DNA from: Chthoniobacterales bacterium
Lineage (GTDB): Bacteria > Verrucomicrobiota > Verrucomicrobiia > Chthoniobacterales > JAATET01
NCBI GenBank assembly: GCA_036569045.1
Contig: DATCRI010000053.1
Span: 1 to 64,000 of the forward strand
DNA length: 64,000 bases
Reading direction: 5' to 3'
Numbering within the stretch: position 1 is the first letter of the stretch; each line of letters starts with the position of its first letter. The position numbers were made by a program, and so were the translations under genes. The notes beneath the pieces are model-generated. The model saw only the letters and a list, made by a program, of their open reading frames with translations. It was not told the origin of the DNA and ran no database searches. Positions 1-64,000 of this stretch are shown one piece after another.

Positions 1-813
1 CCGGAGCCCACGCCTCCCCCAACCCCCGAGCCGACGCCCGAGGAAACCCCGGAACCCACTCCGCCTCCCACGCCCGAGCCCACCCCCGAGGAGCCCAAGG
101 AGGAAGCTCCCGACGCGACTCCCCTGCCCACGCCCACCCCAACACCCACGCCGACTCCCAAACCCACCCCGAAACCGACTCCCAAACCCACGCCCAAGTC
201 CACGCCCAAACCCACGCCAAAGCCCAAACCGAGCGCGACACCAACTCCCAAACCGAAACCGAAGCCATCCCCTTCTCCGTCGCCGAAACCGAAGCCCAAG
301 GCGTCACCCTCCCCGAAACCAAAGGCCTCGCCTTCGCCGAAACCAAAACCCAAGGCCACCGCGACGCCCAAGGCGACGCCGAAGAAGAGCGGTGAGGACG
401 ACGAGGACGCGAAGGAAGATCAGCCGAAGAACACCTCCACGAAGAAAGGCGCACAGACGAAAGACGGCGCGGCCAAGTCCGGCGCCGGTCGCGACGCGAA
501 GAGCGGCGGCGGGGGCGATTCGGATTTCGGCTGGTATCACGAGATGATTCACGACTCGCTCTACAGCCAGTGGGACCAGCCGACATCGCTCTACAGCGAG
601 GGCCACAAATTCTCGTGCGTGCTCCAGATCAAGATTGCCCGGGACGGCACGGTCTCCGACGCCAGCATCGTGAAATCCAGCGGGAACCCGGTGATGGACG
701 AATCCGTGCTGAAGGCGGCCGAGCGCACGAAACGGATCGCGCCGCTGCCCGACGGCCTCGGCAAGGGCGACACCTACACGATCAACGTCGCGTTCGAACT
801 CGACCAGAGCTGA
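1..813 (+). CDS. TonB-family energy transducer, C-terminal part (5' end outside window)
   Basis: The frame is open from base 1, so the N-terminus, with any membrane anchor, lies upstream of the window. The first ~125 visible residues are a proline-rich linker of PT, PK and PS repeats, as in the periplasm-spanning part of TonB proteins. A charged Asp/Glu/Lys stretch and a Gly/Ser-rich hinge follow. From about residue 178 a compact domain begins (YSQWDQP, then a strand with [19 protein letters not shown]) that matches the TonB C-terminal fold, including the usual G-x-V-x-x-A and S-S-G-N-P features. The protein would pass proton-motive energy to outer-membrane receptors, or be a TolA-like relative. 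Family call good, exact partner unknown. The stop lies 12 bases before the end of the convergent Omp85 gene. Confidence 0.75.
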
Positions 814-825
814 GCGTTCCGTCGC

Positions 826-2889
826 TCAGAACGTAAAGCCGAAGCCGACCTGCCAGGCGCCAATGGGATCGCCCGCGCGGCGATTCACATTGTAGCCGTA
901 GTCGACGCGAATGGCGCCGAGCGGCGTGTAAACACGCAGGCCCGGCCCGGCGCCGACCTGCAGATCCATGGGCCGGATCTCACTCGCGGAGCTCCAGACA
1001 TTGCCGGCATCGGCGAAGGCGGCGAGGTAGATGTTGTTGTAAACGGGCCATTGGATTTCGGCATTGAGCAGGAACATGCCGAGGCCGCCGAGGGGATCGC
1101 CGTCGCGGTCCGAGGGCCCCAGTCCGTCGAGCTGAAAACTGCGAACGGTATTCGGGCCGCCGAGGAAGAAGCGCTCCTGCACGGGGACACTCTCGCTGCC
1201 GCCGCCGGAGGGCAGGATGACGCCGGCGCGGTGATTGAAAATGAGGAACGGGACAAAGGGGTGCTCGGTCGTGATCTCACGCAGAGGCAGGTAATACGTG
1301 GCCTGGACGGAAAGGCGCAGGAAGGAGACGTTCCCGAGCAGGACGGGACTGGCGATCTCTTCCTCGTGGTTGAGGAAACAGCCGCGCATCGGGCTGAGGA
1401 TGTTGTTCCGCGTGTCGTAGGTCTGGCTGAAGGTCACGCTGCCGAGCGTGTAGTTTGGATCGGTGCCGGAGTCGTCGCCGAAGACGACGGCGTTCGTGAC
1501 GTTCTTGTAGCCGTATTGAAGGCGATAGCCGGTGAGATTTGCCGAGCTGTAGCTGCGGGCGAGCGAAAGCGTGGCGGACGCCTCGCTGCCGCGGTAGGCG
1601 GGCAGCTCGCGATGCGCGTAGGCGGCGCCGATGGAGCCCTCGAAATCCGTTCCGAACACCCAGGGATCCGTCAGCGCGCCGGAGATGCCGTAGGAGCGCT
1701 GCGAGATCGTGCCGTCGAGGGAGAGGCGGTTCAGCGTGCCGAGAAAATTCCGGTCGATGTAATGGATCTCGGCCAGACCGCGGTCCCACTGGCTGTAGCC
1801 GATACCGAACTGAATGCGCTTCGCCGAGGTTTCCTCGACCTTCACGACGAGATCGACGGTGCCATCGGGCTGCGGGACCCGTTGCACATCGGCCTCGGAA
1901 AAGGCGCCACTGAACCAGAGGCGCCGCGCGGCATCGTCCACCTTCGAAGCGTCATAGGGCGTGCCGGGCTGGATGGCGAAGCGGGAGAGGATGGCCGCGG
2001 GCTTGGTCGATATGCTGCCTTCGACGCGGATGCGACCGATCGTGTAGGTGCGCCCGGCATCGATGAGGAACGCGACGTCGACGTTGCCCGTGGCGGGGTC
2101 GAGATTTGCAAGCGTCTGCACGTTGGCCCGCAGAAACGCGTGGTTGCGCAGCCAGTCCTGCACGCGAGTGCGCATGAGCGCCTCCTGATTCCGCTGGTAA
2201 GGCTGGTTGAGATATTCGTTGAGAACGCGGCGCAGGGTCTCGGCGGTGATGGGCTTTTCGCCGGGGAGCGTGGCCGGGGGAATGCCGGAGAAGCTCACGT
2301 CGCGCACGAAATACCGCAGCCCCTGGTAGATGCGGATGCGCAGGTTCACGAGGCCATTCACCGGCGGCGCGGGCTCGGAAACATCGGCCGTGGCGGTGAG
2401 GTAGCCGTGCTGCGCGAGGGCGTTCACGATGGCGAGACGCGCACTCTCGACGGCGCTGTCCACATACGGCATGCGGCCGAAGGGACGCAGCGTGGCCTGG
2501 CGGACGGTCGCGTTGAAAATCTCCTGCAGACGGTCGGGCGGAATCTCGGATTCTCCCTCGAACGTCACGGTGCCGATGGCATTGCGCCCGCCCTCGAAGA
2601 TCTCGAAGGACACGCCGGGGGGACGTGTGGGGCGGTAGGTGTAGGCCACGCGGGCCTCGCGAAAGCCGCGGGAGAAGTAGAAGGCGCGCAGGAAGAACGC
2701 GGCGTCGTCGGCCTCGGTGACGCCGAAGTCTCCGTCGAGCGGCACGTAGTAACGATTCCGAAGGATCGCGCGGAGCTGGGCGGCGGCGAACGTTTGATTC
2801 CCCTCGAAATGGACATCCCCGGCGGAGGCCGGCGGCGGAGGTGTCCACAGGCCGAACCACGCGGCGATGGCGAGGAAGAATCCCCGCAT
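826..2889 (-). CDS. Omp85-family outer membrane protein, TamA/BamA-like
   Basis: 687 residues starting with a signal peptide (MRGFFLAIAAWFGLW, cleavage near ASAGD). POTRA-like modules follow (VHFEGNQTF at the start; repeats such as VTFEGES, VSFSGIP and IRVEGSI mark their first strands). The C-terminal half is a 16-strand Omp85 barrel; the insertase signature is visible as RFFLGGPNTVRSFQ, and the chain ends in a Phe-containing beta signal (VGFGFTF). It lies 2 bases downstream of the TamB-like gene on the same strand, so the two are very probably cotranscribed and act together in moving or inserting envelope components. The pairing with TamB favours a TamA role; a BamA paralogue cannot be excluded. 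The product is expected in the outer membrane. Confidence 0.85.
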   Translation of the reverse strand: MRGFFLAIAAWFGLWTPPPPASAGDVHFEGNQTFAAAQLRAILRNRYYVPLDGDFGVTEADDAAFFLRAFYFSRGFREARVAYTYRPTRPPGVSFEIFEGGRNAIGTVTFEGESEIPPDRLQEIFNATVRQATLRPFGRMPYVDSAVESARLAIVNALAQHGYLTATADVSEPAPPVNGLVNLRIRIYQGLRYFVRDVSFSGIPPATLPGEKPITAETLRRVLNEYLNQPYQRNQEALMRTRVQDWLRNHAFLRANVQTLANLDPATGNVDVAFLIDAGRTYTIGRIRVEGSISTKPAAILSRFAIQPGTPYDASKVDDAARRLWFSGAFSEADVQRVPQPDGTVDLVVKVEETSAKRIQFGIGYSQWDRGLAEIHYIDRNFLGTLNRLSLDGTISQRSYGISGALTDPWVFGTDFEGSIGAAYAHRELPAYRGSEASATLSLARSYSSANLTGYRLQYGYKNVTNAVVFGDDSGTDPNYTLGSVTFSQTYDTRNNILSPMRGCFLNHEEEIASPVLLGNVSFLRLSVQATYYLPLREITTEHPFVPFLIFNHRAGVILPSGGGSESVPVQERFFLGGPNTVRSFQLDGLGPSDRDGDPLGGLGMFLLNAEIQWPVYNNIYLAAFADAGNVWSSASEIRPMDLQVGAGPGLRVYTPLGAIRVDYGYNVNRRAGDPIGAWQVGFGFTF

Positions 2890-2891
2890 GG

Positions 2892-5800
2892 CTACCGAAG
2901 CCGGATGGTGTATTGCACGCCGGCGTTGTAGAAGCCGTAGCCGTCGCGACCGGACGTGAGCGAGAAGCGATCCGTCAACCGCAGGTCACTCGCGAGTCCG
3001 GTGGATTGCGAGGGATCCTTTGGCGGAATCACGCGCACGCTCAGGCGGTTCACGAAATCATTGAGGTCGAGGCCCATCGGCTCGAGCTGGCGAACGATGC
3101 TCCGCAGCAGGATGATGCCCCCCTGCCCCGCGGCCGCTTCCCCGAGGCCGGCGCCGCTCATGCCCGCAGGCGTGAAACCGGTGGTGAGCAGGAAGATGAG
3201 ATTTTCCTGCGAAAGCGGGGGGTCCGACCGCAACGCGAGATTCTGTTCGCTCAGCGGACCGTAGGCATACATCTGGACGTTGTAGCCGGAGACATCGGCG
3301 CGCGCGCGCACATCCATGATCGGCATGAACGGATTTTGCGCGGTGAAATAAATCCGCCCCGCGGGAATGAGCAGCGTGGTCGCGGGCAGGTAAGCCTGGA
3401 GGTTCGTGAGCTCGATCACGCCATCGGGATACGGCGCGGCGAGCGTGCCACGCACGGTGAGATTCGGTGCGATATCGCCGGTGGCGAGATTTCCGACGAG
3501 GAGGAACGGCATGCCGTTCGTGATCGAGACGTCGAGTTTCCACTGCCCCCAGGGATCCGGCACGAGGCCGGTGAAATTCGGAATGACGAACGGCGGGCCG
3601 CTCACGGGATTCGGCACGAGAAAGGGCGTGACCTCGAGCTTGCGGAAGATGCGGCCGTCGACGAGGCGCACCGAGCCGGAGACCGAGCCGCTGGAGCCAC
3701 GGCCCTGCGCGGTGATGTCGAGATCGGCACGCAGACGCAGGCCGGGATCGCGCGCGAGCAGGACCTTCGAACCTTTCAGCTCGAGACGCAGCTCGGGATC
3801 CCCGGGTTTCGAGAGATCCGCCCACCCGGTGGCGGTGAAGGGACCCGCGCCGACTTCGCCGCGGAGTGATTCGAGGGTCACGCGCGAGGTGTTCATGACG
3901 AGTCGCGCATTGAGCGAATTGATGCGCGGCACGTCGGGAGAAATTTCGATGTCGCCGCCGGAAAGAGTCGTCTCGCCGTCGATCTTCGGCGCGTTCAACG
4001 TGCCGCCGACGGTGAGGTTCCCAGCGAGCGTGCCGCTCAGCTTTCGCGCGGCGGGAAGAAACGGGCGAAAGATTTCGAGGCTGGTGCCCGGGAAGTCGAT
4101 CTTCGCCGCGATGGCCGCGTCGTTGTGGTAGAGGCGCACGAGGCCGTCCGGCGTTTCCTCGTAGGCGAAGGGCATGTGCGCATCGATCGAAAGCGGCTGG
4201 AAGCCCTTCGTCCGGACGGAACCCTTCACATCGAGACGACCCGCCCCGGTGCCGAGCGTAATGTCGGCCGTGGTGGCGGGAATCGTGAAGTCGTCGATCG
4301 TCGCGGAGAGATCGCGGCCGGTGAGCTGGCCGTCGAGCTTCAGCTCGGGAAGCAGGCCGGATGCGCCGATGTTCAACCGCAGATTGCCGCTCACGCTGGC
4401 CTTCTGGCCGGCCATCTCGATGAGGTCGGCGACCGGCAGATCACCGGAGGTGAAGTTCGCGTAGACCGGCTTGTCGGTGGCGAGGGATTGCGCGAGGGTC
4501 CTGCCGCTCGAGAGCGCGAAGAGATTCAACGGCACGAAGCCATCGCCGGCGAGCAGGCCGAGCTTGCCGCGACGCACCGAAAGGCCGGTGACGTTTACCC
4601 CGCTCGATGAAATCGTCAGCTGCGAGTTGAGCTCGAGCTTCTCGTGCGTGAGCCGGACGGTCTTGAAATAGATATTTTCCGGCGAATACGTGGCCGCGAA
4701 CTCTCCGGTGATGCCGGTCGGTGTCGCGCTCGTCATGACGTCCGCCAGCTTCGCCTGGAACGCCCCGGAGTGCGCGGACATCGAGCCGTCGCCCTGCCAG
4801 TCGAGCGTGGCCGCCCCGCTGAAGACATTTTTCGCCACCGCGTCGCCTCCGAAGGGCGTGTAAATTCCGAGGTCCTCGATGCGGCCCTTGATTTCGCCCG
4901 CGTAGTTGTGCGGAGCGCGGATCCCGATTGTGCCCGTCGCCGCGACGCGATCGTTCCCGGCCCAGAGATCGGCGTAACGCACCTGCAATTCCTCGTCCTT
5001 CGCCACGAGAGAAAGCCGTGCCGAGGCCGGCGGCAGCGTCTGGTAGCGAATGCCGCTGGCCTCGCCATTGAGATACCCCGTGAGATGGCCGTTGTCGCCT
5101 TGAACGGAGCCGTGGAGGTAAAGCTGGCCGCCGAGCCGCTCGAACGGCGGTCCCGCGAGAGCGGCAAGCGCCGCGAGATCGCGCACATCGGCTGAGAGAT
5201 CGACGAGATAATGGGCGCGCGGCAGATCCTTCAATTCCTCCGGAATCGCGAGCTCGCCGCTGGCGGAGATCCGGTTGTCCGCCTGCTTGAGTTCGAAGGC
5301 CGAAACGTAAAGGCGCCGGCCGATGTAGTTCACGCCCGCGACGAGCGACTGCCAGCCGCGTTCGTTCCAGCGAAAATCGTCCGCCGAGAGACGCAGCGAG
5401 ATTTCGTCGTCGAGGGGATGGTCGGGATTGCCGCGGAAGGTGAGCCGCGCGTCCCGAATGATGCCGTCCGCTTTCGCCGGGAGCGCGATGATGTCGGGAA
5501 TCGGCGCGATCGGCAGGTTCACCACCGCCACCGAGGCCGCGAGCCGCAGTTCGTCGTCCTCGGAGCCAAACACGATGTTGCCGCGCAAAGTTCCCCCGTA
5601 GGCGCCGACGTCCCAGTCGAGGGACACGCCGCCGAGGTTCACGAAGTTGGCCACAAAATCGCGGATGACGATCTCCTTCCGCAACTGCAGATCAGAGAGA
5701 TAAGCGGCCCCGTCCTTCCACGCCGTCACGGCGCGGCCATTGGTCACCTCCTGGCGAATGGAACCGGCCTCGATCAGCACGCTCTTGACGGTCAAAAGTC

Positions 5801-6371
5801 CGCTCTGGCTCTCGTTGAAATCACCGTCCAGGCCCTTCACGGTGTAGGACTGGTCATCCGCAAGGAAGATGGAATCACAGGCGCGGAGATGCACCTCCGT
5901 CGGCAGGAAGCGCAGGATCATCGCCGAGAGCTGCTGCTGCTGCTCGCGAGTGAGCGTCGGCAGCGGCTGCGGGATCAGGGCCGGCTTGCGAAAATCGAAG
6001 GTGCCGGCCAGCCCCTCGACGGAGCCGCTGCGAAAGACCCTCCCGGTTCCGAAAAGAATCTCCCACAGTGAATTGACCCCGAGCGTGATCCGCCGGGCCG
6101 TCGCGTCCGTGCGGGACGCCGGCGGATTCGTGACGACGAACCGCACGTTGCGAAATTCGATCGGCCTGAAGAGGTGGATTTGCATCGAGCCGACTTCGAA
6201 CCGCAGACCGATTCGCGGTGGCAACTCGGTGAGAGCCTTTCTCGCTCCCCAGATCAGGACCGGCTCGTGCGCGAACCAGAAAACAACGAGCAGCACAAGC
6301 AGACCCCACGGCCAGAGACGACGTCGCCGCCGGGCCGGAGAACCGGAACTATCCACAGAATCAGTAGCCAC
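2892..6371 (-). CDS. tamB: TamB/YtfN-family translocation and assembly module protein
   Basis: 1159 residues. A single N-terminal membrane anchor (LWPWGLLVLLVVFWFAH, about residues 20-36) is followed by a very long repetitive beta-strand region, as in the AsmA/TamB/VPS13-like bridge proteins that carry lipids or barrel proteins across the periplasm. The C-terminal ~350 residues match the DUF490 domain, ending in a short strand pattern (RFSLTSGRDGYGFYNAGVQY). The start is GTG with no Shine-Dalgarno sequence; there is no in-frame ATG before the membrane anchor. It is immediately upstream of the Omp85 gene, the classical tamB-tamA partnership. Envelope maintenance is inferred; the family call is secure. 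Confidence 0.88.
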   Translation of the reverse strand: MATDSVDSSGSPARRRRRLWPWGLLVLLVVFWFAHEPVLIWGARKALTELPPRIGLRFEVGSMQIHLFRPIEFRNVRFVVTNPPASRTDATARRITLGVNSLWEILFGTGRVFRSGSVEGLAGTFDFRKPALIPQPLPTLTREQQQQLSAMILRFLPTEVHLRACDSIFLADDQSYTVKGLDGDFNESQSGLLTVKSVLIEAGSIRQEVTNGRAVTAWKDGAAYLSDLQLRKEIVIRDFVANFVNLGGVSLDWDVGAYGGTLRGNIVFGSEDDELRLAASVAVVNLPIAPIPDIIALPAKADGIIRDARLTFRGNPDHPLDDEISLRLSADDFRWNERGWQSLVAGVNYIGRRLYVSAFELKQADNRISASGELAIPEELKDLPRAHYLVDLSADVRDLAALAALAGPPFERLGGQLYLHGSVQGDNGHLTGYLNGEASGIRYQTLPPASARLSLVAKDEELQVRYADLWAGNDRVAATGTIGIRAPHNYAGEIKGRIEDLGIYTPFGGDAVAKNVFSGAATLDWQGDGSMSAHSGAFQAKLADVMTSATPTGITGEFAATYSPENIYFKTVRLTHEKLELNSQLTISSSGVNVTGLSVRRGKLGLLAGDGFVPLNLFALSSGRTLAQSLATDKPVYANFTSGDLPVADLIEMAGQKASVSGNLRLNIGASGLLPELKLDGQLTGRDLSATIDDFTIPATTADITLGTGAGRLDVKGSVRTKGFQPLSIDAHMPFAYEETPDGLVRLYHNDAAIAAKIDFPGTSLEIFRPFLPAARKLSGTLAGNLTVGGTLNAPKIDGETTLSGGDIEISPDVPRINSLNARLVMNTSRVTLESLRGEVGAGPFTATGWADLSKPGDPELRLELKGSKVLLARDPGLRLRADLDITAQGRGSSGSVSGSVRLVDGRIFRKLEVTPFLVPNPVSGPPFVIPNFTGLVPDPWGQWKLDVSITNGMPFLLVGNLATGDIAPNLTVRGTLAAPYPDGVIELTNLQAYLPATTLLIPAGRIYFTAQNPFMPIMDVRARADVSGYNVQMYAYGPLSEQNLALRSDPPLSQENLIFLLTTGFTPAGMSGAGLGEAAAGQGGIILLRSIVRQLEPMGLDLNDFVNRLSVRVIPPKDPSQSTGLASDLRLTDRFSLTSGRDGYGFYNAGVQYTIRLR

Positions 6372-6442
6372 AAAAAAATCAGCAGAAACCGTGCGAGAAT
6401 CGGGGGGCGCCGCTCAGGAAAACAACAGAAAACGGAAAAAAT

Positions 6443-6477
6443 ACAGCCCGCCGCAACCGATGGCTACGACGGGCTGT
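6443..6477 (-). terminator. Intrinsic terminator after the doxX-Nudix pair
   Basis: Perfect 8-bp arms ACAGCCCG and CGGGCTGT with a 19-base loop. On the minus strand the stem is followed by TATTTTTT. It sits between the Nudix stop and the tamB start, so tamB should have its own promoter downstream of it. Confidence 0.55.
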
Positions 6478-6589
6478 TGTTCCCCCCAGAACAATCTTTC
6501 GATGGGCACAAGGTAGCAAAGCGGGCCAGCCGCGCAAGACGAATTTCAAAAATTTTTGATAAATTTTCAAACCACTCCACATCAGATAC

Positions 6590-7129
6590 TTAAATTGCGC
6601 CAAAGAGAGGCGTCATTGCGCGATCGAACCAATCGACCCGGCGGGAGAGCATCGTTTCGCCATCGAAATCGAAATATCCCCGGAAGTTGCGTCCGGCAAG
6701 CACGCCCGGCAGCCAGTGGACATCGTCGGCCCACATTTCGTGGAACGGAATCGCGTCCACGGACGTCCAGAGCGGAATGGCCTCGTCGGTCTCGACGGCC
6801 TCACCTTCACAATCCTCGGCGGTGAAGACCGCGCAGTGCAGGCCGTAGCCGTCCACGAATTGGAAGAACAGCTCCCCTCGCCATTCCGCCCGGAGCGGCG
6901 TCACGCCGAGTTCCTCCTGCGTCTCGCGGATGGCGCAGGCCAGTTCGGTTTCGCCCGGTTCGAGGCGGCCTCCCGGACCGTTGATCTTCCCCGCGCCGAG
7001 ACCACGTTTCTTCCGAATCAGGAGAATTTCCGATCCTCGCACGACGAAGCACAGCGTGGCCCGCTCGGTCGGTTGCCACGTGTTCCAGTCCCGTCCCGCG
7101 GCCGGTGCGTCGCTCATTCCCGGCGCCAT
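6590..7129 (-). CDS. Nudix hydrolase, MutT/8-oxo-dGTPase-like
   Basis: 179 residues. The Nudix box is clear: GGRLEPGETELACAIRETQEELG fits G-x5-E-x7-R-E-x2-E-E-x-G with its metal-binding glutamates. The substrate loop KKRGLGAGKINGPGG resembles that of MTH1-type 8-oxo-dGTP/2-OH-dATP diphosphatases, so a nucleotide-pool sanitising role is likely. The frame stays open upstream for another 185 codons, but that part shadows the DoxX gene. The chosen ATG overlaps the doxX stop as TGATG, indicating translational coupling. A second ATG lies four codons in (7117). Cytoplasmic. Confidence 0.85.
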   Translation of the reverse strand: MAPGMSDAPAAGRDWNTWQPTERATLCFVVRGSEILLIRKKRGLGAGKINGPGGRLEPGETELACAIRETQEELGVTPLRAEWRGELFFQFVDGYGLHCAVFTAEDCEGEAVETDEAIPLWTSVDAIPFHEMWADDVHWLPGVLAGRNFRGYFDFDGETMLSRRVDWFDRAMTPLFGAI

Positions 7130-7578
7130 CAACCGATCGACGGCAGAAATTGCCCGCCAATGGCGCGATCGAACGAGAAGCGTCCGGCGCCAAGGCTCAC
7201 GAGCGAAAGCGCGATCACGAGGAGGGCAAACGGATACTCGCAGGAGTTCAGACCCGCGCCGGCATGAACGAACCAGATCGCTCCGGTCATGATGACCATG
7301 ATCACGAGGGCAAACAGCCGGGTGAAGAAGCCGAAGAACAGCGCAATCGCGGAAATCAGCTCCAGGGCCATCACCGCAGTGGAAAGCCAAACCGGAAAAT
7401 TGAGGCCGCCGCTCTGGCTCCACTCGAGCACGGTGGCCGACCAGCCCTTGCCGCCGAACCAGCCGAAGCTCTTTTGCCCCCCGTGAAAAATGAATACCGC
7501 GGCGAGCAGCATCCGGAGGAAAAAGGGAGCAAAGCTCTTCGGAGTCGCGAAGAACGCATAGACGGGGTTGCTTGCCAC
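7129..7578 (-). CDS. DoxX-family integral membrane protein
   Basis: 149 residues with four hydrophobic helices. The first contains the DoxX hallmark (FFLRMLLAAVFIFHGGQKSFGWFGG); the others are at about residues 60-80, 83-100 and 115-133. DoxX proteins sit in the inner membrane and are linked to redox and thiol-stress homeostasis, but the molecular function is uncertain. The start is GTG (MASNPVYAFF). It is coupled to the downstream Nudix gene by a one-base TGATG overlap, which suggests a small oxidative-damage operon. Confidence 0.8.
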   Translation of the reverse strand: MASNPVYAFFATPKSFAPFFLRMLLAAVFIFHGGQKSFGWFGGKGWSATVLEWSQSGGLNFPVWLSTAVMALELISAIALFFGFFTRLFALVIMVIMTGAIWFVHAGAGLNSCEYPFALLVIALSLVSLGAGRFSFDRAIGGQFLPSIG

Positions 7579-7689
7579 GCGCCAGCGTATAGCAGCCTCG
7601 AATTTTACGGGAAAGGAAAAGAAACGCTGTCGTTGCCCTGAAATGCAAGGGCTGCAAGGACGTGCGCCGGAGGGGTCCCGTCAATGCAA

Positions 7690-7731
7690 GGCCTGCGAAG
7701 CTCTTCTCGTGAAGGAGAGCTTTCGCAGGCC
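7690..7731. terminator. Imperfect hairpin between the SHOCT gene and doxX
   Basis: GGCCTGCGAAGCTC pairs with GAGCTTTCGCAGGCC with one bulged base, just downstream of the SHOCT-protein stop on the minus strand. There is no T-tract, so it may be a weak terminator or an mRNA-end stabiliser. Confidence 0.35.
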
Positions 7732-7744
7732 GTGAATGGACGAC

Positions 7745-8527
7745 TTACAGGCGAACGAGGAGTTCCGCCTTCTTGGCGGCAAATTCCTCGTGGGTGAGGA
7801 TGCCGGCATCGTGAAGCTGGCCGAGTTTTTCCAGCAGCGTCAGGATGTCCGACGAATTCGAGGAGCCGTTCGACGAAGGGGTCGACGCGGGCGCCGGGAA
7901 GAATTGCGGGGCCGGAGCAGGCTCGTAATACGGAGCCGGCGACGGAGCGAAGAAATTCGTCTGCGGGGCTTCCGGCAGGCCAGGGCCCGAGATGCGAGGG
8001 AGGCTGTTCACGGGAATCGTCCCATACTGGCTCGTGAACGTGAGCGAGTCCGAGCCGCCCTGCTGCTGGCCGACGCCGCCGATCTGGTTATCGAGCGTGT
8101 CGTAGACCGTCACCTGTCCATTGCGCTGGATCGCCAGGCGGCGGACGTGCGGAAAGACCGCATAGCGACTGTCGTTCTGGCCGCCGCTGCTGGAAGGATT
8201 CCCCAGCTCGGCCGGCCACCAGCCGTTGCTCACTCCTCCGCCCATCGACGCCGGCGGGAAGACCTGCGTCGTCGCCAGCGCGTTCGAGATTTCCTCGCAG
8301 AGATTGATGACGGTGGTCTTGAGCGAGTAGTTGAACATGTCGCTGACCATCGTCATTCCGCCCTTCATCCACTGGCCACTTCCGAGTTCGGGACAGCTGA
8401 ACTGGGCCATGGTGCCGCCGCCGTTATTGACCGCGATGATCATCTGCACGGCGGAGTTCGGGCTGAGCCCGTAGCGCGCGCAGAGGTTGTTGACGAGCTG
8501 TTGCCCGTCGAAAGTTAAATTTTGCAT
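7745..8527 (-). CDS. SHOCT-domain protein of unknown function
   Basis: About 260 residues. The last ~30 residues are a SHOCT module (LEKLGQLHDAGILTHEEFAAKK), a short C-terminal helical hairpin often fused to oligomerising or membrane-associated proteins. The first ~150 residues start MQNLTFDGQQLVNN and include a short hydrophobic or amphipathic stretch and a Gly/Ser-rich loop. A Pro/Ala/Phe-rich linker (around residues 190-220) joins the two parts. No signal peptide is evident. The ATG at 8527 was chosen over an in-frame TTG nine bases upstream. I do not recognise the N-terminal domain. Confidence 0.65.
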   Translation of the reverse strand: MQNLTFDGQQLVNNLCARYGLSPNSAVQMIIAVNNGGGTMAQFSCPELGSGQWMKGGMTMVSDMFNYSLKTTVINLCEEISNALATTQVFPPASMGGGVSNGWWPAELGNPSSSGGQNDSRYAVFPHVRRLAIQRNGQVTVYDTLDNQIGGVGQQQGGSDSLTFTSQYGTIPVNSLPRISGPGLPEAPQTNFFAPSPAPYYEPAPAPQFFPAPASTPSSNGSSNSSDILTLLEKLGQLHDAGILTHEEFAAKKAELLVRL

Positions 8528-8635
8528 GGCTCCCAACCAATCGGCCGGACGACCGGGTGGCGAGCCGCAAAATGAAAAATGTCGCTGCGCCTGCGAAAGG
8601 ATTTCGTCCGGGAATCGGGCCTTTTTCGCCGAACG

Positions 8636-8812
8636 TCAGGAGGCCGCCACGAAAACAAACAGCGCGCCGAGCCCGCCGATGGCGAAAAGAATCCCGAGAT
8701 AAACACCGACGACCTTCCGACGGCCTTTTACCGGCAGGCGGCACATCGGGCACGCGAGCACGAGCGAAGGGAGCTGCCAGTTACATTGACGACAAGTCCG
8801 GGGCAAATTCAT
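8636..8812 (-). CDS. 58-residue zinc-ribbon plus single-helix membrane protein
   Basis: The ORF begins MNLPRTCRQCNWQLPSLVLA and continues with CPMCRLPVKGRRK. This gives two C-x2-C knuckles (CRQC and CPMC) 11 residues apart, which looks like a rubredoxin-like or zinc-ribbon site. A basic patch and one transmembrane helix (VVGVYLGILFAIGGLGALFV) finish the protein. Arrangement and length resemble small single-pass zinc-ribbon proteins seen in many bacteria, but I cannot name a family. It is divergent from the pseudopilin gene. The coherent architecture is the main evidence that it is coding. Confidence 0.6.
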   Translation of the reverse strand: MNLPRTCRQCNWQLPSLVLACPMCRLPVKGRRKVVGVYLGILFAIGGLGALFVFVAAS

Positions 8813-8964
8813 GAGAACCTCGGCGGTATGCCACTAAATAGACGCCTTTTCAACCCCCGATTTCTCACGTAATTCGCCACAGGGATACCTGCCCGAGAGC
8901 GGTGCCGTTGACAAACCATCCCGACTGGTCGAAGAGAAACCTGTTCGCCGAGCTCCCCTCTCTC

Positions 8965-9597
8965 ATGACTGGCAAACACGCGGCTTTCACCCTCGTCGAG
9001 TTGCTCGTGGTCATCGCGATCATTATCGTGCTCGCCGGCCTCTTGATGGCCGTCACTCCGGGTGTGATTCTTCGCGGCAAGATCACCTCGTCGCTGAACA
9101 ACATGCGGCAGATCGGCACCGGGTTTCAGCTTTACGCGAACGAGAACGACAACTTCCTGCCATCGAGGGTGCAGAGTTCCGACAAGTGGCCGGCACTGAT
9201 CTACGCGTATATGAGGGATCGAAAGGCCTTCGCCGACCCGGGCGATCCCCGCAATTTTCTGGTCACGAAGACCGACCCTCTCTCCAACGAGCGGAACAAC
9301 ACGAGCTACATCATGAATGGCTACAACGATGTGGGCGCCTATGCGGACGAGAGCACGACGATCAAGGCGTCGAGCCTGGACAGCCCGAGCCAAACGATCC
9401 TCCTCGCGAACCAGTCCGCCAGCGGGAACTTCTACATGGACACCGCCGAGGGCAACCAATCGAGCGGCGTGCTGCGGAAGAAGGTCTTCAACGACGGCGC
9501 GAATTACCTGTTCGCGGACGGCTCCGTGCGTTTCCTCGCGGCAAAGGATTTGAAGGACGAGCTCTGGCTGGTCCACAAGACGGTCGCCACGCCCTAG
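8965..9597 (+). CDS. Type II secretion/type IV-like pseudopilin (DUF1559-like)
   Basis: About 210 residues. The prepilin N-terminus is unmistakable: a short leader (MTGKHA) and then AFTLVELLVVIAIIIVLAG, cleaved and N-methylated by prepilin peptidase, with Glu at +5. The C-terminus has NDGANYLFADGSVRFL, the 'N-x-x-F-x-DG' element typical of the large H-X9-DG pseudopilin families of Planctomycetes and Verrucomicrobia. A GTG at 8902 would add 21 residues. The ATG at 8965 gives a normal short leader, and a TTGACA-like element at 8908-8913 falls inside the longer frame, so the ATG was preferred. Its stop overlaps the recD2 stop. Confidence 0.8.
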   Translation: MTGKHAAFTLVELLVVIAIIIVLAGLLMAVTPGVILRGKITSSLNNMRQIGTGFQLYANENDNFLPSRVQSSDKWPALIYAYMRDRKAFADPGDPRNFLVTKTDPLSNERNNTSYIMNGYNDVGAYADESTTIKASSLDSPSQTILLANQSASGNFYMDTAEGNQSSGVLRKKVFNDGANYLFADGSVRFLAAKDLKDELWLVHKTVATP

Positions 9598-11792
9598 CCG
9601 GCAAGCGCCAGCGCCTTCCGCAGACGGTCGAGCAATCCCGAGCAACGTTCGCGCACATCGTGATTGCGGACCGCCGCCGCGAGCGCGCGCTTCTGCCCGA
9701 CGAGGACGACGAGCTGCCGCCCGCGAGTGACGGCCGTGTAGAGCAGGTTGCGCTGGAGGAGAACGTATTGCTCCATGGCGAGCGGCACGATCACGCAGGG
9801 ATATTCGGAGCCCTGGCTTTTGTGCACGGTGATCGCGAAAGCCGGCGACAGCTCGTCGAGTTCCCCAAAGTCATAGGCCACCACGCGCCCGTCGAACGCC
9901 ACCCGCACCTCGCGCTCCTCGGCGACCACCCGCTCGACGCGGCCAATGTCGCCATTGAAGACGTCCTTGTCGTAATTGTTGCGCGTCTGGATGACCTTGT
10001 CGCCCGCACGATACGTCACGCCGAATCGTTCCACTTCCATGCCATCGGGGCGGGCGGGATTCAGCGCGGCCTGGAGCCGCCCGTTGAGATTGCGCACGCC
10101 GACCGTGCCGCGATTCATTGGCGCGAGCACCTGCACGTCCCGCAACGGATCGAGGCCGAACTTCGCGGGAATGCGCGATCGCACCAGCTCGAGCACGGTG
10201 TCGAGCGTCTCCTCGGGCGTTTCCCGATCGATGAAGAAAAAGTCACCCCGTCCGTCCGGGGCGAGCTCGGGCAGATGGCCGGCATTGATCGCGTGCGCGC
10301 TGGTGACGATGGCGCTGCCGCCCTCCTGCCGAAAAACGACGTCGAGTTTCACGCACGGCACGGTCGCAATGAGGTCGCGAAGGACGAGCCCCGGCCCGAC
10401 GCTCGGCAGCTGATCGGGATCGCCGACCAGGAGAAGGTTTCCACTTCGGGGAAGCGCCCGCAGAAAGCGCGCCATCAAGGGCACGTCGACCATCGAGACC
10501 TCGTCCATCACGAACAGATCGCCCTCGAGCGGCGCGTTTTCATCACGACGGAAACCGCCGCCAGGCGCTGGCTCCAGCAGGCGGTGAATCGTCTTCGCCT
10601 CGAGCCCGGTCGATTCCGCCAGCCGCTTTGCCGCCCGGCCGGTCGGTGCGCAGAGCACGCAACGGACGTTCTTCGCACGAAGAATCTTCAGCACGGAATT
10701 GAGCAGCGTCGTCTTGCCGACGCCGGGGCCGCCGGTAATCACGGCCAGCCCGTGCTCGAGCGCGAGCCGGAGCGCGCGAACCTGCGAGGCCGCGAGCACC
10801 TTGCCGGTCTTTTCCTGCACCCAGGCCAGCGCCCGCTCGAAATCGATCGGCGGATAGCCAGGCGACCGTCTCGCCGCCAATCGTCCAATGCGCTCAGCGA
10901 TCACGATCTCCGCTTTCCGCAGCGTCGGCGAGAAGATGAGATCCACCCCGCCGATGCCGTCGGCCTCCAGCGCGCCTCGCTCCAGCTCGGCCGCGAGCAC
11001 CTCTTCGGCCCGGGCCACATCCACGGCGAGCAGGCTTGCCGCGGCTTCCAAAAGGGTCGCCCGCGGCAGCGCGCAGTGTCCCTCGCCCGTCGCGGTCTCC
11101 AGGGCGTGAGCGAGCCCGGCGCGGATGCGCAGCAGCGAGTCGCCCGCGAGGCCGAGCCGCTCGGCAATTTTGTCCGCCGACTGGAACCCGATGCCGTGAA
11201 TGTCCCGCGCGAGGCAATAGGGATCGGTCCGAATGCGCTCGATCGCTTCCGCGCCGTAGGTCTTGAAAATGCGGACCGCCCGGCTCGTGCTGATCCCATG
11301 CGTGTGAAGAAAGACCATGATCTCACGCACGACCCGCTGATCGGCCCACGCTTGCTTGATGGCCTTTCGCCGCTCGGCACCGATGCCGCCGACTTCCTGC
11401 AGGCGCGCGGATTGATTCTCGATCACGTCGAACACCTGCTCGCCGAACTTCTCGACGAGCTTCTTCGCGTAAACCGGACCGATGCCACGAATCAGCCCGC
11501 TCGCGAGATATTTCTCGATGCCTTCGCGGGAATCCGGCGGCTGCGTCTCGAGCCGATCCGCCCGAAATTGCGCTCCGTGCTCCCGATCCTGCGTCCAGCG
11601 GCCTTCGGCCATGATCCATTCGCCCGGCGCGACCGTCGCCACCGAGCCGACGACGGGCACGAGCTCCCGGCGGCCCCGGACCTTCACCCGGAGGACCGCA
11701 AAGCCCGTCTCCTCGTTATGAAACGTCACCCGCTCGATCAGCCCGCGCAGAGCATCCGTCGCCGGACCCGGCGAGAGGCGGCTCACGGCCAT
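9594..11792 (-). CDS. recD2: RecD2-type 5'-3' DNA helicase
   Basis: 732 residues, about the usual length for RecD2 (RecD/TraA-like SF1B helicases without RecBC). The N-terminal OB/YrrC region begins ALRGLIERVTFHNEETGFAV. Helix-hairpin-helix motifs follow near residues 100-190. Walker A is VITGGPGVGKTTLLN and Walker B/DExx is FVMDEVSMVD. The C-terminal 2B and motif V/VI region contains AITVHKSQGSEYP. The ATG at 11792 was preferred to a TTG 36 bases upstream. The product acts in DNA damage tolerance and mismatch-associated repair in organisms such as Deinococcus. Transcribed convergently with the pseudopilin and divergently from sdhC. Confidence 0.93.
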   Translation of the reverse strand: MAVSRLSPGPATDALRGLIERVTFHNEETGFAVLRVKVRGRRELVPVVGSVATVAPGEWIMAEGRWTQDREHGAQFRADRLETQPPDSREGIEKYLASGLIRGIGPVYAKKLVEKFGEQVFDVIENQSARLQEVGGIGAERRKAIKQAWADQRVVREIMVFLHTHGISTSRAVRIFKTYGAEAIERIRTDPYCLARDIHGIGFQSADKIAERLGLAGDSLLRIRAGLAHALETATGEGHCALPRATLLEAAASLLAVDVARAEEVLAAELERGALEADGIGGVDLIFSPTLRKAEIVIAERIGRLAARRSPGYPPIDFERALAWVQEKTGKVLAASQVRALRLALEHGLAVITGGPGVGKTTLLNSVLKILRAKNVRCVLCAPTGRAAKRLAESTGLEAKTIHRLLEPAPGGGFRRDENAPLEGDLFVMDEVSMVDVPLMARFLRALPRSGNLLLVGDPDQLPSVGPGLVLRDLIATVPCVKLDVVFRQEGGSAIVTSAHAINAGHLPELAPDGRGDFFFIDRETPEETLDTVLELVRSRIPAKFGLDPLRDVQVLAPMNRGTVGVRNLNGRLQAALNPARPDGMEVERFGVTYRAGDKVIQTRNNYDKDVFNGDIGRVERVVAEEREVRVAFDGRVVAYDFGELDELSPAFAITVHKSQGSEYPCVIVPLAMEQYVLLQRNLLYTAVTRGRQLVVLVGQKRALAAAVRNHDVRERCSGLLDRLRKALALAG

Positions 11793-11915
11793 CGCGGCGG
11801 CATTTGGCTTCGCATATCCTCCACCCAATCGCCCTCCCCCGTAACTTTCCAGATCATTTGCACACGTTGGAATTGATCCCGGTCAAATATTAGCGTAACT
11901 AATGCAGTCACTTTT

Positions 11916-12635
11916 ATGGCTTCCACAACCTCCGCCGTCCGGAAACCGTCTCCCGTGATGGCCTGGCTCTTTTCCTCGATCGGAAAGAAAACCGTCGTCG
12001 CCGTGACGGGCATCATTCTGGTGCTCTTCGTCATCGGTCATCTCGTCGGCAACCTCACCTTCTTTTTTGGTCCGGACTGGATCAACGCCTACGCCGTTCA
12101 CCTGCGCGATCTCGGCCCGCTCCTCTGGGTCGTCCGCCTCGGTCTGCTCGCCGCGGTCGCCCTCCACATCTTCTTCACGATGAAGCTGTGGCAGGAAAAT
12201 CACGCCGCGCGCCCGGAAAAATACGCCGTCAGGAGCCGGGTGCAATCCACCGTCTTCGCCCGCACGATGCGCCTCACCGGCCTCATCGTGTTCGCCTTCG
12301 TCATCTTCCACCTTGCGCACTTCACTCTGCTGCTCGTTCATCCCGAGTTCAGCGGATATCATGACGCGCAGGGCCGCCACGACGTCTTCCGCATGGTGGT
12401 CGCCGGCTTCAGCTACCCGCTCGTCAGCGCCTTCTACGTGCTGTCCCTCGCGCTGCTTGCCTCGCACCTCAGTCACGGCATCGCCAGCCTTTTCCAGACG
12501 CTCGGACTTTCCAATCGCCGCCTGCAGCCCGCCTTCACAAAAGCCGGCCGGCTCGTCGCCTGGACGCTCTTCATCGGCTTCTCCTCCATCCCTGTCTCCG
12601 TTCTCCTCGGCTTCGGCCACGCGGCGTTGAAATAA
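11916..12635 (+). CDS. sdhC: Succinate dehydrogenase cytochrome b558 subunit
   Basis: 239 residues with five predicted membrane helices (about residues 25-45, 65-85, 115-140, 165-190 and 210-230). Conserved histidines ([26 protein letters not shown]) can ligate two b haems. This size and topology fit the B. subtilis/Bacteroidetes type of membrane anchor, in which one subunit replaces SdhC plus SdhD; no sdhD follows. It starts one base before sdhA, and the three genes form one operon. The leader has an inverted repeat TTGATCCCGGTCAA around 11872-11885 that could be part of its control region. Confidence 0.9.
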
Positions 12636-12636
12636 C

Positions 12637-14553
<1,917 letters not shown>

Positions 14554-14574
14554 CGCCCACCTTCAAAGCGATCT

Positions 14575-15339
14575 ATGAACTTTAAACTCAAAGTCTGGCG
14601 TCAGCGCACCGGCAGCGATCAGGGCAAGCTCGTCGATTACGACGCGAAGGACATTCCGGCCGAGGCCTCGTTCCTCGAAATGCTCGACATCGTCAACGAC
14701 GCGCTCGCCGAAAAGGGCGAGGAGCCGATCGCCTTCGATCACGACTGTCGCGAAGGGATCTGCGGCATGTGCAGCGCCGTCATCAACGGCATCCCGCACG
14801 GCAAGGACCGCGGCACCGGCACGACCTGCCAGCTTTATATGCGCCGTTTCAAGGACGGCGAGACGATCACGATCGAGCCGTTCCGCGCCGGGGCCTTCCC
14901 CGTCGTGCGCGATCTCGCGACGAATCGCAGCGCGTTCGACCGCATCATTCAGGCGGGCGGCTTCATCTCGGAGCGCAGCGGCTCCGCACCGGATGCGAAT
15001 TCCGTGCCGATTCCGAAGGTCGTCGCCGACGAGGTCTTCGACGCGGCGGCCTGCATCGGCTGCGGCGCCTGCGCGGCGGCCTGCCCGAACAGCTCGGCCA
15101 TGCTCTTCGTGAGCGCGAAGGTGAACCACCTCAATCTCCTGCCCCAGGGCAAGCCCGAGAAGCACCGTCGTGTGCTCGGCATGGTGCGCCAGATGGATGC
15201 GGAAGGTTTCGGCAACTGCTCGAACTACTACGAGTGCGAGGCCGTGTGCCCCGCGCACGTTCCCGCCTCGTTCATCGCGGGCATGAATCGCGACTATACC
15301 GTCGCCTCGGCCCTCGAATCCGCAGGCGCGAACGTTTAG
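14575..15339 (+). CDS. sdhB: Succinate dehydrogenase iron-sulfur subunit
   Basis: 254 residues. The N-terminal ferredoxin domain carries the 2Fe-2S ligands (CREGICGMC ... C). The C-terminal domain has the 4Fe-4S motif [13 protein letters not shown] and a second cluster site with [12 protein letters not shown]. Together these pass electrons from the SdhA flavin to quinone at SdhC. Third gene of the sdhCAB operon. The stop codon overlaps that of convergent rsmI by 4 bases, and no terminator is visible between them. Confidence 0.96.
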
Positions 15340-16049
15340 TTCGCTTCGGCTTCGCGCCGCGCGACCTTCGCCCGGCGCGCGGCCGAGTCCGCTCCCTCGA
15401 CGAGCAGACAAATCTCCCCTTTCGGGGGGTGCGCGGTGTAGTGCGCCGCGAGTTCGGCCGGAAATCCCCGGCGATACTCCTCGAACTTCTTGGTGAGTTC
15501 GCGCGCCACGCAGACGAGCCGGTCCGGCGCCGCCGCCGCCAGCGCCTCAAGCGATTTGAGGAGGCGATGCGGAGATTCGTAGAAAATGGACGTGCCGTCG
15601 CGCGCCACGGCAGCGGCGATTTCATTCGCCCGCTGGCCCGACTTCACGGGGAGAAATCCGCCAAAGGAAAATGCGCTCGCGTCGAGGCCGGATCCGACCA
15701 GGGCGGTGATCGCCGCGCAGGCGCCGGGAAGCACCGTGTATTCCAGGCCCGCCTCCGCGCAGGCGCGCACCAGCCGAGCGCCGGGGTCGGAGATCGCGGG
15801 CGTGCCGGCATCGCTGATCAATGCCACCGAGGCGCCCTGCCGCAGCCGCTCGAGCAATTCCGCCGTGCGCATCGCTTCGTTGTGCTCGTGAAAACTCACG
15901 AGCGGGCGATGGATCCCGTGATGCTGGAGGAGCATGCCGGAATGCCGCGTGTCCTCCGCGGCGATGACGTCGGCCGCCTGCAACGTCTCGATCGCCCGCA
16001 ACGTCAGATCAGCGAGATTGCCGATCGGGGTAGGAACGACGAAAAGCAT
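15336..16049 (-). CDS. rsmI: 16S rRNA (cytidine-1402-2'-O)-methyltransferase
   Basis: 237 residues. The RsmI/YraL signatures are present: [19 protein letters not shown] at the N-terminus, AAEDTRHSG, the SAM-binding [14 protein letters not shown], and [13 protein letters not shown]. The protein is a little shorter than the E. coli enzyme (286) because the C-terminal domain is minimal. It 2'-O-methylates C1402 in the decoding centre of 16S rRNA. It follows lptE-like at a short distance on the minus strand, downstream of the rpoA-rplQ-bamD block. Confidence 0.93.
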
Positions 16050-16057
16050 CCCGATGG

Positions 16058-16576
16058 CTAGAAGCCTTCGGTGATCTCACCGGTGAGCTTCACGGCAACT
16101 TCCTGGGCGGCGTTCACGATGGCCTGCCGCTGGTCGGTGGCGAGATCGTTGTTCGTGTAGAACGACGTATCGACGTTGAATTTTCCGGACATGATCCTTG
16201 CCCCGGTCACGCGGTCGGTGAGCTCGTATTCCACGGTCATCTTGAGCGAGAACTCGCGGGTCGCGAGCACATTGGAAAGCACCGCGCGCGCCTGCCGGCG
16301 GACAATGTCTTCGACCGTGCAATAGAGGATGGCGTCGGCGCGATCGTCGGGCACGATCTCGTAGGTGCCGTCCTGCTGGAATTGCTTGATCGTCGTGTCG
16401 GCCATCAGCACCTCGATGTGAGGCTGGTAGGTCTTGTTCTTGAATGTCGGGATCGCGATCTTGGTGACGTTCGCGAGCTGCGCAGGCTTTACCGCACCCA
16501 GGCGATAACCACAGCCGGAAAGGGACGTGAGCGCAAAACTGGCGAGCAAGACAAGGGCGGCGACGGGTGTTCTCAT
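16058..16576 (-). CDS. LptE-like LPS-assembly lipoprotein
   Basis: 172 residues. The lipoprotein signal is MRTPVAALVLLASFALTSL followed by the lipobox LSGC, with Cys about residue 22. The mature start GYRLGAVKP and the following VTKIAIPTFKNKTYQPHIE are typical of LptE/RlpB-like proteins of non-enteric bacteria, which plug the LptD pore and help insert LPS. Its start overlaps the upstream TPR/BamD-like gene stop as ATGA, so translation is coupled. This fits a small outer-membrane-biogenesis operon. Confidence 0.8.
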   Translation of the reverse strand: MRTPVAALVLLASFALTSLSGCGYRLGAVKPAQLANVTKIAIPTFKNKTYQPHIEVLMADTTIKQFQQDGTYEIVPDDRADAILYCTVEDIVRRQARAVLSNVLATREFSLKMTVEYELTDRVTGARIMSGKFNVDTSFYTNNDLATDQRQAIVNAAQEVAVKLTGEITEGF

Positions 16577-17754
16577 TCGGTAGGCAGGCCGGGTTCCACG
16601 GCCGGAAGGGGCTTCACGTCGTCGACGTTCGTGCGCATCTGCGGGCCACTTTGCACCGGCAGTTCGTCGGGGACGATGTCACGCTTCGGCGGGCCGGCGT
16701 AATCGGAGAGCGAGGAAGTCTCGACCTGAGCCTGGAGACGGCGGCGCAGGCGGGCCTTCTCGCCGGTTTCGGCCTTCTCGGGACCGGTGCGCAGGGCGTC
16801 GTCCCCGTATTGGCTGCGAAGTTCCTCGATGCGGGACTTCGCGAGTTCGGCCTGCTTGGTGCCGGGCTGACGCCGGATCACATCATTGTAATAGATGACG
16901 GAGGACTTCAGGTCCTTGCTGAATTCGTAGAATTTCGCGATGCGGAAAACGTCGTCGGCCTCCTCGCCGCCGAGCCGAGCCAGGTTTTCCTTGGCCTGCG
17001 GGGCTTTTTCGCTGTTCGGGTATTCGATCAGGAAGTCCTCGAACGTGTTTCGCGCCTGGATGAGTGAAGAGAGATCCTGCGACTTCTGCGCGAGACCGAT
17101 TCGCAGGTAAACGTAGGCGATCTGGTAGAGCGCGTCGTCGTCGACGTCGCTGTTCGGGTAGGTATCGAGCACCTTCTGGTAGGCCTTGATCGCCTCGAAG
17201 GGCTGGCTCTGCTTCTCGTAGGAGAGGCCGAGATTGAACTGCGCCACTGGCGCGTATTTGCTGAACGGCGCGTTCGACAGAATGTTCGTATACATCTCCT
17301 GCGCGCGCTTGGCGGAATTGCCGACGTTCACGCCAAGGACTTTCTGCTGGCGGCCCTGGAGATATTTGTTGGCGATGGCGACTTGCGCGGCGACGGCACG
17401 CTCGAAATTCGGCGTGTCCGGATAACGCGTGAGGAGGGCCTGGTAGGCGTTGAAAGCGCGGGAAAGATCACCCTGGGCCTCGAGCAATTCGGCGAGCCGG
17501 TATTGGGCGGTCGAAGCCTCGGGCGCGAGCGGATATTTTTTCAACGCGGCCCGGTAGCCTTCGATGGCGGCGTTGGCATTCCCGCCTTCGTCAGCCGTGC
17601 GCGCGGCCAGATACAGGTCCGTCGCGGCGGCAGAATCTGCCGTCGGAGCGGGATTTTGAGCGGAAGCGGAAAGGGGCGCACCCAGACAGAGGGCAAGGAT
17701 CGTCGTCGTAGTCAACGCGCGCCGAGCGCTCAGGGTGCCAATACCTCGGAACAT
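16573..17754 (-). CDS. BamD/TPR-type outer membrane assembly protein
   Basis: About 393 residues. A signal peptide (MFRGIGTLSARRALTTTTIL..., cleavage near ASAQN) precedes an array of tetratricopeptide repeats, visible as A-x-x-x-Y-x-x-x-L-x-x-Y-P cycles (YRAALKKYP, YQALLTRYP, YQKVLDTYP, FEDFLIEYP). The pattern is that of BamD/YfiO or YbgF-like proteins, but there is no lipobox cysteine, so a soluble periplasmic form is likely. The C-terminus is basic and then proline-rich. An ATG 81 bases upstream (17835) is possible but would bury the signal peptide. Coupled to lptE-like by ATGA. Confidence 0.72.
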   Translation of the reverse strand: MFRGIGTLSARRALTTTTILALCLGAPLSASAQNPAPTADSAAATDLYLAARTADEGGNANAAIEGYRAALKKYPLAPEASTAQYRLAELLEAQGDLSRAFNAYQALLTRYPDTPNFERAVAAQVAIANKYLQGRQQKVLGVNVGNSAKRAQEMYTNILSNAPFSKYAPVAQFNLGLSYEKQSQPFEAIKAYQKVLDTYPNSDVDDDALYQIAYVYLRIGLAQKSQDLSSLIQARNTFEDFLIEYPNSEKAPQAKENLARLGGEEADDVFRIAKFYEFSKDLKSSVIYYNDVIRRQPGTKQAELAKSRIEELRSQYGDDALRTGPEKAETGEKARLRRRLQAQVETSSLSDYAGPPKRDIVPDELPVQSGPQMRTNVDDVKPLPAVEPGLPTE

Positions 17755-17950
17755 GTGGAGGGTGAACGTATTGAGTGCCGAAAGAGGCGTCAAGGGAACG
17801 ATGGCCGGGATCACGCGCGAAAAAAGTCTGCGCATGTCATCCTGCCGAAACGCAAAACACCGGCGGACGAGTCGCGGGCGGAAACCCAGGGGGTTCTCGC
17901 GGGACTGGCTCGCCGCCGGTGGCTTTGCGTTTACGTTCGATCCGGGTTTT

Positions 17951-18451
17951 TTATTCCTCGGTCGTCTTCTTCGCAGCGGATTTTTTGGCGGGCGCGGCCT
18001 CGGTGGCTTCGCCTTCGATCACGGCCGGAGCTTTCTTCGCCGACGCCTTCCTGGCGGGCTTTTTCTCCTCGACAACGACGGCTTCCGCCTCAACGGCGAC
18101 GTCGACCCACTCGATGTAGGCCATCGGCGCGGAGTCGCTCTGACGCGGCCCAAGCTTGATGATGCGGGTGTAGCCGCCGGTGCGGGAGGCGGCGCGGGGC
18201 GCGACCTCTTCGAACAGCTTCTTCACGGCGTCCTTCTGTCCGAGATAGGATACGGCCAGACGGCGGGCATGGAGGTCTCCGCGCTTGCCGAGGGTGAGCA
18301 TTTTCTCCGCGAAGGGGCGGACGGCCTTGGCCTTGGCGAGCGTGGTCTTGATGCGGCTGTGCTCGATCAGGCTAACGACCTGATTCGCGAGGAGCGCGTC
18401 GCGGTGCGCCTGCGAACGGCCGAGTTTCACGGTTTTCTTACGATGTCTCAT
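17951..18451 (-). CDS. rplQ: Ribosomal protein bL17 with Ala/Lys-rich tail
   Basis: 166 residues. The first ~120 match bL17 (MRHRKKTVKLGRSQAHRDAL, then NQVVSLIEHSRIKTTLAKAK). The remaining ~45 residues are an Ala/Lys/Glu-rich tail (KKPARKASAKKAP ... AKKSAAKKTTEE) that typical bL17 lacks. It follows rpoA, the usual end of the alpha operon. The tail resembles in composition the H1-like protein encoded at 56234-56461 and may contact rRNA. Confidence 0.95.
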   Translation of the reverse strand: MRHRKKTVKLGRSQAHRDALLANQVVSLIEHSRIKTTLAKAKAVRPFAEKMLTLGKRGDLHARRLAVSYLGQKDAVKKLFEEVAPRAASRTGGYTRIIKLGPRQSDSAPMAYIEWVDVAVEAEAVVVEEKKPARKASAKKAPAVIEGEATEAAPAKKSAAKKTTEE

Positions 18452-18492
18452 GGATGGTGACGGTGGACGTTAAACGGGGTTGCGGTCGCGAC

Positions 18493-19503
18493 TCAGGCGA
18501 TCGGCTCGGCGGGCAGGTCGATGAGACCAGCCTCGAACTTCATGCCGAGGCCAAGGCCGAGCTGCACGAGCTTGTCCTTGATTTCGTTGAGCGACTTCTT
18601 GCCGAAGTTGCGATACTTGAGCATCTCGGCTTCGGACTTCTGCGCGAGCTGGCCGACGGTCGTGATGTTCGCATTGTTGAGGCAGTTCGCCGCGCGGACG
18701 GAGAGCTCGATCTCGTTGACGCTCATGTTGAGGAGCTTCTTGAGGCGGCTGTTTTCCTGGCTGACTTCCTGCGGGGTCTCGTCGAACTCGACCTGGGAAT
18801 CGTCGTAATTGACGAACACGTCGAAGTGCTTGCGAAGAATCGCGGAGGACTGGAGCAGCGCGTCGTCCGGCGTGATGCGACCGTCGGTCCAGATCTCGAT
18901 GACGAGCTTGTCGTAGTCGGTGCGCTGGCCCACGCGGGTGTTTTCCACCGCATATTTCACGCGAGTGACCGGCGAGAAGATCGAGTCGATGGCGATGACG
19001 CCGATCGGCTGGTCGGGACGCTTGTTTTCGTCGCCAGTTGCGAAGCCGCGGCCGACGCGGACTTCGAACTCGGCGTCGAACTTCTGCTTCTTGTCGAGCG
19101 TGCAGATGTGCTGGTCGGGATTGAGAACCTCGACCTGATTGCTGGCGGCGATGTCACCGGCGGTGACCGCGCCTTCCTTGTTCACGGAAAGCGTGAGGTT
19201 GCGAATGTCGCCACCGTCGTGGGCCTTCAGCTTGACCTTCTTGAGGTTGAGAATGATGTCGACCACGTCTTCCACGACGCCGGGCAGGGCGGTGAATTCG
19301 TGGGGCGCGCCCTCGATCTTGACCGAGGTGATCGCGGCGCCTTCCAGCGAGGAGAGGAGCACGCGGCGCAGCGAGTTGCCGATGGTGTGGCCGTAGCCGG
19401 CATCGAAGGGCTCGGCAATGAACTTGCCGTAGGTTTCCGTGAGGGTGGCCTCATCCCGGGCAAGGGACTTGGGCATTTCAAAACGACCGAGACGAACTGG
19501 CAT
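18493..19503 (-). CDS. rpoA: DNA-directed RNA polymerase alpha subunit
   Basis: 336 residues from MPVRLGRFEMPKS. The N-terminal assembly domain has the alpha signature FIAEPFDAGYGHTIGNSLRRVLLSS. The C-terminal domain has the helix-hairpin-helix DNA- and activator-binding fold (ELSVRAANCLNNANITTVGQLAQKSE, then RNFGKKSLNEIKDKL). Normally rpsD, rpsK and rpsM precede rpoA; here a 218-base non-coding stretch separates it from an unrelated PP2C gene, so rpoA-rplQ forms its own unit. An upstream extension to 19542 exists but has no better start. No Shine-Dalgarno sequence is seen. Confidence 0.97.
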   Translation of the reverse strand: MPVRLGRFEMPKSLARDEATLTETYGKFIAEPFDAGYGHTIGNSLRRVLLSSLEGAAITSVKIEGAPHEFTALPGVVEDVVDIILNLKKVKLKAHDGGDIRNLTLSVNKEGAVTAGDIAASNQVEVLNPDQHICTLDKKQKFDAEFEVRVGRGFATGDENKRPDQPIGVIAIDSIFSPVTRVKYAVENTRVGQRTDYDKLVIEIWTDGRITPDDALLQSSAILRKHFDVFVNYDDSQVEFDETPQEVSQENSRLKKLLNMSVNEIELSVRAANCLNNANITTVGQLAQKSEAEMLKYRNFGKKSLNEIKDKLVQLGLGLGMKFEAGLIDLPAEPIA

Positions 19504-19581
19504 GATGGTTTTCGAGAAACCGCCCGCGGGGAGCGGCAACACTTTAATGGGTTCTCACCGGGTTCCCCCTGACGCGAACGA

Positions 19582-19600
19582 TGAATGTCGAGGACATTCA
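19582..19600. promoter_or_regulatory. Perfect palindrome in the rpoA leader
   Basis: TGAATGTC-GAG-GACATTCA is an exact 8-bp inverted repeat with a 3-base centre, about 80 bases upstream of the rpoA ATG. It could be a protein operator or an mRNA hairpin in the rpoA-rplQ leader. No assignment is possible from sequence alone. Confidence 0.4.
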
Positions 19601-19721
19601 CCCAGGGACCAACGGCGAAAGGGTTTTCAATTTCTTCGCGCGAGCCGGAAAACGTGGCACCGCAATCCTCCCGGGTAAAGAAAAATCTTTAGCCGGCAGA
19701 ATTTCCAAGCCCCCTCCCCGT

Positions 19722-20567
19722 CTACGCGATCTCGATCACCATCGCTGTGGTGTTGTCGCGACCGGAACTCGCCACCGCGGCATTCACCAGCCGACGGGCG
19801 GGATTTTCGTCCGCGGCAACAAACCGGGGATCGCGGAGGTAATCGTCGAATTGCGAGTCGAACAGGCCGTCCACCAGCCCATCGGTGCAGAGCAGGAAGC
19901 GGTCGCCGGACTCGAAACCCACCGCGCCGAGGTGGGGATCGACGAACTGATGCCCGGCGCCGAGCGCCCGCTGGAGAGAGTGCTTGCCGGGATGATTGCG
20001 AGCCTCGCGCTCGTTGAGTTTCCCGTTCCGATACAGCCAGCCGACGTGCGTGTCGTCCGCAGAGAGCTGCCTGATGCCACCCGCCGCCGGCAGGTAGTAG
20101 ATGCGGCTGTCGCCGATGTGGGCGTGATACATCCAGCGTGGCGTGAACCAACACAGGCTGAGCGTGGCGCCCATGCCGGCGCATTCCTCGTAGCTCCCGC
20201 CCAGAAAGAGGAGCGCGCGGTGAATATCGGTAAAAAGCGCGGTGAGAACGTCGTCGAAGCCGGCGTCGATTCCCGCCGCAGCCTGCCGAAACGCGGGCGG
20301 AAGGCGGCGCGTGATCTTTTCCACACTGATACGGCTGGCGAATTCGCCGGCAAGGGCGCCGCCCATGCCATCACTGACTGCGAACACGAAATCCTCGCGC
20401 CCGGTCGAGGCCTCGCCCACACGCCCAAGGTAGCGCACCTCCTGCGCGTCGAACTGCAGACAGAGGAAGGAGTCCTCGTTATTCTTCCGCACCCTCCCCT
20501 GGTCCGTCCACCCGTGCCATTTCAGGTGGGTCGTCGGGGATGTCGGGTTGGCCAGAGGCTCGGTCAT
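19722..20567 (-). CDS. PP2C-family serine/threonine protein phosphatase
   Basis: 281 residues. The PPM motifs are present in order: GWTDQGRVRKNNEDSF (motif 1), FAVSDGMGG (motif 2, metal Asp), THVGWLYRNG, LCTDGLVDGLFD (motif 8) and RDNTTAMVIE (motif 11, metal Asp-Asn). These make a metal-dependent phosphatase like Stp/PrpC, which removes phosphate from Ser/Thr on kinase substrates. The ATG at 20567 overlaps the upstream kinase-like gene by 89 bases; there is no later plausible start because motif 1 begins near residue 18. The overlap points to tight co-expression with the kinase. Cytoplasmic. Confidence 0.88.
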   Translation of the reverse strand: MTEPLANPTSPTTHLKWHGWTDQGRVRKNNEDSFLCLQFDAQEVRYLGRVGEASTGREDFVFAVSDGMGGALAGEFASRISVEKITRRLPPAFRQAAAGIDAGFDDVLTALFTDIHRALLFLGGSYEECAGMGATLSLCWFTPRWMYHAHIGDSRIYYLPAAGGIRQLSADDTHVGWLYRNGKLNEREARNHPGKHSLQRALGAGHQFVDPHLGAVGFESGDRFLLCTDGLVDGLFDSQFDDYLRDPRFVAADENPARRLVNAAVASSGRDNTTAMVIEIA

Positions 20568-20949
20568 CGGGCAGTTCGTCGAGGATGCTGGCAAACTCGA
20601 AGTCGATCAAGCAGAAGCGCCCGTCGCGCTGGCGGTAGGTCACGTTGCGCAGCTCGGCATCCTCGTGTCGCACACCGTATTCCTCGAGTTCCGCGTAAAT
20701 TTCGCGCATGCGCCCCTCGTCCAGCCGGTCGACGCGCGACCCGCAATTCGTCGTCACGATCGACAGCGTATCGGGATTCGACTCCAGCAGGCGCGGAACG
20801 AACGGGCATTGGCGCTCCTCGAGATACCGGAGAACCTTCACCTCGGTCGCAAAGCGCTCTTCCGCCTTCGGTCCGCGGAAGGTCTTGTAGACCCGACCGT
20901 CGAAGCTGATGCGCACCGTCGCGCGGAGCGTGTCTTTGACCTGCTGCAT
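20479..20949 (-). CDS. Small protein-kinase-like phosphotransferase
   Basis: 156 residues. It retains core kinase elements: a conserved lysine in VYKTFRGPKAEERFATEVKVL (residues ~20-40), a catalytic loop HEDAELRNVTY with the H-x-D-x4-N pattern, and DFE in LIDFEFAS in place of DFG. The fold resembles the minimal RIO/KdkA/aminoglycoside-phosphotransferase-like kinases rather than a full Hanks kinase; much of the C-lobe is missing. The last ~30 residues (Asp/Pro/Glu-rich) are encoded in the 89-base overlap with the PP2C gene. Paired kinase and phosphatase genes often act on the same substrate, which is unknown here. Confidence 0.65.
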   Translation of the reverse strand: MQQVKDTLRATVRISFDGRVYKTFRGPKAEERFATEVKVLRYLEERQCPFVPRLLESNPDTLSIVTTNCGSRVDRLDEGRMREIYAELEEYGVRHEDAELRNVTYRQRDGRFCLIDFEFASILDELPDDRASGQPDIPDDPPEMARVDGPGEGAEE

Positions 20950-21076
20950 GGCGGCTTCCAGACTCGCGTCTCTCCTCCCCCGGCGCAAGCCCGGAACCCG
21001 GCCGGACTTCCCCCCCTCTCCATTTCTGATGCCAGCCCCTTGCGATGGGATTTTGAGACCATCAGGAGGAGGCAAA

Positions 21077-21092
21077 TGGCATCGATCCTGCT
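21077..21092 (+). promoter_or_regulatory. Candidate sigma54 (-24/-12) promoter of glnII
   Basis: TGGCATCGATCCTGCT fits the sigma54 consensus TGGCAY-N5-TTGCW with one mismatch in the -12 element, and has the exact GG-N10-GC spacing. It lies 115 bases upstream of the glutamine synthetase ATG on the coding strand, where nitrogen-controlled promoters are expected. Confidence 0.5.
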
Positions 21093-21207
21093 ACACATTT
21101 CAGCTCCTGTCTTTTCGCTCCAAAAGCGGCTTTTCAGGAGATCGAACAACAAAACCCCGGGCGATTCACCATTGCCCGTATAAAAATCGACACCGCAACC
21201 CACCAAT

Positions 21208-22227
21208 ATGGCGAAGTATAAACTGGAATACATTTGGCTCGACGGCTATGAGCCCGTCGCGAACCTCCGCGGCAAGACCCTCGTGAAGGATTTCGACAGC
21301 TTCCCGGGACTTGATGACGTCCCGAAATGGGGCTTCGACGGCAGCTCCACCCGGCAGGCCGAGGGCCACAGCTCGGACTGCGTGCTCCAACCCGTCGGCG
21401 TCTATCCCGACACGACCAAGGAAAACGGCGCGATCGTTCTTTGCGAAGTCATGCACGCCGACGGCACGCCGCATTCCACGAATGCCCGCGCGACCATTCT
21501 CGACGATCCCGGCACCTGGTTCGGCTTCGAGCAGGAATACTTCCTCTACAAGGACGGCGCACCCCTCGGTTTCCCGAAGGGCGGCTTCCCGGCTGAAGGT
21601 CAGGGCCGTTACTACTGCGGTGTCGGCTACGGCACCCAGGGCGACATTGCCCGCGAAATCGTCGACACCCACCTCGACCTCTGCCTCGACGCCGGCATCA
21701 ATCACGAAGGCATCAACGCCGAAGTGGCGAAGGGCCAGTGGGAATTCCAGATCTTCGGCAAGGGCTCCAAGAAAGCCGCCGACGAAGTCTGGGTCGCCCG
21801 TTACCTCCTCCAGCGCCTCTGCGAAGCCTACGGCGTGGACGTGGAATACCATTGCAAGCCGCTCGGCGACACCGACTGGAACGGCTCGGGCATGCACTCG
21901 AACTTCTCCACGGAATACATGCGCACCACCGGCGGTGAGAAATACTTCCTCGCCCTCATGGACGCGTTCGACAAATACAAGAACGAGCACATCGCCGTGT
22001 ATGGCCCGGACAATCACATGCGTCTGACCGGTCTCCACGAGACCCAGTCGATCGACAAGTTCAACTGGGGCGTTGCGAACCGCGGTGCTTCCATCCGCGT
22101 GCCGAACAGCTTCATTCCGAACGGCTACAAGGGCTACCTCGAGGATCGCCGTCCGAACTCGCAGGGTGACCCCTACAAGATCGCCAGCCGCATTCTGCAG
22201 ACGATCGCCACGGTTCCCACGGAATAA
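21208..22227 (+). CDS. glnII: Glutamine synthetase type II (GSII, eukaryotic type)
   Basis: 339 residues, typical of the short GSII family (octamers/decamers) and not of the ~470-residue GSI. Signatures include the N-terminal YIWLDGYEPVANLRGKT, GFDGSSTRQAEG, FGFEQEYFLY (metal Glu), GQWEFQIFG, NGSGMHSNFSTEYMR and the C-terminal NRGASIRVPN plus YLEDRRPNSQGDPY. It condenses ammonia and glutamate at the expense of ATP. GSII lacks the adenylylation tyrosine region of GSI, so control is probably transcriptional. A sigma54-like site lies 115 bases upstream and a strong terminator follows, making this a single-gene unit. Confidence 0.95.
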   Translation: MAKYKLEYIWLDGYEPVANLRGKTLVKDFDSFPGLDDVPKWGFDGSSTRQAEGHSSDCVLQPVGVYPDTTKENGAIVLCEVMHADGTPHSTNARATILDDPGTWFGFEQEYFLYKDGAPLGFPKGGFPAEGQGRYYCGVGYGTQGDIAREIVDTHLDLCLDAGINHEGINAEVAKGQWEFQIFGKGSKKAADEVWVARYLLQRLCEAYGVDVEYHCKPLGDTDWNGSGMHSNFSTEYMRTTGGEKYFLALMDAFDKYKNEHIAVYGPDNHMRLTGLHETQSIDKFNWGVANRGASIRVPNSFIPNGYKGYLEDRRPNSQGDPYKIASRILQTIATVPTE

Positions 22228-22280
22228 TCCGTCGCGAACCCGGAAGACTCTATCGGGATAAGGGAGAGATTCCGAAAGCG

Positions 22281-22314
22281 AACGCCGCCTCGAGCAACCG
22301 AGGCGGCGTTTTTG
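22281..22314 (+). terminator. Intrinsic terminator of glnII
   Basis: AACGCCGCCTCG pairs perfectly with CGAGGCGGCGTT around a 6-base loop, followed by TTT. It is 53 bases after the glnII stop. Confidence 0.85.
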
Positions 22315-22374
22315 CGTTTCCGCTTGGGCGGACTTGCCGATCCGTCGCCACCGTTTCGACAAATTGCCCCGGCC

Positions 22375-23400
22375 TTAATCCTCGCCCGCCTCGACCTCGA
22401 AAAACGCCGGCAACGGAGCGATCGGCCCGGCCCCCAGCGTCCGCACGTAGTCGAACATTCCCGGCGCCGTTTCCTTCCCCGTCGCGTAGGCCTGGAGGAT
22501 CATTTCCAGCCGCGCATCGAGGTTGTCGATGTAGTGCAGGGCGATCGCCTCAGGCGTTTTCGGAAGCACCGGCGAGCCGAACTCCAGCGCCCCATGGTGC
22601 GAAAGAATCAGGTGGATGAGATGCAAACGAACATCATCCGACGCGGGCACGAGGCCTTCCCAGTCCTTCTTCGGCAGGTCGCGCCAGAGCGTGTTCACGA
22701 CCTCCACGCCGATGTTGATATGCCCCATCAATTCCCCCCGCAGATCCGCGCGAATCGCAAAACCCTCCTCGGGCGGACACGTCTCCCAGAGCTTGCCGCA
22801 GTCGTGAAACAGCACCCCGGCCGCGAGCAGATCACGATTAAGCGTGCTGTAGACATCGCATAGCGCCATCGCGGCCCGCATCATCTGCGCGGTGTGCTGG
22901 ACGAGGCCGCCGCGCCGGGCGTGGTGGTTCACGCGAGCCGCCGCCGCGCGCCGAAAGCGTGCACCGGCCGTTTCCAGAAAATGTCCGGCCAGGCCGCGCA
23001 GCCGGGGGTCCCTCACCGCGGCCACCGTGCGCTCGATGAACGCAAAATCCTCGTCGACCTTCGCGCGCTCGGCCTCGGAGCCCTCGAAAAGCGTGGCCCG
23101 CTCCTCCGGCATCAGGCGCCGCAATTCCCAGCGGCGCGCGTCGAGACCAAAGCCGCCATTCACGTAGAACTCTCCTTCGACGGCGACGCAGTCCGCGTCG
23201 TCGAGTTCCTCGCACACGCGCACGTTCGGCGAATCGCTCCACACGCGCAGCGTGAGGCTGTCGCTCGCATCGCGCAGTCGCAACTCCCAGAAGGGCTTTC
23301 CGTTCGAGCCCTCCTTGCGCGTGCATTGCTCGACCTGCGCGTGCAGCTCGGCATACATTGCCTTGTCCTTCGCCGCCCCGCGCACTGCGGAAATTGTCAT
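22375..23400 (-). CDS. OB-fold plus HD-domain protein, YhaM-like 3'-5' exoribonuclease
   Basis: 341 residues. The first ~110 residues form an OB-like nucleic-acid-binding part (KPFWELRLRDASDSLTLRVWSD). The HD domain follows, with VNHHARRGGLVQHTAQMM, the metal pair in GVLFHDCGKLWE, and LILSHHG further on. This order matches the YhaM/CBF1 family of manganese-dependent 3'-5' exonucleases acting on RNA and single-stranded DNA. ATGs at 23400 and 23412 are both possible. It lies 43 bases after the ccoP stop on the same strand and may be read through from the oxidase operon. Nuclease activity is inferred from the family. Confidence 0.75.
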   Translation of the reverse strand: MTISAVRGAAKDKAMYAELHAQVEQCTRKEGSNGKPFWELRLRDASDSLTLRVWSDSPNVRVCEELDDADCVAVEGEFYVNGGFGLDARRWELRRLMPEERATLFEGSEAERAKVDEDFAFIERTVAAVRDPRLRGLAGHFLETAGARFRRAAAARVNHHARRGGLVQHTAQMMRAAMALCDVYSTLNRDLLAAGVLFHDCGKLWETCPPEEGFAIRADLRGELMGHINIGVEVVNTLWRDLPKKDWEGLVPASDDVRLHLIHLILSHHGALEFGSPVLPKTPEAIALHYIDNLDARLEMILQAYATGKETAPGMFDYVRTLGAGPIAPLPAFFEVEAGED

Positions 23401-23443
23401 CGCGCCAGCCATCCCCCTACATGCCCACCAGGGCCGCCGGCGG

Positions 23444-24187
23444 TCAATGCTCTTGCCCGGCCGGCGATGCGATTGACGGGATGCCAAGCTTCGCATCTTT
23501 CGCCGGCGGTGGCGCGATCTCGCGCGGAAGCCCCTTGAGCTCGCGCTGCGTCCACGGCGTGAAGCGGGTGGCGGATTGCTCGCGGAGACGTTTGACGTAG
23601 TCCGGCGAAATCGGCGGGGCAGAGTTGCCCCACGATGTGCGGAGATAATTCAGCACCGCGGCGAGATCCTCGTCGCGCAGAATTTTCCATGGGGGCATCG
23701 CGCCGTTGTAAACCTGCCCCCGCACGGTCAGTGCGCCTTCCACACCGTGCAGGAGGATGTTCACGAGATGATTGTCGCCACGCCATTCCTGCGCGAGCAC
23801 CCATTCGCTCCCCGCAAGCGGCGGATACTGGCGCATGATCCCCTGACCATCAGCCTGATGGCACACGGCACAATTCCGCACGAACACGCGCTGCCCGAGC
23901 GTTGCGGGATCAGCCGGCTTGCGCGCAGCGAGGGTCTTCGAGGGATTGAAGACGTCGGCGCGGAAGCCCCCGGCGTTGTTCGCCAGGTAAAGTCCGCACC
24001 AGAAAACAAGCATCATGATGAGCGTGACGAACCACAGCGGCACGCCTTCGCGACCTTCGCGGGGCTCGTGTTGCTCGCGAAGGATCGATCCGTGCACCCG
24101 GACGAGATCGATCTCTCCTTCGGCCGGAGGGATCGGCGGCTCGACGAATTTCTCGTCGTCGGATCTTGCGGGATCGGGCGGACTCAT
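23444..24187 (-). CDS. ccoP: cbb3 cytochrome c oxidase subunit III (mono-haem CcoP-like)
   Basis: 247 residues. A short N-terminal part and one membrane helix (LWFVTLIMMLVFWCGLYLA) are followed by a cytochrome c domain with the haem motif CAVCHQ and an axial methionine candidate in YNGAMPPWK. Canonical CcoP has two such haem motifs; only one is present here. It is the last gene of the cluster, its ATG overlapping the ccoO stop as ATGA. The long open frame that continues upstream to 24592 shadows ccoO. It receives electrons from periplasmic or quinol donors for the CcoN catalytic subunit. Confidence 0.82.
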   Translation of the reverse strand: MSPPDPARSDDEKFVEPPIPPAEGEIDLVRVHGSILREQHEPREGREGVPLWFVTLIMMLVFWCGLYLANNAGGFRADVFNPSKTLAARKPADPATLGQRVFVRNCAVCHQADGQGIMRQYPPLAGSEWVLAQEWRGDNHLVNILLHGVEGALTVRGQVYNGAMPPWKILRDEDLAAVLNYLRTSWGNSAPPISPDYVKRLREQSATRFTPWTQRELKGLPREIAPPPAKDAKLGIPSIASPAGQEH

Positions 24188-24819
24188 GGCGCGGAAGATG
24201 GCGGCGGTGACGCCACCTCGGGCAGAGGATCCTCCCGCCGGAGCGAGAGCAGATACGCCACGAGATCCCTCGCCTCCTGCGTGGGAAGAATTTCGTAGCC
24301 CTTGCGCGGCGGGTGCGGGCCGCGCACGACAAGCGCCTCGGGATTCGGGCTCGCTCCGATCGGCCGCTCGACGAAAAGAAAGCGGAACGACGGCATGATC
24401 GACCCCGGCGACACGGTGCGAGGCTCGTAAAGATGCGCGTAGTGCCAGCGCACGTCGGTCTGGCGCACGCCGATGTTTGCGAGGTCCGGCCCGGTGCGCA
24501 TTGTGCCGAGGAACGACGGGCGTTCCTGCAGATAATCCCGCGCGACCGTCTGCCGCGTGCCGAGGCCTTTCTCGATGTCGGTCGAAAGCCACGCCGGCCG
24601 CACCTGCTGGCTGTGACAGTAGATGCAGCCGTTTTCGGCATAGACGCGCGATCCCGCCATGGCGCTCCCCGTCAATGGCGCCGGCACGAGTTCACCGGTC
24701 GCCGCGGACCGCTCCGGTTTCAGGTTCCCGAGCTGGAGAAACGGATACGCCACCAGCCCCAGCCAGGACGTCGCGAAGACGGCAAGAATTCCCACGAAGA
24801 GGATCGGCAACCTGTTCAT
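24184..24819 (-). CDS. ccoO: cbb3 cytochrome c oxidase subunit II (CcoO)
   Basis: 211 residues. An N-terminal anchor helix (LPILFVGILAVFATSWLGLV) precedes one haem c site, CIYCHSQQVRP, in the spacing typical of CcoO, with the further family motif GPDLANIGVR and the methionine ligand region PGSIMPSF. It passes electrons from CcoP to CcoN. Coupled by ATGA to ccoN upstream and to ccoP downstream. Confidence 0.92.
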   Translation of the reverse strand: MNRLPILFVGILAVFATSWLGLVAYPFLQLGNLKPERSAATGELVPAPLTGSAMAGSRVYAENGCIYCHSQQVRPAWLSTDIEKGLGTRQTVARDYLQERPSFLGTMRTGPDLANIGVRQTDVRWHYAHLYEPRTVSPGSIMPSFRFLFVERPIGASPNPEALVVRGPHPPRKGYEILPTQEARDLVAYLLSLRREDPLPEVASPPPSSAP

Positions 24820-26306
24820 ACCTCCGGCACCTCGCCTCCTCCGGGTGGCGGCGAACGACGCTCCCGCTTTCTCTCATAAGCCGATCCCACCTCCGCCAGC
24901 AACGTCGCGCCTTCCCGCTCTCCGCCGCGCCGCAGCAACATCTGCACGAACAAAATCGCGAAAACGAAATGCGCCGCTGCCAGCAGGATGCCCGAGAGCG
25001 CCCGCACGAACCGAAACGGCGCGACGACCTGGACCGACGTCAGGAAGGCGACCTGCGGGTCGTTGAGTTCGAGTCCCTGAAAAAATCCTCCGAGCGTGAG
25101 CGAGGCAAACATCAGGCCGATGCCCCCCGCCGCGAGCCAGAAATGCCAGCGGATCATTCGCGCCGAGGGCCATTCCCAGCCAACAAGCCGGGGCACGATG
25201 TAATACATCGCGCCGAACATCGTCATCGTGAAAAAGCCATACAGGCCGAGGTGGGCATGCCCGATCGTGTAGTCCGTGAAATGCGTGAGATTGTTCAGCG
25301 ACGGGATCGCCATCAGGCTGCCCTGCAGGCTCACCGCCGTATAAGTCACCGCACCAAAGACCGTGAACCGCAGCGTCGGACTCCACCGCAGCGCGTCAAA
25401 ATGCCCGCGCATCGTCAGGTGGTGATTGATCGCCACCGCGATGACGGGAACGAACATCATCACGCTCGCCACAACGCTCGCGCTCACCATCCACGCCGGG
25501 AACGGCCCGCCGATGAGGTGATGCATTCCATTCCAGCTGTAGAAAAGCGCCAGTGACCAGAAGCCGAGGATCGACAGATAGTAGCTGTGCACCGGCCGCC
25601 CCAGCACCTTGGGGATCATGTAATACGCGCTCGCCAGACCGATCGGCGTGAACCACAGCCCGAGGATGTTGTGCCCATACCACCAGTTCACCGCACCGAC
25701 CACCGAGCCCTGCACCGGCTGCCAGATCAGCAGAATGTTCGCCGTCGCATAGAGCCATGGGAACCACAGGAACGCCGCCAGCAGATACCATTGCGAGACA
25801 TACACATGCCCCGGCCGACGAAAGTGGAACATCACCACGCCCCACACGCCGATGCACGCGTAGGCCATGAAAAGAATCGGCGTCGCCCAGCCGGGAAACT
25901 CCAGCCATTCGATCGATCGGCTCTGCCCTGCCAGAATTCCCGCCGTTCCCGCGGCCACGCCGACGTTCCACGCCACGCCGGCCGCGATCAGCAGTCCGCG
26001 ATGCCGCAGCGCCACCCGACAAAGCCGCGCCATCAGCCAGATGCCCACGCCGATGCCCACGGCCGAGGCCCAGCCGTAGATCACGATGTTCAGGTGCGCC
26101 GGTCGCACGCGGCCGAAGGTCAGCCAGTCCGCCGAATCCAGCAGCCCGGGGAAGACCATTTTCCAAGCCGCGAGCACGCCCAGCAGCGAGCCAGCGAGCA
26201 GCCATGCCACGCCGGACGCGAAGAAAAACAACACCGGCCCGCGCAGCGAACGGTCGATCTCCGCTCGCTCGATCTGGCTGGCGGTGTCCGGAGGATCGTT
26301 GCTCAA
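24816..26306 (-). CDS. ccoN: cbb3 cytochrome c oxidase catalytic subunit I (CcoN)
   Basis: 496 residues with about 12 membrane helices. Haem and copper ligands can be read: RPAHLN (low-spin haem His), NWWYGHN (CuB His with the Tyr nearby), AINHHLTMRG (two CuB His) and IGHAHLG (haem ligands). It reduces oxygen at the high-affinity binuclear centre of the C-family haem-copper oxidases. The apparent start is TTG (MSNDPPDTAS), overlapping the ccoS stop as TTGA; no ATG exists before the first helix. Second-to-last acidic and Arg-rich residues end in the overlap with ccoO. Confidence 0.93.
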   Translation of the reverse strand: MSNDPPDTASQIERAEIDRSLRGPVLFFFASGVAWLLAGSLLGVLAAWKMVFPGLLDSADWLTFGRVRPAHLNIVIYGWASAVGIGVGIWLMARLCRVALRHRGLLIAAGVAWNVGVAAGTAGILAGQSRSIEWLEFPGWATPILFMAYACIGVWGVVMFHFRRPGHVYVSQWYLLAAFLWFPWLYATANILLIWQPVQGSVVGAVNWWYGHNILGLWFTPIGLASAYYMIPKVLGRPVHSYYLSILGFWSLALFYSWNGMHHLIGGPFPAWMVSASVVASVMMFVPVIAVAINHHLTMRGHFDALRWSPTLRFTVFGAVTYTAVSLQGSLMAIPSLNNLTHFTDYTIGHAHLGLYGFFTMTMFGAMYYIVPRLVGWEWPSARMIRWHFWLAAGGIGLMFASLTLGGFFQGLELNDPQVAFLTSVQVVAPFRFVRALSGILLAAAHFVFAILFVQMLLRRGGEREGATLLAEVGSAYERKRERRSPPPGGGEVPEV

Positions 26307-26524
26307 AGCCGCCCTCCCGGAAGCTCCTCGCCCGCGTCGTGACCTCCGCGCGCCGCTTCCGCCGCCGCGTCGTATTCCGCGAGTTCCTCGGCGTCAAAGA
26401 TCACCCGCGCCGCGGACTCCAGATCCTCGAACTGTCCGTCACGAGCCGCCCACGAGCAGGCCAGCACCGCGCTGCCGCCCAGCAGCCCGAGCCCGAGAAT
26501 CAGGAGGATCACGCCCGCTTCCAT
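26303..26524 (-). CDS. ccoS: cbb3 oxidase maturation protein CcoS
   Basis: 73 residues. One membrane helix (MEAGVILLILGLGLLGGSAV) is followed by CSWAARDGQFEDLESAARVI, closely matching the CcoS pattern W-A-x-R-x-G-Q-F-D-D-L. CcoS is needed for cofactor insertion into CcoN. Its ATG overlaps the stop of the upstream 49-residue ORF (TGATG) and its stop overlaps the ccoN start (TTGA). Confidence 0.85.
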   Translation of the reverse strand: MEAGVILLILGLGLLGGSAVLACSWAARDGQFEDLESAARVIFDAEELAEYDAAAEAARGGHDAGEELPGGRL

Positions 26525-26673
26525 CAGAATCTCCCGGCACCGAGCCAGCGCAGTCCGCACGTTACGGCAAAAAAAAGTCCCATCATCCCCAGTGCGAGCA
26601 GGAATGCCCCCGCCCGCTTCGAGGCGGACATGGGTGCAGAACTCGCGCGAGCGGATTCACGGCTGAGGGACAT
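26524..26673 (-). CDS. 49-residue single-helix membrane protein upstream of ccoS
   Basis: The ORF begins MSLSRESARASSAPMSASKR, a Ser/Ala/Arg-rich cytoplasmic segment, and then has one hydrophobic helix (AGAFLLALGMMGLFFAVTCG) and a short basic tail. It ends in a TGATG overlap with ccoS, as expected for coupled translation within the oxidase operon. Size and single helix recall CcoQ, which is otherwise missing here, but CcoQ normally lies between ccoO and ccoP and I see no clear sequence match. An internal ATG (MSASK) could also be the start. Confidence 0.55.
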   Translation of the reverse strand: MSLSRESARASSAPMSASKRAGAFLLALGMMGLFFAVTCGLRWLGAGRF

Positions 26674-26749
26674 CGCCGACCACCATGCCGCCAAAATGCG
26701 CGTCCGACAACCCGCCGATTGATGTCGCGGCTGGCCGGTCCGGTTTCCC

Positions 26750-27160
26750 CTAAAAGGAGGAACGCGAGCGGTGGCGCGGACTCTGCAACTTCGGCAGTCT
26801 CAGAGTCCCGAGGGCATTGAGCGCCTGCCCGGTCAGAACCACGAGGCCGCTCCGGATCGTCACCGCCCACTGCCAGGGGGCCGGCGTCTTCAGCTTCTGC
26901 GCATCGTAGAACGACCGGCTCTCATCGCGCAGATCGCGCAACTTGATCGCCTTCGCTGCGGTATCCGGCTCGGCCGCGAGCAGAATCGCCTCGTAGATTT
27001 TCCTTTGCCGCAGCGCCACACCATCGTTTTCGCGCTGAGCCTGAAGATCCGCCACGATCGAAGGAGCTCCCCCGAAAAGGCCGATCATCAGCCCCGCCGT
27101 GCCGAGCAGGATCAGTTTGGCAGCCAGCCGCTCCAGACGGATCTTCCGGAAAATCCTCAT
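26750..27160 (-). CDS. Conserved-looking small membrane protein, function unknown
   Basis: 136 residues. One clear membrane helix (KLILLGTAGLMIGLFGGAP, residues ~15-33) and a second weaker hydrophobic segment (SGLVVLTGQALNALGTL) flank an Ala/Leu/Arg-rich helical middle with coiled-coil character (QRENDGVALRQRKIYEAILL). The C-terminus is Arg/Ser-rich. No family is recognised. It is 77 bases upstream of the small ORF before ccoS, on the same strand, and could be the first gene of that transcript. Confidence 0.55.
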   Translation of the reverse strand: MRIFRKIRLERLAAKLILLGTAGLMIGLFGGAPSIVADLQAQRENDGVALRQRKIYEAILLAAEPDTAAKAIKLRDLRDESRSFYDAQKLKTPAPWQWAVTIRSGLVVLTGQALNALGTLRLPKLQSPRHRSRSSF

Positions 27161-27229
27161 TTCAAAACCCTAACTGTTTACGCCCCGTATCGACAAGACT
27201 CCATCCGCATGCCGATGCGGGACCAACGA

Positions 27230-27637
27230 TCAATGATCGTCGACTTTCTTACCCTTCCCCTGCTTCTTTTTCGCAGGCGGAGGATTCGGCACTTTCACAG
27301 CGGCGTGGGGCGAGGAGCTTTGCGCCCGGTGCTCGGAGGCGTTGCCCCGGGATCGATTCCGCGTTTTCTCGCGAGAGCGATTCACGTTCGTGACATTCAC
27401 CGTGTTCACGTTCGTTTCGTTCACCGTTGTCCGGTTCACGTTACGCTCTTGGATATCTTCATGCCGCGAGTCATAGCGGTCGCTATCGTCGCGATCGCGG
27501 TAGCCGCCGTCGACATAGACGGGCCCCTCCTCCACATACCCGGGGCCTCCGCCATATCCCCCAGGCACCACCGTCGTTTCACATCCCGAAAGAAGCAGCC
27601 CCGCACCCAGCACGCCCGCAGAAAGAATCTTGTTCAT
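27230..27637 (-). CDS. Lipoprotein with Asn/Val repeat, function unknown
   Basis: 135 residues. A lipoprotein signal (MNKILSAGVLGAGLLLSGCE) has its lipobox cysteine at about residue 19. A Gly/Tyr-rich stretch and an Asp/Arg-rich stretch follow. A low-complexity segment repeats NVN/NVT (NVNRTTVNETNVN, then TVNVTNVNRSRE) and the end is Lys/Pro-rich. Similar tails occur on surface-exposed or peptidoglycan-associated lipoproteins, but no function can be given. The frame continues upstream to 27796 without a signal, so the ATG at 27637 is preferred. Confidence 0.65.
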   Translation of the reverse strand: MNKILSAGVLGAGLLLSGCETTVVPGGYGGGPGYVEEGPVYVDGGYRDRDDSDRYDSRHEDIQERNVNRTTVNETNVNTVNVTNVNRSREKTRNRSRGNASEHRAQSSSPHAAVKVPNPPPAKKKQGKGKKVDDH

Positions 27638-27782
27638 ATCCGAGAAACGCGTGTTTGTCCCCACCCTGATGTCAGGACAACCCCTGACCCTCGGTCCGCG
27701 CCCAGACAGCGCCTTCGCGAATTTTGCGTTTCTGGAAAAAAACACCCACGTGTCAGATTGCCGCGACGCGAACACCAGCGTC

Positions 27783-27860
27783 ATGGGAAACAGCATCTTC
27801 TACATCATTGGTGTCGTGGTCGTCGTCGTGGTCGTCCTCAAGGTCCTCGGGCTCTTCTAA
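27783..27860 (+). CDS. 25-residue membrane microprotein
   Basis: ATG followed by MGNSIFYIIG, a run of eight valines and LKVLGLF, giving a single membrane helix with a polar N-terminus. No Shine-Dalgarno sequence is visible; the frame is open further upstream, so a longer form is possible. It is divergent from the lipoprotein gene and upstream of ppc. Very short hydrophobic proteins of this shape are easily missed; the call rests on composition alone. Confidence 0.4.
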   Translation: MGNSIFYIIGVVVVVVVVLKVLGLF

Positions 27861-28147
27861 CCGCCCGCCGACGGTCAGTCCCCCTGGCCGGATTTTCGCA
27901 GGGACGGCGGGCGTGGGACGTTGACGAGATCGTCACGTTCGCGCGTGGACGAAGAAAGCGGGCCGCTCGCATGGCTGCTTGTTCTCTGGCGCCAGCGCCG
28001 TCGGAAAATGGCCATCGCAGGCCGCTGAACGATGCCCCGTCGGCCGTTCGGACTCCTCGAAAATTCGGGGCGGCCGCTGGCGATTCCCAGTTTCCGCAGA
28101 TCATCGTTGCCGACTGGCACGCCGTCCGCTCTAAGTAGCAACCCAGA

Positions 28148-30946
28148 ATGGCAGCACACGGGGAACCTTCTGATTACATTTCCACCGGCATCGCAAAGAT
28201 CGACGCCGACATCCAATATCTCATCGAGCGGCTCGCCGCCGTTCTGGTGACCCTCGGGGAGGGCGAAACCGCAAAACTGCTTCCCTGGCAGCCCGGCGCC
28301 TCGCCGGATGCCGCGGTCGCCGCGAATTCTCAATCGGTCGAACAGGCGTATTCCATCGCGTTCCAGCTCCTGAACATGGTCGAGGAATGCGCCGCCGGCC
28401 GCACCCGCCGCCTCCGCGAGATTGCCGATCAGTCTTCCGACAACACCGGCACCTGGGCCTACTATCTGCGCCGCCTCAGGAAGGGTGGCTTCACCGCAAA
28501 ACAGATCGCCGAAGTTCTGCCCACGGTGCGCGTCGAGCCCGTGCTCACGGCGCATCCGACAGAGTCCAAGCGTCCCGCCGTGCTCGCCCAGCACCGCGTG
28601 CTGAACGGCCTGCTCGAGGCCATCGACTCCCCGGCGCAATCTCCCGCCGAGCGGCAGCGCCTGCGCGAATCGCTCACCGTCGCCCTCGAGCGGCTGTGGC
28701 GCTCCGGCGAAATCCTTCTTGAGAAGCCCGAGATCGCCACCGAGCGCACGGGCATCATGTTCCACCTCCGCGATGTCTTTCCTCGCGCCGTTGCTCTGCT
28801 CGACCAGTCGCTCGCCGAGGCCTGGACGGCGGCGGAATTTCCCGCCGAGCTGCTCGCCTCGCATTCCGCCTGGCCGCGTCCCCGCTTCAGCACATGGGTC
28901 GGCGGTGATCGCGACGGCCACCCGTTCGTCACGTCCGAAGTCACCGAAGACACGCTCACCGAGCTGCGTCGCAGCGCCTTTCTCGTGCTCGACCGCGGTC
29001 TGCGCCACCTCGCCGCGGCCCTGCCGCTCTCCGAGCTCGTGCAGCCGGCTCCCGCGGATTTCGCCGAAGCTCTCGCCGGGATCGCCGCTCTCGTCGACCC
29101 CGCCCGCGTCGCGACGATCCGCCGCGCTCACGCCGACGAACCTTGGCTCCAATACGTCCTCCTTCTCCGCGAGCGCCTGCCGCTCGACGAGAACCGCGAC
29201 GAAAACGCCCGCATCGTCGAAAAGCCCGGCTCCTACCGCTTCGCCGAGCAGCTCGACGCCGACCTCGCCGTGCTGCAGGACTCGCTCGTCGCCATTGGCG
29301 CGGACCGCCTCGCCCTCAGCGCCGTGTGGCCGGTCCGCCGCACGCTCGACGTCTTCGGCTTTCACCTCGCCTCGCTCGACATTCGCCAGAACAGCTCGTT
29401 CCACGACAAGGCGATCAGCCAGATCCTCGCCGCCGCGGGATTTGCCGACTCCGACTTCGCGAACTGGAGCGAGGAAAAGCGCGTGGAGTTCCTCACGAAG
29501 GAACTCACCGGTCCCCGCCCCTTCCATTTCTCCGATTCCCGCATCGCGCCCGAGGCTGACGCCGTGCTCGATTGCTACCGCGTGCTTCGCGCGCACCTCA
29601 ACAAATACGGCAGCGGCGGCATCGGCGCTCTCATCGTGAGCATGACTCGGTCGCTCTCCGACCTGCTCGCCGTCTACGTGCTCGCCCGCGAAGCCGGCCT
29701 CACCCGCTGGGTCGATGGCCAGCTCGTCTGCGACCTGCCCGTTGTGCCACTCTTCGAAACGCAGGACGATCTCGAGCGCAGTCCCGGTCTCATGGCCGCC
29801 TTCATGGCGCATCCGCTCACGAAGCCCAGCCTGATCCACCAGCGCAACCAGCGTCGCAGCATGCCGGCCCGCATGGCCGCGCGGCCCATCCAGCAGGTGA
29901 TGATCGGCTACAGCGACAGCAACAAGGATTGCGGCATCCTCTCGAGCCAATGGGCGCTCTACAAGGCCCAGCGCGCGCTCACCCAGACGGCTGACGAAGC
30001 CGGCATGCAGATCCGCTTCTTCCACGGTCGCGGCGGCACGATCAGCCGCGGAGCCGGCCCGATCCACCGCTTCCTCGACGCCTTGCCCACCGGCAGTATC
30101 CAGGGCGACTTCCGCCTCACCGAACAAGGCGAAACCATCGCGCAGAAATACGCGAACCTCCCCACCGCCGCCTTCAACCTCGAGCTCCTGCTCGCCGGCG
30201 TCGCCGCCGTTTCCATCGAGCAAAGCAGTCCCGACGCCGCTCCGAAGCCCGAGAGTGACGAGGTCTGGGAAATCCTCACGAAGGCCAGCACGAAGACCTA
30301 TCAGGATTTCGTGCATTCCGAGGGCTTCACCGATTTCTACTCCTACGCGACCCCCATCGACGCGCTCGAGAACACTCGCATCGGCTCCCGCCCGGCGCGT
30401 CGCACCGGCCGCCGCACGCTCGCCGACCTGCGCGCGATCCCGTGGGTCTTCAGCTGGAACCAGTCCCGCTATTACCTCACCGGCTGGTTCGGCGTCGGCT
30501 CCGGCCTCGAAGCGCTCGCAAAAACCAAACCCGAAGCCTTCGCGGAACTCCGCACGAACCTCCGCAAATACCCGGTGCTCTACTACGTCCTCACAAACGT
30601 GGAGACGAATATCGCGAGCGCCGACCTCGGCATCATGGCCGCCTACGCGGATCTCGTGCCCGATCCGGCCATCCGGGAATCCTTCTTCGGTCGCATCACC
30701 GCGGAGTTCGAAAAGACCCGCACCATGCTCGACGACATCTTCCAGGGCCGCCTCGAAGACCGCCGCCCGCGCATGCTGAACACACTCCAGCGCCGCGCCG
30801 ACGCTCTTGCCGTCCTGCACCGCCGCCAGATCGATCTCCTGCGCGCCTGGCGATCGGCTCCGACGCCCGAGGAGGCCGCCGCCCTGCTGCCGCGCGTGCT
30901 TCTCTCGGTCAACGCGATCGCAAGCGGCCTGCGCACCACCGGCTAG
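28148..30946 (+). CDS. ppc: Phosphoenolpyruvate carboxylase
   Basis: 932 residues, normal for the bacterial enzyme. Catalytic signatures are present: VLTAHPTESKR (near residue 135, active-site His), GYSDSNKDCGI and FHGRGGTISRGAGP (active-site Arg and Gly loop). It carboxylates PEP with bicarbonate to oxaloacetate, refilling the TCA cycle that the sdh operon serves. The 287 bases between the microprotein and the ATG hold no gene I can support. A TTGCCG-N17-TCTAAG promoter-like pair lies about 15 bases before the start but is weak. Six bases separate it from the downstream FAH-family gene. Confidence 0.96.
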   Translation: MAAHGEPSDYISTGIAKIDADIQYLIERLAAVLVTLGEGETAKLLPWQPGASPDAAVAANSQSVEQAYSIAFQLLNMVEECAAGRTRRLREIADQSSDNTGTWAYYLRRLRKGGFTAKQIAEVLPTVRVEPVLTAHPTESKRPAVLAQHRVLNGLLEAIDSPAQSPAERQRLRESLTVALERLWRSGEILLEKPEIATERTGIMFHLRDVFPRAVALLDQSLAEAWTAAEFPAELLASHSAWPRPRFSTWVGGDRDGHPFVTSEVTEDTLTELRRSAFLVLDRGLRHLAAALPLSELVQPAPADFAEALAGIAALVDPARVATIRRAHADEPWLQYVLLLRERLPLDENRDENARIVEKPGSYRFAEQLDADLAVLQDSLVAIGADRLALSAVWPVRRTLDVFGFHLASLDIRQNSSFHDKAISQILAAAGFADSDFANWSEEKRVEFLTKELTGPRPFHFSDSRIAPEADAVLDCYRVLRAHLNKYGSGGIGALIVSMTRSLSDLLAVYVLAREAGLTRWVDGQLVCDLPVVPLFETQDDLERSPGLMAAFMAHPLTKPSLIHQRNQRRSMPARMAARPIQQVMIGYSDSNKDCGILSSQWALYKAQRALTQTADEAGMQIRFFHGRGGTISRGAGPIHRFLDALPTGSIQGDFRLTEQGETIAQKYANLPTAAFNLELLLAGVAAVSIEQSSPDAAPKPESDEVWEILTKASTKTYQDFVHSEGFTDFYSYATPIDALENTRIGSRPARRTGRRTLADLRAIPWVFSWNQSRYYLTGWFGVGSGLEALAKTKPEAFAELRTNLRKYPVLYYVLTNVETNIASADLGIMAAYADLVPDPAIRESFFGRITAEFEKTRTMLDDIFQGRLEDRRPRMLNTLQRRADALAVLHRRQIDLLRAWRSAPTPEEAAALLPRVLLSVNAIASGLRTTG

Positions 30947-30952
30947 GCGGCC

Positions 30953-31756
30953 GTGAAGATCATTCGGCATCTCGATGCCGGCGGCGTGGTTCGCTACGCC
31001 GCCGAGCAGCCGGACGGTTCCGCCCTCGTCATTCGCGGTGACATCTTCGGCGCGTTCGACGTCACGCCGGAAACTGCCGACGTGCGCACCCTTCTCGCCC
31101 CGGTCGAGCCAGCAGCCATTCTCTGCATCGGCCTCAACTACCGACAGCACGCTGCCGAAACCGGTGCAAAGATCCCAAAGCATCCGGTCCTGTTCATGAA
31201 GCAATCGGCCGCGCTCCAGCATCCCGGCGCGCCCATCGAGATTCCCAGCCACCTCGCCAGCGAGCGCGTCGACTTCGAAGGTGAACTCGCCGTCGTGATC
31301 GGCCGTTCGTGCAAAAACGTCACGGCAGAAAAGGCCCTCGACTACGTGCTCGGCTACACCTGCGCAAACGACGTGAGCGCTCGCGACTGGCAGAAGGATC
31401 ACGGCGGCAGCCAGTGGTGCCGCGGCAAGACCTTCGACACATTCTGCCCGCTCGGCCCACGCCTCGTCACCACCGACGAGATTCCCGATCCGGCCGCGCT
31501 GCGACTGCGCACGACGGTCAGTGGCGAAGTCATGCAGGAAAGCACCGTCGGCGACATGATCTTCGACGTGCCGACGCTCATCGCCTTTCTCAGCGGCAGC
31601 ACGACGCTCCGCCCAGGCACCGTCATTCTCACCGGCACCCCGTCCGGCGTTGGCATGGCGCGAACGCCCCCACGCTTCCTTCATCCCGGCGATGAAGTCA
31701 CCATCGAGATCGACGGCATTGGCCGGCTCACGAACCCCGTAATCGCCGAGCCCTGA
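30953..31756 (+). CDS. Fumarylacetoacetate hydrolase (FAH) family enzyme
   Basis: 267 residues, starting at GTG (MKIIRHLDAGGVVRYA). The FAH fold is seen in LCIGLNYRQHAAETG, FMKQSAALQHPGAPIEIP, the metal motif VDFEGELAVVIG, ANDVSARDWQ, and LTGTPSGVGMARTPPRFLHPGD near the end. Members include acylpyruvases, 5-carboxymethyl-2-hydroxymuconate isomerases and ureidoglycolate lyases; the substrate cannot be told from this sequence. Given its cotranscription with ppc, an oxaloacetate tautomerase/acylpyruvase role is a reasonable guess. Cytoplasmic. A bidirectional terminator follows. Confidence 0.85.
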   Translation: MKIIRHLDAGGVVRYAAEQPDGSALVIRGDIFGAFDVTPETADVRTLLAPVEPAAILCIGLNYRQHAAETGAKIPKHPVLFMKQSAALQHPGAPIEIPSHLASERVDFEGELAVVIGRSCKNVTAEKALDYVLGYTCANDVSARDWQKDHGGSQWCRGKTFDTFCPLGPRLVTTDEIPDPAALRLRTTVSGEVMQESTVGDMIFDVPTLIAFLSGSTTLRPGTVILTGTPSGVGMARTPPRFLHPGDEVTIEIDGIGRLTNPVIAEP

Positions 31757-31760
31757 TCAC

Positions 31761-31800
31761 AAAAAAGGCCGCGATCTCCAGTCGGAGTCGCGGCCCTTTT
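31761..31800. terminator. Bidirectional intrinsic terminator
   Basis: GGCCGCGA and TCGCGGCC form a perfect 8-bp stem, with AAAAAA before and TTTT after, so it can stop the FAH gene from the left and ssb from the right. Confidence 0.85.
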
Positions 31801-31816
31801 CGAAAGGCGCCTGTCC

Positions 31817-32281
31817 TTAGAACGGAATGTCGTCGTCCTCAGGTTCGGCTGGCGGGCGCGATGCGGGCGGTGCCGAACGCTGCGGCGGGCGCGAGGGCGG
31901 CGCATCATCGTAATCACCACCACTGCTGCGGCCACCACCGCCACCCTTGGTTCCAAGGAGCTGGATGTTTTCGCCGACGACCTTCAACTTGCTGCGCTTC
32001 TGGCCGGTCTGCTTGTCGTCCCACGTGTCCATCTGCAGACGGCCCTCGACGTAAAGAGGCTGCCCTTTCTTGGCGTATTCGTGCGCGACCTCAGCGGTGC
32101 GGCCCCACAGCGTCACGTCGATGAACGTCGTCTCCTCCCGCTTCTCGCCGCCTTCCGAGGCGGGAATGAAACGGTTGACCGCCAGGCCGAGGTCGGTGAC
32201 GGCGGTGCCTTTCGGCGTGTATTTGATCTCGGGGTCACGCGTGAGATTCCCGATGAGGATGACTTTATTGACGCTGGCCAT
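31817..32281 (-). CDS. ssb: Single-stranded DNA-binding protein
   Basis: 154 residues. The OB-fold begins MASVNKVILIGNLTRDPEIK, with TFIDVTLWGRTAEVAHEYAKKG and the DNA-contacting aromatic pattern following. A Gly/Arg/Ser/Pro-rich linker leads to the acidic tail EPEDDDIPF, the protein-interaction tip recognised by RecQ, PriA and others. It follows rpsF, a common rpsF-ssb order, within the prs-rplY-pth-rpsF-ssb block. Confidence 0.96.
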   Translation of the reverse strand: MASVNKVILIGNLTRDPEIKYTPKGTAVTDLGLAVNRFIPASEGGEKREETTFIDVTLWGRTAEVAHEYAKKGQPLYVEGRLQMDTWDDKQTGQKRSKLKVVGENIQLLGTKGGGGGRSSGGDYDDAPPSRPPQRSAPPASRPPAEPEDDDIPF

Positions 32282-32305
32282 GGGGTGCTTCGAGCGGGAG
32301 ACGGA

Positions 32306-32611
32306 TTAGGCCGCGGCCTTGGCGGCGGGCAGGACGAGATAGTTCTGCAGGGTCACATCCGCGTCGAGCTTGAACTTGCCACGGAGCTTCTCGAGCGTAA
32401 CCGGATCGGTCTCGATGATGAAGTTCACGTAGTAGCCGGACTTCTGGTGGTTGTGCTCGTAGGCGAACTCACGGCGCTCGAGGCGCTGCACTTGCTCGAC
32501 GGTCACGCCTTCGGCGGCGAAATCCTTTTCGAGACGTTCGATGATGTCCTTGGCGCTGTCTTCTTTGCCGCGCGTGTTGAGCACGAGCAGGGCTTCGTAT
32601 CGTTTTTTCAT
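32306..32611 (-). CDS. rpsF: Ribosomal protein bS6
   Basis: 101 residues: MKKRYEALLVLNTRGKED at the N-terminus, RLERREFAYEHNHQKSGYYV in the centre, typical bS6 length and fold. 24 bases upstream of ssb and 4 bases downstream of pth. Confidence 0.95.
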   Translation of the reverse strand: MKKRYEALLVLNTRGKEDSAKDIIERLEKDFAAEGVTVEQVQRLERREFAYEHNHQKSGYYVNFIIETDPVTLEKLRGKFKLDADVTLQNYLVLPAAKAAA

Positions 32612-32615
32612 GGTG

Positions 32616-33197
32616 TCAGTTTTTGGGGTCGTTATTGGGATTGAATCGGTTCATGGCGGCCGCAAAGCCGTTGGCCTGGGCAAACTCCACGGCATCCGCC
32701 GCACGGTCCACCGCCTCGTCGAGCGCGGCCTGTTCCTCGGAGGTGAATTTACCGAGGACGTGACCGACGAGCGAATTTTTCGTGACGGAGCCAATGCCGA
32801 CACGCAACCGCGGCACCTGTTCGGTGCCGAGATGCATGAGGACGGAGGCGAGACCGTTGTGCCCGCCGTCGCTGCCCGTGCCACGAAGTCGCAGCCGGCC
32901 GAGCGGAAGGGCCACGTCGTCGATCACCACCAGCGCCTGCGAGGGCTCGAGCTTGTAAAACCGGCAAAAGTCGCCGACGGATTCGCCGCTGAGGTTCATG
33001 AAGGTCATGGGCTTCAGCAGCGTCCAGTCGCCGACGCGGGCCATGTCGGCATTCCACTTCGGCTCGTGCGCAAACGTCGACCCCGCCCGACGCGCAAGCG
33101 CGTCCGCGACGAGGAATCCAACGTTGTGGCGGGTGCGGTCATATTCCCGGCCAGGGTTCCCGAGTCCAGCCACAAGGCGAAAGCGAGAACCCTCCAT
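32616..33197 (-). CDS. pth: Peptidyl-tRNA hydrolase
   Basis: 193 residues. The Pth signature is FRLVAGLGNPGREYDRTRHNVGF, containing the conserved Asn and catalytic His; LLKPMTFMNLSGESV and VIDDVALPLGRLRLRGTGSDGGHNGL complete the active site. It releases tRNA from peptidyl-tRNA drop-off products. Sits between rplY and rpsF, as in many bacteria. Confidence 0.96.
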   Translation of the reverse strand: MEGSRFRLVAGLGNPGREYDRTRHNVGFLVADALARRAGSTFAHEPKWNADMARVGDWTLLKPMTFMNLSGESVGDFCRFYKLEPSQALVVIDDVALPLGRLRLRGTGSDGGHNGLASVLMHLGTEQVPRLRVGIGSVTKNSLVGHVLGKFTSEEQAALDEAVDRAADAVEFAQANGFAAAMNRFNPNNDPKN

Positions 33198-33221
33198 GCG
33201 AGCGAGGCGCGGAGAGGCGCC

Positions 33222-33848
33222 TTAGGCTTCCGCCTTCTTCTCCTTGAGAACCTCGGGAGCGGCCGCGGCGGGAGTGGCTTCCTCCGCGACTTTCGGCTCG
33301 GAGACGAGGAAAACGGTGATGTCGCCGTCGGTGACCGAGGTGACGCCAGCGGGAAGCTGGATGTCCTTCACGTGGATCGACGCGCCGATCTCGAGGGCGG
33401 AAACGTCCACGGTGAGAAGGTCGGGAAGGTTCTGCGGAAGGCACTCGATGTGGAGCGTGCGGAGCTGCTGCTGGAGCAGGCCGCCATGGGTCTTCACGCC
33501 GACCGCTTCGCCAGTGGGCTCGATCGGCACTTCGGACGCGACGGTCTCGGTGCGGGAGACCGCGTGGAAATCCACGTGCAGGATCGTGCCACGGACGGGA
33601 TGACGCTGGATCTCCTGGATGAGGGAGAGCTTGTTCGCGCCGTCGATGTCGAGATCGACGAGGACGTGCTCGTTCGCCGCGTGGGCGAGGACGTTCTCGA
33701 TGGCCTTGCGGTCCACCTCGAGATTGGCGGGAGTTTCATGAGCGCCGTAGATCACGGCGGGCACGGCGCCACGGGCGCGGACTTGTTTGACCGCATTGCG
33801 ACCGGCTTCGGGGCGCGGACGGGCGGAGAGTTTCACTTGCTTGGCCAT
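33222..33848 (-). CDS. rplY: Ribosomal protein bL25 (CTC/TL5 form)
   Basis: 208 residues, the two-domain CTC/TL5 form rather than short L25. The N-terminal 5S-rRNA-binding part has GAVPAVIYGAHETPANLEVD, the second domain has PLGEAV-like strands (VPIEPTGEAVGVKTHGGL). The Ala/Glu/Lys-rich tail ends KEKKAEA. It follows prs by 20 bases, the common prs-ctc-pth order. Confidence 0.94.
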   Translation of the reverse strand: MAKQVKLSARPRPEAGRNAVKQVRARGAVPAVIYGAHETPANLEVDRKAIENVLAHAANEHVLVDLDIDGANKLSLIQEIQRHPVRGTILHVDFHAVSRTETVASEVPIEPTGEAVGVKTHGGLLQQQLRTLHIECLPQNLPDLLTVDVSALEIGASIHVKDIQLPAGVTSVTDGDITVFLVSEPKVAEEATPAAAAPEVLKEKKAEA

Positions 33849-33868
33849 AACGGGAATGTCTGTTCGGT

Positions 33869-34822
33869 TTATTTCTTCAATTGGAAGAGCGACGTCACCG
33901 ATTTGTCTTCGTGGATGCGCTTGATGCCTTCGCCCAACAGCTCGGCTATCGATAACACCTTGACGCAGCTGACCGCACCCGAATGAACCGGTGTGCTGTC
34001 GGTGGTGATCAACTCCTTGATCGGAGAGACCTTTAATCGTTCAACCGCCAAATCTGTCAACACGGCATGCGAAACACCAGCATAAATCTCCATGGCGCCA
34101 CGATCGCGTAAAATAGCCGCCGCGTTCGTGATGGTGCCTGCTGTCTCGGTGAGATCGTCCACGATGAGGACGTTCCGTCCGTAGACATCGCCGATCACGT
34201 GCGAGGCCTCGGTCTCGGTCGCGGATTTCCGCTTCTTCACGACGATGGCGAGGCTCGTGCCGAGCGCCTGGGAGTAGGCCTGGGCCATCTTCACGCCGCC
34301 GACGTCGGGCGAAACGACGACGATGTTCTCGAGCTTCCGGCTCATCAGATACTCCATCATCACCGGCAGGGCGTAGAGATGATCGACCGGAATGTCGAAA
34401 AAGCCCTGCAGCTGCTGCGCGTGGAGATCCATCGTGAGCACTCGCTGCACGCCGGCGGCGACGATGAGATTCGCGACGAGCTTTGCCGTGATCGGCACTC
34501 GGGGCTGATCCTTGCGATCCTGCCGGGCGTAGCCGAAGAAGGGAATCACCGCCGTGATGCGCGCCGCGCTCGCCCGCCGGGCCGCATCCACGAGGATGAG
34601 CAGCTCCATGAGGTTCTGGTTCGTCGGCGGGCAGGTCGGCTGCACGATGAACACATCGCGACCGCGAATGTTCTCGTTGATCTTGACGAAGGTTTCTCCA
34701 TCCGGAAAGGAACTCACGGAAGCCTCGCCGAGCGGGACGCCGAGGTAGCTGCAGATGGATTCGGCGAGGGCGCGATGGGCCGTGCCGGTGAAGATTTTTA
34801 ATTCGGCGGTGGGTCGAAACAT
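33869..34822 (-). CDS. prs: Ribose-phosphate pyrophosphokinase
   Basis: 317 residues from MFRPTAELKIFTGTAH. Signatures are FIVQPTCPPTNQNLMELLI, the GYARQDRKDQPR loop, the histidine-rich ITAKLVANLIVAAG/MDLHAQQLQGFF region and the PRPP-binding loop VLIVDDLTETAGT. It makes PRPP for nucleotide, His, Trp and NAD synthesis. The open frame upstream to 34858 has no better start. First gene of the prs-rplY-pth-rpsF-ssb run. Confidence 0.95.
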   Translation of the reverse strand: MFRPTAELKIFTGTAHRALAESICSYLGVPLGEASVSSFPDGETFVKINENIRGRDVFIVQPTCPPTNQNLMELLILVDAARRASAARITAVIPFFGYARQDRKDQPRVPITAKLVANLIVAAGVQRVLTMDLHAQQLQGFFDIPVDHLYALPVMMEYLMSRKLENIVVVSPDVGGVKMAQAYSQALGTSLAIVVKKRKSATETEASHVIGDVYGRNVLIVDDLTETAGTITNAAAILRDRGAMEIYAGVSHAVLTDLAVERLKVSPIKELITTDSTPVHSGAVSCVKVLSIAELLGEGIKRIHEDKSVTSLFQLKK

Positions 34823-34900
34823 GGGAGCGGCCCGGTGAATGCTACGGTGGCACTGCAAGCTGGCAATGCCAAAATATCTGCCACGTGCGCTTCCGGCGCG

Positions 34901-36124
34901 TCAGGCCGTCGATGGCTCGTCCGCCGGCACGGAATCGACCTCCGCGGTCCGCGGCAAAAGCAGCGTGAGAAAAATCGAGAGACCCACGAGCACGGCGCCG
35001 GCCCACAACGGCGTGCGGGCATAGAATTCCTTCGCGCGCCCCACGTCGAACGAGAGCAGCAAACCGGCGAGCGCCGGACCGATCCATCGCGCGAGCGAGC
35101 CCGCGCTTTGCAGCAACCCGAGCGCGCGCCCCTGCCAGTTCTGGTCGACGCTGCGTGACGCGATGCCCGTGAGCGTGGGCATCAGCAGACTGTTCCCGAT
35201 CGCGACGGCGATGCAGGCGATCACGAGCGACATCATCCCCGAGGCGAGCGGCAGCGCGAAAAGTCCGATCGACAAAACGACCGCGCCGCCCGTCGCCAGG
35301 CGCGCCTCGCCAAATCGCTTCACGAGCCGCCCGATCAGGCCGCCCTGAATGATCGCCCCGACGAGACCGACCATCGCGAGCATGCCGCCGGTGTGCAGTT
35401 CATCGAGGTCGAAGCGGTGAAGCAAAAACAGCGCGAAGACCATCGTCATCATCGAGAAACCCGTGATGAGGCAGAAATATGTGGCCGTGACGGTCGCATA
35501 CACGCGGCCGTTGCTGTGCTGGAAGACGGCAAAGATCGACTCGCGCACCTGCCCGCCACGGCGCTCCTTCGGCAGGCTCTCCGGCAGGATCACGAGGACG
35601 AGGATTGCATTCACCAGCGCCATGCCTGCGGCGAGCAGGAACGGAGCGTGCAGCCCAAACAGTTTTCCCACCAGGCCGCCGATCGCCGGACCAAAAACGA
35701 AGCCCAACCCGAAGGCGGCGCCAATGAGCCCCATCGCCTTCGCGCGCTCCTCCCGCGTGGAAATATCGGCCACATACGCCTGCGCGGTGCCAATGTTTCC
35801 GCCAGCCGCCCCGTCGATGAGTCGCGCGAGGAAGAGCATCGCGAGCGAGCCCGCGAGACCCATCATGAGAAAGCCCGCGGCTGTGCCGAGGATGCTGATG
35901 AAGAGGACCGGCTTGCGACCGACGCGATCGGAAATCTGGCCCCACAACGGCGCGGCCAGAAATTGCGCGAATGAGAAAATCGCAACCAGCAGGCCGTTCT
36001 GTAGCGGCGTCGCATGGAACGTTTCCGCGTAGATCGGCAGCACGGGAATGACGATTCCAAACCCGATCATGTCGATCAGGATCGTGAGGAAAATGATGCC
36101 CAACTGGGCGCGCTTGGTCGTCAT
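34901..36124 (-). CDS. MFS transporter, TetA-like DHA1 family
   Basis: 407 residues with 12 hydrophobic helices. Motif A (GQISDRVGRKPVLFISI) lies between helices 2 and 3, with MFS-like LDMIGFGIVIPVLPIYAETF in helix 1 and ISTREERAKAMGLIGAAFGLGFVFGPAIGG in helices 4-5, the pattern of TetA/bicyclomycin-type drug-proton antiporters. The substrate is unknown. Lies 19 bases after the FmdB-like gene on the same strand, so possibly cotranscribed. Inner membrane. Confidence 0.85.
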   Translation of the reverse strand: MTTKRAQLGIIFLTILIDMIGFGIVIPVLPIYAETFHATPLQNGLLVAIFSFAQFLAAPLWGQISDRVGRKPVLFISILGTAAGFLMMGLAGSLAMLFLARLIDGAAGGNIGTAQAYVADISTREERAKAMGLIGAAFGLGFVFGPAIGGLVGKLFGLHAPFLLAAGMALVNAILVLVILPESLPKERRGGQVRESIFAVFQHSNGRVYATVTATYFCLITGFSMMTMVFALFLLHRFDLDELHTGGMLAMVGLVGAIIQGGLIGRLVKRFGEARLATGGAVVLSIGLFALPLASGMMSLVIACIAVAIGNSLLMPTLTGIASRSVDQNWQGRALGLLQSAGSLARWIGPALAGLLLSFDVGRAKEFYARTPLWAGAVLVGLSIFLTLLLPRTAEVDSVPADEPSTA

Positions 36125-36143
36125 GTCGAACGGAACGCCGGGG

Positions 36144-36359
36144 TCAATGACACCCGCAGCCGCCCGAGCCGCAACCATGGCTCGGCGTCGGAGCGCTCGC
36201 GCTCTTGCTCTTCGCGAGGTAGCCGATGCCGCCCGTGATCACGCGGCGAATCGGCTCGCCCGTTTCGGGATGCACGCGCAGCGCGTCGTCCTTCATGCTC
36301 TGCTTGATCTCGTAGCGCCGGCTCGGCGACTTGATCGTTTCGTAAACGTAAATCGGCAT
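36144..36359 (-). CDS. FmdB-like small protein lacking the zinc-ribbon cysteines
   Basis: 71 residues starting MPIYVYETIKSPSRRYEIKQ. The opening MPIYxYE and the later GEPIRRVITGGIGYLAK are those of FmdB/CxxC regulatory zinc-ribbon proteins. The two CxxC pairs that normally hold zinc near residues 8 and 28 are absent (residues 8-12 read TIKSP). Instead the C-terminus has HGCGSGGCGCH. This may be a variant with its metal site moved to the tail. The longer frame to 36449 has no support. Function unknown; linked to the MFS gene. Confidence 0.65.
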   Translation of the reverse strand: MPIYVYETIKSPSRRYEIKQSMKDDALRVHPETGEPIRRVITGGIGYLAKSKSASAPTPSHGCGSGGCGCH

Positions 36360-36429
36360 GGCGGGAAATGTAGGCGGACGACCCGCCGCGCGCAAGCGGC
36401 CCCTCGCCCGATCGCCGGTCCCAAAAAGG

Positions 36430-36467
36430 AAAAAAGCCGACTGCCACATGGGCAGACGGCTTTTTTT
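36430..36467. terminator. Bidirectional intrinsic terminator after rpsI
   Basis: AAAAAAGCCG-A-CTGCC pairs with GGCAG-A-CGGCTTTTTT around a 5-base loop. Placed directly downstream of the rplM-rpsI operon (minus strand). Confidence 0.88.
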
Positions 36468-36494
36468 CCTCGGGAGGGAAAGTATTCCCTGAGA

Positions 36495-36884
36495 TTAGCG
36501 CTTGGAGAACTGGAAGCGCTTGCGGGCACCGGGCTGGCCGGGCTTCTTGCGTTCCTTCATGCGCGGGTCGCGGGTGAGCAGGCCTTCCTTCTTCAGGATC
36601 GGACGAAACTCGGGATTCAGCTCGATGAGCACACGGCTGATGGCGAGACGCAGCGCGCCGGCCTGGCCGTTGATGCCGCCGCCATTGGTGCTCACGCGAA
36701 GATCGTAGGCGTGGACGCTATTGGCGAGTTCGAGGGGACGAAGAATTTCGTTCTGGAGCGAGAGACCGGGAAAATACTCGGTGAAGTCGCGATCGTTGAC
36801 GCGGATGGTGCCCGAGCCGGCCTTGGCCCAGATCTTGGCGATCGCGTTTTTGCGGCGACCCGTGGCGGTGTATTCGTTGCTCAT
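36495..36884 (-). CDS. rpsI: Ribosomal protein uS9
   Basis: 129 residues: TGRRKNAIAKIWAKAGSGTI, the NGGGINGQAGALRLAISRVL block and a C-terminal RKKPGQPGARKRFQFSKR, all standard for uS9 whose tail reaches the P-site tRNA. Ten bases downstream of rplM. Confidence 0.97.
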   Translation of the reverse strand: MSNEYTATGRRKNAIAKIWAKAGSGTIRVNDRDFTEYFPGLSLQNEILRPLELANSVHAYDLRVSTNGGGINGQAGALRLAISRVLIELNPEFRPILKKEGLLTRDPRMKERKKPGQPGARKRFQFSKR

Positions 36885-36893
36885 GTTACAGAA

Positions 36894-37322
36894 TTAGAGA
36901 GTGGCGACCTTCGGGTTCTGCGCTTCGTGCGGATGGGCGGAACCGGCATAAACCTTGAGCTTGCGGTAAGTCGTGGCGCCAAGGGCGTTGTGCATGATCA
37001 TGCCCTTGACCGCGCGTTCGATGAGGAGCTCGGGCTTGCGCTCGCGACGAGCCTTGAAGGTCTCGTGCTTGTGGCCGCCGACATACCCGGAGAAGCTCAT
37101 GTAGGTCTTCTGGATGTCTTTCTTGCCGCCGACCTTGACCTGATCGGCATTGATGACAACGACGAAATCGCCGGTGTCGACGTGGGTGGTGTAAACGGGC
37201 TTGTGCTTGCCGCGCAGGAGCGTCGCGGCTTTAACGGCGACGTGGCCGAGCATCTGGTCCTTGGCGTCGATCACCCACCAGTCTCGCTTTACTTCTGCTA
37301 CTTTGGCCGAAAAGGTCTTCAT
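36894..37322 (-). CDS. rplM: Ribosomal protein uL13
   Basis: 142 residues from MKTFSAKVAEVKRDWWVID. uL13 features are MLGHVAVKAATLLRGKHKP, the VINADQVKVGGKK block and AVKGMIMHNALGATTYRKLKVY. In the usual rplM-rpsI order. An upstream in-frame start 33 bases earlier (37355) is less likely because uL13 normally begins near M-K-T-F/Y. Confidence 0.97.
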   Translation of the reverse strand: MKTFSAKVAEVKRDWWVIDAKDQMLGHVAVKAATLLRGKHKPVYTTHVDTGDFVVVINADQVKVGGKKDIQKTYMSFSGYVGGHKHETFKARRERKPELLIERAVKGMIMHNALGATTYRKLKVYAGSAHPHEAQNPKVATL

Positions 37323-37399
37323 GGAAAAGGGTCGATAAAACACCACGCATCCCAACCTCTGTCAAATCCCAAATCGATGAATTTCACGTTTCGCGCAAA

Positions 37400-37840
37400 A
37401 TGAAATGGGTGATCGCAGCCATCGGCAAGCCCCGCCTCGACTACGCGCGACTGGGCATGGACGAATATTTGAAGCGCACGCGGCATTTCGCCGAGGTAGA
37501 AATTCTCGCACTCCGCAGCGGCGCGCAGGCCGCGGAAGGTCAGGCCCTGCTCGAGCGCACCACGGGCTGCCACCGGATCGTCATGGACGAACGCGGCGAC
37601 CGCCTCACCAGCCGCCAGTTCTCGCAAATGATCGCCGAGCTCGAACTCGCCGGCACCCGGCGCGCCGCCGTGCTCGTGGGTGGCGCGGATGGCCATTCCG
37701 CCGAGGTTCGCGCGCAGGCCGACCGCGTGCTCTCGCTCAGCTCGCTCACGCTCCAGCACGAGCTCGCCCTGGTCGTGCTGCTCGAGCAGATCTACCGCGG
37801 CTACTCGATCCTTCGTGGCACGCCCTACCACCGTGACTAA
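37400..37840 (+). CDS. rlmH: 23S rRNA (pseudouridine-1915-N3)-methyltransferase
   Basis: 146 residues. The SPOUT-fold signatures are VLVGGADGHSAEVRAQADRVLSLSSLTLQHELALVVLLEQIYRG; the knot region and YSILRGTPYHRD at the end match RlmH. It methylates pseudouridine 1915 in helix 69. Divergent from rplM with 77 bases between starts, containing their promoters. Confidence 0.92.
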   Translation: MKWVIAAIGKPRLDYARLGMDEYLKRTRHFAEVEILALRSGAQAAEGQALLERTTGCHRIVMDERGDRLTSRQFSQMIAELELAGTRRAAVLVGGADGHSAEVRAQADRVLSLSSLTLQHELALVVLLEQIYRGYSILRGTPYHRD

Positions 37841-37874
37841 AAAAAGACGGCCCGCTTGTAAGAAGCGGGCCGTC
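37839..37874 (-). terminator. Intrinsic terminator of the Spy-like gene
   Basis: GACGGCCCGCTT and AAGCGGGCCGTC form a perfect 12-bp stem with a 5-base loop. The run of A on the left gives a T-tract on the minus strand, so the Spy-like gene is the primary target; the stem may also stop rlmH. Confidence 0.85.
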
Positions 37875-37900
37875 GATGGAATTCGGTTTTCGGGGAAGGT

Positions 37901-38257
37901 CTAGCTGTCCTTCTTGTCTTTCTTCTCCTTCTTGGCGGCCTTCATCTTCGCCTGCTGCTCGGGCGTAAGCACGGCGTTGACCTTCGTCTTCGTCGCTTCC
38001 TTGATCGGCTTGAGCTTCTCCTGGCGCTGCTCCTTGGTGAGCGACTTGTCCTGCATGATCGGATCGGCGGCCGCCTTCTGCTCCGCGTAGATCTCCTTGA
38101 GCTTCGCGACCTGATCGTCGGAGAGCGAGAGATCGGCCTTCATCTTGGCGACCTTGTCGTCCGGAGAAGCTTTGGCCGACTGGGCGGACACGGTGGAGAG
38201 AGGAAGCAGCGCGACCATGGCGGCGCCGCAGAGTTGGAGGAGAGATTTGGTATTCAT
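37901..38257 (-). CDS. Periplasmic Spy/CpxP-like helical protein
   Basis: 118 residues. A signal peptide (MNTKSLLQLCGAAMVALLPL..., cleavage after VSAQS) precedes a Lys/Ala/Asp-rich, strongly helical domain. The motifs DLSLSDDQVAKLKEIYAEQK and AVLTPEQQAKMKAAKKEKKD are the two LTxEQ-type repeats of Spy/CpxP, ATP-independent periplasmic chaperones and stress sensors. The C-terminus is very lysine-rich. The frame extends to 38548 upstream, but the signal sequence fixes the start at 38257. Confidence 0.75.
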   Translation of the reverse strand: MNTKSLLQLCGAAMVALLPLSTVSAQSAKASPDDKVAKMKADLSLSDDQVAKLKEIYAEQKAAADPIMQDKSLTKEQRQEKLKPIKEATKTKVNAVLTPEQQAKMKAAKKEKKDKKDS

Positions 38258-38374
38258 CGGTAAGAGGGTGAACCTAGCCCAACCCGGCGAATTTGGCGAG
38301 GTTGCGAAAATGTTTTTTCCCCGGGGCCGCCGGGCCTTGCGTCCTTCAGATGGGCAAACCATACTCGCCCGCCG

Positions 38375-39163
38375 ATGCCCGTTCTCCCCATCTTCGACCG
38401 AGTCACGGCCCGCGCCGGCGTGCGTTTGATGGTTGGCGCCCTCGCCGCAAGCCTCCTGGCTGCCTGCGCCGCGAAAAAATCTCCGACCGAGAAACCCACA
38501 CCGGCCGAGTCCGGCAAGCCCAAGCCCTCGCCTTCGCCATCTCCGCAACCTTCCGCGACGCCAAGGCCCAGCCCCACTCCGGAGGTTCGCTACACCGCGA
38601 CCGTGCGAGTGGAAGGCGGCTCCTCCACCACGGAGGACGTCACCCCGAATGCGTCGCCGAGCCCCTCTCCATCGGCCACGCCGGAAGCCAGCCCGTTACC
38701 GAGTCCCACTCCCGCCGCGACGCCGAAGCCGAAAGAATCCGGCAACATTTTCACGAACACCTGGCAGAAAATCTTTCCGCCCAAGCCGAAGCCCGCGCCG
38801 GCCGCCGGCCCCGCTGCCGCCACTTCCGTCTCCACGCCCGCGCCGATTCCCGGCCAACCGCGCGAAGGCTTCTTCGCGCGAATGTGGCACCGCGTCTTCC
38901 CCAGAAAGCAGAAGCCCCCGATCGCCGCGCCGCCGCAGTGGGTCGGCACGATCAAGCTCGTCAACGAACGCGACGGCTACGTCCTTATCGACGCGATCAA
39001 CGCCCCCACCCTCGCTCCCGGTGAGACCCTCAACGCCGTCGGCAATGACCACGAGAGCGGCGTCCTCCGCACCACCGCGGATAAAAATCCGCCGTTCTTC
39101 ATCGCCGATCTCGTGAGTGGCAAACCCAGGGTCGGCGACCGCGTCTACTCCCCCAAACCCTGA
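38375..39163 (+). CDS. Proline-rich lipoprotein, function unknown
   Basis: 262 residues. A signal segment (VRLMVGALAASLLAACAAKK, lipobox Cys near residue 31) is followed by about 80 residues of PSPSP/PTPTP/PEP low complexity, then a middle with the FTNTWQKIFPPKPKP and FARMWHRVFPRKQKP pair (a short imperfect repeat), and a C-terminal globular part (WVGTIKLVNERDGYVLIDAI, NPPFFIADLVSGKPRVGDRVY) resembling FlgT/OB-like strands. A later ATG at codon 19 (MVGAL) is also possible. Function not assignable. Confidence 0.7.
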   Translation: MPVLPIFDRVTARAGVRLMVGALAASLLAACAAKKSPTEKPTPAESGKPKPSPSPSPQPSATPRPSPTPEVRYTATVRVEGGSSTTEDVTPNASPSPSPSATPEASPLPSPTPAATPKPKESGNIFTNTWQKIFPPKPKPAPAAGPAAATSVSTPAPIPGQPREGFFARMWHRVFPRKQKPPIAAPPQWVGTIKLVNERDGYVLIDAINAPTLAPGETLNAVGNDHESGVLRTTADKNPPFFIADLVSGKPRVGDRVYSPKP

Positions 39164-39191
39164 AACTCGCCCGCGGATCTCAAAATTCGGA

Positions 39192-39217
39192 TTGACCTGA
39201 ATACTTAAGCAGGTCAA
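39192..39217. promoter_or_regulatory. MarR-type operator ahead of marR-tolC
   Basis: TTGACCTG-N10-CAGGTCAA is an exact 8-bp inverted repeat, 21 bases upstream of the MarR ATG. The left half could overlap a -35 hexamer (TTGACC). Spacing and placement fit an autoregulatory MarR-dimer site. Confidence 0.7.
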
Positions 39218-39238
39218 ACATTCAATGACGTTAAGAAA

Positions 39239-39727
39239 ATGCTGACCGAGGAACTCGCTTTGTCCACTGAGTCCATTGGGCGTCTGGCCGACATCATCCT
39301 GACGCTCCAACGCTGCTTCATCATGCGCCTTTCCGAGAACCTCGCCGGCGGCGACGTCTCCTTTGCGCAGTTCTTTCTCCTCAGTCACATCAATTCCTGC
39401 TGCGCACTCAGCATGACGGAGATCGCCGCAAAGATGACTCATACTACGGCCGCCGCCACCGGGCTGGTCGACCGCCTCGAGCGCCTCGATTACGTGGAGC
39501 GCACCACCGCCCCGAACGACCGCCGCAAGGTCCTCGTCCGCATCAAGCCCAAGGGGGTCGAGCTCGTGAAGGTCATCCACCTCGACATGGTGAACAGCCT
39601 CGCCAAGGTCATGCATGAACTCACCGTCGAGGAGCAGCACATGTGGCTGCAGATCTACGAAAAGATTTTCAACTACTGCCAGTGCCAGGAGCAGAATGCC
39701 CCGGCCGGCCTCCCCTCCCGGGATTAA
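39239..39727 (+). CDS. MarR-family transcriptional regulator
   Basis: 162 residues. The winged helix is in the middle: FAQFFLLSHINSCCALSMTEIAAKMTHTTAAATGLVDRLERLDYVERTTAPNDRRKVLVRI, the usual recognition helix plus the D-x-R wing. Helices at both ends make the dimer. It is followed after 7 bases by the TolC gene, so it probably represses its own operon and releases it when a small molecule binds. A perfect inverted repeat lies just upstream (39192-39217). Confidence 0.88.
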   Translation: MLTEELALSTESIGRLADIILTLQRCFIMRLSENLAGGDVSFAQFFLLSHINSCCALSMTEIAAKMTHTTAAATGLVDRLERLDYVERTTAPNDRRKVLVRIKPKGVELVKVIHLDMVNSLAKVMHELTVEEQHMWLQIYEKIFNYCQCQEQNAPAGLPSRD

Positions 39728-39734
39728 CGATTTT

Positions 39735-41777
39735 ATGACGAAGCCCCGCTCGACCGCGCGCACCCTTCTCCTCTCCCTCGCCCTTACTGCTTCCGGGCAG
39801 GCCCAACCCACGCCGACTCCGGAGCCCACTCCGCAGGACCTCACCACCGCCACGCCGACTCCGGCGCCCGCAGTTTCGGCCTCGACGCCCTTCTACTCGG
39901 CCACCCTGCCAGACGCGACCCCGCTCCCGGAGATGCCGCCTGTGGTCGTGCCCACGCCGGATCCCACCTACTCGGCCACGATGCCCGATGCCGCCGTGCC
40001 GACGCCCACTCCGGTGCCCACCGCCGTCGAGCCCGATCTCGATCCCTCGCTCGCGAATCCCGGTCCGCCGCCCGCACCCGTGCCCGACGTCCAGCGGAAT
40101 CCCGAGGACGTCACGCCCAGCAAGGCGACCATCCGCAAGCTCAACGAAGAAGCCGTCGAGAAGATCAATGCCTTCGCGAGGAGCCAGCGGAACCCCGCCG
40201 TCGCCGACCTCACGCTCGAGCAGGCCATCGACATTTCGTTCAAGCAGAACCCCGATATCCTCAACGCGATCGAGCAGATCCGCCTCACCCGCGGGCAGAT
40301 CATCGAAGTCACCTCGCAGGCCCTGCCGCACCTCAATGCCGTGGGCGGCTTTACGCAGCAGCAGACCACGCTCACCGATCCCAAGCGCCCCGGCGTCAGC
40401 AGCAGCGGCAATACCATCCAGATTCCCAATGGCCAGGGCGGCTTCACCCCGGTCGACTTCGGCAACTTCGGCGGCGGCGGCTCCTCGTTCGTGAATCCCC
40501 AGTCGTGGAACGTCGGCTTCCAGGCCAGCCAGCTCCTCTACAACGGCGGCGCCGTCGTCGCCGGCATCAAGGCCGCGCGCTTCGTCGAGGACAGCGCCTA
40601 CTTCAGCCTTCGCCAGACGATCGACCAGACCATCGCGAACGTGAAGACCGCCTTCTACCAGGTCATCCTGAATCGCGCCCTCGTCGTCGCCCAGCAACAG
40701 TCCGTCAACCTCCTCCAGGAGCAGCTCCAGGATCAGCAGAGCCGCTACGAAGCCGGCACCGTCCCGCGCTTCAACGTCCTTCAGGCCCAGGTCGCCCTCG
40801 CCAACGCCCAGCCGCCGCTCATCAGCGCGCTCAACAACCTCCGCGTCTCCCAATACCAGCTCGTGAAGACGCTCGGCATGGACTACAAGACGAGCAAGCC
40901 CAGCGAAGTCCCCTTCAACGTCGTCGGCGGCCTGCCCTACCAGCCCCGCGCCATCAACCCCGACGAATCCATCCGCATCGCCATCGAGCGCAGCCCGCTC
41001 CTCAAGGCCCAGCGCCAGAGCATCCTCGCGAACAACGAGAACGTCCACGTCCAGTTCGCCGGCTACCTCCCCAGCGTCTCCGCCACCGCCGACTACACCT
41101 GGAAAAACAACCAGGCCTTCCATAGCCTCGGCGAAGTCACCCAGGGCTGGACCTACGGCATCCAGGGCAGCTGGGCCATCTTCGACGGCGGCGAGACCGC
41201 CGGTCAGGTCGCCCAGGCCAAGGCCCAGCTCCAGCAGGCCGTCATCAACTACGACAACTCCGTCCGACAGGTCATCCTGAACGTCCAGCAGTCCATTTCC
41301 AATCTCCAGACCGCCGAGCAAACCCTCACCAGCCAGGAAGCCAGCGTCGTCCAGGCCACCGAGGCCCTCCGCCTCGCACAGGAACGCCTCGACGCCGGCG
41401 CCGGCACCCAGCTCGACGTCCTCAACCAGCAGACACAGCTCCTCCAGAGCCAGACCACCGTTTTGCAGGCTCGCTACGATTACCTCGCCGCCCTCGCCAG
41501 CTACGACCTCGCCCTCTCCCTCGACGCTCAATACGAGGAGAGCTTCGACGACCCGCTCACCCGCTCCGAGCGCGCCCACTTCTCCAAGGCGACGAACCCC
41601 ACCGCCCCGCAGCCCGCCCTGCCCGGAAAGCTCAGGCATCAGGACCCCATCAGCGGCCTCGCCGTCAATGCCCCCGTGCCCTACGTCCCGCCCACGAAGG
41701 CCGGCGCCCGCGACAACAAATCCGCCCCCGAGCCCACCCCGAAGCCGAAGCGCAAGAAAGTCCTCGGCATCTTCTAG
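39735..41777 (+). CDS. TolC-family outer membrane efflux protein with extended linker
   Basis: 680 residues against ~450-490 for typical TolC. A signal peptide (TARTLLLSLALTASGQAQ) is followed by about 110 residues of Pro/Thr/Ala-rich linker. Two OEP repeats follow (first from NPAVADLTLEQAIDISFKQN, with LPHLNAVGGF; second from INPDESIRIAIERSPLL, with LPSVSATADYTWKN), carrying the long coiled-coil helices. The C-terminal ~60 residues are Pro/Lys-rich (PKPKRKKVLGIF). It forms the outer-membrane exit channel of tripartite export pumps, whose other parts are not in the window. Cotranscribed with marR. Confidence 0.9.
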   Translation: MTKPRSTARTLLLSLALTASGQAQPTPTPEPTPQDLTTATPTPAPAVSASTPFYSATLPDATPLPEMPPVVVPTPDPTYSATMPDAAVPTPTPVPTAVEPDLDPSLANPGPPPAPVPDVQRNPEDVTPSKATIRKLNEEAVEKINAFARSQRNPAVADLTLEQAIDISFKQNPDILNAIEQIRLTRGQIIEVTSQALPHLNAVGGFTQQQTTLTDPKRPGVSSSGNTIQIPNGQGGFTPVDFGNFGGGGSSFVNPQSWNVGFQASQLLYNGGAVVAGIKAARFVEDSAYFSLRQTIDQTIANVKTAFYQVILNRALVVAQQQSVNLLQEQLQDQQSRYEAGTVPRFNVLQAQVALANAQPPLISALNNLRVSQYQLVKTLGMDYKTSKPSEVPFNVVGGLPYQPRAINPDESIRIAIERSPLLKAQRQSILANNENVHVQFAGYLPSVSATADYTWKNNQAFHSLGEVTQGWTYGIQGSWAIFDGGETAGQVAQAKAQLQQAVINYDNSVRQVILNVQQSISNLQTAEQTLTSQEASVVQATEALRLAQERLDAGAGTQLDVLNQQTQLLQSQTTVLQARYDYLAALASYDLALSLDAQYEESFDDPLTRSERAHFSKATNPTAPQPALPGKLRHQDPISGLAVNAPVPYVPPTKAGARDNKSAPEPTPKPKRKKVLGIF

Positions 41778-41882
41778 CCTTCGGTGCCGCGTTGCCCCGC
41801 TCCCGATAATTCCCCGAGCCGAACGGCGCGGGCACCCTGTTTCCGATTACGCCGCGCGGCGCGGTCATCCGCCCGCGGCGGG

Positions 41883-42273
41883 TTACGCCATCGAGTGCAG
41901 GCCGATCACATTTCCTTCCGTGTCTTCCACAAAGGCGATGAAGCCATAGCTTCCGATCGGGAACTTTTCCTTCACGACCTTTCCGTCATTTTCCGCCGCG
42001 CGCCCGGCCTCCTCCGCGCAATCCGCGCACGAGAAATAAATGATCACCCCGCCCGCGCCGGAGTCCTTCCCCTCCATCTTCACCAGCGCACCGAGCGCGC
42101 CCGGCTTCTCGTCGAGCATGGGGAAGACCCACAGCTCAACATCCGGCATTTCCAGCCGCTCCAGCGTAGTCTGCAGGGTCGCTTCGTAGAATTTCCGGTC
42201 CCGGTCCATGTCCTGCACCCATGTCCTGCACATAGATCTCGAACCACCCGACGGCATTGCGTTGATCATTCAT
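41883..42273 (-). pseudogene. VOC (glyoxalase/bleomycin resistance-like) protein, frameshifted by a 13-bp duplication
   Basis: Reading from the ATG at 42273 gives MNDQRNAVGWFEIYVQDM, then leaves frame. Removing one copy of a 13-bp tandem duplication (42206-42231) restores VQDMDRDRKFYEATLQTTLERLEMPDVEL and a normal VOC protein of ~126 residues, ending in GFIAFVEDTEGNVIGLHSMA. A second ATG four bases further in (42269) keeps the long frame but replaces the first beta strand, which normally bears a metal ligand (WFEI), with an unrelated sequence. Hence the gene is probably inactive or phase-variable. Could also be an assembly error. Confidence 0.7.
42206..42231. repeat. 13-bp tandem duplication inside the VOC gene
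   Basis: The 13-mer CCATGTCCTGCAC occurs twice back to back. Copy number two gives a frameshift, copy number one restores the reading frame; the change is not a multiple of three. Confidence 0.9.
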
Positions 42274-42340
42274 AAAATGTGATGGCGTGCTCCCGGGATT
42301 CGCTTTTCGCCCCCTTGCCGCCCGTGTGCGAACGGCTTTT

Positions 42341-42829
42341 CTACCCGCGGCGCGCGGCGTCGATCGCCGCCACGTCGATTTTTCCCATCGACATCATCGC
42401 GGCGAAGGCGCGCTTCGCCTCCGCGCCGCCCGCGGTCATCGCCTCCATCAGCGTGCGTGGCGTGATCTGCCACGACACACCCCAGCGATCCTGGCACCAC
42501 CCGCACTCGCTCGCCTCGCCGCCATTGCCCACGATCGCGTCCCAATACCGGTCCGTCTCCGCCTGGTCTTCGGTCGAGACCTGGAACGAAAACGCGATCG
42601 TCTGCGGCCAGCCCGGCCCGCCATTGAGCCCCATGCAAGGAATGCCGAGCACGGTAAAATTCACGACGAGCACATCCCCCTCCTGCCCCGAGGGATAATC
42701 CCCCGGCGCCCGATGCACCCCCGTCACCTCGGAGTCCGGAAAAACCGACGCATAAAACCGAGCCGCCTCCTCCGCATCATTGTTCTCGAACCAAAGGCAG
42801 ACCTGATTTTTGGGGATGGGAGTTTTCAT
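42341..42829 (-). CDS. PhnB-like VOC superfamily protein
   Basis: 162 residues, intact. Starts MKTPIPKNQVCLWFENNDAEEAARFYASVFPDSEV, the pattern of 3-demethylubiquinone-9 3-methyltransferase-like/PhnB proteins (a VOC dimer fold, not a true methyltransferase). Later elements are LGIPCMGLNGGPGWPQTIAFSFQVST and the C-terminal GWCQDRWGVSWQITP. The substrate is unknown. Tandem with the frameshifted VOC gene on the same strand. Confidence 0.8.
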   Translation of the reverse strand: MKTPIPKNQVCLWFENNDAEEAARFYASVFPDSEVTGVHRAPGDYPSGQEGDVLVVNFTVLGIPCMGLNGGPGWPQTIAFSFQVSTEDQAETDRYWDAIVGNGGEASECGWCQDRWGVSWQITPRTLMEAMTAGGAEAKRAFAAMMSMGKIDVAAIDAARRG

Positions 42830-42887
42830 GAGGGAAGATCGTTTCTCGAAGCCTCGACGAATGGGCGGCAGGTTTCAGGACAGAAGA

Positions 42888-45272
42888 TCACGCCACGTCC
42901 TGATAAAGATACTTTTGAAATCCAGAAAAGACCTCCCGCACTTGTTTCACACCACCCAGTTCCGCCAAAGCGTCCGCAATCGCGTGATATTTGAGCTGCA
43001 AGAGCGGTGTGAGCTTTTGCTGGTCGAGTTCTTCGACGCCCTGCGTCACGTAATGAGAGAGAACGAAATCGAGGAAGACCTGCTGCTTGCTATTGAAGTG
43101 CGTTGAGATTTCTACCTTGGCCTTCGCAGCGCGTTCCTCGCGGGTGAGTGTCGGCAGCGCATAGGCGACGTAAGCCAGCACGTCGAAGAGGTCGCTATTT
43201 TCCGCATCGATGATCTTCTGCATCTCCGCCATCTGCTCGCGACCGATTCCTTTTTCCTCCAGGCCTTGCAGAAGCTTCGCGCGCGTTTCCGGAGCGCTCC
43301 AAAGCTCGCGGAGTTCTTCTTCGCTGCGGAAGAACTCCGGCAACTTGCCGAAGAGCATTTCCATGAACTGCTGCGCGGACATCGGCGTGCCGTCGGGATG
43401 CCAGAAGGTCGTGGCCATCATGTGCTGGATATTGCGCGCCTTTCCGTCGGCGAGCTTGACCTTCACTTTTTCGCGCTTGCGGCATTCGCACAGCATCTTT
43501 TGGCATTTCGGGCACGGCTCTTTTTTGCAAACGCACGGACTCTCCCCGCAAACGAGGCACGGCTCCGGCGGCGGCTTCACGCATTCGCACGGGCGCGTGT
43601 GGCATTTCGGGCAGGGCTCTTCCCCCTCGGGCTCGCCGTCCCATTCCGGATCGCTGAAGTGCAGATACGCCTTCACGAAATCGAAGATCGTGAAGTAGTC
43701 CTTCCCCTCGTAGAGCCGCGTGCCGCGCCCGATGATCTGCTTGAACTCGATCATCGAATTCACGGATCGCAACAGCACGATATTGCGCACGTTCCGCGCG
43801 TCCACGCCGGTCGAGAGCTTCTGCGAGGTGGTGAGCACAGTCGGACTCGTCTTCTCGTTGTCCTGAAAGTCCCGCAGGTATTGGTCGCCGAGGGCGCCGT
43901 CGTCCGCCGTGACCCGCACGCAGTAGTGCGAGTCTTTGCTTTTGTTCGTCTGGTTGATGGTGTCGCGGATGTCGCGCGCGTGATTCTGGTTCGCGCAGAA
44001 GACGAGCGTCTTTTCGAGCGGACCGATCTGGCTGAGGAAAATGTCCACGCGCTTCCTCTCGCGCTCGTCGATCACGATGGAGCGATTGAAATCCTCCTCG
44101 ACGTAAAGCCTGCCTTCATCGATCTCGCCGTGGACGACCTTGTCGTCGGATGTGTAGCGGTATTCGTCGAGCGTCGTGGAAATCTGGCGCACTCGGAAAG
44201 GCGTCAGGAAGCCGTCGTTGATGCCCTCCTTAAGCGAGTAGATGAAGGCCGGCTCGCCAAAATACTTGTAGGTATCGACGTTGTCCTTGCGCTTCGGCGT
44301 CGCGGTGAGGCCGAGTTGCACGGCGGGCGAGAAGTATTCGAGGATTGCGCGCCACGTGCTCTCGTCGCTCGCCCCGCCGCGATGGCATTCGTCGATCACG
44401 ATGAAGTCGAAGAAATCCGGCGGGTATTCGCCGAAGTAGGGCGTCTCGCCCTCGCCGCTCATGAACGTCTGGAAGATCGTGAAGAAGAGGCTGCCGTTCT
44501 TCGGCACCTTGCCCTTCTTGCGAATGTCCGCAGGATCGATGCGCACGAGCGCGTCCTCGGGGAAGGCGGAGAACGCGTTGTAGGCCTGGTTCGCGAGCAC
44601 GTTGCGATCGGCGAGGAAGAGGATGCGCGGCCGGCGCGTGGGCGGCACGCCCGTCTTCCAGTCGGGCACGTTCCACCGGCTGTGGAAAAGTTTCCACGCG
44701 ATCTGGAAGGCGATGAACGTCTTGCCCGTGCCCGTCGCCAGCGTGAGCAGCACGCGCGCGCGCCCGCCGGCGATCGCGCCCAGCACGCGCTCGATCGCGA
44801 TGTCCTGGTAATAGCGCGACTGGAAGAACCCGCCGCGATCCTCGAACGGCACCGCCGCGAAGCGATCCCGCCACGCATTCGCCTCCGCGAACGTGCGCGC
44901 CCACAGCTCGTCCGGCGTCGGGAAGACCGGCACGTCGTCTTCCGCGCCCTCGCGCATATCGATCCCGTAGATCCCCTGCCCGTTCGTCGCGTAGGTGAAC
45001 CGGATCGCCAGCTTGCCCGCGTAGTCCTTCGCCTGCGCCACACCCTCCGTGAGGCCCTCGTCCCACGCCTTCGCCTCGACGACGGCCAGCTTCGTGTTGC
45101 GATATTCGAGGATATAGTCGGCCTTGAGCGCCTTCCCGCGCCGCCCGTGCCCTTCGAGCCGCCCAAGCGTGATCGGATACTCGCGCCGCACACGACTCCC
45201 CTCGACGACACCCCAGCCCGCCGCCTTCAAAGCGGGGTCGACATGCTCGGCGCGCGTCTCGGCTTCGTTCAT
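42888..45272 (-). CDS. hsdR: Type I restriction enzyme R subunit (EcoEI-like)
   Basis: 794 residues. The N-terminal nuclease domain has the PD-(D/E)xK core ADYILEYRNTKLAVVEAKA. Helicase motifs follow: Walker A LATGTGKTFIAF, DECH box DFIVIDECHRGG, motif III LGLTATPKRKD. The C-terminal EcoEI-type domain extends from about residue 640. Between them, at about residues 554-597, sits a cysteine array of three C-x2-C-x4-C-x-C units (CPKCHTRPCEC, CLVCGESPCVC, CPKCQKMLCEC), which I do not recall from typical HsdR and which probably binds zinc. The ATG at 45272 was preferred over TTG 45275. It is cleavage-competent only with HsdM and HsdS. Confidence 0.9.
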   Translation of the reverse strand: MNEAETRAEHVDPALKAAGWGVVEGSRVRREYPITLGRLEGHGRRGKALKADYILEYRNTKLAVVEAKAWDEGLTEGVAQAKDYAGKLAIRFTYATNGQGIYGIDMREGAEDDVPVFPTPDELWARTFAEANAWRDRFAAVPFEDRGGFFQSRYYQDIAIERVLGAIAGGRARVLLTLATGTGKTFIAFQIAWKLFHSRWNVPDWKTGVPPTRRPRILFLADRNVLANQAYNAFSAFPEDALVRIDPADIRKKGKVPKNGSLFFTIFQTFMSGEGETPYFGEYPPDFFDFIVIDECHRGGASDESTWRAILEYFSPAVQLGLTATPKRKDNVDTYKYFGEPAFIYSLKEGINDGFLTPFRVRQISTTLDEYRYTSDDKVVHGEIDEGRLYVEEDFNRSIVIDERERKRVDIFLSQIGPLEKTLVFCANQNHARDIRDTINQTNKSKDSHYCVRVTADDGALGDQYLRDFQDNEKTSPTVLTTSQKLSTGVDARNVRNIVLLRSVNSMIEFKQIIGRGTRLYEGKDYFTIFDFVKAYLHFSDPEWDGEPEGEEPCPKCHTRPCECVKPPPEPCLVCGESPCVCKKEPCPKCQKMLCECRKREKVKVKLADGKARNIQHMMATTFWHPDGTPMSAQQFMEMLFGKLPEFFRSEEELRELWSAPETRAKLLQGLEEKGIGREQMAEMQKIIDAENSDLFDVLAYVAYALPTLTREERAAKAKVEISTHFNSKQQVFLDFVLSHYVTQGVEELDQQKLTPLLQLKYHAIADALAELGGVKQVREVFSGFQKYLYQDVA

Positions 45273-45311
45273 CAATGGGTTGGGAGGGAACTGTTCGCAG
45301 GTTTAAATCAG

Positions 45312-45336
45312 ATTGCGCTCTGAAGTTCAGCGCAAT
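45312..45336. promoter_or_regulatory. Palindromic site between hsdR and the DUF433 gene
   Basis: ATTGCGCT-N9-AGCGCAAT is an exact inverted repeat, and a second perfect palindrome CTGAAGTTCAG (45320-45330) overlaps its centre. It lies in the 96-base divergent spacer between hsdR and the DUF433/DUF5615 pair, so a DUF433-type regulator could control both sides. Confidence 0.55.
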
Positions 45337-45368
45337 TCTCCATCGCCCCGCCAGCCCCTTGCTTCCAC

Positions 45369-46109
45369 ATGCGAAATCTGCGACCTTTCCGCGTCGTCAA
45401 GTTTTTCCAAGCTGTGGTTGCTACCCGTTCACCGGAAATCGTTGGTAAGGGCATCTACACTGTCCCCGATGCCTCGCGCCTGAGTCGCGTTTCGCAGCGC
45501 CGCATTCGCTACTGGTTGAAGGATCTTCCCTCCGAGCAATCGAAGGAATCCCACGGTTCCCGCCTCTGGCAGGGCGAACTTCCCCCTATGGACGACAAGC
45601 TGGCCCTCGGCTTTCTCGATTTGCAGGAAGTGCGTTTCATCGACGCCTTTTTGAAAACCGGCGTCTCATGGAACCTCATGCGTGCGGCTCACGCCATCGC
45701 CCGCCACCGCTACGGGATCGAGCATCCCTTCTGCACCCGCAAATTCGTCTCGGATGGTCACCACATCATCGAGCAAACCGGCAGAGAACCCGATGGCATC
45801 AGCTACGAGGAAGTTCTGCATGGCCAGCAGGTGTTTCCACAGGTCGTTCAGCCCTTCTTACGCGACTTGGAATTTTCCTCCGACGACCAGCTGCTGCGCT
45901 GGTGGCCGCTCGGGACCGATCGCTCCGTCGTGCTCGACCCGCGCAGGCAGTTCGGCCAGCCCATCATCGCCCGCGCGGGCGTCGCGACCGAGATTCTGCA
46001 GGCGGCAGTCAAAGCCGGCCAGACCATCGAGGAAATCGCGGATTGGTATGAACTCGATTCCGACGCCGTGCGGGATGCCGTCGAGTTCGAGATGAAACTC
46101 GCGGCGTGA
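45369..46109 (+). CDS. DUF433-domain antitoxin-like protein
   Basis: 246 residues. The N-terminal part has a helix-turn-helix segment (GIYTVPDASRLSRVSQRRIRYWLKD) as in MerR/DUF433 proteins. The C-terminal ~75 residues match DUF433: GQPIIARAGVATEILQAAVKAGQTIEEIADWYELD. The middle (residues ~75-160) is of unknown fold. DUF433 proteins with a downstream DUF5615 PIN-like partner are predicted type II antitoxins. The stop overlaps the DUF5615 start as GTGA, so translation is coupled. Start choice at the N-terminus is uncertain. Confidence 0.72.
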   Translation: MRNLRPFRVVKFFQAVVATRSPEIVGKGIYTVPDASRLSRVSQRRIRYWLKDLPSEQSKESHGSRLWQGELPPMDDKLALGFLDLQEVRFIDAFLKTGVSWNLMRAAHAIARHRYGIEHPFCTRKFVSDGHHIIEQTGREPDGISYEEVLHGQQVFPQVVQPFLRDLEFSSDDQLLRWWPLGTDRSVVLDPRRQFGQPIIARAGVATEILQAAVKAGQTIEEIADWYELDSDAVRDAVEFEMKLAA

Positions 46110-46498
46110 GGTTCTTCCTCGACAACAATCTCCCGCCACGCGTCGCGCGCGCCCTTCACTGCCTGCTCCAGCCCAAAGACTCCGCCACCCATCTCAAGGA
46201 TCGCTTTGCGCCCGACGTCACCGATGTCGAATGGCTCACGGCACTGGCGGAGGAGGAGGACTGGATCATTCTCTCCGCCGATACGGCGATCACGCGGAAT
46301 CCTCATGAGATCGCCGCGTGGAAGAAAGGCGGCCACCCGACCTTCTTCCTGAAGGCCAATTGGGTGCACCAGCCCCTCTGGGAGCAGGCGTCCCGCCTCT
46401 TTCATCTGTTTCCCGAGATCCTCAAGCTCGCTGCCAAGGCCAGACGTGGCGACGCCTTTGCCGTGCCTTTCAAAGGCGCGAAGATCGAGAAGCTCTAA
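46106..46498 (+). CDS. DUF5615 PIN-like (Mut7-C type) putative toxin
   Basis: 130 residues, starting at GTG (MRFFLDNNLPPRVARALHCL). The acidic PIN-like positions are D6 in FLDNNL, D34/D38-like residues in APDVTDVEWL, and D in IILSADTAI; H-P in GGHPTFFLK is also typical. The fold is that of the DUF5615/Mut7-C RNases. It is the likely toxin partner of DUF433 through the 4-base overlap. Transcribed convergently with mntA. RNase activity is predicted from fold only. Confidence 0.7.
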   Translation: MRFFLDNNLPPRVARALHCLLQPKDSATHLKDRFAPDVTDVEWLTALAEEEDWIILSADTAITRNPHEIAAWKKGGHPTFFLKANWVHQPLWEQASRLFHLFPEILKLAAKARRGDAFAVPFKGAKIEKL

Positions 46499-46526
46499 GC
46501 CCGTCGCTACAGCGCGAGGCGCCGGC

Positions 46527-46850
46527 TTATTTTGCCGGAGATTCCAAATTCCGCCGATAAAGCGGCACCCCGACTCGCCTAATGTGAGCATCGACTTCGG
46601 GATCGGTGCGATCGTTCCAAAGAATCAGGCTGAAGCGATATGGCAGGAGCATCTCGTCGAGCGCGTCGTCGATGCGGCCCGGCAAACGCCAATCGAGATC
46701 ATTTCCCCGCAGTGCCAGATCGACGTCTGAGCCTCTCCGATGCACGCCCTTCGCACGCGAGCCGAACAGCACCGCCGACTCCACCTCCGGAAAACGCGAC
46801 AGCACCTCATTGATCCGCTGCACGGTCAGCTCTGTCAGTCCGTGGTTCAC
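46527..46850 (-). CDS. mntA: MntA-type nucleotidyltransferase antitoxin
   Basis: 107 residues, GTG start overlapping the HepT stop as GTGA. It has the minimal nucleotidyltransferase motif GS-x10-D-x-D (GSRAKGVHRRGSDVDLAL). In HepT/MntA systems MntA neutralises HepT by adding AMP to its active-site tyrosine. A C-terminal region with VDAHIRRVGVPLYRRN follows. Cytoplasmic. Confidence 0.82.
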   Translation of the reverse strand: MNHGLTELTVQRINEVLSRFPEVESAVLFGSRAKGVHRRGSDVDLALRGNDLDWRLPGRIDDALDEMLLPYRFSLILWNDRTDPEVDAHIRRVGVPLYRRNLESPAK

Positions 46851-47281
46851 GCCTCCTCCTTCTCGAGTTCGGTGAATGTGACCAGAAAATCCGCGAACTC
46901 CCCTCGATAGGACGCGACGATCGCATCCGTGATCTGGTGCGCCGTCTCCTCGTTATAGGTGTGGCTGGTGCGATTGCGGCTCTGGATCATTTCCATCCAG
47001 ACCTCGCCATCCTCGATGAGTCCTTTGGCGAAAGCCTCGCGCGTCGCATCCTTCGATCCATAGATGCCGCCGGTCCCGCGGGATTCGAGAAAGTCCTTCA
47101 TCACGTTCCACGCCAGCTCGTGCGTGAACTCGAAGGCTTGAATCAATCCCTGCTGCTCGAGATCGGTCAACTCGCGCTCCTCCGCCAGATCCACCGCCTT
47201 GTCGAGTTGGCCGAAGGCTTTGCGGAAACTCTGCAGGCGCTGCCGCCACCGGACGTCGGGATTCGACATGCCTTTTTTCAT
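46847..47281 (-). CDS. hepT: HepT-like RNase toxin (HI0074-type)
   Basis: 144 residues, mostly alpha-helical. It contains the exact HepT motif R-x4-H-x-Y (RNRTSHTYNEE) that forms the RNase active site; the tyrosine is the target of AMPylation by MntA. EFTHELAWNVMKDFLES in the middle is also typical of the HI0074/nucleotidyltransferase substrate-binding fold. It starts 6 bases before the end of hsdS... that is, downstream of hsdS on the same strand, and overlaps mntA by GTGA. An internal ATG (MSNPDV, 47269) is an alternative start. Confidence 0.82.
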   Translation of the reverse strand: MKKGMSNPDVRWRQRLQSFRKAFGQLDKAVDLAEERELTDLEQQGLIQAFEFTHELAWNVMKDFLESRGTGGIYGSKDATREAFAKGLIEDGEVWMEMIQSRNRTSHTYNEETAHQITDAIVASYRGEFADFLVTFTELEKEEA

Positions 47282-47287
47282 AGCAGA

Positions 47288-48475
47288 TCACAGCGCCCCG
47301 GAAAAGGCCTGGTGCAGCAACGACTTTTTCAACGCCTCCAGCGCCGCCAGCTTCCGCTCCGTGATCGCCGCGAGGCGCTGGGTTTCGCGCTCCAACTCCA
47401 GCGACCTATCGACGACTCGCCTCTGCGTGTCCAAATCGGGCAGCGGCACCTTCAATTCTTTAACTTCTCCACAAGTGAGATGAGGAACCGTGGAGCCCGA
47501 GCGAATCTCTTGGAACCTCTGCTTCATCCCCGACGAGTTGAAGAACAACGAAAGAAACGGTCCAATGAATGCACCTTCCACCGAAGAGATCACGATCATC
47601 GCGTGGCAGTTGTGCCCCTCGTGCTCCGGCGTGACGACCGCGGAATGGCCGATGTGGCCGCTTTGAACCAAAAGCACATCTCCCGCTTTAAGCATCGACT
47701 TCTTATTCCTCCGATTGAACTCCTCGGTAATGAAAGTCCTCCCATCAAAAAGCAGGCGGTTATCTTTGACGTGGCGTGCGAGAAGGTAAGGAACACCGGA
47801 CTCCTGATAGATGTTCCGCGTTGGGCCGACGTATCCGTTCGTTAACCGCGTGATTACGTCTCCGAGCCGCCGTTCCACCCAATCGTCGTCGCGGTGGGTG
47901 AAGACGGATTGGAGGTGGCTTTCGAAGAGGGCGCGGGCGTTTTGGAGGTTCTTTTCGGCGTTGGCTTTGGCGGTGGCGAGGCCCGCAAACGCTTCGTCCA
48001 GCACCCCGACGATCCGCTGCTGCTCCGCCAGCGGGGGGAGCACGATACCAATACTGTTGAACCTAGATTTATTTACGATTGGAACGGTGGTTCCAGACGA
48101 CAGCGCTTCAAGCTGATCTTTGAAGTCGCATGAGAGAACCTGATAAAAGATGAACTCTGGGACAGCTCGGTTCTCGTCAGGCAGGATTGCGTTGATCTGT
48201 TGATTGAAGGCAACGGGTATCGTGTTCAACGCGACCTTTCCCAAGTTTCCAATACACGAAACGAGGATGGAGTTCGGTGGAACGGTGCGAGCTACCTCAA
48301 CTCCGGCCTCCGACAGTCCGTCCTCGGCAGAATCCACCGTTGAGTCGCACAACTCCGGTGGCTTCACCAACGGCATAAAGTCGCCAAAAAATTCGGAATT
48401 GCTCTTTGAAGGTGTGTTGCCGGTTACCGTCGTGAAGACCTCTCCCAACGCAATTTTCTCCCACCCGGCCTTCAC
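47288..48475 (-). CDS. hsdS: Type I restriction enzyme specificity subunit S
   Basis: 395 residues from a GTG (MKAGWEKIALGEVFTTVTGN) that overlaps the hsdM stop as GTGA. It has two target-recognition domains (about residues 1-170 and 200-370), each followed by a conserved helical spacer with LPPLAEQQRIVGVLDEAFAGLATAKANAEKNLQN and the corresponding second copy ending LAAITERKLAALEALKKSLL. These helices set the distance between the two half-sites. Recognition sequence cannot be read from the protein. The long frame upstream of the GTG to 49312 shadows hsdM and was discarded. Confidence 0.88.
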   Translation of the reverse strand: MKAGWEKIALGEVFTTVTGNTPSKSNSEFFGDFMPLVKPPELCDSTVDSAEDGLSEAGVEVARTVPPNSILVSCIGNLGKVALNTIPVAFNQQINAILPDENRAVPEFIFYQVLSCDFKDQLEALSSGTTVPIVNKSRFNSIGIVLPPLAEQQRIVGVLDEAFAGLATAKANAEKNLQNARALFESHLQSVFTHRDDDWVERRLGDVITRLTNGYVGPTRNIYQESGVPYLLARHVKDNRLLFDGRTFITEEFNRRNKKSMLKAGDVLLVQSGHIGHSAVVTPEHEGHNCHAMIVISSVEGAFIGPFLSLFFNSSGMKQRFQEIRSGSTVPHLTCGEVKELKVPLPDLDTQRRVVDRSLELERETQRLAAITERKLAALEALKKSLLHQAFSGAL

Positions 48476-49923
48476 AGCAGAGCCCTGATGTTCCCGAGCA
48501 CTTCGGCGCTTTCGGCGTCGAGGGCGGCGATCTCGTCGAGAATCTCCGCCGGGGTGCGGTGGGCGATTTCCTCGGCGGCGTTCGGGTTCTTCACGCTCAG
48601 GTCCCATGTCGCGCGGTCGAGGCCGGCGGCGTCCACGCTCCAGCTCTTCGGCGAGTCGGCGAAGGTCTTCTGCAGCTCGACGAAGTCCGCCAGGTCGGCG
48701 TCGTTGAGCGGGTTCGTCTTGCCGAGGTTGCGGCCGGGGTCGAGCTGGTAATACCAGACGCGTCGCGTCGCACGGCCTTTTTCGAAAAACAGCACCACGG
48801 TCTTCACGCCCGCGCCCTGGAAGGTGCCGCCGGGGCAGTCGAGCACGGTGTGCAGGTCGCAGCTCTCGAGCAGGAGCTTCCGCAGGCTCACGGAGGCGTT
48901 GTCGGTGTTCGACAGGAAGGTGTTCTTGATGACGATGGCGCCGCGGCCGCCGGCCTTCAAAATCTTGATGAAGTGCTGGAGGAAGAGGAACGCCGTCTCG
49001 CCGGTGCGGATGGGGAAATTCTGCTGCACCTCGGGGCGCTCCTTGCCGCCGAAGGGCGGGTTTGCGAGCACAATGTCGTAGCGGTCCTTCTCCTGAATGT
49101 CGGCGAGGTTCTCGGAGAGGGTGTTCGTGTGGATGATGTTCGGCGCCTCGATCCCGTGCAGGATGAGGTTCATGATCGCGATCACGTAGGCGAGCGACTT
49201 CTTCTCCTTGCCGTAGAGGGTGCGGGTCTGGAGCGTCTGGAAGTCCGCGACGGAGAGCTGGCCCTGGCGCAGGTAATCGAATGCCTCGCAGAGGAAGCCG
49301 GCGGAGCCGCACGCGCCGTCGTAGATGCGCTGGCCGATCCGCGGGGCGGTGACGGCGATCATGGCGCGGATGAGCGGGCGCGGGGTGTAGTATTCGCCGC
49401 CGTTGCGCCCGGCGTTGCCCATGCGCTTGATCTTTTCCTCGTAGAGGGCGCTCAGCTCGTGCTTCTCGGCCTGGGAGCGGAAGCGGAGGGCGTCGATGGC
49501 GTCGATGATCTCGCGCAGGTTGTAGCCGCTGCGGACCTTGTTCTTAATTTCGCCGAAGATCTCGCCGATCTTGTATTCGATGGTGTTCGGCCCGGTGGCG
49601 CGCTGCTTGAAGCCGTGGAGATACGGGAAGAGCTGCCGGTCCACGAACTCGACGAGGTCGTCGCCCACGCGCAGGGCATGGTGGTCGATCTTCCCGTCCG
49701 CCCCTTTCGGCGCGGCCCAGGCCTCCCAGCGGTAGGCCTCCTCGAGGATGGGGGCGTGGGCTTTGCCATCGAGCGCGGCCTGGTCGGCGCGGTCGCGCTC
49801 GAGGCCGTCGAGGTATTTGAGGAAGAGGAGCCAGGAGGTCTGCTCGGTGTAGTCGAGCTCGGTGGTGCAGCCGGCCTCCTTGCGGAGGACGTCGTCGATG
49901 TTTCGGAAGGCTTGCTCGAACAT
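48472..49923 (-). CDS. hsdM: Type I restriction enzyme modification subunit M
   Basis: 483 residues from MFEQAFRNIDDVLRKEAGC. It has an HsdM N-terminal helical domain (TSWLLFLKYLDGLERDRADQ), the SAM motif YDGACGSAGFLCEAFDY and the catalytic NPPF in IVLANPPFGGKERP of N6-adenine methyltransferases. The C-terminal domain ends in an acidic helix. An in-frame extension to 50235 runs into the repeat region and was rejected. Order hsdM-hsdS, then HepT/MntA, then hsdR on the same strand beyond the oppositely oriented DUF433 pair. Confidence 0.92.
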   Translation of the reverse strand: MFEQAFRNIDDVLRKEAGCTTELDYTEQTSWLLFLKYLDGLERDRADQAALDGKAHAPILEEAYRWEAWAAPKGADGKIDHHALRVGDDLVEFVDRQLFPYLHGFKQRATGPNTIEYKIGEIFGEIKNKVRSGYNLREIIDAIDALRFRSQAEKHELSALYEEKIKRMGNAGRNGGEYYTPRPLIRAMIAVTAPRIGQRIYDGACGSAGFLCEAFDYLRQGQLSVADFQTLQTRTLYGKEKKSLAYVIAIMNLILHGIEAPNIIHTNTLSENLADIQEKDRYDIVLANPPFGGKERPEVQQNFPIRTGETAFLFLQHFIKILKAGGRGAIVIKNTFLSNTDNASVSLRKLLLESCDLHTVLDCPGGTFQGAGVKTVVLFFEKGRATRRVWYYQLDPGRNLGKTNPLNDADLADFVELQKTFADSPKSWSVDAAGLDRATWDLSVKNPNAAEEIAHRTPAEILDEIAALDAESAEVLGNIRALL

Positions 49924-50020
49924 GGGTGCGCGCGGAGGCCGAAATTGAGACAAGATGGAAGCGGAGGCGAGGAAAAGGTCGGCTCGTGGACGGATTGCGA
50001 AGCGAGATTTTCGTAACTGC

Positions 50021-50229
50021 CTGATATTCCGAAGGATTTCGCAGATCCTCCGGGGAATTTTGGGAATCCTCCGGCGGATGGGACGGCTCCTGCGGGGGAT
50101 TTCGCGGCTCCTCGCCGGGATGGGGTGGCTCTCTGGGAGGAGCGGGCGCGTCCTCAGCGGGATCTGGGGCGTCCTGCGGAGGAGCGGGGTGCTCCTCGGG
50201 AGGATGAGGCGGCTCCGGCGCGGGAGGGC
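50021..50229. repeat. Degenerate 21-bp tandem repeat with palindromic cores
   Basis: About nine units follow a 21-bp period; each has a core such as TCCTGCGGAGGA, TCCTCGGGAGGA, ATCCTCCGGCGGAT or CTCCTGCGGGGGAT, so almost every unit is a near-palindrome. The outer units are more diverged. The array ends about 100 bases before the hsdM start and might act as a binding-site cluster or fold into stem-loops in the hsdM leader. Confidence 0.7.
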
Positions 50230-50357
50230 GTGCATACTTCGGAGGAGCGCGGGGATTCCCCTCGCCTTCCGCGGGCGGGGACGAAGGAGCGCGCGGATCC
50301 GCTGGAGGAGGCGACGGGAGGAACGGCGGAGGCGGGAGATCCCGCGGGGGCGGGCAC

Positions 50358-50394
50358 AAAAAAAGCGGCGAACCGGTCTGGGCCGGTCCGCCGC
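50358..50394 (-). terminator. Intrinsic terminator of the 120-residue ORF
   Basis: GCGGCG-A-ACCGG pairs with CCGGT-C-CGCCGC. On the minus strand the stem is followed by TTTTTTT (plus-strand A run at 50358-50364). It insulates the repeat region and hsdM from the upstream gene. Confidence 0.8.
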
Positions 50395-50434
50395 GGATTG
50401 GCCGGGGTCGCCTCGGGCGCGACGGGGGTTTGGG

Positions 50435-50797
50435 CTAGGGATTCGCGACGGCGGGGGCGGCGGGTTCCTGCGAGAAGCTGCCGCGGATCTGGCGGAGGTC
50501 GATGACGAAGGGGTGATCTTTCCCGAGGAAGCCTTCGACGGCCTTCACCGTGGCGCTGGCGAGGGCGTAACTGTCCTCGAGGTCTTTGCGGCGGTTATCG
50601 GTGGCGGTCTTCAGCGCGACTTCGAGCTGGGCGATGAGCGTCTCGTCGGCGGAGACGGTGTCGTGGCCGTTCTTGAGGGTAGCGAGGCGCTGGGCGGGAT
50701 CCCAGCCGGCAGCCACGAGGGCGGGGGTGTTGCCAGTGAGGCCGGAGATGACTTTGTCGGTGAAGGCGCGTTTGTCGGCGTCGGTGAGGTTGGACAT
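50435..50797 (-). CDS. 120-residue helical protein, function unknown
   Basis: Starts MSNLTDADKRAFTDKVISGL. Helical and Ala/Leu/Asp-rich throughout (ADETLIAQLEVALKTATDNRRKDLEDSY), ending in a Pro/Ala-rich tail. It has no membrane segment or signal and no family I recognise. It is followed by its own terminator and preceded by a palindrome-rich AT segment (50889-50947), so it forms an independent unit between hsdM and the NYN gene. Confidence 0.6.
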   Translation of the reverse strand: MSNLTDADKRAFTDKVISGLTGNTPALVAAGWDPAQRLATLKNGHDTVSADETLIAQLEVALKTATDNRRKDLEDSYALASATVKAVEGFLGKDHPFVIDLRQIRGSFSQEPAAPAVANP

Positions 50798-50888
50798 GGT
50801 GTTATTGGGTTGGTTGGTGTCGGAGAAAGGCGGGACGCTGCGACAACCATGCCCTGCCCTCCGGATGACGTTTTCGTAAATATTCAGA

Positions 50889-50947
50889 ACGTCAGTTTTA
50901 ACAAGGATAATATCCCTATCCTATGAAAGGGCGATTTTAGCTGACGT
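50889..50947. promoter_or_regulatory. AT-rich structured region with nested inverted repeats
   Basis: ACGTCAG at the left and CTGACGT at the right form an exact 7-bp inverted repeat; inside lies the perfect palindrome GGATAATATCC. It is about 100 bases upstream of the 120-residue ORF start, on which side a promoter is expected, and is AT-rich against a GC-rich background. Confidence 0.4.
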
Positions 50948-51061
50948 GAAGCGGCATCATGGGGAGCGAAGCGGATATCGGATCCGGGAGCAGCGAGGGA
51001 AATCCCGGCAAGTGCTCCGCCCACAGCCCCCTCGCTGTTCTACAAAATATCGTTCGTAGGG

Positions 51062-51760
51062 TTAGCTCAATTTCCACGCCACCCGGCCTTTTTCGTCGAT
51101 CGTGAGAGCGCCGGCCCTTTCGAGTTCCGCGATTCTCACGCCTGCCTGCGCGGGCGTGAGCTTCTGGCCGAGATGGGCAATCACGAATCGCTCGAGCTTC
51201 TGCCTCGTGCGCGGCCGCTGTTTCCCATGGGTGCGCAGGTGCTCCCGCAGGTCCGCTGCCTTGGCGGAGATCACCGATGGCGGCGGCAATGCTTTGGGCG
51301 AAGGTGGCGTGATTTTTTTCGATTTCGTTGTCGTTACGGCGGCCTTTGGCTTCGCCGGGGCGGATTTCAAGAACGGCAGATCCGAGAAGGCGTCGCACCG
51401 ACGGATCGCGATCCCCTGGCTCTGGAGATATTCCTGGAGCGGATCGAAATCCTTGTCTTTCGAGACGATGTGGTAATGGGTTGCCGGCTCGGTGGCCGCG
51501 GCGCGACCGAGGTAGTAGGCCAGCGTCAGGTCCAGCGCGTTGCGGCCGGAGGAGAGTAGCCGCACGAATTGCACAGACGCCGCGTGGATGAAGAGCTGCT
51601 CGACAAGCTCGACCTGCAGTTTCTTTTCGTTCGCGCCGACGAGCAACGTCACGCGCGTGCGTTCCAATCCAAGGACAGCGAGATCGATTTGCCGCACGTT
51701 CTCGAAGTCCACGAAGACGTGATTTAGCGATGGCAGAAGCTCGGGGGAGGACGCGGGCAT
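51062..51760 (-). CDS. NYN/PIN-domain protein with C-terminal winged-helix-like segment
   Basis: 232 residues. The N-terminal ~130 residues have the NYN pattern: NHVFVDFENVRQID (first Asp), LLSSGRNALDLTLAYYLGRAA and HYHIVSKDKDFDPLQEYLQSQG (Asp pair), as in LabA/NYN RNase-like proteins. A Lys/Pro/Ser-rich linker (residues ~135-165) leads to a basic C-terminal part (LREHLRTHGKQRPRTRQKLERFVIAHL, then GVRIAELERAGAL) that resembles a winged helix for RNA or DNA. The metal-binding Asp residues seem intact, so RNA cleavage is plausible. Upstream on its own; divergent from pgeF. Confidence 0.68.
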   Translation of the reverse strand: MPASSPELLPSLNHVFVDFENVRQIDLAVLGLERTRVTLLVGANEKKLQVELVEQLFIHAASVQFVRLLSSGRNALDLTLAYYLGRAAATEPATHYHIVSKDKDFDPLQEYLQSQGIAIRRCDAFSDLPFLKSAPAKPKAAVTTTKSKKITPPSPKALPPPSVISAKAADLREHLRTHGKQRPRTRQKLERFVIAHLGQKLTPAQAGVRIAELERAGALTIDEKGRVAWKLS

Positions 51761-51888
51761 GCCGACCTCTTAGCAGAACTCCGCCCTCGGCGACAGATCC
51801 GGAGCGCATCGTCCGCTCGCCGTGGACCGTCGACAAGCGGAGGGGAATGAGATTGGCAGCGGGGCGGGACGAATCTAGGAATGCCGCC

Positions 51889-52539
51889 ATGTCCGCCGTC
51901 GCCGCCGAATCCGCTCCCGCGCTCGATGCCCTGCCGGGGGTGCGCGCCGCATTCCTGCCCCGCATTCCGGGTATCGACGTGATGGCCGATCGGGAGACGG
52001 CCCTCGCCCGGCTGGCCCCGGTGCATGCGGAGCTGATCGCCGGGCTGGGATTCCCGGCGCCGGTGCTGGCGGAGCAGGTGCATGGCAATGTGGTGACGGT
52101 GGTGGACGCGGCCGCGCCGATGCCGGCGGCGGGGGCGGACGGCCTGGCCACGGCGACGCCGGGACTGGCGCTGGGCATTTACGTGGCGGATTGCGCGGCG
52201 GTGTGGCTGGTGGATCCCCGCCGGCGGGCGATCGCGCTGGCGCATTCGGGCCGCAAGGGCACGGAGGAGAACATCCTCGGCCGGGCGGTGGACGTGCTGC
52301 GGCAAAGCTTCGGCACGGAGCCGGCGGATCTCGTGGGCGTGCTGAGCCCGTGCATTCGGCCGCCGCATTACGAGGTGGACTTCGCGGCGACGATCACGGA
52401 GCAGGCGCGGGCGGCGGGCATCGGCGCGTGGCACGATGCGGGGACGTGCACGGCCTCCCAGCCGGAGCGCTACTATTCCTATCGGCGCGAGCGGGGCCAG
52501 ACGGGCCGGATGCTGGCGCTGCTGATGCTGGAGGGCTGA
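51889..52539 (+). CDS. pgeF: PgeF/YfiH-family laccase-domain protein (peptidoglycan editing factor-like)
   Basis: 216 residues from MSAVAAESAPALDAL. Conserved metal residues are H in LAEQVHGNVV, C in YVADCAAVWLVDP and H in IALAHSGRKGT, the usual three-part site, then LSPCIRPPHYEVD. The typical AHAGWRG motif reads AHSGRKG here. The family was first called polyphenol oxidase/laccase and later linked to removal of misincorporated amino acids from cell-wall precursors or purine deamination; role inferred. The frame continues upstream but the ATG at 51889 fits the family length. Confidence 0.8.
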   Translation: MSAVAAESAPALDALPGVRAAFLPRIPGIDVMADRETALARLAPVHAELIAGLGFPAPVLAEQVHGNVVTVVDAAAPMPAAGADGLATATPGLALGIYVADCAAVWLVDPRRRAIALAHSGRKGTEENILGRAVDVLRQSFGTEPADLVGVLSPCIRPPHYEVDFAATITEQARAAGIGAWHDAGTCTASQPERYYSYRRERGQTGRMLALLMLEG

Positions 52540-52605
52540 CCGTCGCCGACACCGCGGGGCTGGGAGCGAAACCTGCTGGCATTCCCAGGACGAAGACGAA
52601 GATCG

Positions 52606-53004
52606 ATGCGACTCCTGCGCTACCTTGCCGGCCTCTCCGCGGCGCGGCTGATCCTGTGGGGCTACCTGTGCTGGTATCTCACGATCGTGGCGCTGTATTT
52701 CGACCCGCATCCCGGGCTGTGGCTCTCGTCGCTGGGCATCAGCGCGATCGTGGGGTTCGCGCTCATCCTCAGCACGGACCGCGCGGCGCACTGGCCGCCG
52801 ACGTGGGTGACGTTCCGGCTGTTTCTCATGCCGTTCTGCGTGTCGAGCTACGCGGCGCTCATCAAGGGGCGGGAGTTCTTTCTGCTCTTCCCAACGAAGC
52901 CGCGGGAACTGCTGCTGTGCGCGGCGGCGTGCGCGGGGTTCCTGCTCCTGCATGCGGCCAGCCGGGCCCTCGTGCGCCGACAGGCGCGTGCCGAAGCGCC
53001 GTAG
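52606..53004 (+). CDS. Small integral membrane protein, function unknown
   Basis: 132 residues with three or four hydrophobic helices (about residues 8-30, 38-58, 70-85 and 100-122). Charged ends are Arg-rich, giving a likely cytoplasmic N-terminus. It contains the motif KGREFFLLFPTKPRE on a loop. No family recognised, though the shape resembles small conserved bacterial membrane proteins of unknown function. It is 66 bases downstream of pgeF. Confidence 0.6.
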   Translation: MRLLRYLAGLSAARLILWGYLCWYLTIVALYFDPHPGLWLSSLGISAIVGFALILSTDRAAHWPPTWVTFRLFLMPFCVSSYAALIKGREFFLLFPTKPRELLLCAAACAGFLLLHAASRALVRRQARAEAP

Positions 53005-53097
53005 GGGCCGGGCTACGGCAACCGCGACGGGACCTCGCGAACGGCGGGCGATTGCCACTCGACGCGGCGCGGGGCAGTGGCGGATGCTGGTCGCTCC

Positions 53098-53847
53098 ATG
53101 AGTCGCCGCGCCTTCGACCCCGCCGTGCCCGAGTGCATGGACGTCGCCCAACCCGTCACGCCCGCGCTGGAGCGGGACCTCGCGAATCTCGTGACGCTCA
53201 ACCGCGTCTTCGGCAGTCACGCACTCGTGCTCGGGCATCTGCGGCCGCGCCTGCATCGGCGGCTGAGGCCATGGCGCATCCTCGATCTCGCCACGGCGTC
53301 CGGCGACATCCCGCGCGCGATTGCCCGCTGGGCGGCCCGGGCCGGTGTGCCGGTGACGATCGACGCCGTGGATTTCCAGGCCTCGACGCTCGCAATCGCG
53401 CGGCGGCTTTCGACGGACTTTCCGAACATCACCTACCACGAGGGCGACATCCGCACCTTCGGCGCCGACGACATCCGCGACGCCGACTTCGCGTTCAGGG
53501 ACGCCGATTCCGCGGCGTGGGACGTCGTGCTCTGCTCGCTCGCGCTGCATCATTTCACCGAGGCGGACGCGACCGGCGTGCTGCGCCGCGTGGCCGCCCT
53601 TGCCTCGCGCCACGCGCTCGTCGCGGATCTCCGCCGCTGCGCCCACGGCACGCTCGGCGTGGACCTGCTGACGGCGACGGTGATGCGCGAGCCGATGACG
53701 GTGACGGACGCGCGGATGTCCGTGCGGCGCGCGTTTTCATACGAGGAATTCGCGGCCCTTGCGCGCGCGGCGGGCTGGGAGCGCTTCGGCCACGCGCGGC
53801 GTTTCTGCTTCCGCCAGGCGATGTGGATGGACCGCGCGTTTTCCTGA
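53098..53847 (+). CDS. Class I SAM-dependent methyltransferase
   Basis: 249 residues from MSRRAFDPAVPECMDVAQPV. SAM motif I is WRILDLATASGDIPRAIARW, motif II has VTIDAVDFQAS, and VVLCSLALHHFTEADA is the post-II LxxHHFT element of UbiE/small-molecule methyltransferases. The C-terminal part with LVADLRRCAHG and AFSYEEFAALARAAGW is also typical. The substrate (quinone or another lipid) is unknown. Not evidently linked to its neighbours; 93 bases after the membrane gene. Confidence 0.8.
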   Translation: MSRRAFDPAVPECMDVAQPVTPALERDLANLVTLNRVFGSHALVLGHLRPRLHRRLRPWRILDLATASGDIPRAIARWAARAGVPVTIDAVDFQASTLAIARRLSTDFPNITYHEGDIRTFGADDIRDADFAFRDADSAAWDVVLCSLALHHFTEADATGVLRRVAALASRHALVADLRRCAHGTLGVDLLTATVMREPMTVTDARMSVRRAFSYEEFAALARAAGWERFGHARRFCFRQAMWMDRAFS

Positions 53848-53883
53848 TTTCCTGCCCGCGGCAATCTCCCTAGCTTTCCCCGC

Positions 53884-54750
53884 ATGAATAGCATGACCGG
53901 ATATGGACGCGGCGAAGCCGTCGATGCGGACATGCGTTGCGTCGTCGAATGTGCGTCCGTGAATCGCAAGGGCCTCGAGGTCGCCTGCCAGATCCCGCGC
54001 GAGCTCGCCGCGCTGGAACTTGTCATCCGCGACCAGGTTTCCCGTCGCGTCACCCGCGGCCGCGTAAACGTCGCCATCACGCTCACGACGACCGAGGCCG
54101 CCTCCACCGCCGAGATCGACCGCGCCCTCGCCCGCGATCTCCTGCGCGAGATTCGCACATTGCAGGCCGAGCTTTCGCTCGCCGGCGAGGTCGACATCAA
54201 TACGCTGCTCGCCGTGCCGGGCGTGATCCGCACCGCGCAGCAGAGCGCCGCCGATCATCGCGACATCATTTCCCGCGCCCTTGCCGACGCGCTCACCGCG
54301 CTCGTCGCCATGCGCATCAACGAAGGCGCGAACCTCCGCCGCGACCTCGAAGCCCGGCTCGACACGCTCCGCGCAAATCGCGCGCAGATGGCCACGCTCG
54401 CCCCGGCGATCGTCACGCGTTACCGCGACGACCTGCGCGCGCGCGTCGAGCACGCCGGCGTGCATCTGCCCGTCGACGACACGCGCCTCGCGACCGAGAT
54501 CGCACTCTTCGCCGAACGTTGCGATGTCTCCGAGGAACTCACGCGCCTCGACAGTCACTTCGCGCAATTCGCCGAGAAGTGCGCCAGCGACGAACCGGTC
54601 GGCCGCGCCATGGAATTCCTCACGCAGGAAATTTATCGCGAACTCAACACCCTCGGCTCGAAGGCCGGCGACAGCGCGCTCACGCGGCTTGTCGTGGACT
54701 CCAAGGTGGAACTCGATAAGATTCGCGAACAGGTTCTCAATGTCGAATAG
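53884..54750 (+). CDS. yicC: YicC-family endoribonuclease-like protein
   Basis: 288 residues beginning MNSMTGYGRGEAVD, the invariant YicC start. Two domains follow: the N-terminal one with ECASVNRKGLEVACQIPREL, and the C-terminal DUF1732-like part with AERCDVSEELTRLDSHFAQF and GRAMEFLTQEIYRELNTLGSKA. YicC has been described as an endoribonuclease active on small RNAs. It precedes gmk in many genomes; here it overlaps gmk by 11 bases. Confidence 0.93.
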   Translation: MNSMTGYGRGEAVDADMRCVVECASVNRKGLEVACQIPRELAALELVIRDQVSRRVTRGRVNVAITLTTTEAASTAEIDRALARDLLREIRTLQAELSLAGEVDINTLLAVPGVIRTAQQSAADHRDIISRALADALTALVAMRINEGANLRRDLEARLDTLRANRAQMATLAPAIVTRYRDDLRARVEHAGVHLPVDDTRLATEIALFAERCDVSEELTRLDSHFAQFAEKCASDEPVGRAMEFLTQEIYRELNTLGSKAGDSALTRLVVDSKVELDKIREQVLNVE

Positions 54751-55369
54751 CTCTCCCGAATTCAGCCGCACCGGCATCCTCTTCGTTCTTTCCGCCCCCT
54801 CCGGCGCCGGCAAGACCACCCTCACCACCTCGCTGCGGCACAAGCCCGACTTCGTCTACGCCGTCTCATGCACCACCCGCGCCCCGCGCGCCGGCGAGGT
54901 GCACGGCGAGGATTATTTCTTTCTCACCGAGGAGGACTTCAAGGCCCGCGTCGCCGCCGGCGAATTCCTCGAGCACGCCGAGGTGCACGGCCGCTACTAC
55001 GGCACGCTCAAGCAGACCGTCATCGAGCATCTCAGCGCGGGCGTCGACGTCCTCATCGACATCGACACGCAGGGCGCCGTGAACATCCGCGCCTGCGACG
55101 ATCCCTTCATCCAGGCCGCGCTCGCCGATGTCTTCATCATGCCGCCGAGCCTCGAGGAACTCCGCCGCCGCCTGAAGAAACGCGGCACCGAGACCGACGA
55201 ACAAATCGAGGTGCGCATCAGGAATGCCGCCACGGAAATGAAGAGCTGGCGCGATTATCGCTACACACTCATCAGCGGTTCCATGGAAGAGGACATCGAA
55301 AAATTTCGCGCCGTCATGCGCGCCGAGCGGTATCTCAGCCGCCGGCTGATCCATCATCCCACCGCATGA
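54740..55369 (+). CDS. gmk: Guanylate kinase
   Basis: 209 residues. The P-loop is LSAPSGAGKTTLTTSL, the GMP-binding part has SCTTRAPRAGEVHGEDYFF, then GRYYGTLKQTV, DVLIDIDTQGAVNIRA and the lid RLKKRGTETDEQIEVRI. It phosphorylates GMP to GDP. Its start lies inside the last codons of yicC. The frequent third partner rpoZ is not found downstream; a 184-residue coaC follows instead. Confidence 0.95.
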   Translation: MSNSSPEFSRTGILFVLSAPSGAGKTTLTTSLRHKPDFVYAVSCTTRAPRAGEVHGEDYFFLTEEDFKARVAAGEFLEHAEVHGRYYGTLKQTVIEHLSAGVDVLIDIDTQGAVNIRACDDPFIQAALADVFIMPPSLEELRRRLKKRGTETDEQIEVRIRNAATEMKSWRDYRYTLISGSMEEDIEKFRAVMRAERYLSRRLIHHPTA

Positions 55370-55400
55370 TTACCCACCGGGGCCAGCCCATCGTCCTCGC

Positions 55401-55955
55401 ATGACGACGCCGAAGACCATCGTTCTCGGCGTAGGCGGTTCCATCGCCGCCTACAAGGCCGCAGACCTCACGAGCCGCCTCGCCAAGCGCGGCCACGACG
55501 TGCAGGTCGTGATGACGAAGAGCGCGACCGAGTTCGTCACTCCCCTCACCTTCAAGACCCTCTCGCGCAATCCCGTCACGACGTCCGTCTTCGACGAAAA
55601 GGAATCCTGGCATCCCGGCCATATCGACCTCGCCGATCGCGCCGCGCTTCTCCTCATTGCGCCGGCCACCGCGAACCTTCTCGCCAAGCTCGCGAACGGC
55701 ATCGCCGACGACGCGCTCACCTCCATCGCTCTCGCCACGCCCGCGCCATTGCTCATCGCTCCCGCGATGAACGGCAAGATGTGGCTCCATTCCGCGACGC
55801 AGGAAAACGTCGCGCGATTGCGAGCTCGCGGCGTCGCCTTCATCGGCCCCGAGGAAGGTCTCCTCGCCTGCGGCTACGAAGGCATCGGCCGGCTGTGGAA
55901 CGTCGAGGACATCGCCGCTCGCGCGGAGGAAATTCTCCACGCGAAGATCGCCTGA
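55401..55955 (+). CDS. coaC: Flavoprotein: phosphopantothenoylcysteine decarboxylase (CoaC domain only)
   Basis: 184 residues with IVLGVGGSIAAYKAADLTSRL at the start, the HPGHIDLADRAALLLIAPATANLLAKLANGIADD block and the signature IAPAMNGKMWLHSAT (PAMNxxMW) that carries the catalytic residues. In most bacteria CoaC is fused to the CoaB synthetase domain (~400 residues); here it is a stand-alone protein, so CoaB must lie elsewhere or be absent. It decarboxylates 4'-phosphopantothenoylcysteine with FMN. Confidence 0.85.
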   Translation: MTTPKTIVLGVGGSIAAYKAADLTSRLAKRGHDVQVVMTKSATEFVTPLTFKTLSRNPVTTSVFDEKESWHPGHIDLADRAALLLIAPATANLLAKLANGIADDALTSIALATPAPLLIAPAMNGKMWLHSATQENVARLRARGVAFIGPEEGLLACGYEGIGRLWNVEDIAARAEEILHAKIA

Positions 55956-55963
55956 ATCATCGA

Positions 55964-56176
55964 ATGAAATCGAATCCCGCGTTTTCTTTTTTGAGCCGCC
56001 GATTCGAAGACATTTTCTCCGGGCAGGCCCGCCCGAAGCTCATTCCATCGGCCTCTCCAGTCGCCGCCGTTCGCCGGGAACTTCTGAGCGCGAAAAATTT
56101 CGCCCGGAAAAATCAAGCCCTAATCGAAAAATTCGTTGACGCATTAGCGGCAAGGATTTATCCACAGCGGCAGTGA
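55964..56176 (+). CDS. 70-residue basic protein, function unknown
   Basis: Starts MKSNPAFSFLSRRFEDIFSG, nine bases after the coaC stop, on the same strand. Arg/Ala/Lys-rich, predicted helical in the second half (VRRELLSAKNFARKNQALIEKF). No family or signal. The frame is open further upstream into coaC, but the ATG at 55964 marks the likely start. Its last codons overlap the first DnaA-like box. May be the last gene of the yicC-gmk-coaC operon. Confidence 0.4.
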   Translation: MKSNPAFSFLSRRFEDIFSGQARPKLIPSASPVAAVRRELLSAKNFARKNQALIEKFVDALAARIYPQRQ

Positions 56177-56197
56177 GTTATTCACAAGTTTTTCACA
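56158..56197 (+). promoter_or_regulatory. Cluster of three DnaA-box-like sites
   Basis: TTATCCACA (56158-56166), TTATTCACA (56178-56186) and TTTTTCACA (56189-56197) all fit the DnaA box consensus TTWTNCACA on the same strand, with starts 20 and 11 bases apart, about two and one helical turns. They lie just ahead of the histone H1-like gene. Could be a DnaA-regulated promoter, a titration site or part of an origin. Confidence 0.55.
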
Positions 56198-56233
56198 CTT
56201 TCCGCACCCGCGGTCAGGAAGGGGGGATATCGA

Positions 56234-56461
56234 ATGGCAGTTGCTAAAAAACCAGCAGCAAAGAAACCCGCCGCCAAGAAAGCCGCTCCTAAAAAGGCCG
56301 CCGCGAAACCGGCAGTGAAGAAAGCTGCGCCCAAGGCCAAGCCCGCCCCGAAGGCGGTCGCGAAGAAGCCTGCTGCAAAGAAAGCCGTCGCTAAACCAGC
56401 GGCGAAGAAACCCGCAGTCAAGAAGGCCGCCCCTAAAAAGGCTCCCGCGAAGAAAAAATAA
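56234..56461 (+). CDS. Histone H1-like DNA-binding protein
   Basis: 75 residues composed almost only of Ala, Lys, Pro and Val in KKPAAKK-type repeats (starts MAVAKKPAAKKPAAKKAAP), the composition of Hc1/AlgP-like bacterial proteins that mimic the tail of histone H1 and bind DNA non-specifically. A nucleoid or chromatin-compaction role is inferred. It has a purine-rich segment (GGAAGGGGGGAT) upstream that could serve as a ribosome-binding site. A strong terminator follows 41 bases after the stop. Confidence 0.82.
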   Translation: MAVAKKPAAKKPAAKKAAPKKAAAKPAVKKAAPKAKPAPKAVAKKPAAKKAVAKPAAKKPAVKKAAPKKAPAKKK

Positions 56462-56501
56462 CCCTTCCAATTTCCGCCTCACGGCGGATACGAAGCATCT
56501 G

Positions 56502-56545
56502 ATTGGGAGAAGCCATCCTCGCGAAGGCTTCTCCCAATTGCTTTT
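56502..56545 (+). terminator. Intrinsic terminator of the H1-like gene
   Basis: ATTGGGAGAAGCC pairs perfectly with GGCTTCTCCCAAT around an 11-base loop and is followed by TGCTTTT. Confidence 0.85.
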
Positions 56546-56592
56546 CCGGCGTCGAGTTTTTCGTGACGGTCGACTCCTCTTCCGGGCAAAGA

Positions 56593-56627
56593 AAAACCGG
56601 AGACGGCTTTTCACCCTCTCCGGTTTT
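56593..56627 (-). terminator. Intrinsic terminator of trxA
   Basis: AAAACCGGAG and CTCCGGTTTT form a perfect 10-bp stem. A run of A on the left supplies the T-tract for minus-strand transcription from trxA. Confidence 0.8.
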
Positions 56628-56652
56628 CGGAAATGCGCTTGCGGTCGAAGGA

Positions 56653-56982
56653 CTACGCCGCGGCGTCCAGCTTGGCGACAAGGTCGCCCTTGCTGGTGAG
56701 ACCGGTGATCTGGTCCTTCTTTTCGCCAGCCTTGAAGATCAGGATCGTCGGAATCGCCTGGATGCGATACTTCGCGGAGATCTCCGGGTTGTCATCCACG
56801 TTCACCTTGCCGACTTTCACGACGCCCGCCTTTTCATCGGCGATCTCGTCGATGAGAGGAGCGATCATGCGGCACGGACCGCACCACGGGGCCCAGAAGT
56901 CGACGAGAACCGGAGTTCCCGCGGCGAGAACCTCGTCGGCAAAATTGGCGTCGGTGAATTCGATGACGTTAGCGCTGGCCAT
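56653..56982 (-). CDS. trxA: Thioredoxin
   Basis: 109 residues. The active site is WAPWCGPCRMIAP, with the cis-proline region QAIPTILIFKAGEK and the usual D in VLVDFWAPW. It reduces cytoplasmic disulfides. Single gene with its own terminator (56593-56627). Confidence 0.96.
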   Translation of the reverse strand: MASANVIEFTDANFADEVLAAGTPVLVDFWAPWCGPCRMIAPLIDEIADEKAGVVKVGKVNVDDNPEISAKYRIQAIPTILIFKAGEKKDQITGLTSKGDLVAKLDAAA

Positions 56983-57011
56983 AAATCAAGGAGCAGAATC
57001 TTCGCGAAGGC

Positions 57012-57650
57012 TCAGGCGGCCAGGAAAAGCACCTGGACGGCAAGGGCGATGACGGCGGTCACAACAGCGGCGATGGCAAAGTTCATGGGAATTTCTTCTT
57101 CGGAGGTTTCGTCGAGGGCGGATTCAGTGGTTTGGACGTTGAAAGAGGAGCTCGCGAGCGCGGTGGGAACCGGCCGGGGCTGGAGACGCACGGTCGCCTG
57201 AGGCTTCACGGGAACGCCCGGAGCGGCGGCCACCTTGGCGGTCTCCTTCTTGGCCATGGGCTTCACGGCAACCGGAGCGGGACCGACCGGGGCCGGCTTC
57301 GGCGCGGGAGCCGGAACGGCAGGCGCGCTGGGAGCCGCCGGGGCGACGCCCATGGGCTTCGGAGGAGGTGGAGCGACCGGGGCAGCGGGAGCGCCGGGCG
57401 GTTTTGGCACGCCGGGGAAGCTCGGGGGCTTCGGCACGCCGGGAGCCGAGGGCGGCGTAAGGCCGGCCGGCTTGGGAATCGAGGGCGGCGGGACCGCGGG
57501 CGCGGACGGCGCTGCCGGAACCGAAGGAGCCGCAACGGGCTTCGGCGGAAGATTGATCATCGCCGACTCCCGGGGCGTGGAGGCGAGCGTCTGTCCTTCA
57601 CGCTTGGGCGGAAGAACAATGCGCACGGTTTCTTTTTTGGGTTCGCTCAT
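57012..57650 (-). CDS. Proline-rich protein with C-terminal membrane anchor
   Basis: 212 residues. The first ~175 residues are dominated by Pro/Ala repeats (PSVPAAPSAPAVPP, PGVPKPPSFPGVPKPPGAP), and the last ~25 form one hydrophobic helix (FAIAAVVTAVIALAVQVLFL) preceded by an acidic SEEEIPM. Such tail-anchored, Pro-rich proteins occur next to various housekeeping genes in Verrucomicrobia, but the role is unknown. Transcribed in the same direction as trxA, 29 bases before its start. Confidence 0.55.
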   Translation of the reverse strand: MSEPKKETVRIVLPPKREGQTLASTPRESAMINLPPKPVAAPSVPAAPSAPAVPPPSIPKPAGLTPPSAPGVPKPPSFPGVPKPPGAPAAPVAPPPPKPMGVAPAAPSAPAVPAPAPKPAPVGPAPVAVKPMAKKETAKVAAAPGVPVKPQATVRLQPRPVPTALASSSFNVQTTESALDETSEEEIPMNFAIAAVVTAVIALAVQVLFLAA

Positions 57651-57790
57651 GGTGGGTTACTGGAAACTCGCGGGTTCTGGGAAATTACTAGGGTGCAACG
57701 ATCGCTTGTTCCAAAATGGCCGCCGGGTGTCAATCCTGCAAGGGATGATCCTTTCGGATGACACGATTCGAGGCGCTCTTTCGGCCCGAT

Positions 57791-59962
57791 TCAGGGAGTC
57801 ACGACTGCGCGACTACCCGTCTGGGTGGAGGCCGTCTTGCTCGATTTCAGGAGATCGACCATGTCTGCGTTGATGCGGAGGGCCTCGTTGCGGATCGCGT
57901 CGGGAATGACGACATCCTTCGTGTCGGCCTCGCTGTCCCCGTCATCGTCGTCGGACGCCTCGAACAGCGAGCCCTTCTTCTTCCGGTCGAAGGCCACCCT
58001 ATCGAGGGTCGGCTTCTCGACATTGTCGAGCGTCACCTCGTAGGCCACGGCCTCGATCGCCGCGCCGCGCTGGGCGCGTTCCTTCATGCGGGCCTCGCGG
58101 CGAGCGTTGTCCTCGGACAGTTCCCGCTTCCGGTCCGCAAGATTCAGCGAAACAGTGTTGTCGTCGTAACGCTTGCGCATGCGGGCCATGTCCTCGGAAA
58201 TGTAGCGGAACTCGGGATCCGCGGCGACGCGCTGACTGGAGAGCGCCTGCAACTGGCCGATGACCGGGGTCAGGTCATTGCGATCGATGCGCTGGGGCGC
58301 GACTTCATCGTAGGGCAACGGATGCGGCAGGGAACCCTCTCCGAACTCGGGATTATCCGTGAGCGACGGCAGCACGATGTTCGACTTCACGCCCTCGAGC
58401 TGCGTGGAACCGCCCAGCACGCGGTAGAACTTGTTGATCGTGAGCTTGAGCGCGCCGGCGTCGGCGGAACCAAGACTAAAAAACGGCATGAACCGGCCGA
58501 TATCGAGCATCGTCTGGACGGTGCCCTTGCCGAAGCTGCGTTCGTCGCCAACAATGACCGCGCGACCATAGTCCTGCAGCGCCGCGGCGAAAATTTCACT
58601 GGCGGAGGCACTCAGGCGATTCGTCACCACCACGAGCGGCCCGTCGTAGGAGGCAAGCGCGTTCTTGTCGTAGGAGACGGCGACCTTGCCGTTCGAGTCC
58701 TTCGACTGCACAACGGGCCCCTTCGGAATGAACAGGCCGGTGAGATTGATTGCCTCTTCGAGCGAGCCACCGCCATCCCGGCGCAGATCGATCACGAGGC
58801 CCTGGATGCCCTCCTTCTTCAGACGATCGAGCAGCATCGAGACATCCTTCGTCGTGCTGACGGCATCGGGATCATCACTGCCGCGGTTGAGGTCGGCATA
58901 AAACGACGGAAGCTCGATCCAGCCAAGGCGAAGCGGCCGGCCGTTAGGCCGCGTAAGGTCGATAATCTCCGCGCTGGCCTTCTGGTCCTTCAGCTTCACC
59001 TCGTCGCGACGGATCGCAATCACGGCGCGTTTCGAGGGATCCGACGCGCTGGCGGGAATGACCTGCAGGCGGACCACCGTTCCGCGCTTTCCGCGAATTT
59101 TTTCGACGACCTTGTCGAGCTTCATGTCGACGACGTCTTCGAACGGGGCATTGCCCTGCGCGACGGCCGCAATGCGGTCGTTGACCTTGAGGTGCCCATC
59201 GAGATCGGCCGGCCCACCCGGAACGATCTCCTTGATCTTCGCATAGCCATCCTCGCTCTGGAGCACGGCGCCCACCCCGTCGAGCGACTTCTTCATCTCG
59301 ATCTCGAAATTCGCGAGCTCGGAGGGACTCATGTATTCGGAATGCGGATCATAGCTGCGCGCCAGCGCGCCGAGGAAACCGGAGACAATGCTCTCGTCGT
59401 CCATCTCGTTCAGATTCCGGAGGAGCTGATCCTGCCGCCGCTTCACGACCTTCGCCGGCGAGTCCACGGCATGCTTGTTGAGCGTTTCCTGCAGCAACTC
59501 CGCCTCGATGCGTTTGCGCCAGAGTTCCTGCGCTTCGGCCTTGCTCTTCGGCCACGGGGCATCCTTGCGGTTCAGCGCAACCGTCTCCCTGGTCGTGAAA
59601 TTGTATTTCTTGTCGGCCAGGGCCTTGTTGAGGGCGACCCGGTCGATGACGTGCTGCTTGTATTGACCGAAGATATCGCGGGCCGGGTCGAGATTTCCGC
59701 CAAGGATCGCGTCGTCGAGCGTCGTCGCGTATTTGGCCTTCAGCGCATCGACTTCACCCTGCGTGAAAAACAGCTTATTCGGATCGAGGTCCTGCAGGTA
59801 TTGATCGAGCAGCTTTGCCGAAACCTCATCATCAAGTTTTTGCCGGGAATAGTGCCCCTGCTCGAGCAGACGGGCCACGGAAACCGCAACCTTGTCCAGG
59901 TCAGCCGACCATGCCGGACCGGCCAGAAACACCAAAACCAGTGCCGACGCGAGTAATCTCAT
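57791..59962 (-). CDS. prc: Carboxy-terminal (tail-specific) protease Prc
   Basis: 723 residues, longer than CtpA but close to E. coli Prc (682). A signal peptide (MRLLASALVLVFLAGPAWSA) leads an N-terminal helical domain, a PDZ domain (about residues 220-310: ALARSYDPHSEYMSP, then GVGAVLQSEDGYAKIKEIVPGG), and the S41 serine protease domain with catalytic Ser in NRLSASASEIFAAAL and Lys in SFGKGTVQTML. A C-terminal DUF3340-like part contains RKRELSEDNARRE. It trims or degrades periplasmic proteins at the C-terminus. An ATG 45 bases upstream (60007) would lengthen the leader. Confidence 0.92.
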   Translation of the reverse strand: MRLLASALVLVFLAGPAWSADLDKVAVSVARLLEQGHYSRQKLDDEVSAKLLDQYLQDLDPNKLFFTQGEVDALKAKYATTLDDAILGGNLDPARDIFGQYKQHVIDRVALNKALADKKYNFTTRETVALNRKDAPWPKSKAEAQELWRKRIEAELLQETLNKHAVDSPAKVVKRRQDQLLRNLNEMDDESIVSGFLGALARSYDPHSEYMSPSELANFEIEMKKSLDGVGAVLQSEDGYAKIKEIVPGGPADLDGHLKVNDRIAAVAQGNAPFEDVVDMKLDKVVEKIRGKRGTVVRLQVIPASASDPSKRAVIAIRRDEVKLKDQKASAEIIDLTRPNGRPLRLGWIELPSFYADLNRGSDDPDAVSTTKDVSMLLDRLKKEGIQGLVIDLRRDGGGSLEEAINLTGLFIPKGPVVQSKDSNGKVAVSYDKNALASYDGPLVVVTNRLSASASEIFAAALQDYGRAVIVGDERSFGKGTVQTMLDIGRFMPFFSLGSADAGALKLTINKFYRVLGGSTQLEGVKSNIVLPSLTDNPEFGEGSLPHPLPYDEVAPQRIDRNDLTPVIGQLQALSSQRVAADPEFRYISEDMARMRKRYDDNTVSLNLADRKRELSEDNARREARMKERAQRGAAIEAVAYEVTLDNVEKPTLDRVAFDRKKKGSLFEASDDDDGDSEADTKDVVIPDAIRNEALRINADMVDLLKSSKTASTQTGSRAVVTP

Positions 59963-60028
59963 TCGGAATAGATTTGCAGAGCACTGCGAGAAAATCAAAC
60001 TGCGCATGGCTATACTGACCACATTCTC

Positions 60029-60643
60029 ATGATTCGGTTCGAAGAATTTTGCGGCGGCGTCCTCGCGACGAACGCCTTCCTCCTCCGCGGCCCCTCCGGC
60101 AATGTCCTCATCGACGCCCCTCAGGGCGCCGACGCCCATTTCGCCGGAGAACGCATCGACCTGCTCCTGCTCACCCACGGCCATTTCGACCACGTCGCCG
60201 ATGCGGCCGCGATCCAGCGCCGGCACGGCTGCCGCCTCCATTACCATCCGGAAACCGTTCCGATGGTCTCCGACCCGCATTTTTTCCGCGACTGGGGATT
60301 CGCCCTCGACGTCGAGCCGATCGATCTCGCCCGGGGCGAGATCCTCACCGCGACGCCCGACGTGGAGCTGGCCGGCCTGAACTTCGCCGTGCTCGAGGTG
60401 CCCGGCCATTGCCCCGGCAGCCTTTGCTTCCATCTTCCCGCGGAGAACGTCCTCTTCGGCGGTGATGTCCTTTTTCGCGGCGGCATCGGCCGGTGGGATC
60501 TCCCTGGCGGAGACCACGAATTACTCGTCACCGGCATTCGCGACAAGATCCTCCCCCTCCCCGACGGCACCCGCGTCTTCCCCGGCCACGGCCCGGCCAC
60601 CACCGTAGGCCACGAACGCCAGACCAACGCGTGGCTGCAGTGA
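60029..60643 (+). CDS. Metallo-beta-lactamase-fold hydrolase (glyoxalase II-like)
   Basis: 204 residues. The metal motif is LLLTHGHFDHVADAA (H-x-H-x-D-H), with further ligands in VPGHCPGSLCFHLPAENVLFGGDVLF and the last His in VFPGHGPATTVGHE. It resembles small glyoxalase II/YcbL-type thioester hydrolases; substrate unknown. Divergent from prc across a 66-base gap. Confidence 0.88.
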   Translation: MIRFEEFCGGVLATNAFLLRGPSGNVLIDAPQGADAHFAGERIDLLLLTHGHFDHVADAAAIQRRHGCRLHYHPETVPMVSDPHFFRDWGFALDVEPIDLARGEILTATPDVELAGLNFAVLEVPGHCPGSLCFHLPAENVLFGGDVLFRGGIGRWDLPGGDHELLVTGIRDKILPLPDGTRVFPGHGPATTVGHERQTNAWLQ

Positions 60644-60743
60644 GGATTTCTTGGTCTCGGCGGGAGTTCTTTTCTGGACTTTAGCCTTCGCTTCGCGAAT
60701 TTATCTCTGTCCCTTCTCGCAAAATCGACTCCTCACAGAACTC

Positions 60744-62024
60744 ATGCCAAATTTTACCTACGTCGCCCTCGACGCGCGCGGTCAGCAAGTCACTGGCGTC
60801 ATCGAAGCCGCCTCTCAGAACGAAGCCGTAGGCGCCCTGCGCCAGCAGGGATATTTTCCGAAGTCGGTTGACGTCGAGTCGAAGGCCTCGAAAGCCAAGG
60901 TCGCCAAGGCGGCGGCTAAATCCCCAGCCGCCAAGGGAGCCAGCTTCTCGCTTTTCAAGAAGCAGACCGTCAAGGGCAAGATCCTCATGATCTTCACCCG
61001 CCAGCTGGCCACGCTCATCGATGCCGGTTTGCCGCTCCTCCGCAGTCTCACGGTGCTGGCCGGTCAGGAGAAGGACGTCGTTCTTCGCTCCACGATCACC
61101 CAGATTGCCGAGTCCGTGCAGGGCGGCAGCACGTTCTCCGACAGTCTATCGGTCCACCCGAAGATCTTCAACAAGCTCTACGTGAACATGGTGAAGGCCG
61201 GTGAGCTCGGCGGTGTGCTCGAGCTCGTCCTGCTGCGTCTCGCCGAATTCCAGGAAAAGGCGCAGAAGATCAAGAACAAGGTCGTCTCCGCGATGTTCTA
61301 CCCGGTGATCGTTCTGTTCATCGCCATCGCGATTCTCACCTTCCTGCTCGTGTTCATCGTGCCGAAGTTCGAAGCGATCTTCGCAGACATGCTCAACGGC
61401 AAGCCGCTCCCGGCCCTCACGCAGTTCGTCATCAATTCGAGCAACCTGCTCAAGAACAACATCGTGGCCGTCGTTGCGGTCATCATTGTCGCCATCGTCG
61501 CCTACAAGCTGATCGCCCGCACTCCGAAGGGCATTCGCATGATCGACATGTTCATGCTCAAGGCGCCGCTCTTCGGCGACCTCACGCGCAAGAGCGCAAT
61601 CTCCCGTTTCAGCCGCACGCTCGGCACGCTCGTCACCAGCGGTGTTCCGATCCTGCAGGCCCTCATCATCACTCGCGAGACCGCGGGCAACGTGATCATC
61701 TCGGATGCCATCACGAAGGTTCACGACGCCGTCAAGGAAGGTGAATCGATCGTCGCCCCGCTCGAGGCCAGCGGCGTTTTTCCGCCCATGGTCATCAGCA
61801 TGATCGACGTCGGTGAAGAGACCGGTCAGCTCCCCGAGATGCTTCTCAAGGTCGCGGAAGTCTACGACGACGAAGTCGACAACGCCGTGCAGGGCCTCAC
61901 CTCCCTTCTCGAGCCGATCATGATCGTGTTCCTCGCCGTCGTGGTCGGAACGATTGTCGTCGCGCTCTTCATGCCGCTTATCAGCATCATCAGCGGCCTG
62001 CAGGGCGGTGGTGGCGCCAGCTAA
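60744..62024 (+). CDS. Type II secretion/type IV pilus inner membrane platform protein (GspF/PilC)
   Basis: 426 residues from MPNFTYVALDARGQQVTGVI. It has two GspF domains, the first with IFTRQLATLIDAGLPLLRSLTVL and the second with RFSRTLGTLVTSGVPILQALIITRET, each followed by membrane helices (VIVLFIAIAILTFLLVF and VFLAVVVGTIVVALFM). An Ala/Lys-rich linker follows the N-terminal ~50 residues. It forms the rotating base for pseudopilin assembly and pairs with the gspG-like pseudopilin 23 bases downstream. Confidence 0.9.
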   Translation: MPNFTYVALDARGQQVTGVIEAASQNEAVGALRQQGYFPKSVDVESKASKAKVAKAAAKSPAAKGASFSLFKKQTVKGKILMIFTRQLATLIDAGLPLLRSLTVLAGQEKDVVLRSTITQIAESVQGGSTFSDSLSVHPKIFNKLYVNMVKAGELGGVLELVLLRLAEFQEKAQKIKNKVVSAMFYPVIVLFIAIAILTFLLVFIVPKFEAIFADMLNGKPLPALTQFVINSSNLLKNNIVAVVAVIIVAIVAYKLIARTPKGIRMIDMFMLKAPLFGDLTRKSAISRFSRTLGTLVTSGVPILQALIITRETAGNVIISDAITKVHDAVKEGESIVAPLEASGVFPPMVISMIDVGEETGQLPEMLLKVAEVYDDEVDNAVQGLTSLLEPIMIVFLAVVVGTIVVALFMPLISIISGLQGGGGAS

Positions 62025-62047
62025 ACCCGCTCCAGACGTTTTAAAAT

Positions 62048-62569
62048 ATGAAGCCGGTTCCCCCCAGCACCTCTCGCGGTGCGTTCACGCTCATCGAAAT
62101 TCTCGTCGTCATCGCGATCATCGCGATCCTTGCCTCATTGATCCTCAGCGTCTCCGGATTCGTGCAGGAGAAAGCGGGCATCTCCCGGGCCCAGGTGGAA
62201 ATCAAGGCGCTGGAAACTGCACTCGAGAACTACAAGCAAGACAACGGCACCTATCCCGCCGGAGACGGCTCTGAAAGTTCCTCCCTTGTGTTGCTCGACG
62301 AGCTGAACCGCAAACCGGCCAGTGGGACTTCGGGAGGCAAGATTTACATGGCCGACCTGGGAAAAATGATACCTCCCATCCCTGGAAATCCCAGCGCTTC
62401 CTACGCCGAGAAAGTCGCAGCCGCCAGGCAGCTGGTCGATCCCTTCGGCAATCCATATCACTATGAGTTTCCCGGGAAACCCGAGCGGAGTGGCGAGGCT
62501 TTCTTCGACCTCTGGTCGCAGGGGAAGAAAAACAGTGCCGACGAGAACAAGTGGATCAAGAACTGGTGA
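62048..62569 (+). CDS. GspG-type major pseudopilin
   Basis: 173 residues. Leader MKPVPPSTSRG is followed by AFTLIEILVVIAIIAILASL, with Glu at +5. A GspG-like body has ISRAQVEIKALETALENYKQDNGTYP, GKIYMADLGKMIPP and LVDPFGNPYHYEFPGKP, which resembles the calcium-site region of GspG. It assembles the T2SS pseudopilus. Directly behind gspF; convergent with the Nudix gene. Confidence 0.9.
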   Translation: MKPVPPSTSRGAFTLIEILVVIAIIAILASLILSVSGFVQEKAGISRAQVEIKALETALENYKQDNGTYPAGDGSESSSLVLLDELNRKPASGTSGGKIYMADLGKMIPPIPGNPSASYAEKVAAARQLVDPFGNPYHYEFPGKPERSGEAFFDLWSQGKKNSADENKWIKNW

Positions 62570-62584
62570 GCGTTTGCCGCCGCG

Positions 62585-63208
62585 TCACGCCACTTCGGCG
62601 TTGATGCGTGGCAAATGATCCAGGACGATCTGCGACCATGATTCGAGAGCGTCCCGCTCCACGGCCAGCTCAGCCGGCGTCACGAACTCCAGCTTCGCAA
62701 TCGCCGCTTCACCCGGCCTGACGTCGTCCGATTCCAACTCGACGAGATGGACGACCCCGAGGTGAACCTGGCCCACTTCATTCGAGTCGTCGTTGATCAA
62801 TCCCACCACTCGATCCGTGAATCCGCCGCCTAGCTTCAGCTCCTCGGTGATCTCCCGCTCCACCGCGATCCGATAGGCATCCTCATTGAATGCGAACAGC
62901 CCCTCGTCGGCGTCGTTGATGTGTCCGCCGATGCCGATGGACGCCTTCGCGACAAGCCGCTTCTCGCCGGACTTTCCCCCGCGCACATAGCGAAGAATCC
63001 GTCCTGCATGGGTGAAGACCGCATAGGGAATGATCTGCTTGAGCGAAGGATCGGTCTCCGCAGTCGACCGCGGGGCGAAAAAATTGTTTTCCCGCCGCAG
63101 GAAGATCGACAGGTAACGTTCTGGCTCGGCGCAAAACCCCTGAAAACTCCCGAGCTGATCGAAGAGATTACGGCGGACGACAAGGACGTGTTCATCGGGC
63201 TTGGGCAT
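62585..63208 (-). CDS. Nudix-superfamily phosphoesterase-like protein
   Basis: About 207 residues from MPKPDEHVLVVRRNLFDQLG. The Nudix-like box is GGHINDADEG...RIAVEREITEELKLG (R-E-x2-E-E-L), preceded by YVRGGKSGEKRLVAKASIGI. The opening VLVVRRNLFDQLGSFQGF is the pattern of a family annotated as predicted phosphoesterases of the MutT type. A TTG start (63274) that overlaps the sigma-factor stop by TTGA would add 22 residues. Substrate unknown; probably cotranscribed with the sigma factor. Confidence 0.72.
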   Translation of the reverse strand: MPKPDEHVLVVRRNLFDQLGSFQGFCAEPERYLSIFLRRENNFFAPRSTAETDPSLKQIIPYAVFTHAGRILRYVRGGKSGEKRLVAKASIGIGGHINDADEGLFAFNEDAYRIAVEREITEELKLGGGFTDRVVGLINDDSNEVGQVHLGVVHLVELESDDVRPGEAAIAKLEFVTPAELAVERDALESWSQIVLDHLPRINAEVA

Positions 63209-63270
63209 TCCCCGACTTTGCGGACCCGCCGACCGTCGCTCAATCTCAAAAACCGATCCGTCACCGCGCG

Positions 63271-63858
63271 TCAATTCCTCTCGGACAGATAGGACGCGAG
63301 CTTGAGTCGTAATTCCGCCCGCGCCCGGAACAGCATGCTTTTGACCGCCGGCACCGTCACCCCGAGCACGACGGCAATCTCCTCATAAGGCATCTCCTCG
63401 TAACGCCGCAAAATGAGGGCCATCCGCGGTTGTTCGGCGAGGGATTGGATCGCCGTATCGATCGCGGCCTGCAATTCCGCCTCGGCGATCGATTCTGCGG
63501 GCGTGGTCACCGAAGGGTCCGCATACTCGCGCGGCGGCTGGTCGTCGGGCTCCTCGAGCGGCACGAGCCGCGCCCGCCCCCGGCGCCGCACCTCGTTAAA
63601 AACGAGATTGCGCGTGATCGTCATCAGCCAGGTCGTGAACTTTGCGCTCGGCTCCCATCGCGCGGCGCTTTTCCAAACGCGGACAAAAACCATCTGCGCA
63701 AGGTCCTCGGCTTCATCGGGAGAACCCAGCATGCGGACCACTGTCCCCACGACCCGGCGCTGATGCCTCTCCACGAGCGTAGTGAAGGCTTCGGCGTCGC
63801 CGCCACGCACCCGCGCCATCAGTTCCAGGTCATCCGGCTCGGTGGGGAGCTCAGCCAT
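63271..63858 (-). CDS. ECF-type RNA polymerase sigma factor
   Basis: About 195 residues from MAELPTEPDDLELMARVRGG. Region 2 is FTTLVERHQRRVVGTVVRML with EDLAQMVFVRVWKSAARWEP and FTTWLMTITRNLVFNEVRRR; region 4 has MALILRRYEEMPYEEIAVVLGVTVPAVKSMLFRARAELR. It directs transcription from -35/-10 promoters of the ECF class; the cognate anti-sigma factor is not visible next to it. Other starts at 63885 or 63900 are possible. Overlaps the Nudix gene if the TTG start is used. Confidence 0.9.
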   Translation of the reverse strand: MAELPTEPDDLELMARVRGGDAEAFTTLVERHQRRVVGTVVRMLGSPDEAEDLAQMVFVRVWKSAARWEPSAKFTTWLMTITRNLVFNEVRRRGRARLVPLEEPDDQPPREYADPSVTTPAESIAEAELQAAIDTAIQSLAEQPRMALILRRYEEMPYEEIAVVLGVTVPAVKSMLFRARAELRLKLASYLSERN

Positions 63859-63982
63859 CGCGAACTCATACTGGGAAACCGGCATCTCAACCACCAGCAT
63901 TTGAACCCCGCTCACGCAAAATGGATGCGGAAGAATTTCGCCTCGCCCGCACCGCGCGGTGGCGTTGTATGCTCTGCCCTCC

Positions 63983-64000
63983 ATGCCCGTCGTCGCCAGC
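63983..64000 (+). CDS. Possible start of a gene running off the window
   Basis: ATG at 63983 opens a frame (MPVVAS) that continues past the right edge. Only 6 codons are visible, so no function can be given; divergent from the sigma factor. Confidence 0.3.

Follow-up and report, generated by a model that had tools for sequence, protein, structure and literature searches.

The repeat array examined here lies in a window of 64,000 nucleotides, by which we mean the whole stretch of DNA that was analysed, and is surrounded by genes encoded on the minus strand. The type I restriction-modification (R-M) gene hsdM has its ATG near position 49923, which leaves about 100 bp between its 5' end and the array, and an hsdS-like gene region lies beside it (Table 1). 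On the other side a gene without assigned family faces the array with its 3' end. The array had been described as flanked by a terminator and hsdM, and both are present; the terminator belongs to this neighbouring gene and ends it, so that the array occupies the gap between the neighbouring gene and hsdM. Two toxin-antitoxin-like modules, one pairing DUF433 with PIN_10 and the other a Polbeta nucleotidyltransferase with NTase_sub_bind, are located within the R-M island at 45369-47281, and long proline-rich coding-type tandem repeats with periods of 12, 24 and 66 bp are found at positions 1-400 of the window.

Table 1. Features at and around the repeat array (positions in the window).
Feature	Position	Strand	Basis
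hsdS-like specificity gene region (Methylase_S)	47288..48490	-	PF01420 1.4e-36
hsdM, type I restriction-modification methyltransferase	48472..49923	-	N6_Mtase 2.4e-56, HsdM_N 5.1e-06
In-frame open stretch, hsdM upstream through array, judged non-coding	49924..50235	-	no third-position GC signature
Array, clear part, 10-11 units of 21 bp	50024..50254		periodicity and unit alignment
Degenerate array tail, 4-5 weak units continuing the register	50255..50350		9-14 of 21 bases match head consensus
Intrinsic terminator of the gene at 50435-50797, between that gene and the array	50365..50394	-	terminator prediction
Gene without assigned family, upstream of the array, 3' end facing it	50435..50797	-	gene call and profile search

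Comparison of 50021-50250 with itself gave a mean identity of 0.598 at lags 21, 42 and 63 and a repeat period of exactly 21 bp, whereas the maximum in 2000 dinucleotide-preserving shuffles of this stretch was 0.42 over all lags from 10 to 69. Across the 64-kb window the lag-21 strength was 0.59 for the array, 0.475 for the runner-up stretch and 0.31 on average. These values confirm the 21-bp tandem repeat of the original prediction, which had counted about nine units at 50021-50229; the start is shifted to about 50024, the clear units number 10-11 and a weak tail extends to about 50350. The units have the core [ACG]TCCTC-SS-GRGGA[TG], which contains the near-palindrome TCCTC-SS-GAGGA, and a 7-bp variable spacer. 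In the register from 50024 they read ATATTCCGAAGGAT, ATCCTCCGGGGAAT, ATCCTCCGGCGGAT, CTCCTGCGGGGGAT, CTCCTCGCCGGGAT, CTCTCTGGGAGGAG, GTCCTCAGCGGGAT, GTCCTGCGGAGGAG, CTCCTCGGGAGGAT, CTCCGGCGCGGGAG and ATACTTCGGAGGAG, each followed by its 7-bp spacer, ten of them being clear and the eleventh (50234) fair; the clearest unit of the tail is ATCCGCTGGAGGAG at 50297-50310. The palindromic cores, which had likewise been predicted, exceed chance in a column permutation with 6- and 7-bp arms (p < 0.002), the result for 5-bp arms alone being not significant (p = 0.09). As this copy is degenerate it may have lost its function.

The window-type pattern occurs a single time in its own genome (G000), namely as this array. 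However, when 1.52 Mb (44%) of that genome was scanned for periodicity without a given motif, five further arrays of like architecture came to light (C14, C18, C7, C21 and C28). All of these arrays, the window array included, are intergenic to the precision of simple gene calls, in gaps that are convergent (C14), divergent (C18) or co-directional (C7 and the window array). The C14 array comprises 12-13 units of GACCAG-SS-CTGGTC, the C7 array shows a 42/84-bp super-period, a 42-bp unit is common to C21 and C28, and recent internal duplications are present in C7 and C28. Column-permutation tests yielded significant palindromes for C14, C7 and C21 and none for C18. The palindromes of the five arrays differ from that of the window array, and since the palindromes in this genome are different no single protein could read all arrays by sequence. 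The C7 array (L178, 18606-18920) alternates T-tract and A-tract palindromes, CTTTTTTGAAAAATC and GTTTTCCCGCAAAAC, within its 84-bp super-period and could curve DNA. The C18 array (L111, 8791-9050) has a 21-bp period, no clear palindrome and an ALLTEEA-like heptad frame that stops exactly at the array end. On contig C1 (L094, 2880-3110) exact direct repeats, TGCCTTGAATCCACTTTCAGGCCCGGCAAACTG, are spaced at 66 bp with unrelated spacers between them, resembling a short CRISPR array.

Within the genus, three more genomes gave no match to the window-type pattern, no array of this kind was present in the part of one of them that was sampled, and the genes flanking the array were not found or too diverged for a synteny comparison. 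Stretches of about 250 kb from G003 and from G051 showed no comparable palindromic 21-bp array. A phylum-wide pattern search of 388 genomes returned, beyond the window itself, scattered one- and two-copy matches at control level, with 6 matches versus 1 in the control in G232, and none of the viral contigs searched matched an exact pattern of two units. The same exact pattern was searched in 84,980 species genomes and found at 35 loci, mostly coding Ser/Gly-type repeats as judged by sequence; seven of the 35 are located in one verrucomicrobial metagenome-assembled genome (MAG), CALMOL01 (G038 in our whole-genome set; 89% complete, 3% contaminated), which shares its order with the window genome and belongs to a different family. 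Neither 145 other genomes of the order nor six family members of G038 matched.

In G038 arrays of the 21-bp architecture are present at at least 14 places. The 12 that were retrieved have mostly 11-15 units (one is cut short by N), the core RTCYTC-SS-GARGAY and spacers of 7 or 8 bp. The window core TCCTC-SS-GAGGA is essentially a more worn state of this core; shared descent of the two sets is likely, the alternative being convergence of short GC-rich palindromes. Arrays of this kind thus form a dispersed class with one architecture rather than one repeat, present in two genomes of the same order, and the window array is best read as one worn copy of it.

The 141 units of G038 allowed us to analyse the core position by position. 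T2, C3, T5, A10, G12 and A13 are conserved to at least 97%, positions 1, 4, 11 and 14 vary almost only by transitions (R/Y/R/Y) and do so independently of each other, and the centre is mostly S-S. The degenerate positions are symmetric between the strands, and Watson-Crick pairing of the arms is no better than in permutations, both within units and across spacers. Variation of the R/Y/R/Y type with independent arms is what one would look for in a symmetric recognition site of a protein, and not in a selected hairpin. The spacers are highly variable (103 distinct of 129), and adjacent units resemble each other no more than distant units or units from other arrays, which suggests that the core is kept by selection and leaves a slippage origin of the G038 arrays unsupported.

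A period that is a multiple of three leaves reading frames open on both strands, and together with the ALLTEEA-like heptads in one frame of the C18 array this would agree with a remnant of a heptad-repeat protein gene. The base composition argues against it: GC at codon positions 1/2/3 is 0.59/0.60/0.77 in the open stretch upstream of hsdM versus 0.63/0.40/0.93 in hsdM itself, and there is no protein-family match. Stops occur in all six frames of C14 and of the G038 arrays C386 and C276, and in three G038 arrays the step from unit to unit is sometimes 21 and sometimes 22 bp, which breaks any frame and indicates that helical rather than codon phase is kept. In addition, the variable core positions are codon positions 1 and 2 of the open heptad frame, and no one frame is both open and conserved across the array members. 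The window array is thus non-coding DNA, and so is the class, given the stops and the mixed steps; a protein-coding origin is most improbable, and the open heptad frames are a by-product of the period, as had been proposed.

A second explanation places the palindromes in a transcript, where they would fold in the hsdM leader and act as an mRNA stabiliser, an attenuator or a terminator-like element, as some REP/BIME sequences do. Folding of the minus-strand RNA, the check suggested for a structured leader, indeed beats dinucleotide shuffles (z -3.3), as does the plus strand (z -2.7), and the G038 arrays fold into long structures, but good folding is expected of any palindromic repeat. Compensatory base-pair changes were absent from both the G038 and the own-genome arrays, the arms of which do not covary, no Rfam match was obtained, and the arrays occupy convergent, divergent and co-directional gaps alike. 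Spacers of one array are no more complementary to each other than spacers of different arrays, which also rules out a long hairpin spanning whole arrays. The leader-RNA proposal is weakened by the lack of covariation, and we regard an RNA function as unlikely.

The arrays might also be a selfish or neutral dispersed repeat of the MITE or satellite type, copied as arrays or tandem blocks without host function, and their association with R-M genes would then reflect shared permissive insertion sites. The arrays L083 and L091 of G038 are in-register paralogues (4.82 of 7 spacer positions identical, reached in 0 of 300 shuffles), indicating that whole arrays have been copied, and the 42-bp unit common to C21 and C28, the duplications within C7 and C28, the patchy distribution among genomes and the frequent horizontal acquisition of R-M genes are all in line with such a repeat. 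On the other hand, core bases conserved to at least 97% next to randomised spacers need selection or active copying, and neither a shared terminal inverted repeat nor a long common flank was found. A repeat without function is therefore conceivable, though on the unlikely side.

Independent evidence on the link with R-M genes, not planned beforehand, was provided by a PF02384 search of both genomes that made no reference to arrays. In G000 it gave one gene, the window hsdM, to which the finding itself had led; in G038 it gave four. Three of these four N6-methyltransferase genes (C189, C386 and C276) are located beside an array, the fourth (C380) being cut by the contig end. C386 and C276 had been retrieved for the methyltransferase alone and were both then found to carry arrays, with the core variants RTCATC-SS-GATGAY and GTYCTC-RY-GAGRAC, suggesting that arrays mark R-M loci in G038. 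With a rough array density that gives a chance of 1-5% per gene, three of four corresponds to p ~1e-5 to 5e-4, an enrichment that is strong but not final, given the approximate density and the fact that G038 is a MAG. The R-M setting is probably not a coincidence. Two of these arrays lie beside type I hsdM genes, at 859-1260 of L235 (C386) and 1-290 of L236 (C276). The C189 array adjoins genes for an N6 methyltransferase and an AccI-type nuclease, the G038 array C393 an HTH control-like gene and an N4/N6 methyltransferase, and the C28 array of the window genome C5 methyltransferase and HNH nuclease genes. In the latter (L204, 3524-4795) the 42-bp palindromic array is directly 5' of the HNH restriction endonuclease gene with the C5 methyltransferase behind, and its unit is shared with the array at L154, 9356-9629. 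Other arrays adjoin ordinary genes (DUF885, PPIase, KaiC/GlgB, TsaD, GH31, GltX).

The original prediction had also offered an array of binding sites for a regulator, for example C-protein-like or DUF433-like, and if this were a dedicated regulator of hsdM the array would serve as its operator. The position of the array about 100 bp 5' of hsdM and the arrays 5' of R-M genes at C28, C189 and C276 agree with this, but the C386 array sits 3' of hsdM and arrays with the same core lie beside many genes unrelated to R-M. Moreover, orthologous hsdM genes of 74-83% identity in related genomes (L009-L022) have no such array, and the DUF433 gene of the window forms a toxin-antitoxin-like module together with a PIN-domain gene. 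A dedicated hsdM operator is therefore improbable. At one of these orthologues (L013, 665-785, in G048) a 24-bp tandem repeat, TCGACAAGCTCAGGRCATCGCCCT, follows hsdM on its 3' side and adjoins a transposase gene of the IS200 type.

Strand-symmetric degeneracy, arms without covariation, 21/22-bp steps, variable spacers and the lack of similarity between neighbours point to selection at the level of DNA. We tentatively favour the reading that the window feature is a helically phased palindrome array serving as a binding platform for several protein dimers. The phased binding sites of the original prediction thus remain the best reading, strengthened by the relatives found elsewhere. Arrays of the class have about 12-15 near-palindromic intergenic sites, one every two helical turns (21, sometimes 22 bp), and dimers of a DNA-binding protein could sit on these sites aligned on one helix face. 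Lined up side by side, the dimers would form a nucleoprotein patch that may insulate, silence or mark the junction between neighbouring genes and, at R-M loci, might act on the R-M cassette. A broader and rather unlikely proposal is that such arrays are a hitherto undescribed class of bacterial DNA element, with about 12-15 phased palindromes specific to the locus or family, that prefers junctions between R-M cassette and chromosome and, coated there with protein, forms a boundary, a landing site or a silencer for acquired defence genes. If arrays do mark the sites of R-M cassettes, they would give a handle on the placement, insulation or silencing of acquired defence genes. Their layout, palindromes phased at two turns with a sequence that changes by locus and a constant architecture, could not be matched to a described repeat class, and the papers searched contained no earlier account of intergenic palindrome arrays with a 21-bp period in this bacterial group.

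Several known systems share parts of this layout. Like REP/BIME elements, to which several proteins are described to bind (PMC2817692), the arrays are dispersed, intergenic palindromic units in clusters and occur in all gene orientations. REPs, however, measure 20-40 bp, whereas the arrays have 21-bp units phased to two helical turns and a core that varies between arrays. A GTAG/CGTC tag at one end of each palindrome defines the two large REP super-families, and the verrucomicrobium O. terrae is reported to be rich in GTAG-type REPs (PMC3733652). In our arrays of 12-15 units GTAG/CTAC occurs 0-1 times per array and CGTC/GACG sporadically; since the REP tag is absent we do not class them as REP, the likeness to BIMEs being one of layout only. 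A tblastn search for RAYT with one IS200-type query gave no match in the 1.5 Mb of G000 and the 93 kb of G038 that it covered. CRISPR arrays likewise alternate conserved palindromic repeats with variable spacers, but at 14 bp and 7 bp the cores and spacers here are much too short, certain spacers turn up again in other arrays, and the protein families scanned included no cas genes. C-protein operators are also palindromic sites upstream of R-M genes, yet C-boxes are few and not known to be scattered at non-R-M loci, in contrast to a dozen phased sites here; conservation before orthologous R-M genes was not found, and the genes examined near hsdM in the window included no cognate small HTH control protein. 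One such protein is encoded near C393 in G038. Plasmid centromere arrays such as sopC of plasmid F likewise comprise roughly a dozen palindromic sites at regular intervals, to which a dimeric protein binds, as would be the case here. No parAB pair was noticed beside the arrays described here, and whereas a plasmid carries a single centromere array, with units of 43 bp, here there are many arrays per chromosome with units of 21 bp.
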